Positions 1 through 35,701 of a stretch of DNA of 35,701 nt are shown here, piece after piece. The notes under the pieces are model-generated. The model worked only from the letters and a program-made list of their open reading frames with translations. It had not been told where the DNA came from and searched no databases. Position 1 is the first letter of the stretch; each line of letters starts with the position of its first letter. This stretch comes from a virus. The DNA is taken from the IMG/VR virus record IMGVR_UViG_3300046411_000129, positions 1 through 35,701 of that record; one strand, 5' to 3'. Position numbers and translations under genes: made by a program.

Positions 1-187
1 ATCAGTTCCTTCGGGGCATTCAATTTGGACTATAGTATTGCTACATTCGCTTATGTCATTAACCATTTGCCCTGCTTTATCAGTTCCTTCGGGGCATTCA
101 ATTTGGACTATAGTATTGCTACATTCGCTTATGTCATTAACCATTTGCCCTGCTTTATCAGTTCCTTCGGGGCATTCAATTTGAGTT
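1..187 (-). repeat. Left end of 78-bp coding tandem repeat (two identical copies plus partial)
   Basis: Bases 1-78 and 79-156 are identical 78-bp units and 157-187 begins a third that diverges at CAATTTGAGTT. Each unit encodes 26 residues of the Cys-rich protein (ECPEGTDKAGQ...NDISEC...). Bases 79-187 are repeated exactly at 35593-35701. Confidence 0.95.
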
Positions 188-2139
188 ACGCCGGGACCGC
201 ATTTTCCGTCTTCGTCTTCTAAATCGCCGTCTTCACAAACACAGTTGCCATTTTCGTCTTCAGTGCCTTCTGTGCATTTAGTTGTGTCACCGTTGGGGTC
301 TTCAATTTCAGGATCTACACATTTCCCCTGTGACGCATCATAAATTTTGTTAGAATCTATACACTCGCCGCAGTTACCTTCTGCGTCTGCTGTACGTCTT
401 CCGGAATCTTGACATTCCTGAGACGACGTAAACGGTATAACGGGGACGCCTATGGTATTGTTTATTGGGTCTTTGAAGTACTCGTCGTACAGACCTTGGG
501 TAAGTATATACCCACCACCGACTAAAATACTACCGATAGTTCCTAAAACATCATCAATACTGACTTCGCCAGCGTCTTTAAAAATACCCCCGACTTTTTC
601 AGCAACCCAATCTCCCAAGTCTCCCATGACTTCTTCAATAGAAGTCTCGCCGCTTAAGATTTTTTCAATGTCGTGCCCTGCAGCTTGAACAGTGTCTAAT
701 ATGTCACCTACAGTAGCCCCTTTAAATATAGTCCCTATGGGTCCGGGTAAAGGGAAAGGCAAACCAATGCCTACACCAACAGTTACACACTCTCGTACCC
801 ACCCGGCTCCAGTAGCGGATCGACAAAGTGAACTGCTAGAAGCCGACGCCGTTTTTTTAATAATTTCTTCTAACGTACCAAAAGGGTCGTCTAAAACTTT
901 ACCAAAGACAGTCTCAAGCTCTTTTAACTTTCCTTGGGCGTTTGTTACAGCTTTCCTTCCGTACTTTTCAATTAGCTCCGCTAAGCTAGGATCTATTTCA
1001 GGACACTCTCCTGTTAATGCAAAGATTCCATTACCACAATCTTCATACTCAGGGTAACTGTCTGGGTCTTTGCCTAAATCTATTGGTACAAGCTGACCGT
1101 CACTGGTTATTTCGTATCCGCACTCACCGGCATTTCCTTGGGTAATAACTGTACAGTCGGCATCACTACTAGAGTCGTCGTCATCGCCGCCAGAACTAAG
1201 AGGAATACACTCTCCGTTTGGTCCTCTTTTTCCTTCTACTCGACCGTCTTTAGTTTCGGTGTAACACGTAGTTCCTTCTGAGGTATCAGTGACACACTCA
1301 CCGTTTTTATAAGTGCCTTTACCGTCGTCATTTTGACACGGAGTGCCATTAGGAGTTACTTCAGAAACGCTCCAATCACTACAGTTGCTGTACCCAATGT
1401 CACAAAGGGCATTAGACAGTACATTGTTACCTTTAAATTTGTCGTTGTTTACTTCACCCTGAAAAATTTCGTCTATAGCTTCTTCAGAGTACCCGTTGTC
1501 ACGTAGTATTTGTCTTATGTCTGCGTTTGATATATTTTTATCTAAATCACCTAGTTCTGTGTCTTCTGTTGTACCAACAACACTAGAGTAGTACTCTGAC
1601 CACCCCGGTATATCTTCAAGGTCAGAAACGTCAACAGCTTTTATTACATCAAGGTCGCCAGTCTCTAGAGCATCTTTCCACTCATTAGCGGCATCCATCC
1701 TGTCAACACGATCCATGTCATCAGAGTCTAGGCCTTCAATGTACTTAGACAGGATTATGTTAAACTGTTCTAGCAAACCTATATTAGCAGGTGTTTGCCC
1801 TCCAAGCTCAGTATCATCGGAACCGCCAGTAAACATTCCCCGCCTTATCTGAGCCTCTTGAGACGTAGCAATATTAGTTACGGCTCGCTGAACAGACCCT
1901 GTAGTGTTGATTTCCTCTACCCACGCTTGGCGTTCTTCCATTTCTGGTTCACGCCCAAGGGTTTGTTGATAAGCTCTGTAAACAGCAGCTTCTGGAGACT
2001 GAGATATGCCAGTAGCTATTTGCACTAAGGACTGCCCACTAGCCGCTGCAGCAAGCCAACCGTCTATACCAGACTGCAGAGGCTCTCGACCTAAGTACGC
2101 CCGGTAAAACTGTTTTATGTCATCGGCAGTAACAGCCAT
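1..2139 (-). CDS. Giant Cys-rich repeat virion protein, N-terminal 713 codons (split by the contig ends)
   Basis: I read an open frame from the ATG at 2139 to base 1 with no stop; it is in phase with the frame entering from 35701, so this and 34678-35701 are one gene of about 991 residues (992 codons with a 187-base overlap, more if extra repeats exist). Residues 1-100 contain two FYRAYLGREP / YRAYQQTLGREP motifs typical of DUF4214-like domains of surface and tail proteins. Next come a Cys-rich region (CxxxxG and GECV patterns), a Gly/hydrophobic stretch near residues 470-490 that could be membrane-seeking, more Cys-rich EGF-like spacing, and then the 26-residue repeats. It lies between the holin genes and the tail-tube gene, so I infer a virion or adsorption protein. 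Exact role unknown. Confidence 0.85.
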   Translation of the reverse strand, partial: MAVTADDIKQFYRAYLGREPLQSGIDGWLAAAASGQSLVQIATGISQSPEAAVYRAYQQTLGREPEMEERQAWVEEINTTGSVQRAVTNIATSQEAQIRRGMFTGGSDDTELGGQTPANIGLLEQFNIILSKYIEGLDSDDMDRVDRMDAANEWKDALETGDLDVIKAVDVSDLEDIPGWSEYYSSVVGTTEDTELGDLDKNISNADIRQILRDNGYSEEAIDEIFQGEVNNDKFKGNNVLSNALCDIGYSNCSDWSVSEVTPNGTPCQNDDGKGTYKNGECVTDTSEGTTCYTETKDGRVEGKRGPNGECIPLSSGGDDDDSSSDADCTVITQGNAGECGYEITSDGQLVPIDLGKDPDSYPEYEDCGNGIFALTGECPEIDPSLAELIEKYGRKAVTNAQGKLKELETVFGKVLDDPFGTLEEIIKKTASASSSSLCRSATGAGWVRECVTVGVGIGLPFPLPGPIGTIFKGATVGDILDTVQAAGHDIEKILSGETSIEEVMGDLGDWVAEKVGGIFKDAGEVSIDDVLGTIGSILVGGGYILTQGLYDEYFKDPINNTIGVPVIPFTSSQECQDSGRRTADAEGNCGECIDSNKIYDASQGKCVDPEIEDPNGDTTKCTEGTEDENGNCVCEDGDLEDEDGKCGPGVTQIECPEGTDKAGQMVNDISECSNTIVQIECPEGTDKAGQMVNDISECSNTIVQIECPEGTD

Positions 2140-2140
2140 A

Positions 2141-2515
2141 TTACTTGCCCTTCATTTTCATTAGCTTGTCAGCGCCACGTATGCCAAAGCTGGCTGTAAC
2201 GGCAACAAACAGCAAGTACTGATAGTACTCAGGTAGCTTATCTAGCTCAGTAAACGCAATGCCTACCCGCTGCATGATACTCAGGTCATCCATAGCTACT
2301 CCGTAGCAAACCGCCAGTAAGGGCAGGGAAAGAACAACGGTGAACCATTCGTCTTTCCATGACCTTCCACTAGCTTCAGCCATGTGCTGTTCCCACGTAG
2401 CCGTATTTTCAATGACTTTCATTTGAGCTACGTGCTTGGCTTGTGACTTTTCGTGTCTGTTAGAAAGCCAGTTCTGAGCCAAGTTTGCAACGGGTCCAAC
2501 AAGGGCTGTCCACAT
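2141..2515 (-). CDS. Holin, 3-TM (GTA-holin-like) family
   Basis: The 124-residue protein has a polar N-terminus (residues 1-50, with NRHEKSQAKHVAQMKV), then WKDEWFTVVLSLPLLAVCYG (TM), a second hydrophobic stretch around MQRVGIAF, and YYQYLLFVAVTASFG (TM) before a basic tail GADKLMKMKGK. The WKDEW..LP...Y and final FG.RGADK pattern is what I recall of the holin-3TM family (PF11351 type). It would permeabilise the inner membrane for the M15 endolysin encoded at 14906. It starts immediately before the repeat-protein gene (1 bp gap), and small membrane genes sit upstream, giving a lysis-like cluster. Confidence 0.75.
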   Translation of the reverse strand: MWTALVGPVANLAQNWLSNRHEKSQAKHVAQMKVIENTATWEQHMAEASGRSWKDEWFTVVLSLPLLAVCYGVAMDDLSIMQRVGIAFTELDKLPEYYQYLLFVAVTASFGIRGADKLMKMKGK

Positions 2516-2518
2516 ATC

Positions 2519-2683
2519 TTAACGGCCTCTCATTTTCTTTACGGTTTCAGTTTCCCAAATACGTATACCTGTCCACAAAATTGTAAACAAGGCCGCTATT
2601 GCGGGTAACAAGCCAGCCAAAGCACCAACTCCAGTTGCTATAGAAATTGTATCTACGACCTCTTTCATTCCGTCATCTTCCAT
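2519..2683 (-). CDS. 54-residue single-TM protein, possible second holin/lysis accessory
   Basis: ATG at 2683, stop TAA at 2519-2521. The protein has an acidic start (MEDDGMKEVVD), a hydrophobic core (GALAGLLPAIAALFTILW) and a basic end (KKMRGR), the charge layout of a small holin or lysis-accessory membrane protein. It is packed between the 155-residue gene (2-bp gap) and the holin gene. Function is inferred only from topology and position. Confidence 0.7.
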   Translation of the reverse strand: MEDDGMKEVVDTISIATGVGALAGLLPAIAALFTILWTGIRIWETETVKKMRGR

Positions 2684-2685
2684 AG

Positions 2686-3153
2686 TTATGCGCCTTTGAT
2701 AATTACAGCTGTTCCGTATATCACACCAGATGCAAACACTGTTGCTAAAAATAAAGCAATTCCGTCAGCTATGTTTTGTCTTTTCTTTCGTTGTTGATAT
2801 ACTGCTTTTTCTCTTCGTAAACGTATGTCTTTACGCAACTGCATCATTTCTACGTAAGTCTCTTTACCGTATGCCCAGACAATTAACTCACGTATGTGCT
2901 TCTCTTGCTCCTGCAGTTTCTTACGAGCTATGGTAGCGTTTAGGGCTTCTTCTTCTACTGACCCGCCCCCAAACAACTTTTTAAAAATAGGTGGGTTTTC
3001 TGATTCTCTTTCGGCTTGTCTTATGTCTGATGCGTAGCTAAACCACTTGCCCAACTGTTGAGCAACTTGTTCAATCTCAGCACCTTTGTTGACTAAAATC
3101 TGTACGCCCCTGAACGATGAAGACGCCAGAGTTAAAAGAGAAAGAGGGTCCAT
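2686..3153 (-). CDS. 155-residue coiled-coil protein with C-terminal TM
   Basis: The N-terminus (MDPLSLLTLASSSFRGVQIL) is mildly hydrophobic, residues 60-125 are a charged helix rich in K, R, E and Q (KKLQEQEKHIRELI, RKDIRLRREKAVYQQRKKRQ), and residues 128-150 (GIALFLATVFASGVIYGTAV) form a transmembrane segment. This is a recurrent marine-phage architecture next to holins. A spanin or lysis accessory role is possible, but the topology (C-terminal anchor) is not that of a classic i-spanin. Function unknown. Confidence 0.75.
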   Translation of the reverse strand: MDPLSLLTLASSSFRGVQILVNKGAEIEQVAQQLGKWFSYASDIRQAERESENPPIFKKLFGGGSVEEEALNATIARKKLQEQEKHIRELIVWAYGKETYVEMMQLRKDIRLRREKAVYQQRKKRQNIADGIALFLATVFASGVIYGTAVIIKGA

Positions 3154-3160
3154 TCATTGT

Positions 3161-3412
3161 TTACTCAGGATCTTCCCAATCAGAACGCTGACGAACTACT
3201 GCGCTATCTCCAGTAGTAATCGTAATCTTCTGGCCTTCATTCTCAGGATCGTCTACTTCTTGCTCGCCGCCTGCAGTAACAATGTACTCATAAGCCAACA
3301 AAGATTTTTCAGGACGCCAAGAAAATTGAATCCACCCGTCTGTAGGTGCTTCTGGTCCTTCTGCCCATCCATTAATGGCTGTATTATTTACAGAAATCCA
3401 TGTCTTATTCAT
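3161..3412 (-). CDS. 83-residue hypothetical protein, virion/tail region
   Basis: Small acidic protein, Trp-rich for its size (W5, INGWAEG, DGWIQFSW), with no cysteine or membrane segment. Its ATG (3410-3412) touches the stop of the 194-residue gene at 3412, indicating translational coupling. Position among the fibre genes suggests a tail accessory or chaperone; I do not recognise a family. Confidence 0.65.
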   Translation of the reverse strand: MNKTWISVNNTAINGWAEGPEAPTDGWIQFSWRPEKSLLAYEYIVTAGGEQEVDDPENEGQKITITTGDSAVVRQRSDWEDPE

Positions 3413-3996
3413 TAGTTATATACCCATGCCTGAAAGTTAGCGTGAATGTACGGTGTGCCACTACTAGTTCCGGTTAATCCAACAAACTTTTCACCGGGAT
3501 TTAATATAAATCTATCAGCATGAATCATTGAATATTGAAAATGACTGCCTGAGTTCTGCCAATGACACACAACATCAAATGGACCCCTAGGAAATGCCAT
3601 GTTAAAATTAGTTTGATTAGATCCAGTCTGAGCAAAACAATTTAAATCCAGCTCAAAACTAGTGTTTCCCCAATAATTCTTAAGAATCATATCTTCTGTA
3701 TTGTTAGTATCATTTACAATTGCAATCGCAAGCCAGTGATTTGTACTGCTTGATGACTCCAGTCTAAACGACTCTTGTTGATAACTTTGACTAGACCGTC
3801 TGCCCTTATCTGGAATTACAATACGAGCATATTTGCAAGTGCTAGGTGCTGTATAAAATACATAGGGCGCAGTAGTAGTCCATTCTGATTGACTGCTAGG
3901 ACGAACAAATGATTGCACAGTAGTAATACTGCTAGGGCTCGTCTTAGGACTAACAGTACTTTCTACAGTCGGTGTTGTTGTTGCTGATAAAGTCAT
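3412..3996 (-). CDS. 194-residue fibre-associated protein
   Basis: Thr/Ser-rich N-terminus (residues 1-40) followed by a beta-rich region with many aromatic and Asn residues and the ending TPYIHANFQAWVYN. The composition (low charge, high S/T/N) matches tail-fibre or adhesin-tip proteins. It sits downstream of two fibre-like genes, 9 bp after the 462-residue gene. Role in receptor recognition is inferred from context and composition. Confidence 0.65.
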   Translation of the reverse strand: MTLSATTTPTVESTVSPKTSPSSITTVQSFVRPSSQSEWTTTAPYVFYTAPSTCKYARIVIPDKGRRSSQSYQQESFRLESSSSTNHWLAIAIVNDTNNTEDMILKNYWGNTSFELDLNCFAQTGSNQTNFNMAFPRGPFDVVCHWQNSGSHFQYSMIHADRFILNPGEKFVGLTGTSSGTPYIHANFQAWVYN

Positions 3997-4005
3997 AAAT
4001 ACCCC

Positions 4006-5394
4006 TTAAGTAATCTCAACGCCTTGCGTTCTTAGTTTTGTAGAAATTCCTGTGTAAGCCGTATACGGTAAGTTAGTCTGTGTTTGATTAATTTCGCCAT
4101 AGGGCACTAAAGTATTGTAGTAAGTGCTATCAAGTGCTTGAGTACCATCAATTTCTATATTCAAATAAACAAGATTACCGCCCTCTGCTTTCCACAATCT
4201 CCATTTAGTAGACGAATAAGGAATTGCTAAAACATTGTCATCTAATCTGGATAGATAATGAATCATACTGTCATAACTATTACCGCCTGTAAGACTGTTT
4301 AGATAACTACTGAAACTACCATTGAGTACATCTGTTTCATTAACAGAATAATTACTGGTAACATTGGTTGCTATTTGAGATGCCTCAAAATAAGAAAAAT
4401 GTGTGTTTCCAGTTGAAAAACCCTGCGCCCCTACTAAAAGATAATATCTATCTTCACTGCTGTTGTACAAAGCAATAGTTCGTCTGTGACTAGTGTTGTA
4501 GGCGTTGTTATTAATTCTTGCGTTGCCTGCTGATAACGCTAAATTTCTAATCCACGTTTCACTACTTTGTGATCCAAAATAAACATTATTAACTGCATCT
4601 GCAGAAAAATAACTGCTATTCCCACTTTGATAACCAGTATACTGTGTATAGCTACTAGAAGTGCTATCAAGCCCGCCTGCTTTTGTTAAATCATATTCTC
4701 TAATATTTCCACCTTCAGACCCATAGTATTTCATTCTTTTAAAATCTAAAGCAGGCCCGTGATATGAAGTGCTGAAAATAGTGGTTTGTGTTCCTTGAGC
4801 AGTTTCATCGCTACCGTAGTTCAGTCTTCTAAATTGTGAAGTAGAATTGCTGTCTTTATACCAATAATAATAGGACGTTTCCGCAGGCACTTTTACAAAC
4901 TGAGCCAAACTTTGTCCACCATACGGCCCTTGACTATGAAAAGGAGGAACTAGGTCAACAGCACTTCCTATACTTGGGGTTGTACCTAAACTTGCTCCTG
5001 CAAAATTATAGGTAAACCTAGTATCTGAAGTACCTTCTTGCTCTATTCCAGTAATAGGATAAATATTAACTTCGTTGCTATCAACGTAATCTAGTTGATA
5101 AAAGTTTAAAGACTTTTTAGTAGGCTGTACTAAAGTAGGATTAAACTCAATATCCAAAGAGTTGCTAGGAGGAACAACAACTGTTCCAGTAGAACTTTCA
5201 AGAGTTTCGCTTGCAGGAATGCCATCTACAGAAAGACGTGCCTGTGTACTTGTTACTGTACTTGTTCCTACATGAACATCTCTAACTACTTTAGTAGTAG
5301 AGCTATTGTTTGTAAAAACGGGCAGTGTTCCATCACTCGCTAAGTTAGCCTGCGTAAGAGTACCACTACTTAGTTCTTTTACTGATTCAGCCAT
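4006..5394 (-). CDS. 462-residue tail-fibre/appendage-like protein
   Basis: The N-terminal 110 residues (SGTLTQANLASDGTLPVFTN..., VVVPPSNSLDIEFNPT) look like a beta-sandwich module; the remainder is strongly enriched in S, T, Y and N (SSSYTQYTGYQSGNSSYFS), as in beta-structured host-recognition proteins. Start ATG overlaps the stop of the upstream fibre gene at 5394. The base composition appears more AT-rich than that of the capsid genes, which often marks exchangeable receptor-binding genes. No enzymatic motif seen. Confidence 0.7.
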   Translation of the reverse strand: MAESVKELSSGTLTQANLASDGTLPVFTNNSSTTKVVRDVHVGTSTVTSTQARLSVDGIPASETLESSTGTVVVPPSNSLDIEFNPTLVQPTKKSLNFYQLDYVDSNEVNIYPITGIEQEGTSDTRFTYNFAGASLGTTPSIGSAVDLVPPFHSQGPYGGQSLAQFVKVPAETSYYYWYKDSNSTSQFRRLNYGSDETAQGTQTTIFSTSYHGPALDFKRMKYYGSEGGNIREYDLTKAGGLDSTSSSYTQYTGYQSGNSSYFSADAVNNVYFGSQSSETWIRNLALSAGNARINNNAYNTSHRRTIALYNSSEDRYYLLVGAQGFSTGNTHFSYFEASQIATNVTSNYSVNETDVLNGSFSSYLNSLTGGNSYDSMIHYLSRLDDNVLAIPYSSTKWRLWKAEGGNLVYLNIEIDGTQALDSTYYNTLVPYGEINQTQTNLPYTAYTGISTKLRTQGVEIT

Positions 5395-6500
5395 TATACT
5401 GCTCCTCTAGCATATAAGCCTGCAAATGAAACCCCTGCTGCTGGAGCAGAAAAACTCAGTTTGCCGTTGCCATCTGTTGTTAATATCTGATTAGCCGCAC
5501 CATCTGCATTAGGTAGTTCTAATGAATATGTAGCATTTACAGAGTGCGGTGGGCCTTTGATTGTTACACCGTGACTATTTGCTTCACAGTTAAACCTTAT
5601 TGCCCCTGCATTTGTGTTACCCCGTAATTCAGTAAAGCCTGTGCCAGAAGGGGCTAAATAGACGTTACCGGGGACTGTAATGTTACCAGTAAGCTGTGTT
5701 GCGGCAATAGCTAAAGCCGCTTCGTGCGCTCTTACAGACGCTTCTGTTACTGACAAACCGGGAATAGTAGCCGCTACATAGTCAATAACTGCTTTGTTTG
5801 TTGGTATCTGAGTATCACTACTAGAAAATGTTTCGCTAGATGTTGTAACCGTCGCAGCATTAAGATTTGAAAAAGTTACTGTAGTTAAGTACCCAGCCCC
5901 AGAATGATCTCCCCATCCGTAAGCTGTATTCCAGTTAGATATTGCTAAGTTAGCGCCTGTTACATTTCCTGAAAATGTTCCAGTAGTTCCAGCTACTGCA
6001 GCAAACGTACCCGCCGCAACAGAATTAGCGCCAATAACAGTGCCGTCAATAGCACCACCGTTAATATCCACGTTTCCAGACGTAAAGGATGTGTTTGCTG
6101 TAAGTACAGTAAATGTTCCTGCGGCTGGGGTTGCCCCACCGACAACTACATTGTCTACTGTGCCGCCATCTAAATTAGCGGTTGTAATTGTTCCAAGATT
6201 ACTAATTGTCGCACCATTAAAATTAACAGTGCCATTAGCAGTAAGATTAGTAAAACTACCAGCGGCGGCTGTACTAGCGCCTATCGTTGTGCCATCAATA
6301 GCCCCTGCATTTATATCAACAGTGGGGATGGTAACTGTGCCGGTAAAGGTTGGACCTGTTATGTCAGCCTTAGTTGTAATGGCTGTGGAGATAGCGTCAA
6401 ATTCTGTTTCAAACTCAGCACCTTTAATAATCTTTCCGGTATCTCCAGAGGGCAACGAGTCTTTGGCTGCAAAATCGGTAGTCTTAGTATAATCAGACAT
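5394..6500 (-). CDS. Tail fibre protein with GAIDGT repeats
   Basis: A 368-residue protein. Residues about 60-180 carry at least three degenerate repeats of the form NGGAIDGTxIGAxxxAAGTF, each starting a beta-helix-like turn; this is characteristic of marine phage fibre or baseplate-wedge proteins. The C-terminus has SLELPNADGAANQILTTDGN, a motif common in tail fibres. The N-terminus (MSDYTKTTDFAAKDSLPSGD) is the likely tail-attachment segment. It follows the capsid-gene terminator and overlaps the next fibre gene by one base. Confidence 0.85.
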   Translation of the reverse strand: MSDYTKTTDFAAKDSLPSGDTGKIIKGAEFETEFDAISTAITTKADITGPTFTGTVTIPTVDINAGAIDGTTIGASTAAAGSFTNLTANGTVNFNGATISNLGTITTANLDGGTVDNVVVGGATPAAGTFTVLTANTSFTSGNVDINGGAIDGTVIGANSVAAGTFAAVAGTTGTFSGNVTGANLAISNWNTAYGWGDHSGAGYLTTVTFSNLNAATVTTSSETFSSSDTQIPTNKAVIDYVAATIPGLSVTEASVRAHEAALAIAATQLTGNITVPGNVYLAPSGTGFTELRGNTNAGAIRFNCEANSHGVTIKGPPHSVNATYSLELPNADGAANQILTTDGNGKLSFSAPAAGVSFAGLYARGAV

Positions 6501-6520
6501 TATAAATTCCTATTGGAGAA

Positions 6521-6545
6521 AATAAAGGGGGCCATTGCGACCCCC
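6521..6545 (-). terminator. Rho-independent terminator after the capsid gene
   Basis: Read on the minus strand: GGGGGTC, a 5-nt loop GCAAT, GGCCCCC, then TTTATT. The 7-bp stem includes one G-T wobble. It lies 12 bp beyond the capsid stop and upstream of the fibre gene, as expected for lowering fibre transcripts relative to capsid; fibre genes would then be read by partial readthrough. Confidence 0.85.
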
Positions 6546-6557
6546 GTAGTACAACAA

Positions 6558-7541
6558 TTACTCGTCAGCGACGGCGAGGATAAATCCTGCTTCTGGACGG
6601 TAAGTCTCAACACCATAAAGGGTGTCAGCGGTGTACAGAGTAGAAAGGTACTCTTGCTTGTATTGAGTTTGGCTTCGTACAGCGAGTTGCTCTGCCATTA
6701 CAAGAGCGTCTTTGTGGAAGAACAAGCAACCACGGGTGTCCAAAGAAGACGCACCGTTTTCACCGCCTGTTTCAATAACAGGGCAGTTAGCAGAAACATA
6801 AATGTCTACGCCGTACAAGTTGCCGATCAAACCAGACTCAACGCCACGGCCTCCTACGAAGTCCGAAGACACGTAGCGGTCAATGCCCATCAACGACTTA
6901 CGTACAGCAGGAGGAACTACAAGTACTCGTCCGTCCATAGGCACGTTGGCGTCGTCCATCTTCTTAATAGCTTCACGGAAGCCAAGGTCAGTGAAGTTGT
7001 CACCAGTTGCAACAGTGTCAACAGCGTATGTAGAAAGGCCAGTAGCGGCATTAAAGTAATAGCTGTTGGTGTTTACCCAGTTAGCACCAGTGGCAGCAGG
7101 GGAAGCAGTACGAGTACCGTTTCCGAAACCAGTAGCTGCGTTCATCAAGTCGGTGTCGATTTGAACAGCCAAAGAATATCCAGCATCTTCAGTATAGAAC
7201 TGACGCAAAGAAGACAAAGCCTGAACCTCTACGATGTCCTCAATTAGACGTGAGTACTCAAAGTGACGGTCTACAGTGACGGTCAACTCTGATTCTGTAT
7301 TCGCAATAATCGTTACCGCAGTATCAGCCGCTTTAGCATTGGCGTCGCCACGAGTAGGCTTCGGGATATGAATAACGTCACCCTTCTTGCCAGTCATAGA
7401 GAGACGTTTGACAAGGGGAGCCATTTTCAAGTTCTTTTGATAAGCTGCAATAATTTCGTCACTCCAGATCTCTGGAATAAACTTGTCAGCTTCAGTCTTC
7501 GCGGTAAAACCCCCGCTGCCGGGATAAGTTGCAGTAGCCAT
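6558..7541 (-). CDS. Major capsid protein
   Basis: The 327-residue protein starts MATATYPGSGGFTAKTEADK and contains PEIWSDEIIAAYQKNLKMAPLVKRLSMTGKKGDVIHIPKP, the typical N-terminal arm and early beta region of podoviral HK97-fold coat proteins. A later segment, ALVMAEQLAVRSQTQYKQEY, resembles the conserved C-terminal part. Length fits T7-like marine coat proteins. It is directly downstream of the scaffold-type gene (17-bp gap) and followed by a strong terminator, and should be the most highly expressed late product. Confidence 0.9.
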   Translation of the reverse strand: MATATYPGSGGFTAKTEADKFIPEIWSDEIIAAYQKNLKMAPLVKRLSMTGKKGDVIHIPKPTRGDANAKAADTAVTIIANTESELTVTVDRHFEYSRLIEDIVEVQALSSLRQFYTEDAGYSLAVQIDTDLMNAATGFGNGTRTASPAATGANWVNTNSYYFNAATGLSTYAVDTVATGDNFTDLGFREAIKKMDDANVPMDGRVLVVPPAVRKSLMGIDRYVSSDFVGGRGVESGLIGNLYGVDIYVSANCPVIETGGENGASSLDTRGCLFFHKDALVMAEQLAVRSQTQYKQEYLSTLYTADTLYGVETYRPEAGFILAVADE

Positions 7542-7558
7542 GTCAATCTCCTAATAGA

Positions 7559-8353
7559 TTATCTGACTCGACCCTCTGCGTAAGCTGTTAGTATGTCTTC
7601 AGACAAAGCTTGATAACGCTCAGGGTCCGTTTTCATAAGTTTAATTAAGTCGGCCCTACGATATACTTTTTTACGTGTCCCTTCAGCTGTGCCTCGTGCA
7701 TTGCCTGTGCTTGCTGCCTTGAGTTGCTGCTTACGTGCCTGTCTTTCGACTTGGGCAGTCTGCTGAGTTACTGAGCGTCTTTCTTTCCAAAGACTAAACA
7801 GTTCATCAGCCGCATCAGCATCGTACTCTTGGTCTGCTCGTACAAACAACTGAGTCCTGATTTTTGAAGACTTAATCCAGTCAGCAAACTTAGGATCATC
7901 TAAGATTTCACGCATGTCTGGATGTTTATTATTAAGAATAGACAAAGAAGACTGTTTTTTGTATTCGTTTGTATATTCTTTTGCTTCTCTAATACTAGGA
8001 TGGTTCTCAATAGCACTGTTTACAGCTGCTTTTGGGTCTGTAAAATAATCTATCTCTTGTTCGGGCTCAACACTTGGTTGAGGTGCTTGAGGTGTAGTTT
8101 GATCATTAATATAATCATCTACAACTTTACGAAGCTCTCCTACTTCAGAGGACTGACGACCTAGAAGCTTTTCAGCCTCTTGGTGCATCTGTACAACTTC
8201 TTCTAAGGATTTACCTTGGTACTTTTCTGGGACTGTAGGTTCTTCTTGAGGTTGCTCAACTTCTGGTTCCTGTTGAATCTCTTCTGCTTCGTTTTCAATG
8301 TTGTCTGCGTTTTCCTCTTCAGGGGGCAAATCAACCACTGTTGCTCGTGACAT
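7559..8353 (-). CDS. Capsid assembly scaffolding protein
   Basis: 264 residues. The N-terminal 60 are extremely acidic and Pro/Gln-rich (PPEEENADNIENEAEEIQQE), the middle is helical and charged, and the C-terminus is basic (RGTAEGTRKKVYRRADLIKLM). This acidic-coil-basic layout and the position immediately before the coat gene are standard for podoviral scaffold proteins, which guide procapsid formation through a basic C-terminal helix. No protease motif is visible. Confidence 0.85.
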   Translation of the reverse strand: MSRATVVDLPPEEENADNIENEAEEIQQEPEVEQPQEEPTVPEKYQGKSLEEVVQMHQEAEKLLGRQSSEVGELRKVVDDYINDQTTPQAPQPSVEPEQEIDYFTDPKAAVNSAIENHPSIREAKEYTNEYKKQSSLSILNNKHPDMREILDDPKFADWIKSSKIRTQLFVRADQEYDADAADELFSLWKERRSVTQQTAQVERQARKQQLKAASTGNARGTAEGTRKKVYRRADLIKLMKTDPERYQALSEDILTAYAEGRVR

Positions 8354-8374
8354 AATTAAACTCCGTGATTGTAA

Positions 8375-8599
8375 TCATTGTGGAGATGAGGATTTAGAGT
8401 CTGCTTGTTCGTGTTCTTTTACCCATTTCATGTGCTTACCCGGAAAATCTCCGGATGCACCATCTAGGTGAAAGGACGGGGCAGATACCATTTTTTTAGC
8501 TAAAGCGCCACAACCGCACCTACTGGTTGTAATGCCTACTTCTACCATTTTTTCAAAAATGTGTCCGTTTGTACAACGGAAATCGTAAATTTTGTACAT
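8375..8599 (-). CDS. FmdB-like zinc-ribbon protein
   Basis: 74 residues beginning MYKIYDFRCTNGHIFEKMV and continuing TTSRCGCGALAKKMVSAPSF. The C-x3-H and C-x-C ligand pairs and the terminal SAPSFHLDG match the FmdB-type putative regulatory zinc ribbon found in many marine phages between portal and capsid genes. The role in the phage is unknown; binding of one zinc ion is inferred from the ligands. Confidence 0.75.
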   Translation of the reverse strand: MYKIYDFRCTNGHIFEKMVEVGITTSRCGCGALAKKMVSAPSFHLDGASGDFPGKHMKWVKEHEQADSKSSSPQ

Positions 8600-8601
8600 T
8601 T

Positions 8602-8844
8602 TTATTCTTCCGCTTCTGCTTCAGCTTGATCTCTAGCAGCTTCTGTAGTAGCCTGTAGATTCAAAACGGTTGCAAAAGCAGCTACTTGGCCTTTACGAAA
8701 GAAGAGGTCTTCTTCGTTTTTTACAGTTTGTATGTCAGCCAACTGCTGTGCATTAGTGGAAATCTCTTGTAAGAGTTGTTTGAAACCTTCGTGATTGAAG
8801 AGTTCGTTATAATTACTAAAGTAGGCCTCAAGCTCTGGACTCAT
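8602..8844 (-). CDS. 80-residue acidic helical hypothetical protein
   Basis: Predicted to be almost entirely helical and acidic (SPELEAYFSNYNELFNHEGF, ending TEAARDQAEAEAEE). It has a good ribosome-binding site (AGAGGA, 5-9 bp upstream) and is the first gene after the strong promoter at 8876-8904, so it leads the scaffold/capsid transcript. No family recognised. Confidence 0.7.
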   Translation of the reverse strand: MSPELEAYFSNYNELFNHEGFKQLLQEISTNAQQLADIQTVKNEEDLFFRKGQVAAFATVLNLQATTEAARDQAEAEAEE

Positions 8845-8875
8845 GTTTTCCTCTAAAGTTGCTTACTACAGGTTT

Positions 8876-8904
8876 AGTATAGCATATAATTTTGCTAATG
8901 TCAA
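8876..8904 (-). promoter_or_regulatory. Consensus sigma70 promoter for the capsid operon
   Basis: On the minus strand: TTGACA (8904-8899), exactly 17 nt, TATACT (8881-8876). The predicted start is near 8869, with the first downstream gene at 8844. The -35 box overlaps the TGA stop of the upstream gene (8901-8903). It lies in one of the few intergenic gaps of the late region. Host RNA polymerase use fits the absence of a phage polymerase. Confidence 0.85.
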
Positions 8905-9149
8905 GCTTTTTTACTGGTACGTCTACGACGACCTGATGCGGTAACAGCGTGTTTGATCTTGGCTGGGCCTTTTTTACGCCTAGACGAAGAAGCCTTTTCA
9001 GCCTTAGTCATTTTGGCAGCTACCGCCTTAGGTCGACACGATGGGTACGGACGCTTCTTTTTTTCTTTACCGCTGCGACCACACTTCTTGCCTGTCTTAA
9101 CGTCGACCCATTCTTCAGCAAACCACTTCTTTAGTCCTCCTTTAGCCAT
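8901..9149 (-). CDS. 82-residue basic protein, like the second half of DUF5872
   Basis: I place the start at the internal ATG 9149 (MAKGGLKKWFAEEW), which overlaps the upstream stop and has GGTGGA upstream. The N-terminal GLKKWFAEEWVDVKTGKKCG and the following PYPSCRPKAVAAKMTKAEKA resemble the C-terminal half of DUF5872 proteins as I remember them; the tail is Arg/Lys-rich (GRRRRTSKKA). Probably nucleic-acid binding or a packaged basic protein. Function not established. Confidence 0.7.
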   Translation of the reverse strand: MAKGGLKKWFAEEWVDVKTGKKCGRSGKEKKKRPYPSCRPKAVAAKMTKAEKASSSRRKKGPAKIKHAVTASGRRRRTSKKA

Positions 9150-9315
9150 AGGTTCCACCACGTTTTTTGTATTCTCGTGTCAACCACGCAGAAGCGTATG
9201 CAGAAGGCCACACGTCAAACTTACGTTTTGCCTCTGATTTTACACGAGCGTACAATGCCTTGTTTTTAGGATTAGGCCCAGACTTTTTTTTCTTGGGCTT
9301 TGCTTTACTTGGCAC
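9142..9315 (-). CDS. 57-residue basic protein, like the first half of DUF5872
   Basis: Starts at GTG 9315 (PSKAKPKKKKSG) and stops at 9142-9144. The diagnostic block is KALYARVKSEAKRKFDVWPS followed by AYASAWLTREYKKRGGTYG. This motif is common in marine phage and bacterial small basic proteins and corresponds to the N-terminal module of DUF5872 (from memory). It overlaps the next gene by 8 bp, so the two modules are made as separate, coupled polypeptides here. Confidence 0.75.
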   Translation of the reverse strand: MPSKAKPKKKKSGPNPKNKALYARVKSEAKRKFDVWPSAYASAWLTREYKKRGGTYG

Positions 9316-9514
9316 TTCGACTCCTCCGTTTAACTGCTGCTTTCATTTTGGCATCCATTTTTTCTTCAGCCATTTTCTTTTTCATAGCAGCTTGCTTAGC
9401 AGAAGAGGGTATTGCGTTTTGGGCGTCCCTACGTGCTTGAGCCAGCATTTTATTAACCTGCGCCTGCGTGTACATCTTCGGTTTAGGTTGTGTTTTACTT
9501 TTTGCCTTTGCCAC
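9305..9514 (-). CDS. 69-residue Lys/Ala-rich basic protein
   Basis: Highly basic, predicted helical (QAQVNKMLAQARRDAQNAIP, then KKKMAEEKMDAKMKAAVKRR). It overlaps both neighbours (11 bp with the downstream GTG start, 20 bp with the upstream gene), typical of the tightly packed basic cassette between portal and capsid genes. It may be a DNA-condensing or packaged minor protein. No family known to me. Confidence 0.65.
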   Translation of the reverse strand: MAKAKSKTQPKPKMYTQAQVNKMLAQARRDAQNAIPSSAKQAAMKKKMAEEKMDAKMKAAVKRRSRSAK

Positions 9515-9620
9515 GATTTCTTAACCCCTTAAAGTCAGCGCCCGTGATTTTGTTGCGTGGAGGTGCTACACGAGCTATTTTCTTTTGTTTTGGTGAGTAA
9601 CCCTTTTTACCTTTTGGCAT
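9495..9620 (-). CDS. 41-residue basic protein (ITGADFK family)
   Basis: ATG at 9620, stop TAA at 9495-9497. Contains GYSPKQKKIARVAPPRNKIT then GADFKGLRNRGKGKK, a short recurring marine-phage motif. Overlaps the following gene by 20 bp and its ATG overlaps the preceding stop (TAATG). Function unknown. Confidence 0.7.
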   Translation of the reverse strand: MPKGKKGYSPKQKKIARVAPPRNKITGADFKGLRNRGKGKK

Positions 9621-9682
9621 TACTTTTTTACCTTTTTCTTTTTCTTTTTGGGTTTGCTTGATGGGTAGCCGTATCCGGGCAT
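9620..9682 (-). CDS. 20-residue poly-Lys peptide
   Basis: ATG at 9682 preceded by a perfect AGGAGG ribosome-binding site with 6-nt spacing; stop TAA overlaps the next ATG. The peptide is MPGYGYP followed by a Lys-rich tail (PKKKKKKVKK). The strong SD and the coupling argue for real translation, either of the peptide itself or as a leader that loads ribosomes onto the cassette. Confidence 0.65.
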   Translation of the reverse strand: MPGYGYPSSKPKKKKKKVKK

Positions 9683-9691
9683 AATAGCCTC

Positions 9692-9841
9692 CTATTTACT
9701 TTTGTGGATTTTTTGGACTTCAAAATTTGCAGACTTAGACGCACCCTTGTGGGGTTTGTAGCCGCCTGCAGGATCTTTCATTAACTTATAGCTACTACCT
9801 TTTTTCATCCAGTGATAGCCTTTGGGTGCTGAAACTTTCAT
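9692..9841 (-). CDS. 49-residue protein (GYHWMKKG family)
   Basis: ATG at 9841 overlaps the stop of the upstream gene; stop TAG at 9692-9694. Sequence begins KVSAPKGYHWMKKGSSYKLM and ends FEVQKIHKSK, with YKPHKGAS in the middle. I recognise this as a frequent small marine-phage protein without an assigned role. Aromatic, basic, no Cys. Confidence 0.7.
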   Translation of the reverse strand: MKVSAPKGYHWMKKGSSYKLMKDPAGGYKPHKGASKSANFEVQKIHKSK

Positions 9842-10227
9842 TAGTTGTACCTTTTTTTCGGCATACGAACTTCTTTGCCGTCTTGAAAATATCGAATACC
9901 GTCGCCGTCTCCACGGACGTCAATTCCTTGGCTCATGTCGGCAATTGGTTTTTGTCCTTTGCCTTCAGAAAGGTCAACTCCTCCAGCAGTGTATCCTGCG
10001 GCAGCGCCCCCAACGCCTGCTTTACGTTGGCCTTCACGGTAAGTCCGTTGGCTTTTGGTAGCTTTTTCGGTTTTCTTTTGATCGGCTGTCTTTTTAGACT
10101 TCATATCTTTAAGATGTTTTTTTGCTTGTTTAATAACATCATCAGAAAATTCTTTAGCGGCAGCTACAGCTCCACTGTCTTTTATCATCTTTGCTGCTCG
10201 CAAAACTATTGCTGCTGGTCCTGCCAT
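9841..10227 (-). CDS. 128-residue basic hypothetical protein
   Basis: N-terminal amphipathic helix (MAGPAAIVLRAAKMIKDSGA) followed by a Lys-rich region (KKHLKDMKSKKTADQKKTEK), then a Gly-rich segment and a C-terminus with DVRGDGDGIRYFQDGKEVRM. The N-terminal helix resembles Ala-rich minor virion proteins. It belongs to the portal-capsid basic cassette. Function unknown. Confidence 0.65.
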   Translation of the reverse strand: MAGPAAIVLRAAKMIKDSGAVAAAKEFSDDVIKQAKKHLKDMKSKKTADQKKTEKATKSQRTYREGQRKAGVGGAAAGYTAGGVDLSEGKGQKPIADMSQGIDVRGDGDGIRYFQDGKEVRMPKKRYN

Positions 10228-10237
10228 GACTATCCCC

Positions 10238-10435
10238 TTAAACTATGTATTCGTTAGTGTGAATATTTGTAGCCGTCTTAACGTGCCCGTTTCGGTCGTA
10301 CACAGTAACTTCTGTAGTTGTGGCTTCAACCTTTTCAGAACCCGCCACTAATTCACCTCCCCACACTTTGTACGTTACTTGTCTTTGTACGTAAGTCGTA
10401 GGGACAGCCGACATTGGTTGTACTTCAGTTACCAT
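10238..10435 (-). CDS. 65-residue beta-rich hypothetical protein
   Basis: Predicted beta-stranded (TYKVWGGELVAGSEKVEATT, TEVTVYDRNGHVKTATNIHT). No charged basic tail, unlike its neighbours. Its ATG at 10435 overlaps the upstream stop by 7 bp. Could be a small head-decoration or tail accessory protein, but nothing in the sequence proves it. Confidence 0.6.
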   Translation of the reverse strand: MVTEVQPMSAVPTTYVQRQVTYKVWGGELVAGSEKVEATTTEVTVYDRNGHVKTATNIHTNEYIV

Positions 10436-10716
10436 TTAACTTTGTTAGCCCAATAAGCCGCAGACATCTTACCTTTGGCTATGTTCTTTGAGTGACGTGC
10501 TTTAAAAGACGCCCTCTTCTTTTTCATACGATCCGATTCACCAGCCTTTGGTTTGCCTGCAGTACTTGCTCCTTGCTCACCGAACCGTATAGTTTTAATT
10601 TTGTCGCCTTCCTTGGCAACCACGATGTGAGACTTCTTAGGGTGGTTAGGCGTTCGCTTCGGTTTGTTGAACCCGTTTACCCCTGCTCGCTTTAGGCTTG
10701 GGTGTTTTTCCACCAT
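10429..10716 (-). CDS. 95-residue basic phage protein (DUF6321-like)
   Basis: Begins MVEKHPSLKRAGVNGFNKPK and ends SFKARHSKNIAKGKMSAAYW followed by ANKVKW. The block KRTPNHPKKSHIVVAKEGDK-IKTIRFGEQG is strongly conserved in marine phages near the portal gene and fits the family I recall as DUF6321. Role unknown; position suggests a head or portal-associated component. Start ATG overlaps the portal stop at 10716. Confidence 0.75.
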   Translation of the reverse strand: MVEKHPSLKRAGVNGFNKPKRTPNHPKKSHIVVAKEGDKIKTIRFGEQGASTAGKPKAGESDRMKKKRASFKARHSKNIAKGKMSAAYWANKVKW

Positions 10717-12749
10717 TAGATAGCTCCTCCACCCTGCGCTCCAGTTCCGATATTCGGTCCCACTGGTGCTGAAAGGTCTGGCTGATCTGGTTGAGGAGTC
10801 CCCTCAGTTCGTTGTCGGTTAGCATTGTTTTTACCTTCTACCTGTTGTTTTTTCAAAAGAGTATCAGCAACCTTCATGCGACGTTCAAACTCTCTGTCTT
10901 CTTCGTCGCCTTCCCGTAGGTTTCGGGTGATTGCGTTAATACGATCAATCTCAAGTTCTTGAGGCACTGCCTGTGCTTCAGCAGACAGCTTAGTTGCTCT
11001 AGCTTGCGATTCCTGTGCCTGAGAAACCAATAGTGCTGACTGAGACTTCTGGAACTGCAGCTGTGCTTGTTGAGCAGCCTGAGATACTTGAGCAGCCTGT
11101 GGGTCTGGTTGAGCCGCTTTTGTAAGGGCTTCCAGAAGCTCTTCACGGTTTGACAAATTCATGTTGTCAACTACAGACTGAATCAAAGTATTGTACAAGG
11201 GAGATTCCTTGCCCATCGTTTGCAACAACTGTACTAACTGAGTAACTTCGTATTCACGAGCAATAATACCCAAAGTGCTAGTGGCGTTAAACTTGTAGTC
11301 CGACACTGGATAGTTTTCGGGGTCAAACTGCATGTACCTGTATGCCGCTTTTTTAACAAAAGGAATCAAAAAAGACTGTTGGAAATTTATGAGAGTTCGT
11401 TTATGGCGTTTGATAATAGCACCAAGAGACATACTGATGCCAGCTGCAGTAGCCTCACCATTAACCTGTCCCGCAATCCCGGCTGAGTCGACTGCTCCTG
11501 TAGCCTGCTGTACCATTTGTTGCAGGGCTGCGGCTTGGGAGAATGTAATTTGTCCAACTTGTCCAAAATTAAACGGTTGTAGTACTTCACGAGGATCTCC
11601 ATTAGTTAGAATCATTTTCCCCGGCCTAACTTCTGGCTTAGCCCCTCTAGGAAGGCGTGTAGCGTCCACAGCAAGCATTGGGTGGATAGTTAGACTCAGA
11701 GCATCAATACGAGCCCGAAGCTCTGTATCAAGCGCCTTCTGGCTGTTATAGCCTTTCTCACAAACACCACGACCCCAGAACCGTCCGGGAACTACGTCCC
11801 AAGGAAACGCAACTACAGGACGATCCTGCATCATGTAGGGGTTAGCTTCTGCCTTTAGTAGTGTTCCACCGTTAGCTACGACCACGACTGCTTCAACGTA
11901 CTTAGGGCCGTCTTCTTCTTCTTCTGTTTCTTCGTCTTCAAAGTCTTCGTTAATAACAGCCTCTAAAAGCTCCCGTGGAACCAGACCGTAATACTTTGTC
12001 AGTCGTACTTTGTCGTCGTTGTAGATCGTAATGTCTTGGTCAGGCTCTAAGTCCGTATCAGGGGCTGCTGAGCCAACGTATACGTCTTTGTAAACCCCCT
12101 GCTCTTGAAGCATCTCTACTTGGTGTTTGCTGACAAACTCGTCAACAGCAACACCCAAAGCGTCGTCTACAGACGTTGCTACAGGATCAATAAGAAAGTT
12201 CTGAGGCAGTACAGGCTTTAGTTTGACTTTTACCCGATTAGTAATGTTGACACCGACAGCCTGTAGTTCACCGTCCATGATAGGCTGAGACGCAGGGGCC
12301 ATCTCTTTCATATCTTCAATGACAATCTCTCCGACGCCTGTACCAAAGACTGCTGAATTAATCAGACACTCCGCTACTGCTTTACGTACCATACAGTCTT
12401 CAAAGTCTTCAGTAAGCTTATTACGCAAAAAAGTAATGTCTTGGCGGTCAGTGTCGCCTTTGTTGTCACTAACGTCGAACCATTTTCCACGACCAAAGGT
12501 TGCTTCTTCTAGCTCAGCTACGTTGGACTCAACTGCCTGTTGGAGCGCAGGAGAAATAATTCTTGAACGCTCTGACTTACGGTCGCTGTCTGCAGGGTCC
12601 CAAATGCCTCTCCAGAGCCTATAGTACTCTTCAAATCGGTCTTCGTAGTTTGACTCGTAATAATCACGCCAGTCTTCACATTTAGTAATTACCCAGTCTT
12701 CGATGGTTTCTTCAACCAACAACGGGTCAACTTCGTATAGTTCGCTCAT
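10716..12749 (-). CDS. Portal (head-tail connector) protein
   Basis: 677 residues, the length of large podoviral portals. The N-terminal part (DWRDYYESNYEDRFEEYYRL, WRGIWDP, RSRIISPALQQAVESNVAEL) is characteristic of portals of the P22/marine-podovirus class. The middle holds NPYMMQDRPVVAFPWDVVPG, and the C-terminal 150 residues form a long Gln/Ala-rich helical barrel and a disordered Pro/Gly tail. It forms the dodecameric DNA-entry ring and docks the terminase. It sits next to TerL, separated only by a 30-residue membrane peptide gene. Confidence 0.9.
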   Translation of the reverse strand: MSELYEVDPLLVEETIEDWVITKCEDWRDYYESNYEDRFEEYYRLWRGIWDPADSDRKSERSRIISPALQQAVESNVAELEEATFGRGKWFDVSDNKGDTDRQDITFLRNKLTEDFEDCMVRKAVAECLINSAVFGTGVGEIVIEDMKEMAPASQPIMDGELQAVGVNITNRVKVKLKPVLPQNFLIDPVATSVDDALGVAVDEFVSKHQVEMLQEQGVYKDVYVGSAAPDTDLEPDQDITIYNDDKVRLTKYYGLVPRELLEAVINEDFEDEETEEEEDGPKYVEAVVVVANGGTLLKAEANPYMMQDRPVVAFPWDVVPGRFWGRGVCEKGYNSQKALDTELRARIDALSLTIHPMLAVDATRLPRGAKPEVRPGKMILTNGDPREVLQPFNFGQVGQITFSQAAALQQMVQQATGAVDSAGIAGQVNGEATAAGISMSLGAIIKRHKRTLINFQQSFLIPFVKKAAYRYMQFDPENYPVSDYKFNATSTLGIIAREYEVTQLVQLLQTMGKESPLYNTLIQSVVDNMNLSNREELLEALTKAAQPDPQAAQVSQAAQQAQLQFQKSQSALLVSQAQESQARATKLSAEAQAVPQELEIDRINAITRNLREGDEEDREFERRMKVADTLLKKQQVEGKNNANRQRTEGTPQPDQPDLSAPVGPNIGTGAQGGGAI

Positions 12750-12758
12750 AGGTATTTC

Positions 12759-12851
12759 CTAAATTGCAGCAACGCAGTACCCTAGTGTAAAAAACACTAC
12801 AGCACTGATTGCGTATATTCCGTAGGTATTAAAGGGTCTAAAAATTTTCAT
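12759..12851 (-). CDS. 30-residue membrane peptide between TerL and portal
   Basis: ATG at 12851 overlaps the TerL stop (TAATG); stop TAG at 12759-12761. The peptide has a basic start (MKIFRPFNTYGI) and then YAISAVVFFTLGYCVAAI, a single TM segment. It fills the only gap between TerL and portal. Function unknown. Confidence 0.6.
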   Translation of the reverse strand: MKIFRPFNTYGIYAISAVVFFTLGYCVAAI

Positions 12852-14104
12852 TAGTATCCTGCTACAATGTCTAGTATTTCATGGTCTTCTATTTCGTAGT
12901 CGTAGTCATACGCTACGTTTGCTAGCTGGTCTATGTACGCTAAGGCGTCCACCAAGTCATCGTGTGTCAGTGGGTCGGGAAATTGAAACAACTGGTCTAG
13001 GAATCTACTGTTCCATTCGCCTTTGTTTAAAGTAATAAAGTTGTTTTCAAACCTACCCTGTAATGCCCACATAACCCTATCAGTTTTCTTCTTGTTACCG
13101 TGGGTTAGCTCCTCTACCCTAAAAAACGTACCGTACTTCTTTTGTAAATCCACGAGGGGCGACATTACAGCCTGCTTAGCAATACCTCTTTCGATACCAA
13201 CGGATACGGGTTGATAATCTCGAACGGCCTGAAATATCTTATTTGCCGTTTCATCAAGACTCCATCGTCCATATATAATATTGTCAATAAACCAACCATG
13301 CTCACTAACTTTAACGACGGCAATGGCGGTTTCGTCAAGTCTAGAATTTTTTGTTCGTTTCTTATTGACTTCTTCAAAACCCGCCAAGTCAACAGCAATA
13401 TAGTAGTCTCCTATCTCAGGTCTATCTTCCGACACCACCACCCAATCTTCTTTAAACATTTCCGAACCACGAGCTTCAAATGACGCCATAAATTCCTGAC
13501 GGAAGGCATAGGAGGACATGCTGCGTTTAGCAATGTCGATTTCGCTTGGGTCCAGCAACGGGTTATCGTAAGACGTAAAGTGCCAAGATTTGTAAGTAGG
13601 GTCATTATCTAACTCCGCATACTTGTACAGTTCATAGAAGTGGTTACGGCCCATAGGTGTGCCTATGAACATCGCAGAACCTTTTTGGTCGGCTAAGGCA
13701 GGTCTTAGGATCTGCTCAAAGACGTCCGGTTTCATGTCGGCGTATTCGTCCAACACCAAAAACTTCAAGGACACACCACGCATTGTCTCAGGCCTGTCGG
13801 CTCCCTTGAGACTAATCGTGGCCCCGTTGACCAGCCTGATCTGCAGATTGTTAATATGTGATCCTGCAATCACAGGGTGTCCTAGCTCTAAGAGGGTCTG
13901 CCACATAATGTCACGGGCTTGTCCCTGCGTAGGCGCTACGTAAAACACTTGCCCCTTTTCTGTCTGCAAGGCATTTACAATCAACATCCAAGCAGCTAGG
14001 CGGGACTTGCCTGTTCGTCGTCCTGCAGCAACTATTTTAAATCTAGTGTCGTCTTCCCAGACTTCTTGCTGCCAAGGCAGTAGTTCTATATTAAGATCAG
14101 TCAC
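12851..14104 (-). CDS. terL: Terminase large subunit
   Basis: 417 residues from a GTG start (14104). ATPase: adenine-binding LLPWQQEVW (residues 8-16), Walker A GRRTGKS (28-34), Walker B KFLVLDEYADM, coupling motif FIGTPMG. Nuclease: first Asp in YIAVDLAGFEE, second acidic site SVGIERG, and third HDDLVDALAYI near the C-terminus. It cuts and translocates DNA into the prohead through the portal. Length is compact but complete. The start overlaps the upstream small gene by 8 bp. Confidence 0.95.
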   Translation of the reverse strand: MTDLNIELLPWQQEVWEDDTRFKIVAAGRRTGKSRLAAWMLIVNALQTEKGQVFYVAPTQGQARDIMWQTLLELGHPVIAGSHINNLQIRLVNGATISLKGADRPETMRGVSLKFLVLDEYADMKPDVFEQILRPALADQKGSAMFIGTPMGRNHFYELYKYAELDNDPTYKSWHFTSYDNPLLDPSEIDIAKRSMSSYAFRQEFMASFEARGSEMFKEDWVVVSEDRPEIGDYYIAVDLAGFEEVNKKRTKNSRLDETAIAVVKVSEHGWFIDNIIYGRWSLDETANKIFQAVRDYQPVSVGIERGIAKQAVMSPLVDLQKKYGTFFRVEELTHGNKKKTDRVMWALQGRFENNFITLNKGEWNSRFLDQLFQFPDPLTHDDLVDALAYIDQLANVAYDYDYEIEDHEILDIVAGY

Positions 14105-14186
14105 ACAACTTCCAACTTAAGTAAAACGTGATCGCTCCAGTTACAATCGGCAAAGACATAATACACACTAGCAAAAATACTTCCAT
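14097..14186 (-). CDS. 29-residue membrane peptide upstream of TerL
   Basis: ATG 14186 overlaps the stop of the glutaredoxin-like gene (TAATG); stop TGA at 14097-14099. Nearly the whole peptide is hydrophobic: EVFLLVCIMSLPIVTGAITF then YLSWKLCD. One TM segment. The second such tiny membrane gene in the terminase-portal region; it could be a by-product of tight coupling or a real membrane peptide. Confidence 0.55.
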   Translation of the reverse strand: MEVFLLVCIMSLPIVTGAITFYLSWKLCD

Positions 14187-14449
14187 TACTCTAGTTCGTC
14201 TAATTCGTCTTCTGTCAATTCTCTGGTGGGTAGGTCGGCTTCTTCTAACAAGTCAGACACCGCTTGTAGTGTTTCAAACTTATGTAACACTGCAGGCACT
14301 GCTCTACGTCCAGTAAAGGCTTCTACCATGTCCCAACCTGCGGGACCGGGAGGCATCTTTACGTACCGATGGTCGACGTTCATTTCCATCAGTTTTCGCC
14401 TTAGTCCCCGACAACCGTGACACCAGTCGGCTCCGATTACAACAAACAT
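14186..14449 (-). CDS. Glutaredoxin/thioredoxin-fold protein
   Basis: I choose ATG 14449 (MFVVIGADWCHGC) because it lies one base after the IscU stop and gives an 87-residue, glutaredoxin-sized protein; an upstream in-frame ATG at 14500 would add 17 residues overlapping IscU. The first beta strand and redox motif are VVIGADWCHGC (Cys 10 and Cys 13 of the chosen start), and cis-Pro occurs in RRAVPAVLH. The tail is acidic (TEDELDELE). It probably reduces disulfides or relays to an Fe-S or reductase partner; it is translationally coupled to IscU. Confidence 0.8.
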   Translation of the reverse strand: MFVVIGADWCHGCRGLRRKLMEMNVDHRYVKMPPGPAGWDMVEAFTGRRAVPAVLHKFETLQAVSDLLEEADLPTRELTEDELDELE

Positions 14450-14450
14450 A

Positions 14451-14834
14451 TTATACTTCCCGCTTATCCCAGTAGTTTTGAACAGCAGCTTTGATAGCAT
14501 CCTCTGCTAAAACAGAACAATGTATTTTTACTGGAGGTAGTGAAAGCTCGTTTGCAATCTCCGTGTTTTTGATTGCCGCAGCCTCGTCAAGTTTTTTTCC
14601 TTTTACCCACTCAGTTAGCAATGAACTAGAGGCAATCGCAGATCCACATCCGTAAGTTTTGAACTTGGCGTCCTCAATGACACCGTTGTCGTTTACTTGA
14701 ATCTGCAGACGCATCACATCGCCACAGGCCGGTGCTCCCACCATGCCAGTGCCTACAGAATCGTCAGAATCGTCCAACTTCCCCACGTTGCGGGGGTTTT
14801 CGTAGTGGTCGATTACTTTGTTGCTGTAAGACAC
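14451..14834 (-). CDS. iscU: IscU-like Fe-S cluster assembly scaffold
   Basis: 127 residues, same length class as cellular IscU, from a GTG start. All critical residues are at E. coli numbering: C37 and D39 (GAPACGD), C63 (TYGCGSAIASSS), H105 and C106 (VKIHCS), plus LPPVK at 99-103, the HscA chaperone recognition motif. The N-terminus (YSNKVIDHYENPRNVGKLD) is canonical. IscU receives sulfur from IscS and builds 2Fe-2S/4Fe-4S clusters. There is no IscS, HscA or ferredoxin gene, so it must plug into host machinery. It lies in the late operon with a glutaredoxin-like gene downstream. Full conservation argues for function; acquisition from a host is inferred. Confidence 0.93.
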   Translation of the reverse strand: MSYSNKVIDHYENPRNVGKLDDSDDSVGTGMVGAPACGDVMRLQIQVNDNGVIEDAKFKTYGCGSAIASSSLLTEWVKGKKLDEAAAIKNTEIANELSLPPVKIHCSVLAEDAIKAAVQNYWDKREV

Positions 14835-14840
14835 GCTATT

Positions 14841-14894
14841 TTAGCGGCTAGTGGGCTTATACTTTACACCACGGTATATAAATGTAAATTCCAT
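14841..14894 (-). CDS. 17-residue leader-like ORF before IscU
   Basis: ATG 14894 with a strong AAAGGAGAT ribosome-binding site 4-9 nt upstream; stop TAA 14841-14843, six bases before the IscU GTG start. Product MEFTFIYRGVKYKPTSR has a short YRGVKY motif reminiscent of DUF4278-type peptides. IscU itself has a GTG start and no obvious SD, so this ORF may feed ribosomes to IscU. Confidence 0.5.
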   Translation of the reverse strand: MEFTFIYRGVKYKPTSR

Positions 14895-14905
14895 GCCAAT
14901 CTCCT

Positions 14906-15247
14906 TTAGTACAACCAAGAAACGGGGGTTGTTCCCCGTGTATCTACGTGAATAAAAGTACTAGCAACACCCAAACCCGTAAAACCTAGCTCTAAAGCGT
15001 TTTTTATGATCGTGTACCGCTCTGATCCGTTATTTACTTTTATATCAGCCGCTATGCCTTGCGCATGGGTTCCCGGCACATCTTTTTTTGCTTCGATAGG
15101 GTGGGTTATACTACGGTAGCCACTAGTAATAATAAAAGGAAAATCACAACGATGTCTAAGTTCATCTACTAACTCCATAAACTCAGCTTCCATCTGGTTT
15201 TCACCAGTATGTTGACAGTTAAACTCGTCTACTGTGAAGTATCTCAA
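14906..15247 (-). CDS. M15-family peptidase, endolysin
   Basis: 113 residues. Zinc peptidase motifs are in order: FPFIITSGYRS (conserved SGYRS), GTHAQGIAADIKV (His and Asp metal ligands), FIHVDTRG (final His ligand). This size and pattern match phage L-alanyl-D-glutamate / D-Ala-D-Ala type endolysins (peptidase M15_3), which cleave peptidoglycan peptide stems at lysis. The start is a TTG (15245-15247) overlapping the TGA of the upstream small gene. No signal peptide, so export would need a holin (see 2141-2515). Confidence 0.88.
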   Translation of the reverse strand: MRYFTVDEFNCQHTGENQMEAEFMELVDELRHRCDFPFIITSGYRSITHPIEAKKDVPGTHAQGIAADIKVNNGSERYTIIKNALELGFTGLGVASTFIHVDTRGTTPVSWLY

Positions 15248-15408
15248 CTTACTTTAGTCCTCAAGTACTCAAAAAACAGACCAGATTGGTGTTCAGCCTC
15301 ATCAATCCACAAGTTCGCCTTCGATTGTGTTGCTCTCTGGATAGCTAGAATCAACTGTTGCGCTTCCAACCCCAGTGATATTAATTTGGATCGCACTTCT
15401 GTTTCCAT
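15244..15408 (-). CDS. 54-residue protein overlapping the small terminase gene
   Basis: ATG 15408, stop TGA 15244-15246, in the +1 frame relative to the small terminase, overlapping its last 107 bases. It begins METEVRSKLISLGLEAQQLI and continues LAIQRATQSKANLWIDEAEH, ending YLRTKVS: a well-formed amphipathic helical protein. It fills the otherwise empty 15248-15301 gap, and its stop overlaps the endolysin TTG start (TTGA), which supports translational coupling. No family recognised. Confidence 0.6.
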   Translation of the reverse strand: METEVRSKLISLGLEAQQLILAIQRATQSKANLWIDEAEHQSGLFFEYLRTKVS

Positions 15409-15691
15409 CTTTAATTACGTCCTTTTCAAATGCCCCTACAGGCAGTATCCTGTCCATCACAAGTTTCCAAGCAGCAGCTTGATTCTTGTGGTCGTGGTCT
15501 AAAGCAGCATCAAAAATAGTCTCTAGAACCTTTTTTGACTTTGGTGAGGCCAACATACGGGCCTTGTATTCGTTTATGATCGCTGCGTCACCCTTAGGTC
15601 GGCCCACTTGCCCCTTGTTTCCGGGCTTCACAGCTTCTACTTCCGACTTCCGGGGTCTGCCACGACCTCTTTTTTTAATTTCTTCGGTCAT
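15302..15691 (-). CDS. Probable terminase small subunit (AT-hook DNA-binding protein)
   Basis: I prefer ATG 15691 (MTEEIKKRGRGRPRK) because the ATG at 15715 would sit on the predicted transcription start. Two AT-hook-like cores, KRGRGRPRK and GQVGRPKGD, precede a helical region (KVLETIFDAALDHDHKNQAA, WKLVMDRILPVGAFEKD) and a beta-like tail. The middle and C-terminal segments resemble small terminases of marine podoviruses. First gene of the late operon, upstream of TerL with the lysis and IscU genes between. Predicted to recognise phage DNA for packaging. Confidence 0.7.
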   Translation of the reverse strand: MTEEIKKRGRGRPRKSEVEAVKPGNKGQVGRPKGDAAIINEYKARMLASPKSKKVLETIFDAALDHDHKNQAAAWKLVMDRILPVGAFEKDVIKDGNRSAIQINITGVGSATVDSSYPESNTIEGELVD

Positions 15692-15719
15692 AACATAAAT
15701 TGTCCGTAAATACAACCTT

Positions 15720-15748
15720 AGTATATCACGAGTCTACACGAAAGTCAA
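15720..15748 (-). promoter_or_regulatory. Main late-operon sigma70 promoter
   Basis: Minus strand: TTGACT (15748-15743), 17-nt spacer, TATACT (15725-15720), expected start near 15713. It is 5/6 and 5/6 to consensus with ideal spacing, and directly precedes the small terminase gene. Same design as the promoter at 8876-8904. Confidence 0.85.
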
Positions 15749-15779
15749 GCTATTTTATGACCTTTTGCCAGGGACTGTG

Positions 15780-16020
15780 TTACTTTAGAAAAATCAAGTA
15801 GTTACATGTGTTTATTTTTTACATAATTTTTCTAATTTTTACCTATTTTGTGCTTGAGTGGCTGCTACAGTTACAGCGGCAACAAAAGTCCCTCCCCCGG
15901 CCAAGTTATCCACAGGTTATTCACAAGTTATCCACAGCTGTTGGCATCCTGTGGATATCCTGTGGATAATTTTCAGAGCTGACAAAAGTTATCCACAGGT
16001 TTTCCACAGGTTTATCCACA
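15780..16020. other. Putative DnaA-dependent replication origin
   Basis: An AT-rich tract (about 15780-15850, e.g. TTTATTTTTTACATAATTTT) adjoins a DnaA-box cluster. Perfect TTATCCACA occurs at 15906, 15928, 15989 and 16012 (plus) and 15961-15969 (minus); TTATTCACA at 15917; one-mismatch forms at 15950-15958 (minus) and 16000-16008. That is eight boxes in 115 bp next to a likely unwinding element, the architecture of bacterial oriC. It lies between the divergent late and early units. Direct seen evidence is the motifs; origin function is inferred. Confidence 0.85.
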
Positions 16021-16023
16021 TGG

Positions 16024-16043
16024 CCCTGAGAAGCCCTGAGAAG
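16024..16043. repeat. Short direct repeat beside the DnaA boxes
   Basis: CCCTGAGAAG occurs twice in tandem (16024-16033, 16034-16043), followed by a further CCC. It borders the origin cluster; its role is unknown. Confidence 0.6.
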
Positions 16044-16102
16044 CCCGTGGTGCGGTGTTTCCAAAAGTCATAGAAGGGTATGCCTATGTAGGTGCATTGG
16101 GC

Positions 16103-16260
16103 TTGGCAAGAATCGTGCCAAAAGTTTCAGCTCAGGAAAAAAATTTAGAAATTTCAAAAGTTGGCACGGGAACTGCAAGGGCAAAAACCATGCCAAGTTT
16201 TACAGCTGAAAAAAATTAGTCAAACTTGGCACACTTATTGCAGGGCAAAGGCCGTGCCAA
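16103..16260. repeat. Three TTGGCA...TGCCAA inverted-repeat units
   Basis: Inverted pairs at 16103/16116-16121, 16161/16191-16196 and 16226/16254-16260. Units 2 and 3 align over their length (TTGGCAC..., TGCA-GGGCAAA, CC.TGCCAA), and units 1 and 2 share a following CAGCT...AAAAAAATT stretch. Unit spacing is 58 and 65 bp. They could be iterons, binding sites for a dimeric regulator, or tandem promoters. Confidence 0.8.
16227..16242 (+). promoter_or_regulatory. Candidate sigma54 (-24/-12) promoter
   Basis: TGGCACACTTATTGCA fits the sigma54 consensus TGGCACRNNNNTTGCW at every specified position. The previous repeat carries a one-mismatch version (16162-16177, CTGCA instead of TTGCA). The predicted start, about 16254, lies 130 bp before the first early gene, and no sigma70 promoter is evident for the early plus-strand unit. 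It could equally be a by-product of the TTGGCAC repeats. Confidence 0.45.
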
Positions 16261-16338
16261 AAAGCCCAAACACCGACAACAAAAAAAGGTAATATTTACA
16301 CTTCACAGCCGGGTCAAAATCGACGATACTGGTCACAA

Positions 16339-16360
16339 GTCGGGGCAATCCTGCGCCGAC
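16339..16360 (+). promoter_or_regulatory. Hairpin in the early leader
   Basis: GTCGG-G-GCA, loop ATCC, TGC-G-CCGAC forms an 8-bp stem with one G-G mismatch, ending 23 bp before the first early ATG. No U-run follows, so it is more likely an operator or RNA element than a terminator. The rest of 16261-16338 shows no gene. Confidence 0.5.
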
Positions 16361-16383
16361 ACAAAAGCCCGGAGGGCAAACCT

Positions 16384-16566
16384 ATGAAAGTGACACGTAC
16401 AAAAGTATTTGGCCGTAGCATCATCATCCGTCGACGCAAGGCCACCAAGAGAGCCCTAAACTACACTCAGGGAGAGGTATTTAACAGCGTACACGGTGGC
16501 CTCTGGTCGCTCTACTGGGAGCATGGAAAGGGCCGAAATATCGACATTTCAATCGACGACCGTTAA
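16384..16566 (+). CDS. 60-residue basic protein, first early gene
   Basis: Preceded by GGAGGG (8 bp spacing). N-terminal half is very basic (KVFGRSIIIRRRKATKRALN), the C-terminal half contains GGLWSLYWEHGKGRNIDIS. A small DNA/RNA-binding or host-takeover protein is plausible for the first early gene. It is followed by a hairpin terminator. No family recognised. Confidence 0.7.
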   Translation: MKVTRTKVFGRSIIIRRRKATKRALNYTQGEVFNSVHGGLWSLYWEHGKGRNIDISIDDR

Positions 16567-16586
16567 GCCCACCAGCGCAACACCAG

Positions 16587-16608
16587 AGCCCGCCTAGAGC
16601 GGGCTTTT
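16587..16608 (+). terminator. Hairpin terminator/attenuator after first early gene
   Basis: AGCCCGC, loop CTAGA, GCGGGCT, then TTT: a 7-bp GC-rich perfect stem with a short U-run. It separates the first early gene from the rest, so it may act as an attenuator controlling the early operon. Confidence 0.7.
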
Positions 16609-16645
16609 GGCGTACCAGAGCACCAAAAACGGAGGGCCAAGGGCC

Positions 16646-16855
16646 ATGCAATGGGATAGATTCGATATATGCGAAGCATATTATTGCTATGCTTGCGACT
16701 ACATGCGTGACAGAAACGATAGTAGCATTGAATTTGGGATATTGGGACGCCTGCATCGCATGGGATACCGTCCCGGTTTCGGTGGTGTTGAGTATCGTGA
16801 TTTAACAGACAACGCCAGAGCGATTTACCGTGAGCTGATTGCGAGGTATGACTAA
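16646..16855 (+). CDS. 69-residue hypothetical early protein
   Basis: I use ATG 16646 with GGAGGG 9 bp upstream rather than the in-frame ATG at 16607, which lies in the terminator. Contains YYCYACDYM (CxxC) and a C-terminal LTDNARAIYRELIARYD helix. The stop overlaps the next ATG (TAATG). It may cooperate with the GP88 protein that follows. Confidence 0.65.
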   Translation: MQWDRFDICEAYYCYACDYMRDRNDSSIEFGILGRLHRMGYRPGFGGVEYRDLTDNARAIYRELIARYD

Positions 16856-17502
16856 TGATTAAGCTATCGAAAGCAAGCAAAATGCCGGGGCGATCATGGT
16901 CGCTTCAAGCCTTGGATACTTGTCCGGGATCGATAGGTGCTGGTGGTGAATTAGTGCCTGCCTGTTCCGGATGTTATGCCACCACGGGTAACTATCGGTT
17001 TAAGAATGTCAGAGCACCACGGGAGCATAACCGGGCGGACTGGAAACGTGACAGCTGGTGTGATGATATGGTGGCGGAATTGGATAATGACCGGTATTTT
17101 CGCTGGTTTGATTCTGGCGACATGTACGACGTCCGTCTAGCGTATAAGATTCTCGAAGTGTGCGAGCGGACGCCGTGGGTCAAGCATTGGATACCTACAC
17201 GTATGCACAAGTTTAAAAAGTTTGAGTCTGTCATCCGATGGTTGCAGGATCTACCAAATTGCGTGGTCCGTCTGTCATCCGATAGCATTACGGGGGAAAC
17301 CGTAGAAGGCCCTCAAACGTCCACCATAGCGACACCAGAGACAGTACCTACCGATGCCCTAGTCTGTGAAGCTTATACCAGAGAGGGCAAATGCGGCCCT
17401 TGTAGGGCTTGTTGGGATAAAACCGTTAGTGTAGTATGCTACATAGGCCACGGTCGAAGCATGGTCAAAAAGCAAAATGATCTGATAGCAATAGGAGCGT
17501 GA
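16855..17502 (+). CDS. GP88-family Cys-rich protein
   Basis: 215 residues. Starts IKLSKASKMPGRSWSLQALD and has TCPGS...CSGCYATTGNYRF, then RYFRWFDSGDMYD, HWIPTRMHKF and RLSSDSITG, ending with CGPCRACWDKTVSVVCYIGH. I recognise these blocks as the 'gene product 88' family (PF17338 as I recall) of phages and plasmids, whose function is unknown. The N-terminal C...CxxC and C-terminal CxxCxxC clusters suggest zinc or Fe-S binding, and the CxxCYA element recalls the Gp37/Gp68 phage family. Translationally coupled to the preceding gene. Confidence 0.78.
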   Translation: MIKLSKASKMPGRSWSLQALDTCPGSIGAGGELVPACSGCYATTGNYRFKNVRAPREHNRADWKRDSWCDDMVAELDNDRYFRWFDSGDMYDVRLAYKILEVCERTPWVKHWIPTRMHKFKKFESVIRWLQDLPNCVVRLSSDSITGETVEGPQTSTIATPETVPTDALVCEAYTREGKCGPCRACWDKTVSVVCYIGHGRSMVKKQNDLIAIGA

Positions 17503-17506
17503 GAGC

Positions 17507-17851
17507 ATGAAAGAATACACCGTCGACTGGAATTTTAAAACTTACCCGGAAGCCACCAGAGAGTACCTAGGATTGCTCCCGGAGTTTTTCATACATGCCA
17601 CACAAGAGGGTGACACACTGTATCAGGTAGCGGAAGCAATGGATAGCATTTATCAATTCGGTGGCTTTCAGTATCCGTTTGGTGGTACTGTGGCAGAATC
17701 TGGGGAATACCAGAGCCCGGAAGACCCGGACCTTGAACCGTACGCTTCCATAACGTACCGCAACCGGTTTACCATGTACTGCTACCCGTATTCAATCACG
17801 GCGATTCGTGATGAGGAAACCGGAGAGACTAAAATAGGGAGATTTGACTAA
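17507..17851 (+). CDS. 114-residue acidic hypothetical protein
   Basis: Acidic, aromatic-rich (TYPEATREYLGLLPEFFIHA, QFGGFQYPFGGTVAESGEYQ), with ITYRNRFTMYCYPYS near the C-terminus, predicted alpha/beta. It begins 5 bp after the GP88-like gene and its stop overlaps the following ATG. No family recognised; early accessory protein. Confidence 0.65.
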   Translation: MKEYTVDWNFKTYPEATREYLGLLPEFFIHATQEGDTLYQVAEAMDSIYQFGGFQYPFGGTVAESGEYQSPEDPDLEPYASITYRNRFTMYCYPYSITAIRDEETGETKIGRFD

Positions 17852-17934
17852 TGGAAAACGACATACTATCGCTTTGGGCTTTGGGATGTGGTATAATCGT
17901 GGTGTGGCTTACGATAGCGGAGGACATCGAATAA
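17851..17934 (+). CDS. 27-residue membrane peptide
   Basis: ATG 17851 overlaps the previous stop (TAATG) and its own TAA (17932-17934) overlaps the next ATG at 17934. The core SLWALGCGIIVVWLTIA is a TM segment flanked by acidic residues. Double coupling supports translation. Role unknown. A TGGTATAAT extended -10 also occurs inside it (17889-17897), without a good -35. Confidence 0.55.
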   Translation: MENDILSLWALGCGIIVVWLTIAEDIE

Positions 17935-18146
17935 TGAGTTGCTTGAATTACCCCTGCATGATGACGGGTGAATACTTTGAAGGCGATCAGATAGCGGAAG
18001 GTGCTGAGTTTTTGATGGAGCACCCAGTGGAGCCTTCATGGGCCTTTTACAAGCTTACCAATGCCGATAGTTGGGGTACTGGTAGTTTAGCTTGCTTTGT
18101 CAACATCGACGTCGAACATGCAAAGGAGAATTGTGACAGTGGCTAG
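17934..18146 (+). CDS. 70-residue hypothetical protein
   Basis: Start at ATG 17934, in the TAATG overlap, rather than an in-frame ATG at 17844. Four cysteines (two early: SCLNYPCMM) and a PVEPSWAFYKLTNADSWGTG block. Acidic and soluble. Overlaps the next gene by 14 bp. Not recognised. Confidence 0.6.
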   Translation: MSCLNYPCMMTGEYFEGDQIAEGAEFLMEHPVEPSWAFYKLTNADSWGTGSLACFVNIDVEHAKENCDSG

Positions 18147-18381
18147 AAGATACGGACAACACCAGACAGAGATACAGGTGGATTGTGAATGGGCTACGCT
18201 TGACGTAGTGATCCACTGGACCCTCACGAATGACGATTACATGGACCTAGTTGAGATCGACAAGATCACAGTGGGGGACCGGGATTTGCGAGAGGGCTGG
18301 AACGTAGCCTACTTTGAGGATATCATACACGAGGAAGTACTAGCAGTTGAGGACTACTTACCGACAGACCACGGAGACTAG
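18133..18381 (+). CDS. 82-residue acidic hypothetical protein
   Basis: GTG start at 18133 chosen because AAAGGAG ends 5 bp upstream; in-frame ATGs at 18097 and 18118 are alternatives. Beta-rich middle (EIQVDCEWATLDVVIHWTLT) and strongly acidic C-terminus (EDIIHEEVLAVEDYLPTDHG). Such small acidic early proteins are often host inhibitors, but nothing here identifies a target. Confidence 0.6.
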   Translation: MTVARRYGQHQTEIQVDCEWATLDVVIHWTLTNDDYMDLVEIDKITVGDRDLREGWNVAYFEDIIHEEVLAVEDYLPTDHGD

Positions 18382-18384
18382 ACT

Positions 18385-18462
18385 ATGGATATAGAAGTGC
18401 TGGCAATGTTTTTATTGACAGGCTGTTTTATTGTACTGGCGTATTACATTTTTGGAGACTAA
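18385..18462 (+). CDS. 25-residue membrane peptide
   Basis: ATG 18385, TAA 18460-18462, with GGAGACT upstream. Almost wholly hydrophobic: VLAMFLLTGCFIVLAYYIF between acidic ends. One TM. It is immediately followed by another membrane protein gene. Confidence 0.5.
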   Translation: MDIEVLAMFLLTGCFIVLAYYIFGD

Positions 18463-18465
18463 TTG

Positions 18466-18624
18466 ATGATGGATTACCTTTTAGCGTTCATATACTTTGC
18501 TTTTCTTATTATGTTTGGGCTGGCGTTACTGCTTTCGGTGCTAATAACGATTATTGATCCAGTAAACGGACTACCCGACGACAAACACCGTAAGGAAATG
18601 CTCAAGAAGCGGAGGAAAAGATGA
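18466..18624 (+). CDS. 52-residue single-TM early protein
   Basis: ATG 18466, TGA 18622-18624, overlapping the next ATG by 4 bp (ATGA). Residues 3-33 are hydrophobic (LLAFIYFAFLIMFGLALLLS), followed by a basic cytoplasmic tail (DDKHRKEMLKKRRKR). A positive-inside membrane protein of unknown role; superinfection exclusion is one possibility. Confidence 0.65.
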   Translation: MMDYLLAFIYFAFLIMFGLALLLSVLITIIDPVNGLPDDKHRKEMLKKRRKR

Positions 18625-18842
18625 CACCACAAGAGTTTGAACAAGGTTACTATGAAACGTCAGAAGGTCCTGAAGGGCCTTCAGTTGACCCTATGGAACA
18701 CGCCATGATAGAACATCTGGTGGAGTTTGAGACTGAAATGTTCCGGTTGGAATGTCGTCAGCGTATAACTAGGCTAAAGCTTAATCAGCTTGAGCGTATG
18801 ATGATTGATTTACATGGGGAGGACTGGCAAGATGCGCTGTAA
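18621..18842 (+). CDS. 73-residue acidic coiled-coil protein
   Basis: Pro/Glu-rich first 25 residues (YETSEGPEGPSVDPMEHAM), then a continuous helix with heptad-like Leu spacing (LECRQRITRLKLNQLERMMI). Likely oligomeric. Overlaps both neighbours. No family recognised. Confidence 0.65.
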   Translation: MTPQEFEQGYYETSEGPEGPSVDPMEHAMIEHLVEFETEMFRLECRQRITRLKLNQLERMMIDLHGEDWQDAL

Positions 18843-19029
18843 AGCATGTAATGTGATCCTAGAGGACCATGAGTTGACCAAAAAGGACGCCAACGGTCGC
18901 TTTTTTGATCTCTGCAGTTATTGTCTGGCTTCGTCTAACGTACTGGACGACCCCAATAGTGATTCTTTAGTGGAAAATTACCATTATGAGGGATTTACTG
19001 ATGAAGAAGATTCTGATACCCTCTTCTAA
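18832..19029 (+). CDS. 65-residue four-Cys zinc-ribbon-like protein
   Basis: Start at ATG 18832 (MRCKACN), with GGGGAGG upstream, instead of the in-frame ATG at 18805. Two CxxC pairs (CKAC at residues 3-6, CSYC about 28 residues later) form a probable zinc site, followed by a very acidic tail ending DEEDSDTLF. Probably a small protein- or nucleic-acid-binding early factor. Confidence 0.68.
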   Translation: MRCKACNVILEDHELTKKDANGRFFDLCSYCLASSNVLDDPNSDSLVENYHYEGFTDEEDSDTLF

Positions 19030-19092
19030 AGTAGTACTAAAGAAGTAAACCGAAGAAGACACTACATAAGTAACCATAGGAGACTTAAGTTT

Positions 19093-19221
19093 ATGGGCAA
19101 AAAGAAACCACGGGTCAACCCCGTAGCCAAACATGCCCATAAGTTTAACAAACCTATGGTGCACAAAGACCGAACTAAATATACCCGGAAGGAAAAACAT
19201 GGACGAAAAGACGATTTATGA
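19093..19221 (+). CDS. 42-residue basic NPVAKHAHKFNK-family protein
   Basis: AGGAG lies 10 bp upstream of ATG 19093; TGA at 19219-19221. The motif NPVAKHAHKFNKPMVHKDRT followed by KYTRKEKHGRK is a recurrent small basic family in marine phages and bacteria. The YxRKxKHG ending recalls the ribosome-rescue factor ArfA, but the similarity is short. Overlaps the next gene by 23 bp. Confidence 0.65.
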   Translation: MGKKKPRVNPVAKHAHKFNKPMVHKDRTKYTRKEKHGRKDDL

Positions 19222-19450
19222 AGTAACAGGTGGAGACTACAGCATCTACTGTTTGGGCTACACACAGGCCCGTGAGGTAACAAAAGACATAATGAAGGCT
19301 GACCCTTGGGGTGGTATCCCTTTTGTCATCAAGAAGGACCTGAGGCTGTCTCTGGACGAAAACGGCGACGTCGTTATGACTAAATCAACACTGGACCGTA
19401 TCCTGAGTATGGCTAGTGACGAAGTACCAGAAGAGGAGGATAAGTTATGA
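19199..19450 (+). CDS. 83-residue hypothetical protein
   Basis: Start at ATG 19199, preceded by CGGAAGGA; an in-frame ATG at 19133 would overlap the basic gene almost completely. Alpha/beta pattern (EKTIYEVTGGDYSIYCLGYT, ADPWGGIPFVIKKDL) and an acidic end (SDEVPEEEDKL). Overlaps the next ATG. Function unknown. Confidence 0.65.
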   Translation: MDEKTIYEVTGGDYSIYCLGYTQAREVTKDIMKADPWGGIPFVIKKDLRLSLDENGDVVMTKSTLDRILSMASDEVPEEEDKL

Positions 19451-19671
19451 GAGATATATTTAAGGGAAATCAAAGGCCCTTGCCCCTAAACACACCAGAG
19501 GATTTTTGTGCTGTTTCTTCATTACCTGCGTCAATACTGGCAATGAGGCGTAACGAAAGCCCCTTGGCAGATTTACTTGACGAAATAAACGCTGCTGAAG
19601 CAATGGAAAACATTGTTACGCTAATTGACGAATTTCCTACCACTGTTACGTCAAATGAAAAAAATGCGTAG
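19447..19671 (+). CDS. 74-residue helical hypothetical protein
   Basis: ATG overlaps the previous stop (ATGA). Contains RPLPLNTPEDFCAVSSLPAS and an acidic helix PLADLLDEINAAEAMENIVT. No motif recognised. Its end overlaps the following membrane protein gene by 17 bp. Confidence 0.6.
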   Translation: MRDIFKGNQRPLPLNTPEDFCAVSSLPASILAMRRNESPLADLLDEINAAEAMENIVTLIDEFPTTVTSNEKNA

Positions 19672-19957
19672 GGTTGGCTTTTTTGTTTATGACCTGTACA
19701 ATTATTTTTTCAACGTGAGGGTAAACCCGTTACGCTTTGTGCCGGACCCTATGACACGGTTTGTGCTGATGTTTTACCTATCGGTAGCTTGGACCGCAGT
19801 TTTCACTATAGGGATTGGAGGGAGCCTGTATTTCGGCATAGGGAGCGTAGGCGCACACTTGCTGGTTATAGGTATGTTTTTCATCACTGCAGGGATTTTT
19901 GTAGACGCAGAAAAAAACGGGCATCTATGGGTGCGCAGAGGAGAAAAAAAAGATTGA
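19655..19957 (+). CDS. 100-residue two-TM membrane protein
   Basis: I take ATG 19655 (MKKMRRVGFF); an upstream in-frame ATG at 19625 is possible. Two TM segments: FVLMFYLSVAWTAVFTIGIG and GAHLLVIGMFFITAGIFVDA, then a charged tail (KNGHLWVRRGEKKD). Positioned last before the replication module. It may be an early membrane protein such as a superinfection-exclusion factor; the holin role is better filled by 2141-2515. Confidence 0.68.
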   Translation: MKKMRRVGFFVYDLYNYFFNVRVNPLRFVPDPMTRFVLMFYLSVAWTAVFTIGIGGSLYFGIGSVGAHLLVIGMFFITAGIFVDAEKNGHLWVRRGEKKD

Positions 19958-19982
19958 AAACTACGCACAAAACAAAAAAGTG

Positions 19983-19991
19983 TGGTATACT
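19983..19991 (+). promoter_or_regulatory. Extended -10 promoter for the replication genes
   Basis: TGGTATACT is an extended -10 element with no good -35 at 17 nt. It lies just after the membrane-protein stop and 241 bp before the SSB ATG, implying a long 5' leader starting near 19998. Confidence 0.55.
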
Positions 19992-19997
19992 ATTAGT

Positions 19998-20231
19998 ACA
20001 AAGAACGTGCCGGTTAGTCACTGGCTAGTGTGCTCCCGCACGACGAGAAGTGGCGTCACAGTCACAGGGACGGAGCTATCCGAAAATAGTCGTTATGGCA
20101 AGCGTTAAGGGTGTAAGTAGCTGAAAACTGAGAGCAAAAGCCGGGGTACGTTGTCGCAGTTGTGAACCGGACAGGATGTGTCAGTGCTTTCACCCGCCAT
20201 TTTTCAATTAACTAACGAGGATTATCTCATT
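19998..20231 (+). ncRNA. Possible structured 5' leader RNA before SSB
   Basis: About 230 bp without a credible ORF, while all other early gaps are under about 70 bp. Short stems are visible: CACT/AGTG (20019-20030), GTGC-TCCC-GCAC (20030-20041), GTG-GCGT-CAC near 20050, and CCGG at 20140 pairing with CCGG at 20166. It is followed by ACGAGGA and the SSB ATG. It could be a regulatory leader for SSB autocontrol, a small RNA, or a protein-binding site; no known riboswitch is recognised. Confidence 0.35.
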
Positions 20232-20606
20232 ATGTCAAGCCAAGTTATTGAAGGTGTAGTAAACTTTAGCAACATCACTCAGCACGACGTGTTCAACGGT
20301 CAGGACACAGGGCAGTACTCTCTGACCATTACACTGGACGAGGACGACGCTTCGACGTTGTCTGCTAGTGGTGTTAAAATCAAGGACTATCAAGGCAGTA
20401 AGCAACGAAAGTTCAAGTCGAAGTTTAACATCCGAACTATGGACGCAGAGGGCAACCCTTATCCGGGCGAGGTCCCTTACAATTCAAAGGTACGCCTGAA
20501 GTTTAAGCTGGGTGACGCACATCCAGTGCACGGTGTAGCAACGTACCTTGAAGCCATCAAGGTGCTGGAGGAAGCTGAAGTAGCGGCATTTGACGACGAC
20601 TTTTAA
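20232..20606 (+). CDS. T7 gp2.5-like single-stranded DNA-binding protein
   Basis: Start at ATG 20232 (MSSQVIEGVVNFSNITQHDV); 124 residues. OB-fold pattern: YSLTITLDEDDASTLSASGV, KFKSKFNIRTMDAEG, VPYNSKVRLKFKLGD, GVATYLEAIKVLEE. It ends in an acidic tail with terminal Phe (AAFDDDF), as in T7 gp2.5, where this tail docks to polymerase and helicase. First gene of the replication module; its stop overlaps the primase-helicase start. Confidence 0.8.
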   Translation: MSSQVIEGVVNFSNITQHDVFNGQDTGQYSLTITLDEDDASTLSASGVKIKDYQGSKQRKFKSKFNIRTMDAEGNPYPGEVPYNSKVRLKFKLGDAHPVHGVATYLEAIKVLEEAEVAAFDDDF

Positions 20607-22210
20607 TGTCTAAGTTTCTTCGCCATGAGGGGTGTCCGGAGTGTGGTTCTTCGGACGCCCTTGCAATCTACGACGACGGCGGTAAACATTGCTTTGCCGC
20701 TGGTTGCGACCACCATGTCAACGGAGGTACAGTGGAAGAACCTAAGACTGCTAACGCCAAGCCTCTACAGATGTTTGGTGTGGTTAGCAACATACCCCAA
20801 CGACGCATATCCAAAGAAACGTGCGCTCGCTTTGGGGTCACAGTTGAGTACTCCAGTGAGGGTCAGGTAGAAAAACACTACTACCCCTACTACGAAGTAG
20901 ACTCAAAAGAGATCGTAGCCGCCAAGGTAAGGCACGTTAAGACAAAGAACTTCCACGCCACTGGTGACATGACCAAGGCTGGTTTCTTTGGACAACAGCA
21001 GTGCACGTCCAACAAGTTCCTGACGATTACTGAAGGAGAGTTGGACGCCTTGGCTGTCTACGAGATGCTAGGGAAGACAGCGTATGACGTAGTGTCGTTA
21101 CGTAACGGTGCTTCCAACGCAGTAAAAGAACTGAAGCAACATCTGGAGTGGCTGGAGAGCTACGACAAGGTGGTGCTATGTTTCGACAACGACAAGGCCG
21201 GAGAAGCCGCTCTGGAGCAAGTGAAGGACCTGTTCAGCCCCAACAAGCTGAAAATCTGCAAGCTGCCGACAAAGGACGCTTCGGACATGCTGATGGCGAA
21301 CAACGTCAAGGACTTCACAAAACTCTGGTGGAACGCCAAGGTGTACCAACCTGACGGTATCGTCGCTGGTATCGACACTTGGGGTACTCTGGTCGAGAAG
21401 CGAAAGGTCAAGTCCACCCCGTATCCGTGGGAGGGCTTGAATCATATAACCAGAGGGCATAGACCTTATGAACTCGTCACGATCACTAGCGGTAGTGGTA
21501 TGGGCAAATCCCAGTTTATTCGGGAGATCGAATATGACCTTCTATGCAGATGCGAGGGCAATATTGGCGTCTTGGCCCTTGAGGAAGATTTGGCCCGAAC
21601 AACGCTTGGTATCATGTCGGTGGCGGCAAACAGGCCCCTTCATTTGGAAGAGGATACGCCAGTGGACGAGCTTCGGCCCTTCTGGGAATCCACATTGGGA
21701 ACAGGACGTTACTACCTTTTCGACCATTGGGGATCGACTTCAGCAGATAACCTGCTCTCCCGTGTTCGCTACATGGCAAAAGCCCTTGACTGTAGGTACG
21801 TCATACTGGACCACCTGTCCATCGTCGTGTCTTCCCAAGAGTCCGGAGACGAGCGAAAAGCCATTGACGAAATTATGACGAAGCTTAGGACGTTAGTAGC
21901 AGAAACAGGCATCACCTTGTTTCTCGTGTCACACTTGCGTCGGTCACAGGGCAGGGCTCACGAGGACGGTGCACAGATCAGCTTGGGTGAGTTGCGTGGT
22001 TCACAGGCAATTGCTCAGCTGTCCGACATCGTAATCGGCATGGAGAGGGACCAGCAACACACCAACGAAGACATCAGGAATACGACTACCGTACGTGTCC
22101 TGAAGAATCGTTACACTGGTGAAACTGGACCCGCTTGCTGGCTTGCGTATGACCGGGGAACCGGACGTTTGACTGAGGTGGCTAATCCTGAAATAGGGGA
22201 CGATTTTTGA
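20606..22210 (+). CDS. Bifunctional primase-helicase (T7 gp4 type)
   Basis: 534 residues. Zinc-binding domain C10, C13, C29, C34 (CPECG...CFAAGC); TOPRIM motif TEGELDALAVYE near residue 142 and CFDNDKAGEAA; RecA-type helicase with Walker A GSGMGKS (about 296-302), Walker B VILDHLSIVVS (near 398) and VSHLRR. It unwinds the fork and makes primers. The C-terminus NPEIGDDF is acidic with terminal Phe, the same polymerase-docking feature as T7 gp4 and as the neighbouring SSB. The stop overlaps the polymerase start. Confidence 0.96.
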   Translation: MSKFLRHEGCPECGSSDALAIYDDGGKHCFAAGCDHHVNGGTVEEPKTANAKPLQMFGVVSNIPQRRISKETCARFGVTVEYSSEGQVEKHYYPYYEVDSKEIVAAKVRHVKTKNFHATGDMTKAGFFGQQQCTSNKFLTITEGELDALAVYEMLGKTAYDVVSLRNGASNAVKELKQHLEWLESYDKVVLCFDNDKAGEAALEQVKDLFSPNKLKICKLPTKDASDMLMANNVKDFTKLWWNAKVYQPDGIVAGIDTWGTLVEKRKVKSTPYPWEGLNHITRGHRPYELVTITSGSGMGKSQFIREIEYDLLCRCEGNIGVLALEEDLARTTLGIMSVAANRPLHLEEDTPVDELRPFWESTLGTGRYYLFDHWGSTSADNLLSRVRYMAKALDCRYVILDHLSIVVSSQESGDERKAIDEIMTKLRTLVAETGITLFLVSHLRRSQGRAHEDGAQISLGELRGSQAIAQLSDIVIGMERDQQHTNEDIRNTTTVRVLKNRYTGETGPACWLAYDRGTGRLTEVANPEIGDDF

Positions 22211-23841
22211 TCTATCTGGATCTTGAAGCTGACGGCCTGAACCCAACGACGATTTGGTGCGTTGTTACCCGCTACAACGGGGTAAACACCGTCCATACAC
22301 GTCCAGATACGCTACGAGAGGCTCTGTGTGGCTCTCTGAGCGTCGTTGGACACAATCTAATAGGGTACGACCTCCCTGTTTTAGAACGTCTCTGGGGGCT
22401 TTCTGTGGCTCCTGAGAGGGTCATAGATACGTTGGTTTTGTCCCGTCTTTTCGACCCTAGCAAGTCTGGTGGGCATTCTTTGCGGAACTGGGGAGAGGAA
22501 CTTGGCTTCCCGAAAGGGGACCACGACGACTGGACCTGCCTGTCTCCTGAGATGATCGACTACTGCATGAGGGACGTTGAGGTGACTGAAGCTGTACACA
22601 AGAAGCTTGTCACCGATATGTCTGAGTTTTCAAGGCAGTCCGTCGAACTGGAGCACAAGGTTCAGTACGTCGTCCAGCAACAGGAGCGCAATGGCTGGGT
22701 ACTTGACCAAGAGCTAGCAAGAGAGCTTTGTGCAACATTCAAGGAGCGCATGAATGAAATTGAAGAGGATCTGCAGGCGATTTTCCCGCCGATCATTGAG
22801 CAACGCTACTCAGAAAAAACAGGTAAGCGTCTCAAAGATAAGGTCACTGTCTTTAATGTCGGATCACGGCAACAGGTGGCCGACAGGCTTACGTCTAAGG
22901 GTGCTGTATGGTCGGAACTCACTCCGACAGGCAAACCAATGGTTGATGAGAAGACGCTTAAAGAGAATAGTCATGTTCCCGAAGCGGAACAAGTACTTGA
23001 GTACCTCTTGCTTCAAAAACGATATGCACAAGTAAATTCGTGGTTAGAGCATGTGGAGGATGACGGTAGGGTTCATGGTCGTGTAATCAGTAACGGTGCT
23101 GTGACTGGACGGATGACACACCAAAGCCCTAACATGGCTCAGGTTCCAGCAGGTCATAGCCTGTTTGGACATGAGTGTCGCTCTTGCTGGATTGTACCTC
23201 AAGAAAGCAAGTTAGTTGGGTTCGACGCTAGTGGCCTAGAGCTACGTATGTTGGCCCATTACATGAATGACGAGGAGTTTACTAATGTCCTACTTAGAGA
23301 AGACATACATACCAGAAATCAACAGGCTGCGGGACTTGAAACAAGACCTCAAGCAAAGACTTTCATCTACGCTTTCCTCTACGGAGCAGGGGACGCTAAA
23401 ATCGGAACTATCGTCGGAGGAACGGCACGAGACGGCAGAACTCTTAAACAACGATTTTTACGAAATACACCTGCTCTTGAAAGTCTTAGAGAACGCACTG
23501 CTAGAGCAGCTGGGCGTGGTTATCTTACAGGACTCGACGGAAGGCGTCTTAGAGTTAGATCCGAACACTCTGCACTAAACACTTTATTACAGGCGGCTGG
23601 TGCTATAGTGATGAAGCAGGCTTTGGTTACTCTTGATGACTACGCAAAGCTTTGGAACATTAACTACAAATTCGTAGGGAACATCCATGACGAAGTACAA
23701 TCGGAGGTGGTTGCTAAACAAGCAGAGAAGTTCGGCTGGCTCGCAGTGGAGTGCCTCAAGGCGGCTGGGATTTCTTTTGAACTCAGATGCCCACTCGACG
23801 GAGAATACAAAATCGGGGCAACGTGGGCGGAGACACACTGA
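22207..23841 (+). CDS. Family A DNA polymerase with 3'-5' exonuclease (T7 gp5 type)
   Basis: 544 residues from TTG 22207, overlapping the helicase stop (TTGA). The exonuclease motif I (YLDLEADGL) begins at residue 3, so no later start is possible. ExoII VVGHNLIGYD, ExoIII YCMRDVEVTEA. Polymerase motif A D340-ASGLELR; motif B R380, K384, Y388, Y392-G393 (AKTFIYAFLYG); motif C H494-D495-E496. The E. coli 762 position is Tyr, as in T7. It is about 160 residues shorter than T7 gp5 and seems to lack the thioredoxin-binding insertion, so processivity may come from the SSB/helicase contacts. Confidence 0.96.
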   Translation: MIYLDLEADGLNPTTIWCVVTRYNGVNTVHTRPDTLREALCGSLSVVGHNLIGYDLPVLERLWGLSVAPERVIDTLVLSRLFDPSKSGGHSLRNWGEELGFPKGDHDDWTCLSPEMIDYCMRDVEVTEAVHKKLVTDMSEFSRQSVELEHKVQYVVQQQERNGWVLDQELARELCATFKERMNEIEEDLQAIFPPIIEQRYSEKTGKRLKDKVTVFNVGSRQQVADRLTSKGAVWSELTPTGKPMVDEKTLKENSHVPEAEQVLEYLLLQKRYAQVNSWLEHVEDDGRVHGRVISNGAVTGRMTHQSPNMAQVPAGHSLFGHECRSCWIVPQESKLVGFDASGLELRMLAHYMNDEEFTNVLLREDIHTRNQQAAGLETRPQAKTFIYAFLYGAGDAKIGTIVGGTARDGRTLKQRFLRNTPALESLRERTARAAGRGYLTGLDGRRLRVRSEHSALNTLLQAAGAIVMKQALVTLDDYAKLWNINYKFVGNIHDEVQSEVVAKQAEKFGWLAVECLKAAGISFELRCPLDGEYKIGATWAETH

Positions 23842-24131
23842 TGAATAGGAACCGAAAGGGAGATTTTGCTGAGTTCTATGCCGTGACGTGGCTCTGGGAC
23901 AACGGCTACGAAGTTTTCTTAAATGCTGGCTGTACCGGGGCTGTTGACATGATTGCAATGAAGGACGGAGAGACAGTCTTAGTCGACGTCAAAACGGCAG
24001 TCTATAACCAAATAGTTGACCGATGCACCCAAAGGAGGGTCAGGACTGACGAACAAAAGAAATTAGGCGTAGTATTTTTATCATTTGATCCTGACACAAG
24101 AAAACTGAGATGGGTGGAGCACAGAGAATGA
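23841..24131 (+). CDS. Small PD-(D/E)XK nuclease, Holliday-junction-resolvase-like
   Basis: Start ATG 23841 in the TGATG overlap with the polymerase; 96 residues. MNRNRKGDFAEFYAVTWLWD is the N-terminal helix with the acidic residue, then GAVDMIAMKDGETVLVDVKT gives D...DxK, the core of restriction-like nucleases of the VRR/Hjc-like class. It may trim or resolve replication intermediates. Assignment rests on this motif pattern only. Confidence 0.75.
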   Translation: MNRNRKGDFAEFYAVTWLWDNGYEVFLNAGCTGAVDMIAMKDGETVLVDVKTAVYNQIVDRCTQRRVRTDEQKKLGVVFLSFDPDTRKLRWVEHRE

Positions 24132-24994
24132 AGAGCATATACACACTGGTAGACGACATTTACAAACTGGTAAAAACAAAGAGAGTAGCCAAGGACGTAG
24201 ACATAGACAAGTGCATTGACGACTTTGGCGAGTCCGTTAAGGACCTTATGCGAAAGGAATTTGTCAACGGAGGCCCACGGGACTACCGTAAACTACGTAT
24301 GTCCAACATTGGTCGTAAAGACAGGTTCCTCTGGAATCACTACAACAATGTCCAGAAACACGACGACATGCAACCACACACGCTCGTCAAGTTTCTTTAC
24401 GGGCATCTTATCGAAGAACTCCTGTTATTCTTAACGAGGGCGTCAGGGCATGAAGTTACAGCAGAACAAAAGCAGTGTGAAGTCAGTGGCATTACAGGCT
24501 CTATGGACTGCAAAATTGACGGTGTGGTCACTGATGTTAAGTCTGTGTCCAGTTATGGGTTTAAGAAATTCAAGGACGGAAGTCTGGCTTATGATGACCC
24601 GTTTGGATACATTGCTCAAATTAAAGGTTATGCAGCAGCAGAGGGACAAACTACCTTCGGTTGGTTAGCAATGGACAAGCAGAACGGCCATCTGACCTAT
24701 CTGATGTACGATCAGGAGGACATACAGGCTCCTGTACATACGAAGATCGGCTTCAACATCACAGACCGGATTGAGCACGTTCAGGAAATGGTGAAGCAAC
24801 CAGAGCCTCCTAAGCATTGCTACCAACCCAAAGACGACGGCAAGAGCGGCAACAAGAAGCTCGACATTGGTTGTTCTTACTGTGCGTACAAGAAAAGCTG
24901 TTGGCCCGGACTACGTGCCTTCTCTTACTCAACAGGCCCAAGATTTTTAACGGAGGTAGTCAATGAGCCGAAAGTCCAAGAGATCCCGCTTTAG
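24128..24994 (+). CDS. Cas4/RecB-like exonuclease with Fe-S cysteine pattern
   Basis: 288 residues from ATG 24128 (ATGA overlap). Core motifs: HLIEELLLFLTRASGHEVTA (His and Glu), GSMDCKIDGVVTDVKSVSSY (Asp and D-x-K), and QIKGYAAAEG (Q-x3-Y). Cysteines C29 and C249-x2-C252-x5-C258 reproduce the one-plus-three spacing of Cas4/AddB [4Fe-4S] nucleases; C231 is extra. In T7-like phages this position holds the 5'-3' exonuclease that degrades host DNA and prepares recombination ends. A cluster here would be a natural client for the phage IscU. Confidence 0.85.
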   Translation: MKSIYTLVDDIYKLVKTKRVAKDVDIDKCIDDFGESVKDLMRKEFVNGGPRDYRKLRMSNIGRKDRFLWNHYNNVQKHDDMQPHTLVKFLYGHLIEELLLFLTRASGHEVTAEQKQCEVSGITGSMDCKIDGVVTDVKSVSSYGFKKFKDGSLAYDDPFGYIAQIKGYAAAEGQTTFGWLAMDKQNGHLTYLMYDQEDIQAPVHTKIGFNITDRIEHVQEMVKQPEPPKHCYQPKDDGKSGNKKLDIGCSYCAYKKSCWPGLRAFSYSTGPRFLTEVVNEPKVQEIPL

Positions 24995-25352
24995 GAGCAC
25001 CTTTGAACAAGACGTCGCAAAAGTACTACAGGGTTTCGACTACGAGCCGTTTACAGTACCGTACACAATTTCTCGTAGTTATCGGCCTGATTTTGTCCAT
25101 TCTGCTTCTGGGGTTCTTGTGGAGTGCAAAGGATTCTTCCGGGAGGGAGACACCAAGAAATACACCAGTATTAGAGACAGTCTGCCAAAAGGACAAGAGT
25201 TAGTTTTCGTCTTAATGCAGCCCAACAAAAAAATACGAAAAGCTGCCAAAATGACTATGGCAGAATGGTGTGACAAAGAAGGAATTTTATGGTATAATAT
25301 AGAAACACTGGAGGAGTTAATCAGTTATGTCTCTGACGCTAGAAGAAATTAA
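24963..25352 (+). CDS. Endonuclease I (T7 gp3-like Holliday junction resolvase)
   Basis: 129 residues, RBS GGAGG 7 bp before ATG. SRFRSTFEQDVAKVLQGFDY (catalytic Glu), FTVPYTISRSYRPDF (Asp), GVLVECKGFF (Glu-x-Lys) and the ending MTMAEWCDKEGILWY match T7 endonuclease I, which cleaves branched DNA as a domain-swapped dimer and degrades host DNA. It overlaps the previous gene by 32 bp; a promoter lies inside its 3' end. Confidence 0.93.
   Translation: MSRKSKRSRFRSTFEQDVAKVLQGFDYEPFTVPYTISRSYRPDFVHSASGVLVECKGFFREGDTKKYTSIRDSLPKGQELVFVLMQPNKKIRKAAKMTMAEWCDKEGILWYNIETLEELISYVSDARRN
25270..25298 (+). promoter_or_regulatory. Sigma70 promoter for the nucleotide-metabolism genes
   Basis: GTGACA (25270-25275), 17-nt spacer ending TGG, TATAAT (25293-25298): 5/6 plus perfect -10 with an extended TG. 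It lies inside the endonuclease I gene, 28 bp upstream of the next ATG, and would boost the operon ending in ribonucleotide reductase. Confidence 0.75.
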
Positions 25353-25500
25353 GGAGCGGTTGCTTCATCTGTACGACCCGGATGACTTGATAGAATCTTT
25401 AAATATCACTTCAGAGGACATACTGGACAGGTTTGAAGACAGGCTACTACGCAAATTAGAAGATTTTCAAGACGAACTGGAGGAAGTAAGTGAGCATTGA
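25327..25500 (+). CDS. 57-residue acidic helical protein (common marine-phage family)
   Basis: ATG 25327, TGA 25498-25500. Sequence MSLTLEEIKERLLHLYDPDD, then LIESLNITSEDILDRFEDRL and an acidic end. I recognise this 'LYDPDDLIExLNITSEDxLDxFED' peptide as widespread in marine phages beside DUF3310 genes; function unknown. First gene after the promoter at 25270. Overlaps the next gene by 11 bp. Confidence 0.8.
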   Translation: MSLTLEEIKERLLHLYDPDDLIESLNITSEDILDRFEDRLLRKLEDFQDELEEVSEH

Positions 25501-25768
25501 TGAAGCAACACCGGAAGAATGGAATAGAGCATCTGCAAGCACTGTTATTATCAATCCAGTAACAAAGCCTGCTCATTACAACAAAGGGGGCATCGAAGCA
25601 ATAGACTATATTAAACAGCAATTAGGAACAGGCTTCGGTGACTATTGTTCAGGCAACGTAATGAAATACCTCCACCGGTATAAATACAAGAATGGCGTAG
25701 AGGACCTGAAGAAGGCACGACAGTACTTAGATTGGTTGATTGAGGACATAAGCAATGAAGGTAATTGA
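25490..25768 (+). CDS. DUF3310 protein
   Basis: GTG start at 25490; 92 residues. Core PAHYNKGGIEAIDYIKQQLG, GDYCSGNVMKYLHRYKYKNG, VEDLKKARQYLDWLI is the diagnostic DUF3310 pattern (often annotated 'nucleotide kinase', without firm biochemical basis that I know). It lies in the nucleotide-supply part of the early operon. Overlaps both neighbours. Confidence 0.88.
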   Translation: MSIDEATPEEWNRASASTVIINPVTKPAHYNKGGIEAIDYIKQQLGTGFGDYCSGNVMKYLHRYKYKNGVEDLKKARQYLDWLIEDISNEGN

Positions 25769-26015
25769 AGGCAAGTTTGGAGGTAAGATTAAAAACAAAG
25801 ACGACAACATCAAGACGTCGGAGTTTTTAGCATCATTCACAGCAAAAGCAATGGACTATGAAGCAGAAGGGAAGCAGGTAAAGGTTGCCGTTATCATGTA
25901 CGAAGATGGAGAAGTGTTTGAAGTTGCGTCCAACGAGCAATACCCTGACGGAGTATACATGCTACTGCAGTTAGCAGGACAAGCAATCATCAACGAAACT
26001 CTGGGTATATCCTGA
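25755..26015 (+). CDS. 86-residue hypothetical protein
   Basis: Alternating beta/helix pattern: KQVKVAVIMYEDGEVFEVAS, PDGVYMLLQLAGQAIINETL. Basic N-terminus. Overlaps the DUF3310 gene by 14 bp; its stop overlaps the following lipoprotein ATG (TGATG). No family recognised. Confidence 0.68.
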   Translation: MKVIEGKFGGKIKNKDDNIKTSEFLASFTAKAMDYEAEGKQVKVAVIMYEDGEVFEVASNEQYPDGVYMLLQLAGQAIINETLGIS

Positions 26016-26200
26016 TGTACAGGACGATACCTCTAGTCTTGCTTCTGTCAAGCTGTGCCGTTTCAGAATTGGGGGAGTGTCTGAAGTGGTCAACACGAGA
26101 ATACAAAGTCACAGAGTGCGCCGGTCATGGAACTGCCCGCATTTGTGTCGACACAACGTACTACCAACCGTTTTGTTTAGACAGAGAAAAGGAGAACTAA
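26015..26200 (+). CDS. Small Cys-rich lipoprotein
   Basis: 61 residues beginning MYRTIPLVLLLSSCAVSELG: a short signal peptide with lipobox LSSC, lipidation at Cys 14. The mature part has four further cysteines (GEC, TEC, ARIC, PFC), consistent with two disulfides in the periplasm. An early-expressed phage lipoprotein may block superinfection by masking a receptor, as T5 Llp does; the o-spanin alternative is weaker because it lies in the early operon. The stop overlaps the reductase ATG (TAATG). Confidence 0.75.
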   Translation: MYRTIPLVLLLSSCAVSELGECLKWSTREYKVTECAGHGTARICVDTTYYQPFCLDREKEN

Positions 26201-28071
26201 TGGACGCATACCAGCAGTACATACACAAGTCCCGGTACGCACGATACCTGCCAGAAGAGAAGCGAAGAGAGACTTGGGAAGAAACCGTAAACCGTTACGT
26301 CAACTATTGGGTTGATCGTACGGACTTGAACGACTTTGAAGTATCCGAAATGTTTAAGGCTATTCACGACTTAGACGTAATGCCTTCTATGCGAGCACTG
26401 ATGACTGCTGGTGAGGCGCTGGACCGGGACAACGCAGCAGGGTTTAACTGTAGCTACCTTCCTATTGACCACCCCAAGGCGTTCGACGAGATGATGTACG
26501 TCCTTATGTGTGGTACAGGAGTGGGGTACAGTGTTGAGCGACAGTACGTACAAAAACTACCAGAGGTGGCAGAGACATTCCATGAAACCGATACAGTTAT
26601 TAACGTGGCAGATTCGAAGATCGGATGGGCGAAATCGTTTAGGGAGTTGGTATCACTGCTGTATTCGGGTCAGATTCCCCAATGGGACGTTAGCAGAGTA
26701 CGACCTGCAGGTTCCACGCTTAAAGTTTTTGGAGGTAGAGCAAGCGGTCCAGAGCCTCTGCTTGACTTGTTCCGATTCACAGTTGACCTCTTTCGGGGAG
26801 CGGCTGGAAGAAAACTTAGCTCCGTTGAGTGCCACGATCTTTGCTGCAAGATTGCTCAAATCGTCGTCGTGGGGGGAGTTAGACGATCAGCCCTCATCAG
26901 TCTCAGCAACCTCACAGACGACAGACTGCGAAGGTGCAAGCACGGGCAGTGGTGGGTCGACAACCCCCAACGTGGACTAGCGAATAACTCAGCGTGTTAC
27001 ACAGAGAAGCCTGACTTTGAGGCTTTCCTAAACGAATGGACAAGTTTATATGAATCACGATCTGGCGAACGAGGTGTCTTTAGCAGAGTGGCAAGTCAGA
27101 AGCAGGCTGCACGAAATGAGCGAAGAGATGCTAGTTTTGATTTTGGAACTAATCCGTGTAGCGAGATCATCCTCCGACCCTATCAGTTCTGCAACCTTTC
27201 GGAAGTTGTTGTCAGGCCGTCCGATACACTTGCAAGCCTCAAACGAAAAGTACGAGTTGCAACTATCCTTGGGACTCTACAGGCAACCCTTACAGACTTT
27301 AGATACCTGAGAAACGTATGGAAGACGAACACCGAAGACGAAGCACTTTTGGGCGTGTCGTTGACGGGGATCATGGACCACCCGTTGCTCTCAGGAAGGG
27401 GAGATAAGAATGAACTTAAGAAATGGCTTAGGGCAATGCGCGAAGAGGCAGTCAAAGTCAACAAAGAATGGTCTGAGCGTTTGGGAATTAACTGTTCTGC
27501 CGCTATTACTGCCGTTAAGCCTAGTGGTACTGTCAGCCAGCTGGTTGATTCTGCCAGTGGTATTCACCCTAGGTACAGCGATCAGTACATTAGAAGAGTA
27601 CGAGCTGATGCAAGAGATCCTCTTTGCGCCGTGCTTGAGGCTGCTGGTGTCCCTGTAGAGGACGATGTAATGTCACCCAGTACACGGGTATTCAGTTTCC
27701 CTGTTGCGTCTCCTGAGGGCGCTGTGACAGCCTCAGACATGGGTGCTATGGAGCAGCTAGACCTATGGGAGATATATCAAGATGAGTGGTGTGAGCACAA
27801 GCCATCTATGACATGTTACTACCGGGACGATGAGTTTCTTGAGGTGGGCCAGTGGTTGTACAACAAGTTCGACAAGGTTAGTGGTGTTAGCTTTCTGCCG
27901 TACTCAGACCACACGTACCAGCAAGCACCGTACGAACCTGTGGACAAGAAGGTGTACAGACAGCTTGCTAAAGACTTTCCTAAGGAAATATCGTGGGACA
28001 TAGAAGAGGCCAGCGATATGACTGAGGGGTCACAGCAATTGGCCTGCACAGGAAACAACTGCGAGTTATGA
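26200..28071 (+). CDS. nrdJ: Class II (adenosylcobalamin-dependent) ribonucleoside-triphosphate reductase
   Basis: Start ATG 26200; 623 residues. Active site: catalytic C320 with E322 (NPCSE), redox pair C84 (FNCSYLP) and C331 (FCNLSE), C-terminal swivel pair C616 and C621 (CTGNNCEL). The 11-residue C320-C331 and 5-residue C616-C621 spacings equal those of the monomeric Lactobacillus enzyme. CGTGVGYSVE and GGVRRSALISLSN are further family blocks. No small-subunit gene is present, in agreement with class II. It makes dNTPs using vitamin B12 coenzyme, which the host must supply. Last gene of the early unit. Confidence 0.95.
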   Translation: MDAYQQYIHKSRYARYLPEEKRRETWEETVNRYVNYWVDRTDLNDFEVSEMFKAIHDLDVMPSMRALMTAGEALDRDNAAGFNCSYLPIDHPKAFDEMMYVLMCGTGVGYSVERQYVQKLPEVAETFHETDTVINVADSKIGWAKSFRELVSLLYSGQIPQWDVSRVRPAGSTLKVFGGRASGPEPLLDLFRFTVDLFRGAAGRKLSSVECHDLCCKIAQIVVVGGVRRSALISLSNLTDDRLRRCKHGQWWVDNPQRGLANNSACYTEKPDFEAFLNEWTSLYESRSGERGVFSRVASQKQAARNERRDASFDFGTNPCSEIILRPYQFCNLSEVVVRPSDTLASLKRKVRVATILGTLQATLTDFRYLRNVWKTNTEDEALLGVSLTGIMDHPLLSGRGDKNELKKWLRAMREEAVKVNKEWSERLGINCSAAITAVKPSGTVSQLVDSASGIHPRYSDQYIRRVRADARDPLCAVLEAAGVPVEDDVMSPSTRVFSFPVASPEGAVTASDMGAMEQLDLWEIYQDEWCEHKPSMTCYYRDDEFLEVGQWLYNKFDKVSGVSFLPYSDHTYQQAPYEPVDKKVYRQLAKDFPKEISWDIEEASDMTEGSQQLACTGNNCEL

Positions 28072-28251
28072 TATAAAAAGGTAAGAGTAACCTTCAGACT
28101 TACCTACGTCCTCTGGCTTGTCCTTTGAGTCATGGGACGTAGGTATTCCTTCCTTCTGCATCTTCTTAATGCGGTCCTTTGACTTTTGACACATACTGTG
28201 GTAGTCGTGAGACGTATAGTTTACCGTGTGTTTGTCGTTGTGTACTTTCAT
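28066..28251 (-). CDS. 61-residue His/Lys-rich hypothetical protein, last late gene
   Basis: I use ATG 28251, just after the stop of the 668-residue gene (one-base gap), not the in-frame ATG at 28359 inside it. Sequence KVHNDKHTVNYTSHDYHSMC, with a basic middle (QKSKDRIKKMQKEGIPTSHD). Its last codons overlap the end of the reductase gene on the other strand by 6 bp. Unknown function. Confidence 0.6.
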   Translation of the reverse strand: MKVHNDKHTVNYTSHDYHSMCQKSKDRIKKMQKEGIPTSHDSKDKPEDVGKSEGYSYLFIS

Positions 28252-28252
28252 T

Positions 28253-30259
28253 CTATTGTCCCTGTGTCTGGTCTGAAGTAAGCATTCTTGCCAGCTGCTT
28301 CTCAACATACTGCACAGCAACTTCTCTCTCGCCTTCAGACATTTCGTCGATGATTTCACTTACCATAATGTTTAAGGCTAACTCAGCGTTGGCACTTGCT
28401 TTTCCTCCAGCAGACAACAAAGTAATAAGCTTGTTGACGTACTGTGGGTTGGTCACGACTTTGGCAAAAACATTAGGAACATAAAGTGCCGCTGCTCCAA
28501 TACCAATCCCGATTCCTGCAGAACCGGCGGCAGTGCCACCAACAACCGCAGCCCCCGGAGCTATTCCTCCCCTCAAAAGCGTACCGGCTCCTTTAAGTCC
28601 TTTAGTTTCCAGCCCTCTCAAAAACAGAGCACCTGTATCTCCTGAGGCAGATTCAGCAGTTTCTCTAATTGCATTCATCAGCTGATTAAATCTAGGGAAA
28701 GCAGGCCCAAGAACTTCTTGGAATATTTTCCGCTGAGTAGGGTTATCCAACTGAATAGCTAAGGTCCTTAGCTGTTGAACATTTGCTACGTCGCCTGACA
28801 AAACCTTGGTAAGTTTTTCTGAAAGAAAACCTTCCCTGAAAAGCCTGTCGACTTCTTCAAACGACTGTACAGACAAGGTTTCTCCAGCCTTCTTAGCAAC
28901 AGAGTACGCTTCTGCCAAGCTTTTCTTCAGTGCTTGAACCTGTTCCAGCCTACTGCCCTTGGCGGCAATATTACCAAGTGACGTGTAGGCCCCTTTAGCT
29001 GCTTGAGTTACAAACCCCGCATTAACTTTAGGCATCATGGCGTTAATAGAGTTCCCGTACGCTTCTTTTAGTGCCTTGTATTCTGCCGCAGCTTTAGGGT
29101 CTATCCTTTCCAAAGTATTTAGTATTGTTTGTCTAATGACTTCGGAGGCTTCCTGAAGCTCTGCGTGAATAACGTCGTTTCTACCGGCTCCTGCTTTAGG
29201 TCCAAACGCAGCGTTAGCTCTGTTGGTAAACGACTTGTCGATCATAAGCAGTTCTGAAACTCTTACCTGACCCGACTGCAAATCCTTAATTCTTTGCATT
29301 GAGTCACGAATAAACTTCAGTGTTTCAGGCTGTACTTTGTCAGCTGCTTGTCCAGTTAAAGTCCTTATGTAAGAATCTATAGGATTAGTCAGAAAACGAC
29401 CATCAATAGTTTTAAAAGTTACCGTAGACAAGGACCTGTTTATTTTGTCTAAGCCCATGCCGTACTGCTTTCTTAAAACTTCTACGCCTTCATCAATTAG
29501 CGTACTAAACGTACTGCCCATGTTGTAGGCATCGTTTGCCATTCCGCTGGCGTTCCTGTTTATCAAATCATTTAAAGAGTCAACGATGGCGTTATTAACG
29601 GCTTCGATGTTAGCAGCCATCTTTTCTCTTGAGATCAAACCTACAGACGCAATCCTCTCTCTGAAGCTATCAAGACCTGACTTCAATACTTGAGAAGGAA
29701 GAAGTGTCGCTCCTTTAGCCTGCAACAGTTTCTGAGTAGCAGCCAAAGACTCTGGAGAACCGGCAGGTAAAACAAGGTCAAGTGCTTCTTGAGCAGTTTC
29801 TTCGACGGATTTTCCATTACGCATACGCAAGGCGTACCATGCAGGCTTGAGTTTAGTCAGGATGCCCATAGTAGCTACGTCTATACCAACAGACCACAAG
29901 GCTGCTTCTATGCCTTCTTTGTAGGCTTCTACAGTAGTTGACCCTTTAAGCTGCTCAGACTGTGCAGTACCGTATCCAGTACCTAATGCACCCATTGTGA
30001 TGCCGCCAACAACGGCCCCCGGAGGGCCTGCTACCGCAAAACCTCCTACAGTTCCTGCCATTGCCGCTCCAAGACCATAAGGCAGGTCCAAGTTCTCTTC
30101 TAAGAAGCTAAGCTCTGGTGCAGGAGGTGGAACAGTGTCGTCGTCAGTTTCTTCTTCTTCAGGAACAGCAGACTTCCCTGTGTACAGTTCCATCTGAGCT
30201 TGGAAACCACTTTGGCTTGGCTCTGAAAGCTTCTGCATTGTCTCTTCAAAAGTGCTCAT
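28253..30259 (-). CDS. Internal virion protein, 668 residues
   Basis: Acidic N-terminus (EEEETDDDTVPPPAP), Gly-rich hydrophobic hairpins at about residues 60-100 (GLGAAMAGTVGGFAVAGPPG) and again at about 580-625 (GGTAAGSAGIGIGIGAAALY), separated by a long helical middle. Position after tail tube, nozzle and two other internal proteins fits the ejection-core proteins that form a DNA channel across the envelope, like T7 gp15/gp16. No lytic transglycosylase motif seen. The start overlaps the preceding stop (TAATG). Confidence 0.7.
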   Translation of the reverse strand: MSTFEETMQKLSEPSQSGFQAQMELYTGKSAVPEEEETDDDTVPPPAPELSFLEENLDLPYGLGAAMAGTVGGFAVAGPPGAVVGGITMGALGTGYGTAQSEQLKGSTTVEAYKEGIEAALWSVGIDVATMGILTKLKPAWYALRMRNGKSVEETAQEALDLVLPAGSPESLAATQKLLQAKGATLLPSQVLKSGLDSFRERIASVGLISREKMAANIEAVNNAIVDSLNDLINRNASGMANDAYNMGSTFSTLIDEGVEVLRKQYGMGLDKINRSLSTVTFKTIDGRFLTNPIDSYIRTLTGQAADKVQPETLKFIRDSMQRIKDLQSGQVRVSELLMIDKSFTNRANAAFGPKAGAGRNDVIHAELQEASEVIRQTILNTLERIDPKAAAEYKALKEAYGNSINAMMPKVNAGFVTQAAKGAYTSLGNIAAKGSRLEQVQALKKSLAEAYSVAKKAGETLSVQSFEEVDRLFREGFLSEKLTKVLSGDVANVQQLRTLAIQLDNPTQRKIFQEVLGPAFPRFNQLMNAIRETAESASGDTGALFLRGLETKGLKGAGTLLRGGIAPGAAVVGGTAAGSAGIGIGIGAAALYVPNVFAKVVTNPQYVNKLITLLSAGGKASANAELALNIMVSEIIDEMSEGEREVAVQYVEKQLARMLTSDQTQGQ

Positions 30260-31620
30260 TATTGATACGCCTTCATAATTTGATCGTAAGTGTACGTTCC
30301 GTTTTTAACAGCTTCCATTGCGTCTGGCCTGTCTTCTGCAGGCAAACCAAAGAAGTCAGACTCTATCACAAGACCCTTAGCACGTCTGTAGTCATCATAA
30401 GTAGGGGACTTAGCCATTGTAATTGAGTTCTGCAGTTCGTTCTCTGCGTTCTGCAATAGCACACTGAGACGACCAATGTTTACTTCTTCATTGTCCACAT
30501 AGTCTATAATGCTTTGGATAGCGTAGTTTCTCTCACCGTCCGAAATAGCACCAGCAAAGCCCTGAAGACGTCGCATAACGGCTTCGGAAAGTATACCGGC
30601 TAAACGACCTTGGGACTGAGGTATTTTTTCTGAGCCTATAAAACGAAGAAGTCCTTTAGACATTTGCCGTGGAACGCCACCGGTTCTAACTTCGTTAGTA
30701 GCCAAAAGATTAATGGCTTCCTGAAGAAGACCTGAGGTTTGCTGAAGCTGGTCCACTCTAAGAGACGCCTCTACTCTGTGACCAGCGTAGTCTGTCTCTA
30801 GCTTTTCTCGCCTAGCCATTTCAGGTTTGTCGGTCTGTACCCTTAAGTCTTTTTGGTCAGTACGCACTAAATTCTGTCCAGTATAAGGTTTACTTCCGGG
30901 GTCGGGTGTAATTGGCCCTCTTTGTGTTGATCCGTCCTTCATTACCATTTCTACTTGAGTATAAGTATCTCCGGTAACTGGGTCCCTAAAGTACAATACA
31001 ATACTTCTCTGAACATTTGGGTCCTTACCGCCAGTCTTAAACTCATCAAAGATTTCTCTGGCTCGTGTCGGAGTAACACCTTCCATTTGAGAAGCGCCCT
31101 TGAAGTAATCGTTTACGTCCTTAGGGCTTTCAAAATCAAAGTTAGGGCTAGACAGCACTTGCTGCAAAAGACCTTCTTGAGTTTGTGTATCCTGTTCACG
31201 CATAAGCTGACGTACGTTTCTAACCTCTTCAGTTCCACCAAGGCCCTGAATGTCCTGCAAGAGGTAGTCAGGAACTGCTTCTCCTCCTCTAGCCATTTGT
31301 GACGCTACGTCCACAGCACTAGCAAGCTCACCTTTTCTCTTGGTGTCCTTCATTTTAGTAGCAGTAGCCGACACTGCTGAAGCAGCCTGATTTCGGCCCA
31401 TAGCCCTAAGCTGCTGAGCAATGTTAAACAAAGCTACGTCGTTGTTGTTTTTCTGAGCTTCGGAAGCTTTCGCCATAAGAGCGTTAAACTCGTCGTCGGT
31501 TTTCTTAGCTCTGTACTGAGCACCTATGCCTCCAAGAGCTTGCCCCGTTTGGAACATGCTTCGACCAAAGTCGGGTCTTGCCAACCCACTCAGTACTTCA
31601 TTTGAAATGTTAATAGCCAT
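30259..31620 (-). CDS. Internal virion protein, 453 residues
   Basis: Almost entirely helical with Gln/Ala-rich segments (EAQKNNNDVALFNIAQQLRA, LRVDQLQQTSGLLQEAINLL). A beta-like insertion (RSIVLYFRDPVTGDTYTQVE) sits mid-protein. Similar helical proteins sit between nozzle and terminal ejection protein in marine podoviruses. Assigned by position and composition, likely part of the internal core. Confidence 0.65.
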   Translation of the reverse strand: MAINISNEVLSGLARPDFGRSMFQTGQALGGIGAQYRAKKTDDEFNALMAKASEAQKNNNDVALFNIAQQLRAMGRNQAASAVSATATKMKDTKRKGELASAVDVASQMARGGEAVPDYLLQDIQGLGGTEEVRNVRQLMREQDTQTQEGLLQQVLSSPNFDFESPKDVNDYFKGASQMEGVTPTRAREIFDEFKTGGKDPNVQRSIVLYFRDPVTGDTYTQVEMVMKDGSTQRGPITPDPGSKPYTGQNLVRTDQKDLRVQTDKPEMARREKLETDYAGHRVEASLRVDQLQQTSGLLQEAINLLATNEVRTGGVPRQMSKGLLRFIGSEKIPQSQGRLAGILSEAVMRRLQGFAGAISDGERNYAIQSIIDYVDNEEVNIGRLSVLLQNAENELQNSITMAKSPTYDDYRRAKGLVIESDFFGLPAEDRPDAMEAVKNGTYTYDQIMKAYQ

Positions 31621-31631
31621 TTTAAAACCCC

Positions 31632-32468
31632 TTAAAGACTAAATAGACTCTTTGAGCCACCACTGACAAGACCACCACCTAAATCTCCTAGCAAGCTTGC
31701 TTGTCCTATAGAAGAAGACAACAAAGCATTAATAGCAGCTGCGTAACTTTCTCCGTAAGTTTGTGCCTGCTCAGACATTGCTTCACGCCTACGTTCAGAA
31801 GCAGCCATACCGGGCTCCAGTGCTGCCAGTGTCTGTCCCTGAGGCAAGTAGGAAGCCTCAAGAAGACTTGCACCTGCCTGACGATCTCTGTCTTGGTCAG
31901 CCCGTGCGAACTCCATAGCCGTTAGCACGTCTCTAGCTTGTTGCTCTTCTTGTGCTTGCGCTAGGGCCAGCTGCTCTGAAGTGCCTCCAAACATCGCTGT
32001 ACGGGTCCCTAAGCGTCCTTGAGCAGCTAAACGCTCTTCTAAGGCTAAACGCTCTCTTTCTCTCTCAGGAGCCCTGAGTGCGGCTAAACGCTCTAAGACA
32101 GCCGTCTCACGGTCTGCAATAGGGTCCTGAGCAGACGTAAACATCGTCGTAGCACCCGACAGAAGATTTTTACGTAAAGTTTCTTCATCAGGAGACAGCG
32201 AAACGTCATAGGTAAACTGACCTGTTTCGGGGTCTTCGACCATACCAAACTGACTGCCAGTAGCTGTCGTTACTGTATAAGGCTGGAACTCCAGCATTCC
32301 GCTAAGCTCAGGGCCTAAGCCTTGGACAAACTCGCCTGTGGTTTCGTCAACGAATCCGGGGCCAAAGCGATTAAAAGCTTCTTGACCAGTAGCGCCTAGC
32401 TTATCATAAGCCTCTTTTATCAGTCCAGCCCCGGCTCCTATCCCTAAAATTTCTGCAAGATAACTCAT
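31632..32468 (-). CDS. Internal virion protein, 278 residues (T7 gp14-like position)
   Basis: Hydrophobic Gly-rich N-terminus (EILGIGAGAGLIKEAYDKLG), long charged helices (APERERERLALEERLAAQGR), then TMFGGTSEQLALAQAQEEQQ and a Ser/Gly-rich C-terminus. Marine podoviruses have such a protein directly after the nozzle; it would be ejected into the outer membrane as T7 gp14 is. Motif evidence is weak, position evidence good. Confidence 0.68.
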   Translation of the reverse strand: MSYLAEILGIGAGAGLIKEAYDKLGATGQEAFNRFGPGFVDETTGEFVQGLGPELSGMLEFQPYTVTTATGSQFGMVEDPETGQFTYDVSLSPDEETLRKNLLSGATTMFTSAQDPIADRETAVLERLAALRAPERERERLALEERLAAQGRLGTRTAMFGGTSEQLALAQAQEEQQARDVLTAMEFARADQDRDRQAGASLLEASYLPQGQTLAALEPGMAASERRREAMSEQAQTYGESYAAAINALLSSSIGQASLLGDLGGGLVSGGSKSLFSL

Positions 32469-32477
32469 TCTTAACTC

Positions 32478-34010
32478 CTAAAGAAGCTTTCCTAATAAAG
32501 CCATTACGTTAATCTCCTGTAGTGACAAAGCAAAACCGTTGATGTCTGCCTCCATACCTACCGTAACACTTGTGCCATAACCAGTGGCGTTTACGTTTCT
32601 TCTACTGGTTACGTTGTCACCTGTTGTGTACTCAGACGTGGTATTAAACTCACTGACGTTAAATTCTCCGCTGATGCCCCCACCTGTAAGTGGTAGTCTT
32701 TCCGTACTAAACACTGTACTAAAATCATAAGCCCACTTAAGAAATGCATCAGAAACATTTGAGCTAACAATAGTTGGTCTAATTTTCTTTAGTAGTTTTA
32801 TTCTAGCGGCGTCACCAAAAGTAAGTCCGGGGCTATAATATTTAAATCGGTACTTAGCGTTGTTGTCTGTGTAGCCTGTATATTCGCTTATTCCGTTGCT
32901 AGTACCTATGTACAAAGTGCCGTTGTTTAAGCGACTAAAAGAACTAAAGCCTGTACCAATCCAACGAGTAACACGGTAAGCGCCGTTATCTAATTCACCC
33001 CTGACGTCAAAACAATAGATTACGTCCTGACCGACAAACGACAACAAATAAAAGTTTTCTTCTGGACTATAGACAGACCTAAAAGATTCTGTTTCACTTT
33101 GTAACGAAATAATAATGTCTTTTGTAATATTAGAAGACAGAGAAGATATAGGCGCTGATTTTTCTTGTATTGTTCTACCAATACTCATAAGTCCTGCTTG
33201 GGACAAAAATATTACGTCAGTTCCTGTGTTTTGTACGGTGTCTCTGTCTACACAACCAACATTAGACATTGTGTCTAAAAGAGTCATTGAGGCGGGTGCA
33301 GTTGCCCCTTGATATATAACAATACTACGTTTTCCAAAAATAACTAAAAACCCGTTATGGGCCTCTAATGCAACTATTTCGTCGTGTCCGTCAGGCCAGA
33401 CTGTAGAAATATCAAGAGAGCCTGAGCTTCCTCCTGACCATACATGCCCTAATAAAAGATCAGACCAGTAAATAGTGGATTTGTCAGCACTAAAGTCGGC
33501 AGTCCACAAACGACCATAACCAGCGATTACTTCGTTGCCAAACATTGTACTTGAAACTCCCGCAGCCCCAGCAACCGTGCTGAGTTTTGCCACAGAACCT
33601 CCGTTGGCGTACACTAACGGTTCATGCCCTCTTTGAAAAAAGTATATCTTGTCGTTGAAGTTCACCATCTTCCAGTTGTCGGCATTGATAGTGTAACTTC
33701 CGGGAGTTTCGTCTACAAGCGTAGTCGTCCCGCTCATTATTTTGTTGTTTCCTACAGAAAAAACTTTAGTGTTTCCTGCGTCATCTTTAAACTGCTTTAT
33801 AGCACGTATAGTTTTGTTTGTGCCTAAAACTGTTTTGTTAGTGGTCAGTAAGTTGTGACCCTTACGAGCAGCCACACGTCCCCGCTTGTCAATAACAGCG
33901 TTGTCTGCTATCTCAGCAAACGTAGGGTCTTGAGCAATCGGAGAGTCTTCGGTGTTTATGCCTTTGAAACCCGGAGCTACAAGATTAATGCTTTTAAGTT
34001 GACTCGCCAT
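32478..34010 (-). CDS. Tail nozzle (tail tubular protein B-like)
   Basis: 510 residues. The N-terminus (VAPGFKGINTEDSPIAQDPT, FAEIADNAVIDKRGRVAARK) is the conserved start of marine-podovirus nozzle proteins, followed by beta-propeller-like repeats (DNWKMVNFNDKIYFFQRGHE, GHDEIVALEAHNGFLVIFGK). It sits directly after the adaptor gene (2-bp gap). It closes the tail and binds the fibres. Confidence 0.83.
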   Translation of the reverse strand: MASQLKSINLVAPGFKGINTEDSPIAQDPTFAEIADNAVIDKRGRVAARKGHNLLTTNKTVLGTNKTIRAIKQFKDDAGNTKVFSVGNNKIMSGTTTLVDETPGSYTINADNWKMVNFNDKIYFFQRGHEPLVYANGGSVAKLSTVAGAAGVSSTMFGNEVIAGYGRLWTADFSADKSTIYWSDLLLGHVWSGGSSGSLDISTVWPDGHDEIVALEAHNGFLVIFGKRSIVIYQGATAPASMTLLDTMSNVGCVDRDTVQNTGTDVIFLSQAGLMSIGRTIQEKSAPISSLSSNITKDIIISLQSETESFRSVYSPEENFYLLSFVGQDVIYCFDVRGELDNGAYRVTRWIGTGFSSFSRLNNGTLYIGTSNGISEYTGYTDNNAKYRFKYYSPGLTFGDAARIKLLKKIRPTIVSSNVSDAFLKWAYDFSTVFSTERLPLTGGGISGEFNVSEFNTTSEYTTGDNVTSRRNVNATGYGTSVTVGMEADINGFALSLQEINVMALLGKLL

Positions 34011-34012
34011 AT

Positions 34013-34660
34013 TTATACCGTATGGAATATCATTTCTTCAGGATGTTTAGCAGCGTCTAAAGCTACGGCATCTGCTAGTGTTTTGTTAGCAATCTCAAAA
34101 TACTCCGACACCGACGTGCCTCCGGTTTCTCCACGCTCACGAACGAGCAAAGCCAAAGCCATGTTAATGACAGGCTTAGAAGGTACTAATAACACGTCAG
34201 CGTTGTTACTCAGGTCTGCTTGTCTTTTTATAACGTCAAAACGTAAATTGTACACGCCGTCTGGTGTAGGCCCCACAAGAACCTGAGTATCGCCGCTGGC
34301 GTCTAAACCGTTAAATGTGTAGTATTTTGGTGCACCTTGCACAGCTTCTGCAATGTACAAAGCGTTGTTAAACCAGTCCTTAGTTTGATAGCCCATAAAA
34401 CAATTTTGTGTGTCGTTAAGTACGGACATAACTTTAACACTATCGCCACTACCAGTCAAAGAATAAGTGTTGTCTGAAGCTGTAGTGGAAATAGAAATAG
34501 TTGCACGTAAGGCAGACCAGTCTGTAGTCTCTTCTACAATTTGTTTTGCGTCGTTGATGTAGTCACTAACCATAGTTGAGTAAGTTGTTTCTGAAACAGC
34601 ACCTACCGTCTCTTCTCGCAGCCTACGCAATATGTTGTTCATTAAGTTCAAGTAAGTCAT
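34013..34660 (-). CDS. Head-tail adaptor (tail tubular protein A-like)
   Basis: 215 residues. The pattern LNLMNNILRRLREETVGAVS, DYINDAKQIVEETTDWSALR, and the C-terminal helix NMALALLVRERGETGGTSVS fits the gp11/gp4-type adaptor of T7-like phages, which joins the portal to the nozzle. Located between the big repeat protein and the nozzle gene. Confidence 0.82.
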   Translation of the reverse strand: MTYLNLMNNILRRLREETVGAVSETTYSTMVSDYINDAKQIVEETTDWSALRATISISTTASDNTYSLTGSGDSVKVMSVLNDTQNCFMGYQTKDWFNNALYIAEAVQGAPKYYTFNGLDASGDTQVLVGPTPDGVYNLRFDVIKRQADLSNNADVLLVPSKPVINMALALLVRERGETGGTSVSEYFEIANKTLADAVALDAAKHPEEMIFHTV

Positions 34661-34677
34661 TTACAATTCCTTAGTAA

Positions 34678-35701
34678 TCAGGAGAAAAGACTGTTTTTCA
34701 GTTCTTTTTTAACAAAGCCGTCCAAAACATTAATTGCTCTTACGGGCGCTCTGTACTGTACAGCCACAAATGGCTGACGTTGGTAGTCAGGCAAAGGTGC
34801 AAAAAGCCCCCTGCCGCCACCGCCGCCACCTCCGCCACCACCGGAGCTTTCTTCTTCTTCTTCCTCTTCTGGCTCTTCTGGAGGAGGGGTAGTTGTAGGC
34901 GTAACACAATTACCGTTTGCGTCTTCAACAGTTCCTTCAGGACACACACACATGTCCGTGCCATCCGAACTCATAACTTTACCGCTACCTTGTCCTGCAC
35001 AAGGGTCAGGAGGCGGAGGAGTGCCAGTACTGACACAAACACCCTGTGCATTTTCAACAGTACCCTCAGGACACTCGCACGGGCCGTCGCTGGTTGTTCT
35101 TACTTTACCACCTGTGCACTCACCATTAGGAGGAGGAGGAGGAGGCTCAACTACTACAACGTTGTTACAGTCATTTAAGTTATTAACCGTTTGTCCTGCT
35201 TTATCAGTTCCTTCAGGACATTCTATGGTTGTGACAGTAGTACCACAGTCGTTCAAATTACTAACCGTTTGTCCTGCTTTATCAGTTCCTTCAGGACATT
35301 CTATGGTTGTGACAGTAGTACCACAGTCGTTCAAATTACTAACCGTTTGTCCAGCCTTAGGAGTTCCTTCAGGACATTCTATGGTTGTGACAGTAGTACC
35401 ACAGTCGTTCAAATTACTAACCGTTTGTCCAGCCTTAGGAGTTCCTTCAGGACATTCTATGGTTGTGACAGTAGTACCACAGTCGTTCAAATTACTAACC
35501 GTTTGTCCAGCCTTAGGAGTTCCTTCAGGACATTCTATGGTTGTGACAGTAGTATTACACTGGTCTAAGTTATCAACCATTTGCCCTGCTTTATCAGTTC
35601 CTTCGGGGCATTCAATTTGGACTATAGTATTGCTACATTCGCTTATGTCATTAACCATTTGCCCTGCTTTATCAGTTCCTTCGGGGCATTCAATTTGAGT
35701 T
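34678..35701 (-). CDS. Giant Cys-rich repeat protein, C-terminal 341 codons (continues from 1-2139)
   Basis: The frame enters at codon position 35700 without a start (an internal ATG at 35658 is only a repeat Met). It contains seven 26-residue repeats, then a Pro-rich linker, two Cys modules (CECPEGTVENAQG, CVCPEGTVEDANGNCV), an acidic run, a 10-residue Gly run and a final GLFAPLPDYQRQPFVAVQYR segment ending KKELKNSLFS. Repeat consensus: ECPEGT-D/PKAGQ-V-NL-D-C---V--I with two Cys per repeat. The short hydrophobic C-terminal motif after poly-Gly recurs in marine phage virion proteins. Function unknown, likely external to the virion. Confidence 0.85.
   Translation of the reverse strand, partial: TQIECPEGTDKAGQMVNDISECSNTIVQIECPEGTDKAGQMVDNLDQCNTTVTTIECPEGTPKAGQTVSNLNDCGTTVTTIECPEGTPKAGQTVSNLNDCGTTVTTIECPEGTPKAGQTVSNLNDCGTTVTTIECPEGTDKAGQTVSNLNDCGTTVTTIECPEGTDKAGQTVNNLNDCNNVVVVEPPPPPPNGECTGGKVRTTSDGPCECPEGTVENAQGVCVSTGTPPPPDPCAGQGSGKVMSSDGTDMCVCPEGTVEDANGNCVTPTTTPPPEEPEEEEEEESSGGGGGGGGGGRGLFAPLPDYQRQPFVAVQYRAPVRAINVLDGFVKKELKNSLFS
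35179..35701 (-). repeat. 78-bp coding tandem repeats, right end (about seven units)
   Basis: The CAGTTCCTTC...GG-CATTC landmark recurs at about 35205, 35283, 35361, 35439, 35517, 35595 and 35673, exactly 78 bp apart. Units 1-2 and 3-5 form near-identical subgroups (TATCAG versus TTAGGAG variants), the sixth (B, 35515-35592) differs and the last copies match the left contig end. Confidence 0.95.
35593..35701. other. Terminal overlap with 79-187 (circular or permuted genome)
   Basis: All 109 bases match 79-187. With the shared reading frame this shows the window ends are adjacent in the real molecule. It is an assembly cut inside the repeats rather than a demonstrated physical phage end. Confidence 0.92.

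Follow-up and report, generated by a model that had tools for sequence, protein, structure and literature searches.

A phased DnaA-box array beside a candidate unwinding element in a lytic phage family

Several replicons borrow the DnaA protein of their host. Phage lambda (O/iterons, DnaA-linked transcription), P1 oriR and RK2/pSC101 do so at their origins. These systems pair DnaA boxes with iterons for their own initiator; no such initiator is recognised in the DNA described here. The consensus of the DnaA box is TTATnCACA (PMC5742627), and in E. coli oriC the cooperative arrays have a gap of 2 bp from one site to the next (PMC6727663). The datA locus likewise combines a DnaA-box cluster with an IHF site; the available part of its description gives no melting site (PMC5742627), whereas the phage boxes are closely phased beside one. 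In the literature covered (many subscription papers lie outside its scope), a search for comparable DnaA origins in phages yields only a prediction made with Ori-Finder for a different phage (PMC11512268) and a note on T5 (PMC13250531), the injection stop signal of which is described as containing DnaA boxes.

The window analysed here is a whole 35.7-kb virus record (35,701 nucleotides) with bidirectionally organised genes. Judging from its sequence, the junction at 15.78-16.02 kb is probably a phage replication origin which borrows host DnaA. It shares with an E. coli-type oriC the TTATnCACA cluster, the 2-bp gaps, blocks of opposite orientation, an IHF site and an adjoining low-stability AT-rich tract. 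Whereas oriC has mostly low-affinity boxes, almost all boxes of the phage array are strong consensus sites; and, unlike oriC, the array sits in a lytic phage which has its own helicase-primase and no dnaA gene.

Gene content and probable host

The replication genes of the window are shared with T7 (Studiervirinae). A gp2.5-like SSB, a gp4-type primase-helicase and DNA polymerase A (PolA) are encoded at 20178-23841 (+); all were assigned with PHROGs, and the primase-helicase and PolA also with Pfam. Endonuclease I is present too, as are a Cas4-type exonuclease and a class II-type RNR. The initial annotation described the phage as T7-like, which is true of this replication set but not of the rest: the portal and adaptor are SU10-type, the gene layout is divergent, and T7-type RNA polymerase is missing. 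The absence of the polymerase had been correctly noted. The window and nine relatives, array-bearing and array-free ones among them, have no PF00940 match, whereas the positive controls phiEap-1 and P483 were detected. With respect to the Autographiviridae, the window therefore has the T7-type replication genes but lacks the single-subunit RNA polymerase. The lack of a polymerase had also been offered as the reason for the DnaA boxes. This does not hold, since relatives without boxes lack the polymerase as well and some polymerase-bearing T7-like phages carry boxes.

The first gene to the left of the junction (15302-15715, -) adjoins the TerL and lysin genes. It has a Pfam AT_hook match and no PHROG match, and from its position it is a putative terminase small subunit (TerS); the AT-hook core is found in 86 of 87 homologues. 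On the right are a first small early ORF (16384-16566, +) and a GP88-family early gene (16855-17502, +; PF17338, E=4e-30). Two large late proteins of 668 and 453 aa, encoded at 28253-31620 (-), have no Pfam or PHROGs match. Tandem repeats of 78 bp are found at both contig ends (1-183 and 35167-35691), inside a repetitive gene which is probably a tail-fibre gene. The contig probably broke in this repeat; the genome may thus be nearly complete and circularly permuted.

A NifU/IscU-like Fe-S scaffold gene occupies a late-gene position (14451-14834, -) and is present in only one of 154 related loci. Its product shows 85-90% identity to Halieaceae proteins, for instance those of Luminiphilus. The gene was probably acquired recently from a Halieaceae-like host, and this identity suggests that the host is a marine gammaproteobacterium. 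Genomes of probable hosts have TTATCCACA boxes near dnaA, so the same box should be recognised in the phage. Only 2-3 exact boxes occur per 8-9 kb examined, and the phage array, with six TTATNCACA, is richer in consensus boxes than these dnaA regions; it should compete well for host DnaA. The array does not appear to be a copy of host oriC: the probable host genomes contain neither a tandem 11-bp pair nor a TTATNCACA pair within 30 bp on the same strand.

The DnaA-box array and its flanking elements

The array lies in the noncoding stretch between the leftward TerS gene and the rightward early genes, which begin at 16384. Within 115 bp (15906-16020), pattern matching finds eight DnaA-box-like 9-mers with at most one mismatch to TTATCCACA: five copies of TTATCCACA and one each of TTATTCACA, TTTTCCACA and ATATCCACA. 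The first block, on the plus strand, consists of TTATCCACA (15906-15914), the position-5 variant TTATTCACA (15917-15925) and TTATCCACA (15928-15936). The second is on the minus strand and contains the degenerate box ATATCCACA (15950-15958) and TTATCCACA (15961-15969). The third returns to the plus strand with TTATCCACA (15989-15997), the degenerate box TTTTCCACA (16000-16008) and TTATCCACA (16012-16020). Two same-strand blocks are thus separated by one of opposite orientation. Successive boxes are 11, 11, 22, 11, 28, 11 and 12 bp apart, which is mostly one helical turn. At a period of 11 bp, successive 9-mers are separated by 2 bp, which matches the cooperative oriC arrays of E. coli.

The initial annotation had reported eight boxes, five of them perfect, in 115 bp beside an AT-rich tract, and both pattern search and shuffling bear this out. 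The 11-bp phasing, the C-rich tract CCCTCCCCCGGCC and the IHF consensus were not part of that annotation. The maximum in 20 mononucleotide shuffles is two boxes per ~110 bp, against eight observed; a chance origin of the cluster is thereby ruled out. In the whole window there are 12 sites with at most one mismatch, the four outside the array being scattered singles. Dinucleotide shuffles have a mean of 8.2 such sites, and 11 of 100 shuffles have 12 or more. The total is thus not unusual, and the signal lies in the clustering.

DnaA tolerates substitution at position 3 of its box. In 29 related arrays (318 units, the counts from which overstate the evidence because the sequences share ancestry and are not independent), 109 boxes are singly substituted; position 5 is affected in 54 and position 3 in 40, which accounts for 94 of the 109. 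Positions 2, 4, 6, 8 and 9 are fixed at 99%, and 224 of 252 neighbouring box pairs keep the 11-bp register. In the window, the five perfect boxes and the position-5 variant likewise fit TTATnCACA, with variation only where DnaA is tolerant. A sister phage with 93% DNA identity over portal and TerL has a rearranged array; the order of boxes is different and there are 11-bp unit differences, but the consensus is kept. Such turnover with retention of the consensus points to selection on binding. It is very likely that host DnaA binds the sites in the window. Minus-strand runs resembling DnaA-trios next to the boxes are longer than in shuffles (2.1 versus 0.6), an excess for which A-runs alone could account.

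To the left of the array is a candidate duplex unwinding element (15779-15848). With a nearest-neighbour energy of -74.6 kcal/mol it ranks first in the window as the least stable 70-bp stretch; AT content is 83% over the 60 bp from 15781. This tract contains a perfect match to the IHF consensus AATCAAGTAGTTA (WATCAANNNNTTR; 15792-15804, +). The consensus keeps this offset in 26 relatives, and among high-scoring cores the proportion is 26 of 43, compared with 1.1% in shuffles. It is followed by a conserved core element (..TAATTTTTACCTATTTTGTGCTTGAGTGGCTGCTACAG; 15801-15870, +), which adjoins the TerS gene in both box-bearing and box-free relatives. The C-rich tract CCCTCCCCCGGCC (15890-15902, +) lies between the AT-rich tract and the array and is also conserved in relatives; the array starts immediately after it. 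The order from left to right is therefore IHF consensus within the AT-rich tract, core, C-rich tract, array, sigma54-like sites and early genes.

The stability of the core tract differs between array-bearing and array-free relatives (Mann-Whitney p 7e-7, or 1e-5 within high-scoring cores). Among long relatives, no site is as unstable as the core in nine of 15 with an array and in none of 27 without one. Only four independent pairs are available on supported branches; on average 1.7 of them go in the same direction and none in the opposite one, which is not significant. A DnaA-dependent origin is expected to have several DnaA boxes in helical register, an adjoining AT-rich unwinding element of low stability and, commonly though not universally, a site for IHF or another architectural protein. 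The junction has all of these: the phased boxes, the tract from 15779, and the IHF consensus at 15792-15804 with its conserved offset. An array and a melting site together are the prediction of an origin and not of a pure decoy.

Cumulative GC skew had been put forward as a check on the origin and turns out to be uninformative. It changes sign at 15.9 kb and a second time at 28.1 kb, a point of gene convergence, and not at the antipode at ~33.7 kb. The flips occur where gene direction changes, so the skew tracks the direction of transcription and gives no independent support to an origin. The noncoding flanks at the junction differ only slightly in skew.

Beyond the array, five sigma54-like -24/-12 sites (two +, three -) occupy 155 bp at 16105-16259; the best is TGGCACACTTATTGCA at 16227-16242 (+). 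Junctions of relatives have 1.09 such sites per locus against a background of 0.003. They mostly point at early genes, and they are commoner where the DnaA array is absent. RpoN-driven transcription of early genes is possible. Some of the sites overlap TTGGCA-N7-TGCCAA palindromes, so a factor other than RpoN is also possible.

Distribution among relatives

Relatives were collected by means of their primase and GP88 proteins, and arrays were also sought in a separate DNA-pattern scan which ignored proteins. At least 29 contigs from the pattern scan have a TerS homologue (44-89% identity), and in every one of these 29 the distance between the array and the 5' end of TerS is 137-936 bp. It is found at the junction of TerS and early genes in about 30 close relatives and also in distant ones, with TerS identity down to 44%. 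The position of the array is thus strongly conserved wherever an array exists. Presence is another matter. The initial annotation expected boxes to be conserved at the divergent junction of relatives; this is correct for position, but among 80 distinct junctions (window included) three or more TTATNCACA are found in 29, two in six, and at most one in 45.

Relatives that have no array retain TerS and, in many cases, the core with its IHF site. Their replication genes are closely related to those of array-bearing phages, with primase identity typically above 80%; this machinery therefore has no strict need of DnaA. On the TerS tree, which is weakly resolved, presence of the array switches 14 times, and identical or near-identical TerS proteins are found both with and without arrays. 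Most array-bearing relatives have early genes in common. The first small early ORF is present at 20 of 23 array loci and at four of 41 loci without an array. Two candidates were considered and rejected as phage-encoded initiators of relatives without arrays: a protein resembling pyrimidine-dimer glycosylase (172 aa as translated), and an ORF of 96 aa without significant match.

The same region of box-free relatives contains other short repeats, namely AACACAAG, CCTAAG/CCTTAGG and TGTCAACA. Four junctions (L130, L131, L135 and L150) are filled with CCTAAG/CCTTAGG repeats, which recur before downstream ORFs; other relatives use AACACAAG/AACACGAG in the same manner.

Phased DnaA-box arrays are also found in at least 81 contigs (within L158-L275) which have no protein related to the window. 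Some of these unrelated contigs have their arrays near other TerS families (phrog_51 and the Nu1-type phrog_57). The phased DnaA-box theme looks widespread. Repeats of TTATCCACA outside genes are present at the left end of phiEap-1 (L276), in P483 (L277), in T5-like terminal repeats and in several Microviridae records, all of them unrelated phages, cultured or assembled. T7-like phiEap-1 and P483 and the T5 injection stop region share with the window this location outside coding genes. In phiEap-1 and P483, however, the repeats are spaced more widely, at 21-34 bp apart from one 11-bp pair in P483, and both phages have the RNA polymerase. These cases, together with the T5 stop signal, indicate that DnaA boxes in phages can have other roles.

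Among cultured phages there is no near DNA match and no TerS match, and TerL is at most 44% identical over half its length. Vibrio phage 1.157.O, among the best of these half-length TerL matches, was set aside as a relative; it is differently organised and has tail-tube genes. Three cultured GP88-bearing records (L358-L360) have no array in the portion examined. For this lytic phage family, no cultured relative with the junction was found.

Alternative readings and the proposed origin

The array might serve as a decoy in the manner of datA, titrating or inactivating host DnaA so that host initiation halts and nucleotides and replisomes are freed; the origin would then lie elsewhere or be DnaA-free. 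Titration had been named at the outset as an alternative use, and it is retained here, as a by-product or, less likely, as the main purpose. Six TTATNCACA in the array against 2-3 exact boxes per 8-9 kb in host dnaA regions would suit such a function, as would the patchy presence expected of an accessory weapon. Same-direction boxes with IHF are a feature of datA too, so the anatomy alone is compatible with it. In E. coli, initiation is impaired when datA is present in additional copies (PMC5742627). A decoy would nevertheless have no need to be placed consistently next to the genome's least stable DNA, or to start consistently behind the C-rich tract where TerS meets the early genes, and we consider it rather unlikely. 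Somewhat less probability is given to a packaging or genome-end element, in which core and repeats would be a cos/pac or terminal-repeat region used for maturation or stepwise DNA entry. Models are lambda cosB with its IHF site, the T7 short repeats beside the terminal repeat, and the T5 injection stop signal. The core adjoins TerS, whose AT-hook could bind the AT tract; the TTATCCACA repeats of phiEap-1 and P483 are noncoding and near one end of the linear record; T5-like terminal repeats contain a short matching stretch; and the TerS families phrog_51 and phrog_57 occur near some unrelated arrays. Against this, the degeneracy of the boxes is DnaA-like and is common to phages with unrelated TerS. 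Contig ends are not clearly enriched at the junction and so give no sign of a fixed genome end there.

Control of transcription has also to be considered. DnaA on the array might activate or repress the divergent early and late promoters and so couple expression to host DnaA-ATP. The array does sit between late (TerS) and early genes, with a sigma70-like site (15748-15720, -) on one flank and the sigma54-like sites (16105-16259) on the other, and RpoN is present in eight of nine probable host genomes. Promoters regulated by DnaA usually carry one or a few boxes, however; 5-10 phased boxes exceed this, and such a role leaves the association with an extreme melting site unaccounted for. Such a switch is improbable. 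It is far less probable again that the boxes are iterons for a phage-encoded initiator which merely resemble DnaA boxes. Other short repeats do occupy the same region in box-free relatives, but a search of the window, and of genes associated with presence of the array, found none that resembles an initiator, and the exact TTATNCACA rule coincides with the DnaA consensus as published.

The preferred reading is thus an origin at which host DnaA is used. Hijacking of host DnaA for melting had been suggested initially, and it remains the best explanation for the behaviour of the boxes, the conservation of the junction and the presence of the melting site; binding, melting and helicase entry are the steps we infer. 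The reading is also backed by the phage's own helicase, primase, SSB and polymerase and by the failure to find a PF00940-type RNA polymerase. Host DnaA would assemble on the array as a cooperative, helically phased oligomer, and IHF would bend the DNA at the left edge of the junction. The strain would melt the adjoining AT-rich tract. The gp4-type primase-helicase, being self-contained, could enter the bubble without a DnaC-type loader, and phage replication would then start with PolA. As a side effect, host oriC would face competition for DnaA from the amplified phage DNA; titration may accordingly be a by-product of the origin.

The array is real, selected and oriC-like, and it extends the known theme of replicons which borrow DnaA. 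More tentatively, the phages may form a large, so far uncultured lytic podovirus family with a T7-type replisome, in which a bona fide host-DnaA origin with IHF, unwinding element and phased DnaA filament is combined with a self-loading gp4-type helicase, the array is an exchangeable cassette gained and lost among close relatives, and these change between initiation with DnaA and initiation without it. The question can be tested directly, as there are matched relatives that have the same core and differ in whether they carry the array. How T7-type replisomes start without a phage RNA polymerase matters for very abundant marine phages. If the DnaA origin is true, phage replication would be tied to the cell-cycle state of the host, and the junction would offer a minimal natural setting in which to test melting by DnaA together with a helicase that loads itself.

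Follow-up and report, generated by a model that had tools for sequence, protein, structure and literature searches.

What kind of phage gene encodes dozens of cysteines, and why do they come only in even numbers? The question is raised by a gene on the minus strand of a 35,701-bp virus of podovirus type (the whole stretch analysed, here called the window), which is cut by both contig ends. Cysteines in such numbers, and invariably paired, are unexpected in a phage protein, because phage virion proteins fold in the reducing cytoplasm. The window also encodes an SU10-like portal, TerL, a major head protein, an SU10-type adaptor, PolA, a primase-helicase and ribonucleotide reductase. Portal relatives lie on MAG contigs labelled Bacteroidota (four of five loci) or Planctomycetes (one of five), labels that denote bins and are not proof of host.

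It is clear that the two terminal pieces form a single gene. The N-terminal 713 residues are encoded at 1-2139 (minus strand) by a stop-free frame that begins with the ATG at 2139 and exits the left end. The frame continues at 34678-35700 (minus strand) with the C-terminal 340 residues and the stop codon. A 127-bp end overlap, with identical copies at 61-187 and 35575-35701 (both minus strand), joins the pieces in frame into a protein of 991 aa with 42 Cys. An earlier sequence-only reading had proposed a gene split by the contig ends that would reach about 991 residues once joined. Both points hold, the length as an estimate: comparison of the translations finds at least two ISECSNTIV-type units at the left contig end and one at the right, which indicates a collapsed or variable copy number. 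The same reading had located the gene at 34678-35701, which is its C-terminal third only. What if the joined frame were an assembly artefact that fuses two different repeat genes? The contig ends do fall within a repeat, and the unit number is unequal between them. However, the whole gene, including the intact N-terminal part, stands on a separate IMG/VR contig of 4105 bp (L006) as a 955-aa frame that is 78% identical to the joined window protein over aligned residues and is flanked by the same two neighbours, the 124-aa membrane-type protein and the adaptor. The gene is likewise uninterrupted in L009 and L010. Therefore, a chimeric join, one of the two outcomes that the sequence-only reading had named as fatal to its proposal, is rejected as extremely improbable.

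The protein begins with a DUF4214 region of two stretches (1837-2127, minus strand), directly followed by a GMFTG motif (1825-1839, minus strand) of the same class as the motifs found at the C-termini of the family. A helical, Cys-bearing middle part leads into an array of 26-residue units, which starts at 1-183 (minus strand; Tandem Repeats Finder period 78 bp, 2.3 copies, 100% matches, score 366) and has its main part at 35167-35700 (minus strand; period 78 bp, 6.7 copies, score 694 at 35167-35691). The units follow the pattern IECPEGT[DP]KAGQ..V..L..C and hold about two Cys each, with 16 residues between the two Cys of one unit and 8 between successive units. Next come Pro-rich linkers with two more Cys-pair modules (CECPEGTVENAQGVC, CVCPEGTVEDANGNC; 34894-35151, minus strand) and a hinge, acidic in its first part and Gly-rich in the next. 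Behind the hinge lies a conserved C-terminal segment (RGLFAPLPDYQRQPF...KNSLFS; 34681-34812, minus strand), the putative virion anchor, its conservation seen in an alignment of 60 C-termini. The corresponding array of L006 has a 21-residue unit. The five-residue difference falls within the loop between the two cysteines, and the between-unit stretch has the same length in both arrays.

Two features read from the letters alone, the 26-residue tandem repeats with two Cys and the DUF4214-like N-terminus, were thus borne out, the latter with 39.3 bits against a Pfam (PF13946) gathering cut-off of 23.2 and a best stretch at residues 8-52. EGF-like Cys spacing, which had also been suggested, is unsupported for the window protein: Pfam gave no EGF or cEGF match, and the nearest family, TIL, stayed below its cut-off (E 0.044, 14.4 bits against 24.5). 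EGF-type chains (LRP2) appeared as a fold match of the L006 model, but an unusable one (E 0.035, probability 0.14). No match of any weight placed the repeats in a known family of Pfam, PHROGs or PDB sequences, and a DUF4214 profile found none among PDB sequences.

Structure prediction was informative only in parts. The AlphaFold2 model of L006, built with 24 further rows, has a mean pLDDT of 68 and a pTM of 0.26. Its DUF4214 region is helical, with pLDDT about 90 in most blocks, its Cys modules are hairpins, and its hinge and tail are of low confidence. A repeat rod, as the sequence-only reading had it, is unconfirmed: a four-repeat model (pLDDT 52, pTM 0.25) was of too low quality to be used, and showed no rod. 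The fold matches listed for the L006 model were mostly to the N-terminal helices. With Foldseek, these weakly resembled phycobilisome linker domains (pfam00427; best E 0.033), and the best viral matches were DUF4214 proteins of uncultured phages (E 4e-5). VIA scored phycobilisome linkers at Z 4.3 (53 residues) and, for the S-layer protein RsaA, the N-terminal domain in its LPS-bound form at Z 4.1 (101 residues), both below the tool's own trust level.

What do related phages carry at this position? The gene lies directly upstream of the SU10-type tail adaptor (34013-34660, minus strand; Pfam SU10_adaptor 50.1 bits against a cut-off of 27), and the adaptor was used to find this slot in relatives. 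A first set, the best-matching part of the relatives, comprised 138 loci with an adaptor among the matches listed. Leaving out 37 that were cut by a contig end or encoded fewer than 200 aa (L198, with 34 aa, included therein) gave 101 full-length proteins of more than 200 aa, 102 with the window, and k-mer clustering reduced these to 60 representatives. A second set came from two scans with adaptors of distant relatives. Among the matches listed it held 148 adaptor loci, one without an ORF and 56 cut or short, and so yielded 91 full-length proteins. Together the sets contain 136 distinct full-length proteins in 102 clusters among the matches listed. Because start codons were assigned by rule, the N-terminal lengths may be inaccurate.

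The gene in the slot is hypervariable and modular. Comparing each of the 60 representatives with itself revealed Cys-rich proteins built from units of 18, 20, 21, 26 or 32-33 residues with about two Cys, units of 35-36 residues with about four, and 22-residue units with a mean of 3.1-3.6 Cys rather than two or four. Cys-free versions consist of collagen-like 9-15-mers, 15-mers of the FATPEDV type, or PEP or Ala/Asp/Lys-rich repeats. In the same comparison, several Cys-rich and several Cys-free proteins had no tandem array. Pfam assigned DUF4214 to 16 of 46 slot members, cEGF to three, collagen to three and RTX to one, and many further matches resemble low-complexity noise. For some relatives there were matches to tail-fibre PHROGs, perhaps likewise a product of low complexity. 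A partial slot gene (L095) has tandem CEDPAATNFGQDGPCIYGPP units, a further two-Cys repeat type. On a Planctomycetes-binned contig (L417), a 416-aa Cys-free frame with collagen-like repeats (20324 onward, plus strand) lies directly upstream of the adaptor.

The cysteine counts of these proteins are never odd. Among the matches listed, the 136 distinct full-length proteins have 0-4 or 24-64 Cys. In the first set, 57 of 102 have none, 12 have 2-4 and 33 have 26-64, and all 45 that contain Cys have an even number. The second set served as an out-of-sample test of parity: 36 of 91 proteins are Cys-free and the other 55 are all even. It contributes 42 clusters that are new relative to the first, 23 of them with Cys. 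Combined, 63 of 63 Cys-containing distinct proteins are even (0 odd of 136), as are 52 of 52 Cys-containing clusters out of 102, again among the matches listed. The coin-toss probability of 52 even clusters is 2e-16, a nominal value that overstates independence because clusters share modules and ancestry. Other proteins of the same loci serve as controls. Odd and even counts above zero among their distinct proteins are 94 and 66 for the nozzle, 26 and 18 for the MCP, 90 and 2 for the adaptor, 40 and 6 for TerL and 20 and 53 for the portal. Odd counts are also frequent among the other window genes listed that contain Cys. The portal is mostly even too (53 of 73), which is a reminder of lineage effects.

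An excess of even counts is an established sign of disulfide use (PMC3177088; PMC7678975). Cys is also the most conserved residue in the slot proteins (71%, against 60% for Gly). To judge from these patterns, the cysteines very probably pair as disulfides, and we infer that the disulfides cause the parity. Could the pairs bind metal instead? Paired ligands would likewise give even numbers, and CxxC occurs 56 times where 41 are expected. However, over 896 Cys this is barely an enrichment, which speaks against zinc sites. Moreover, the Cys of the window array are separated by 16 residues within a unit and 8 between units, and parity is kept even in slot proteins with exactly two Cys. Metal binding is accordingly very unlikely. 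The sequence-only reading had raised the idea that disulfides form after lysis. Its first half, pairing, is strongly though indirectly supported by parity. As for timing, a simple hydropathy scan of 102 clusters detected no hydrophobic N-terminus of the kind that export signals have, so oxidation, if any, should come after lysis or ejection, and the proposal fits on this count as well.

The other constant of the slot is the C-terminus. The 60 representatives contain 96 copies of GM[LF], where shuffled sequences give 9.2. Of 151 occurrences across the 102 clusters, 106 are within 70 residues of the C-terminus and 26 within 110 of the N-terminus. A C-terminal motif lies within the last 14 residues in 94 of 102 clusters, compared with 2.8% of random 14-mers from the same proteins. 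The contig L183 is instructive. Its flanking genes are 95-97% identical to those of the window, whereas its slot protein is 85% identical over the C-terminal segment and 17% over the first 190 residues. By its sequence this is the pattern of a virion-anchored recognition gene. One conserved end, the putative anchor, and one variable end, as in a tail fibre, are both present. Since the motif is near-universal at the C-terminal end, and L183 retains its C-terminus while swapping the N-terminus, the anchor would lie at the C-terminus. Several slot relatives end in ..GGLFS or ..LF. A 278-aa Cys-free protein of the window (31632-32468, minus strand) ends in KSLFSL, like the KNSLFS of the window slot protein. 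A link between the two proteins through LF endings was considered. It is present in some relatives, with no clean co-variation.

Taken with the gene order, the conserved C-terminus makes it probable that the slot protein is attached to the virion. Beyond this, we would give an even chance to the reading that the gene is one version of a hypervariable, C-terminally anchored virion stalk, an adhesin, of uncultured and probably marine podoviruses. Virion location, orientation, adhesion and the shape of a rod are the conjectural parts of this reading. The short C-terminal segment behind the Gly-rich hinge would dock on the virion, probably near the downstream-encoded adaptor or nozzle. The N-terminal part, here DUF4214, would form the exposed, distal head, and the repeats between head and anchor an extended spacer, each repeat of the window version being closed by a disulfide. 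The protein would stay reduced while it is synthesised and assembled in the cytoplasm, and its cysteines would pair after virion release or protein ejection. Other phages of the group fill this slot with Cys-free repeats, collagen-like or of other kinds. If confirmed, the reading would mean that the change in redox conditions at lysis (or entry) can serve phages as a maturation step, and that interchangeable stalks, whether disulfide-stapled, collagen-like or other, can be mounted on a single anchor. Cys parity would also offer a sequence-only test for extracellularly exposed proteins in uncultured viruses.

The slot gene resembles several known systems in part. T7 gp17-type receptor-binding fibres and the hypervariable host-recognition genes that marine phages carry in metaviromic islands (PMC3909814) also have one conserved end, a repetitive middle and a fast-changing other end beside tail genes. 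Unlike them, the window protein has its conserved end at the C-terminus, Cys-paired repeats and no tail-fibre family match. Collagen-like phage tail proteins (PHROG 1806, PF01391) are similar to those relatives that fill the slot with collagen-like repeats, whereas the window protein is built from Cys-pair repeats and matches no collagen family. Disulfide-rich repeat proteins of the EGF type (cEGF, LTBP1) share the short Cys-closed units, LTBP1 is a weak match (E 0.006), and cEGF is found in three of 46 slot relatives. However, the window array has two Cys per unit, where EGF repeats have six, and the window protein reaches no EGF family. T4 Hoc, a head decoration protein, has a C-terminal capsid anchor and exposed N-terminal Ig domains. 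The proposed slot protein is likewise C-terminally anchored with an exposed N-terminus, and differs from Hoc by the latter's Ig domains. Surface proteins with DUF4214 are a further parallel, in that the window N-terminal domain is a member by the Pfam cut-off, although only 16 of 46 slot proteins have the domain. A study of segmented filamentous bacteria describes DUF4214 there as a probable domain for surface anchoring (PMC12780176).

Several observations weaken the stalk reading. C-terminal anchoring counts against it, being the reverse of that in most phage tail fibres. Neither half of the window protein matched a PHROGs tail-fibre family, neither half (nor one Cys-free relative) had an isolate homologue in the phage collection, and the repeat array was modelled with low confidence and without a rod. 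The probable tail nozzle (32478-34010, minus strand; weak connector and virion matches) found only three Pelagibacter phages, at 25-33% identity. In the annotation of two of these three, and of two further phages to which the 124-aa neighbour led, no counterpart of the slot gene was matched. No earlier description of such a gene was recognised in the PMC literature, as judged from search listings.

Perhaps, then, the protein is carried inside the virion. A flexible internal protein like those of the T7 core, packaged by its C-terminal motif, could be threaded into the host envelope on ejection and oxidised in the periplasm. The gene does sit in a block with the adaptor, the nozzle and three Cys-free proteins (31632-32468, 30259-31620 and 28253-30259), the 278-aa member of which shares the ending noted above with the slot protein and several of its relatives, and 26 of 102 clusters contain a strongly hydrophobic 19-residue stretch. 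The window protein has no such stretch (1.37), however, and extreme module swapping and collagen-like versions, as seen in the slot, are more usual in exposed fibres. We consider internal ejection unlikely. Further down the scale, and distinctly unlikely, is a protein outside the virion, late and associated with lysis or the cell surface. It would be grouped with the upstream gene for a small membrane-type protein of 124 aa (2141-2515, minus strand; phrog_2524, function unknown, relatives annotated DUF3154 or TMhelix), which adjoins it in the window and in many relatives. An export signal in none of the 102 clusters by hydropathy scan, a conserved C-terminal motif and an adjoining adaptor gene all speak against this.

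If the stalk reading is right, how might the cysteines be kept apart until release? A candidate, with a possible link to the Cys-rich version, is a thioredoxin/glutaredoxin-like protein with a WCHGC site (14186-14500, minus strand; Thioredoxin_7 E 0.005, below cut-off). Its gene adjoins TerL, and relatives carry WCPAC. In 20 records with a complete TerL (19 of 42 searched, and the window), the redoxin gene is present in five of five Cys-rich and one of 15 Cys-poor records (Fisher p 4e-4, uncorrected for kinship). The association is confounded by kinship, the Cys-rich gene of L306 is partial, and the L171 record extends only about 0.5 kb upstream of TerL. The Cys-poor exception (L221) begins at its N-terminus in much the same way as L382, a Cys-rich relative. 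A role merely as partner of the phage ribonucleotide reductase was also considered. There is no simple link, as seven of 11 RNR-positive records (of 19) are without redoxin. Glutaredoxin is normally a reductant, so the redoxin might, speculatively, keep the slot protein reduced inside the cell. This would make the gene a plug-in stalk of a widespread uncultured phage group, with an absolute bar on unpaired Cys, held floppy and reduced in the cell by the redoxin and stapled rigid by oxidation after release, a tentative and on balance doubtful extension. If true, stalk maturation would be timed by exit from the cytoplasm.

The redoxin-like gene overlaps one for a NifU_N/IscU-type Fe-S scaffold protein (14451-14834, minus strand; E 3e-54). 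Elsewhere in the window, a 61-aa ORF (26015-26200, plus strand) has a lipoprotein-like start, five Cys and no Pfam match. Finally, five perfect TTATCCACA sites, which we take to be DnaA-box-like, occur within 115 bp at 15906-16020, where 0.22 are expected in the whole window. The cluster sits where the leftward structural genes and the rightward replication genes diverge, and is possibly a phage origin that uses host DnaA.
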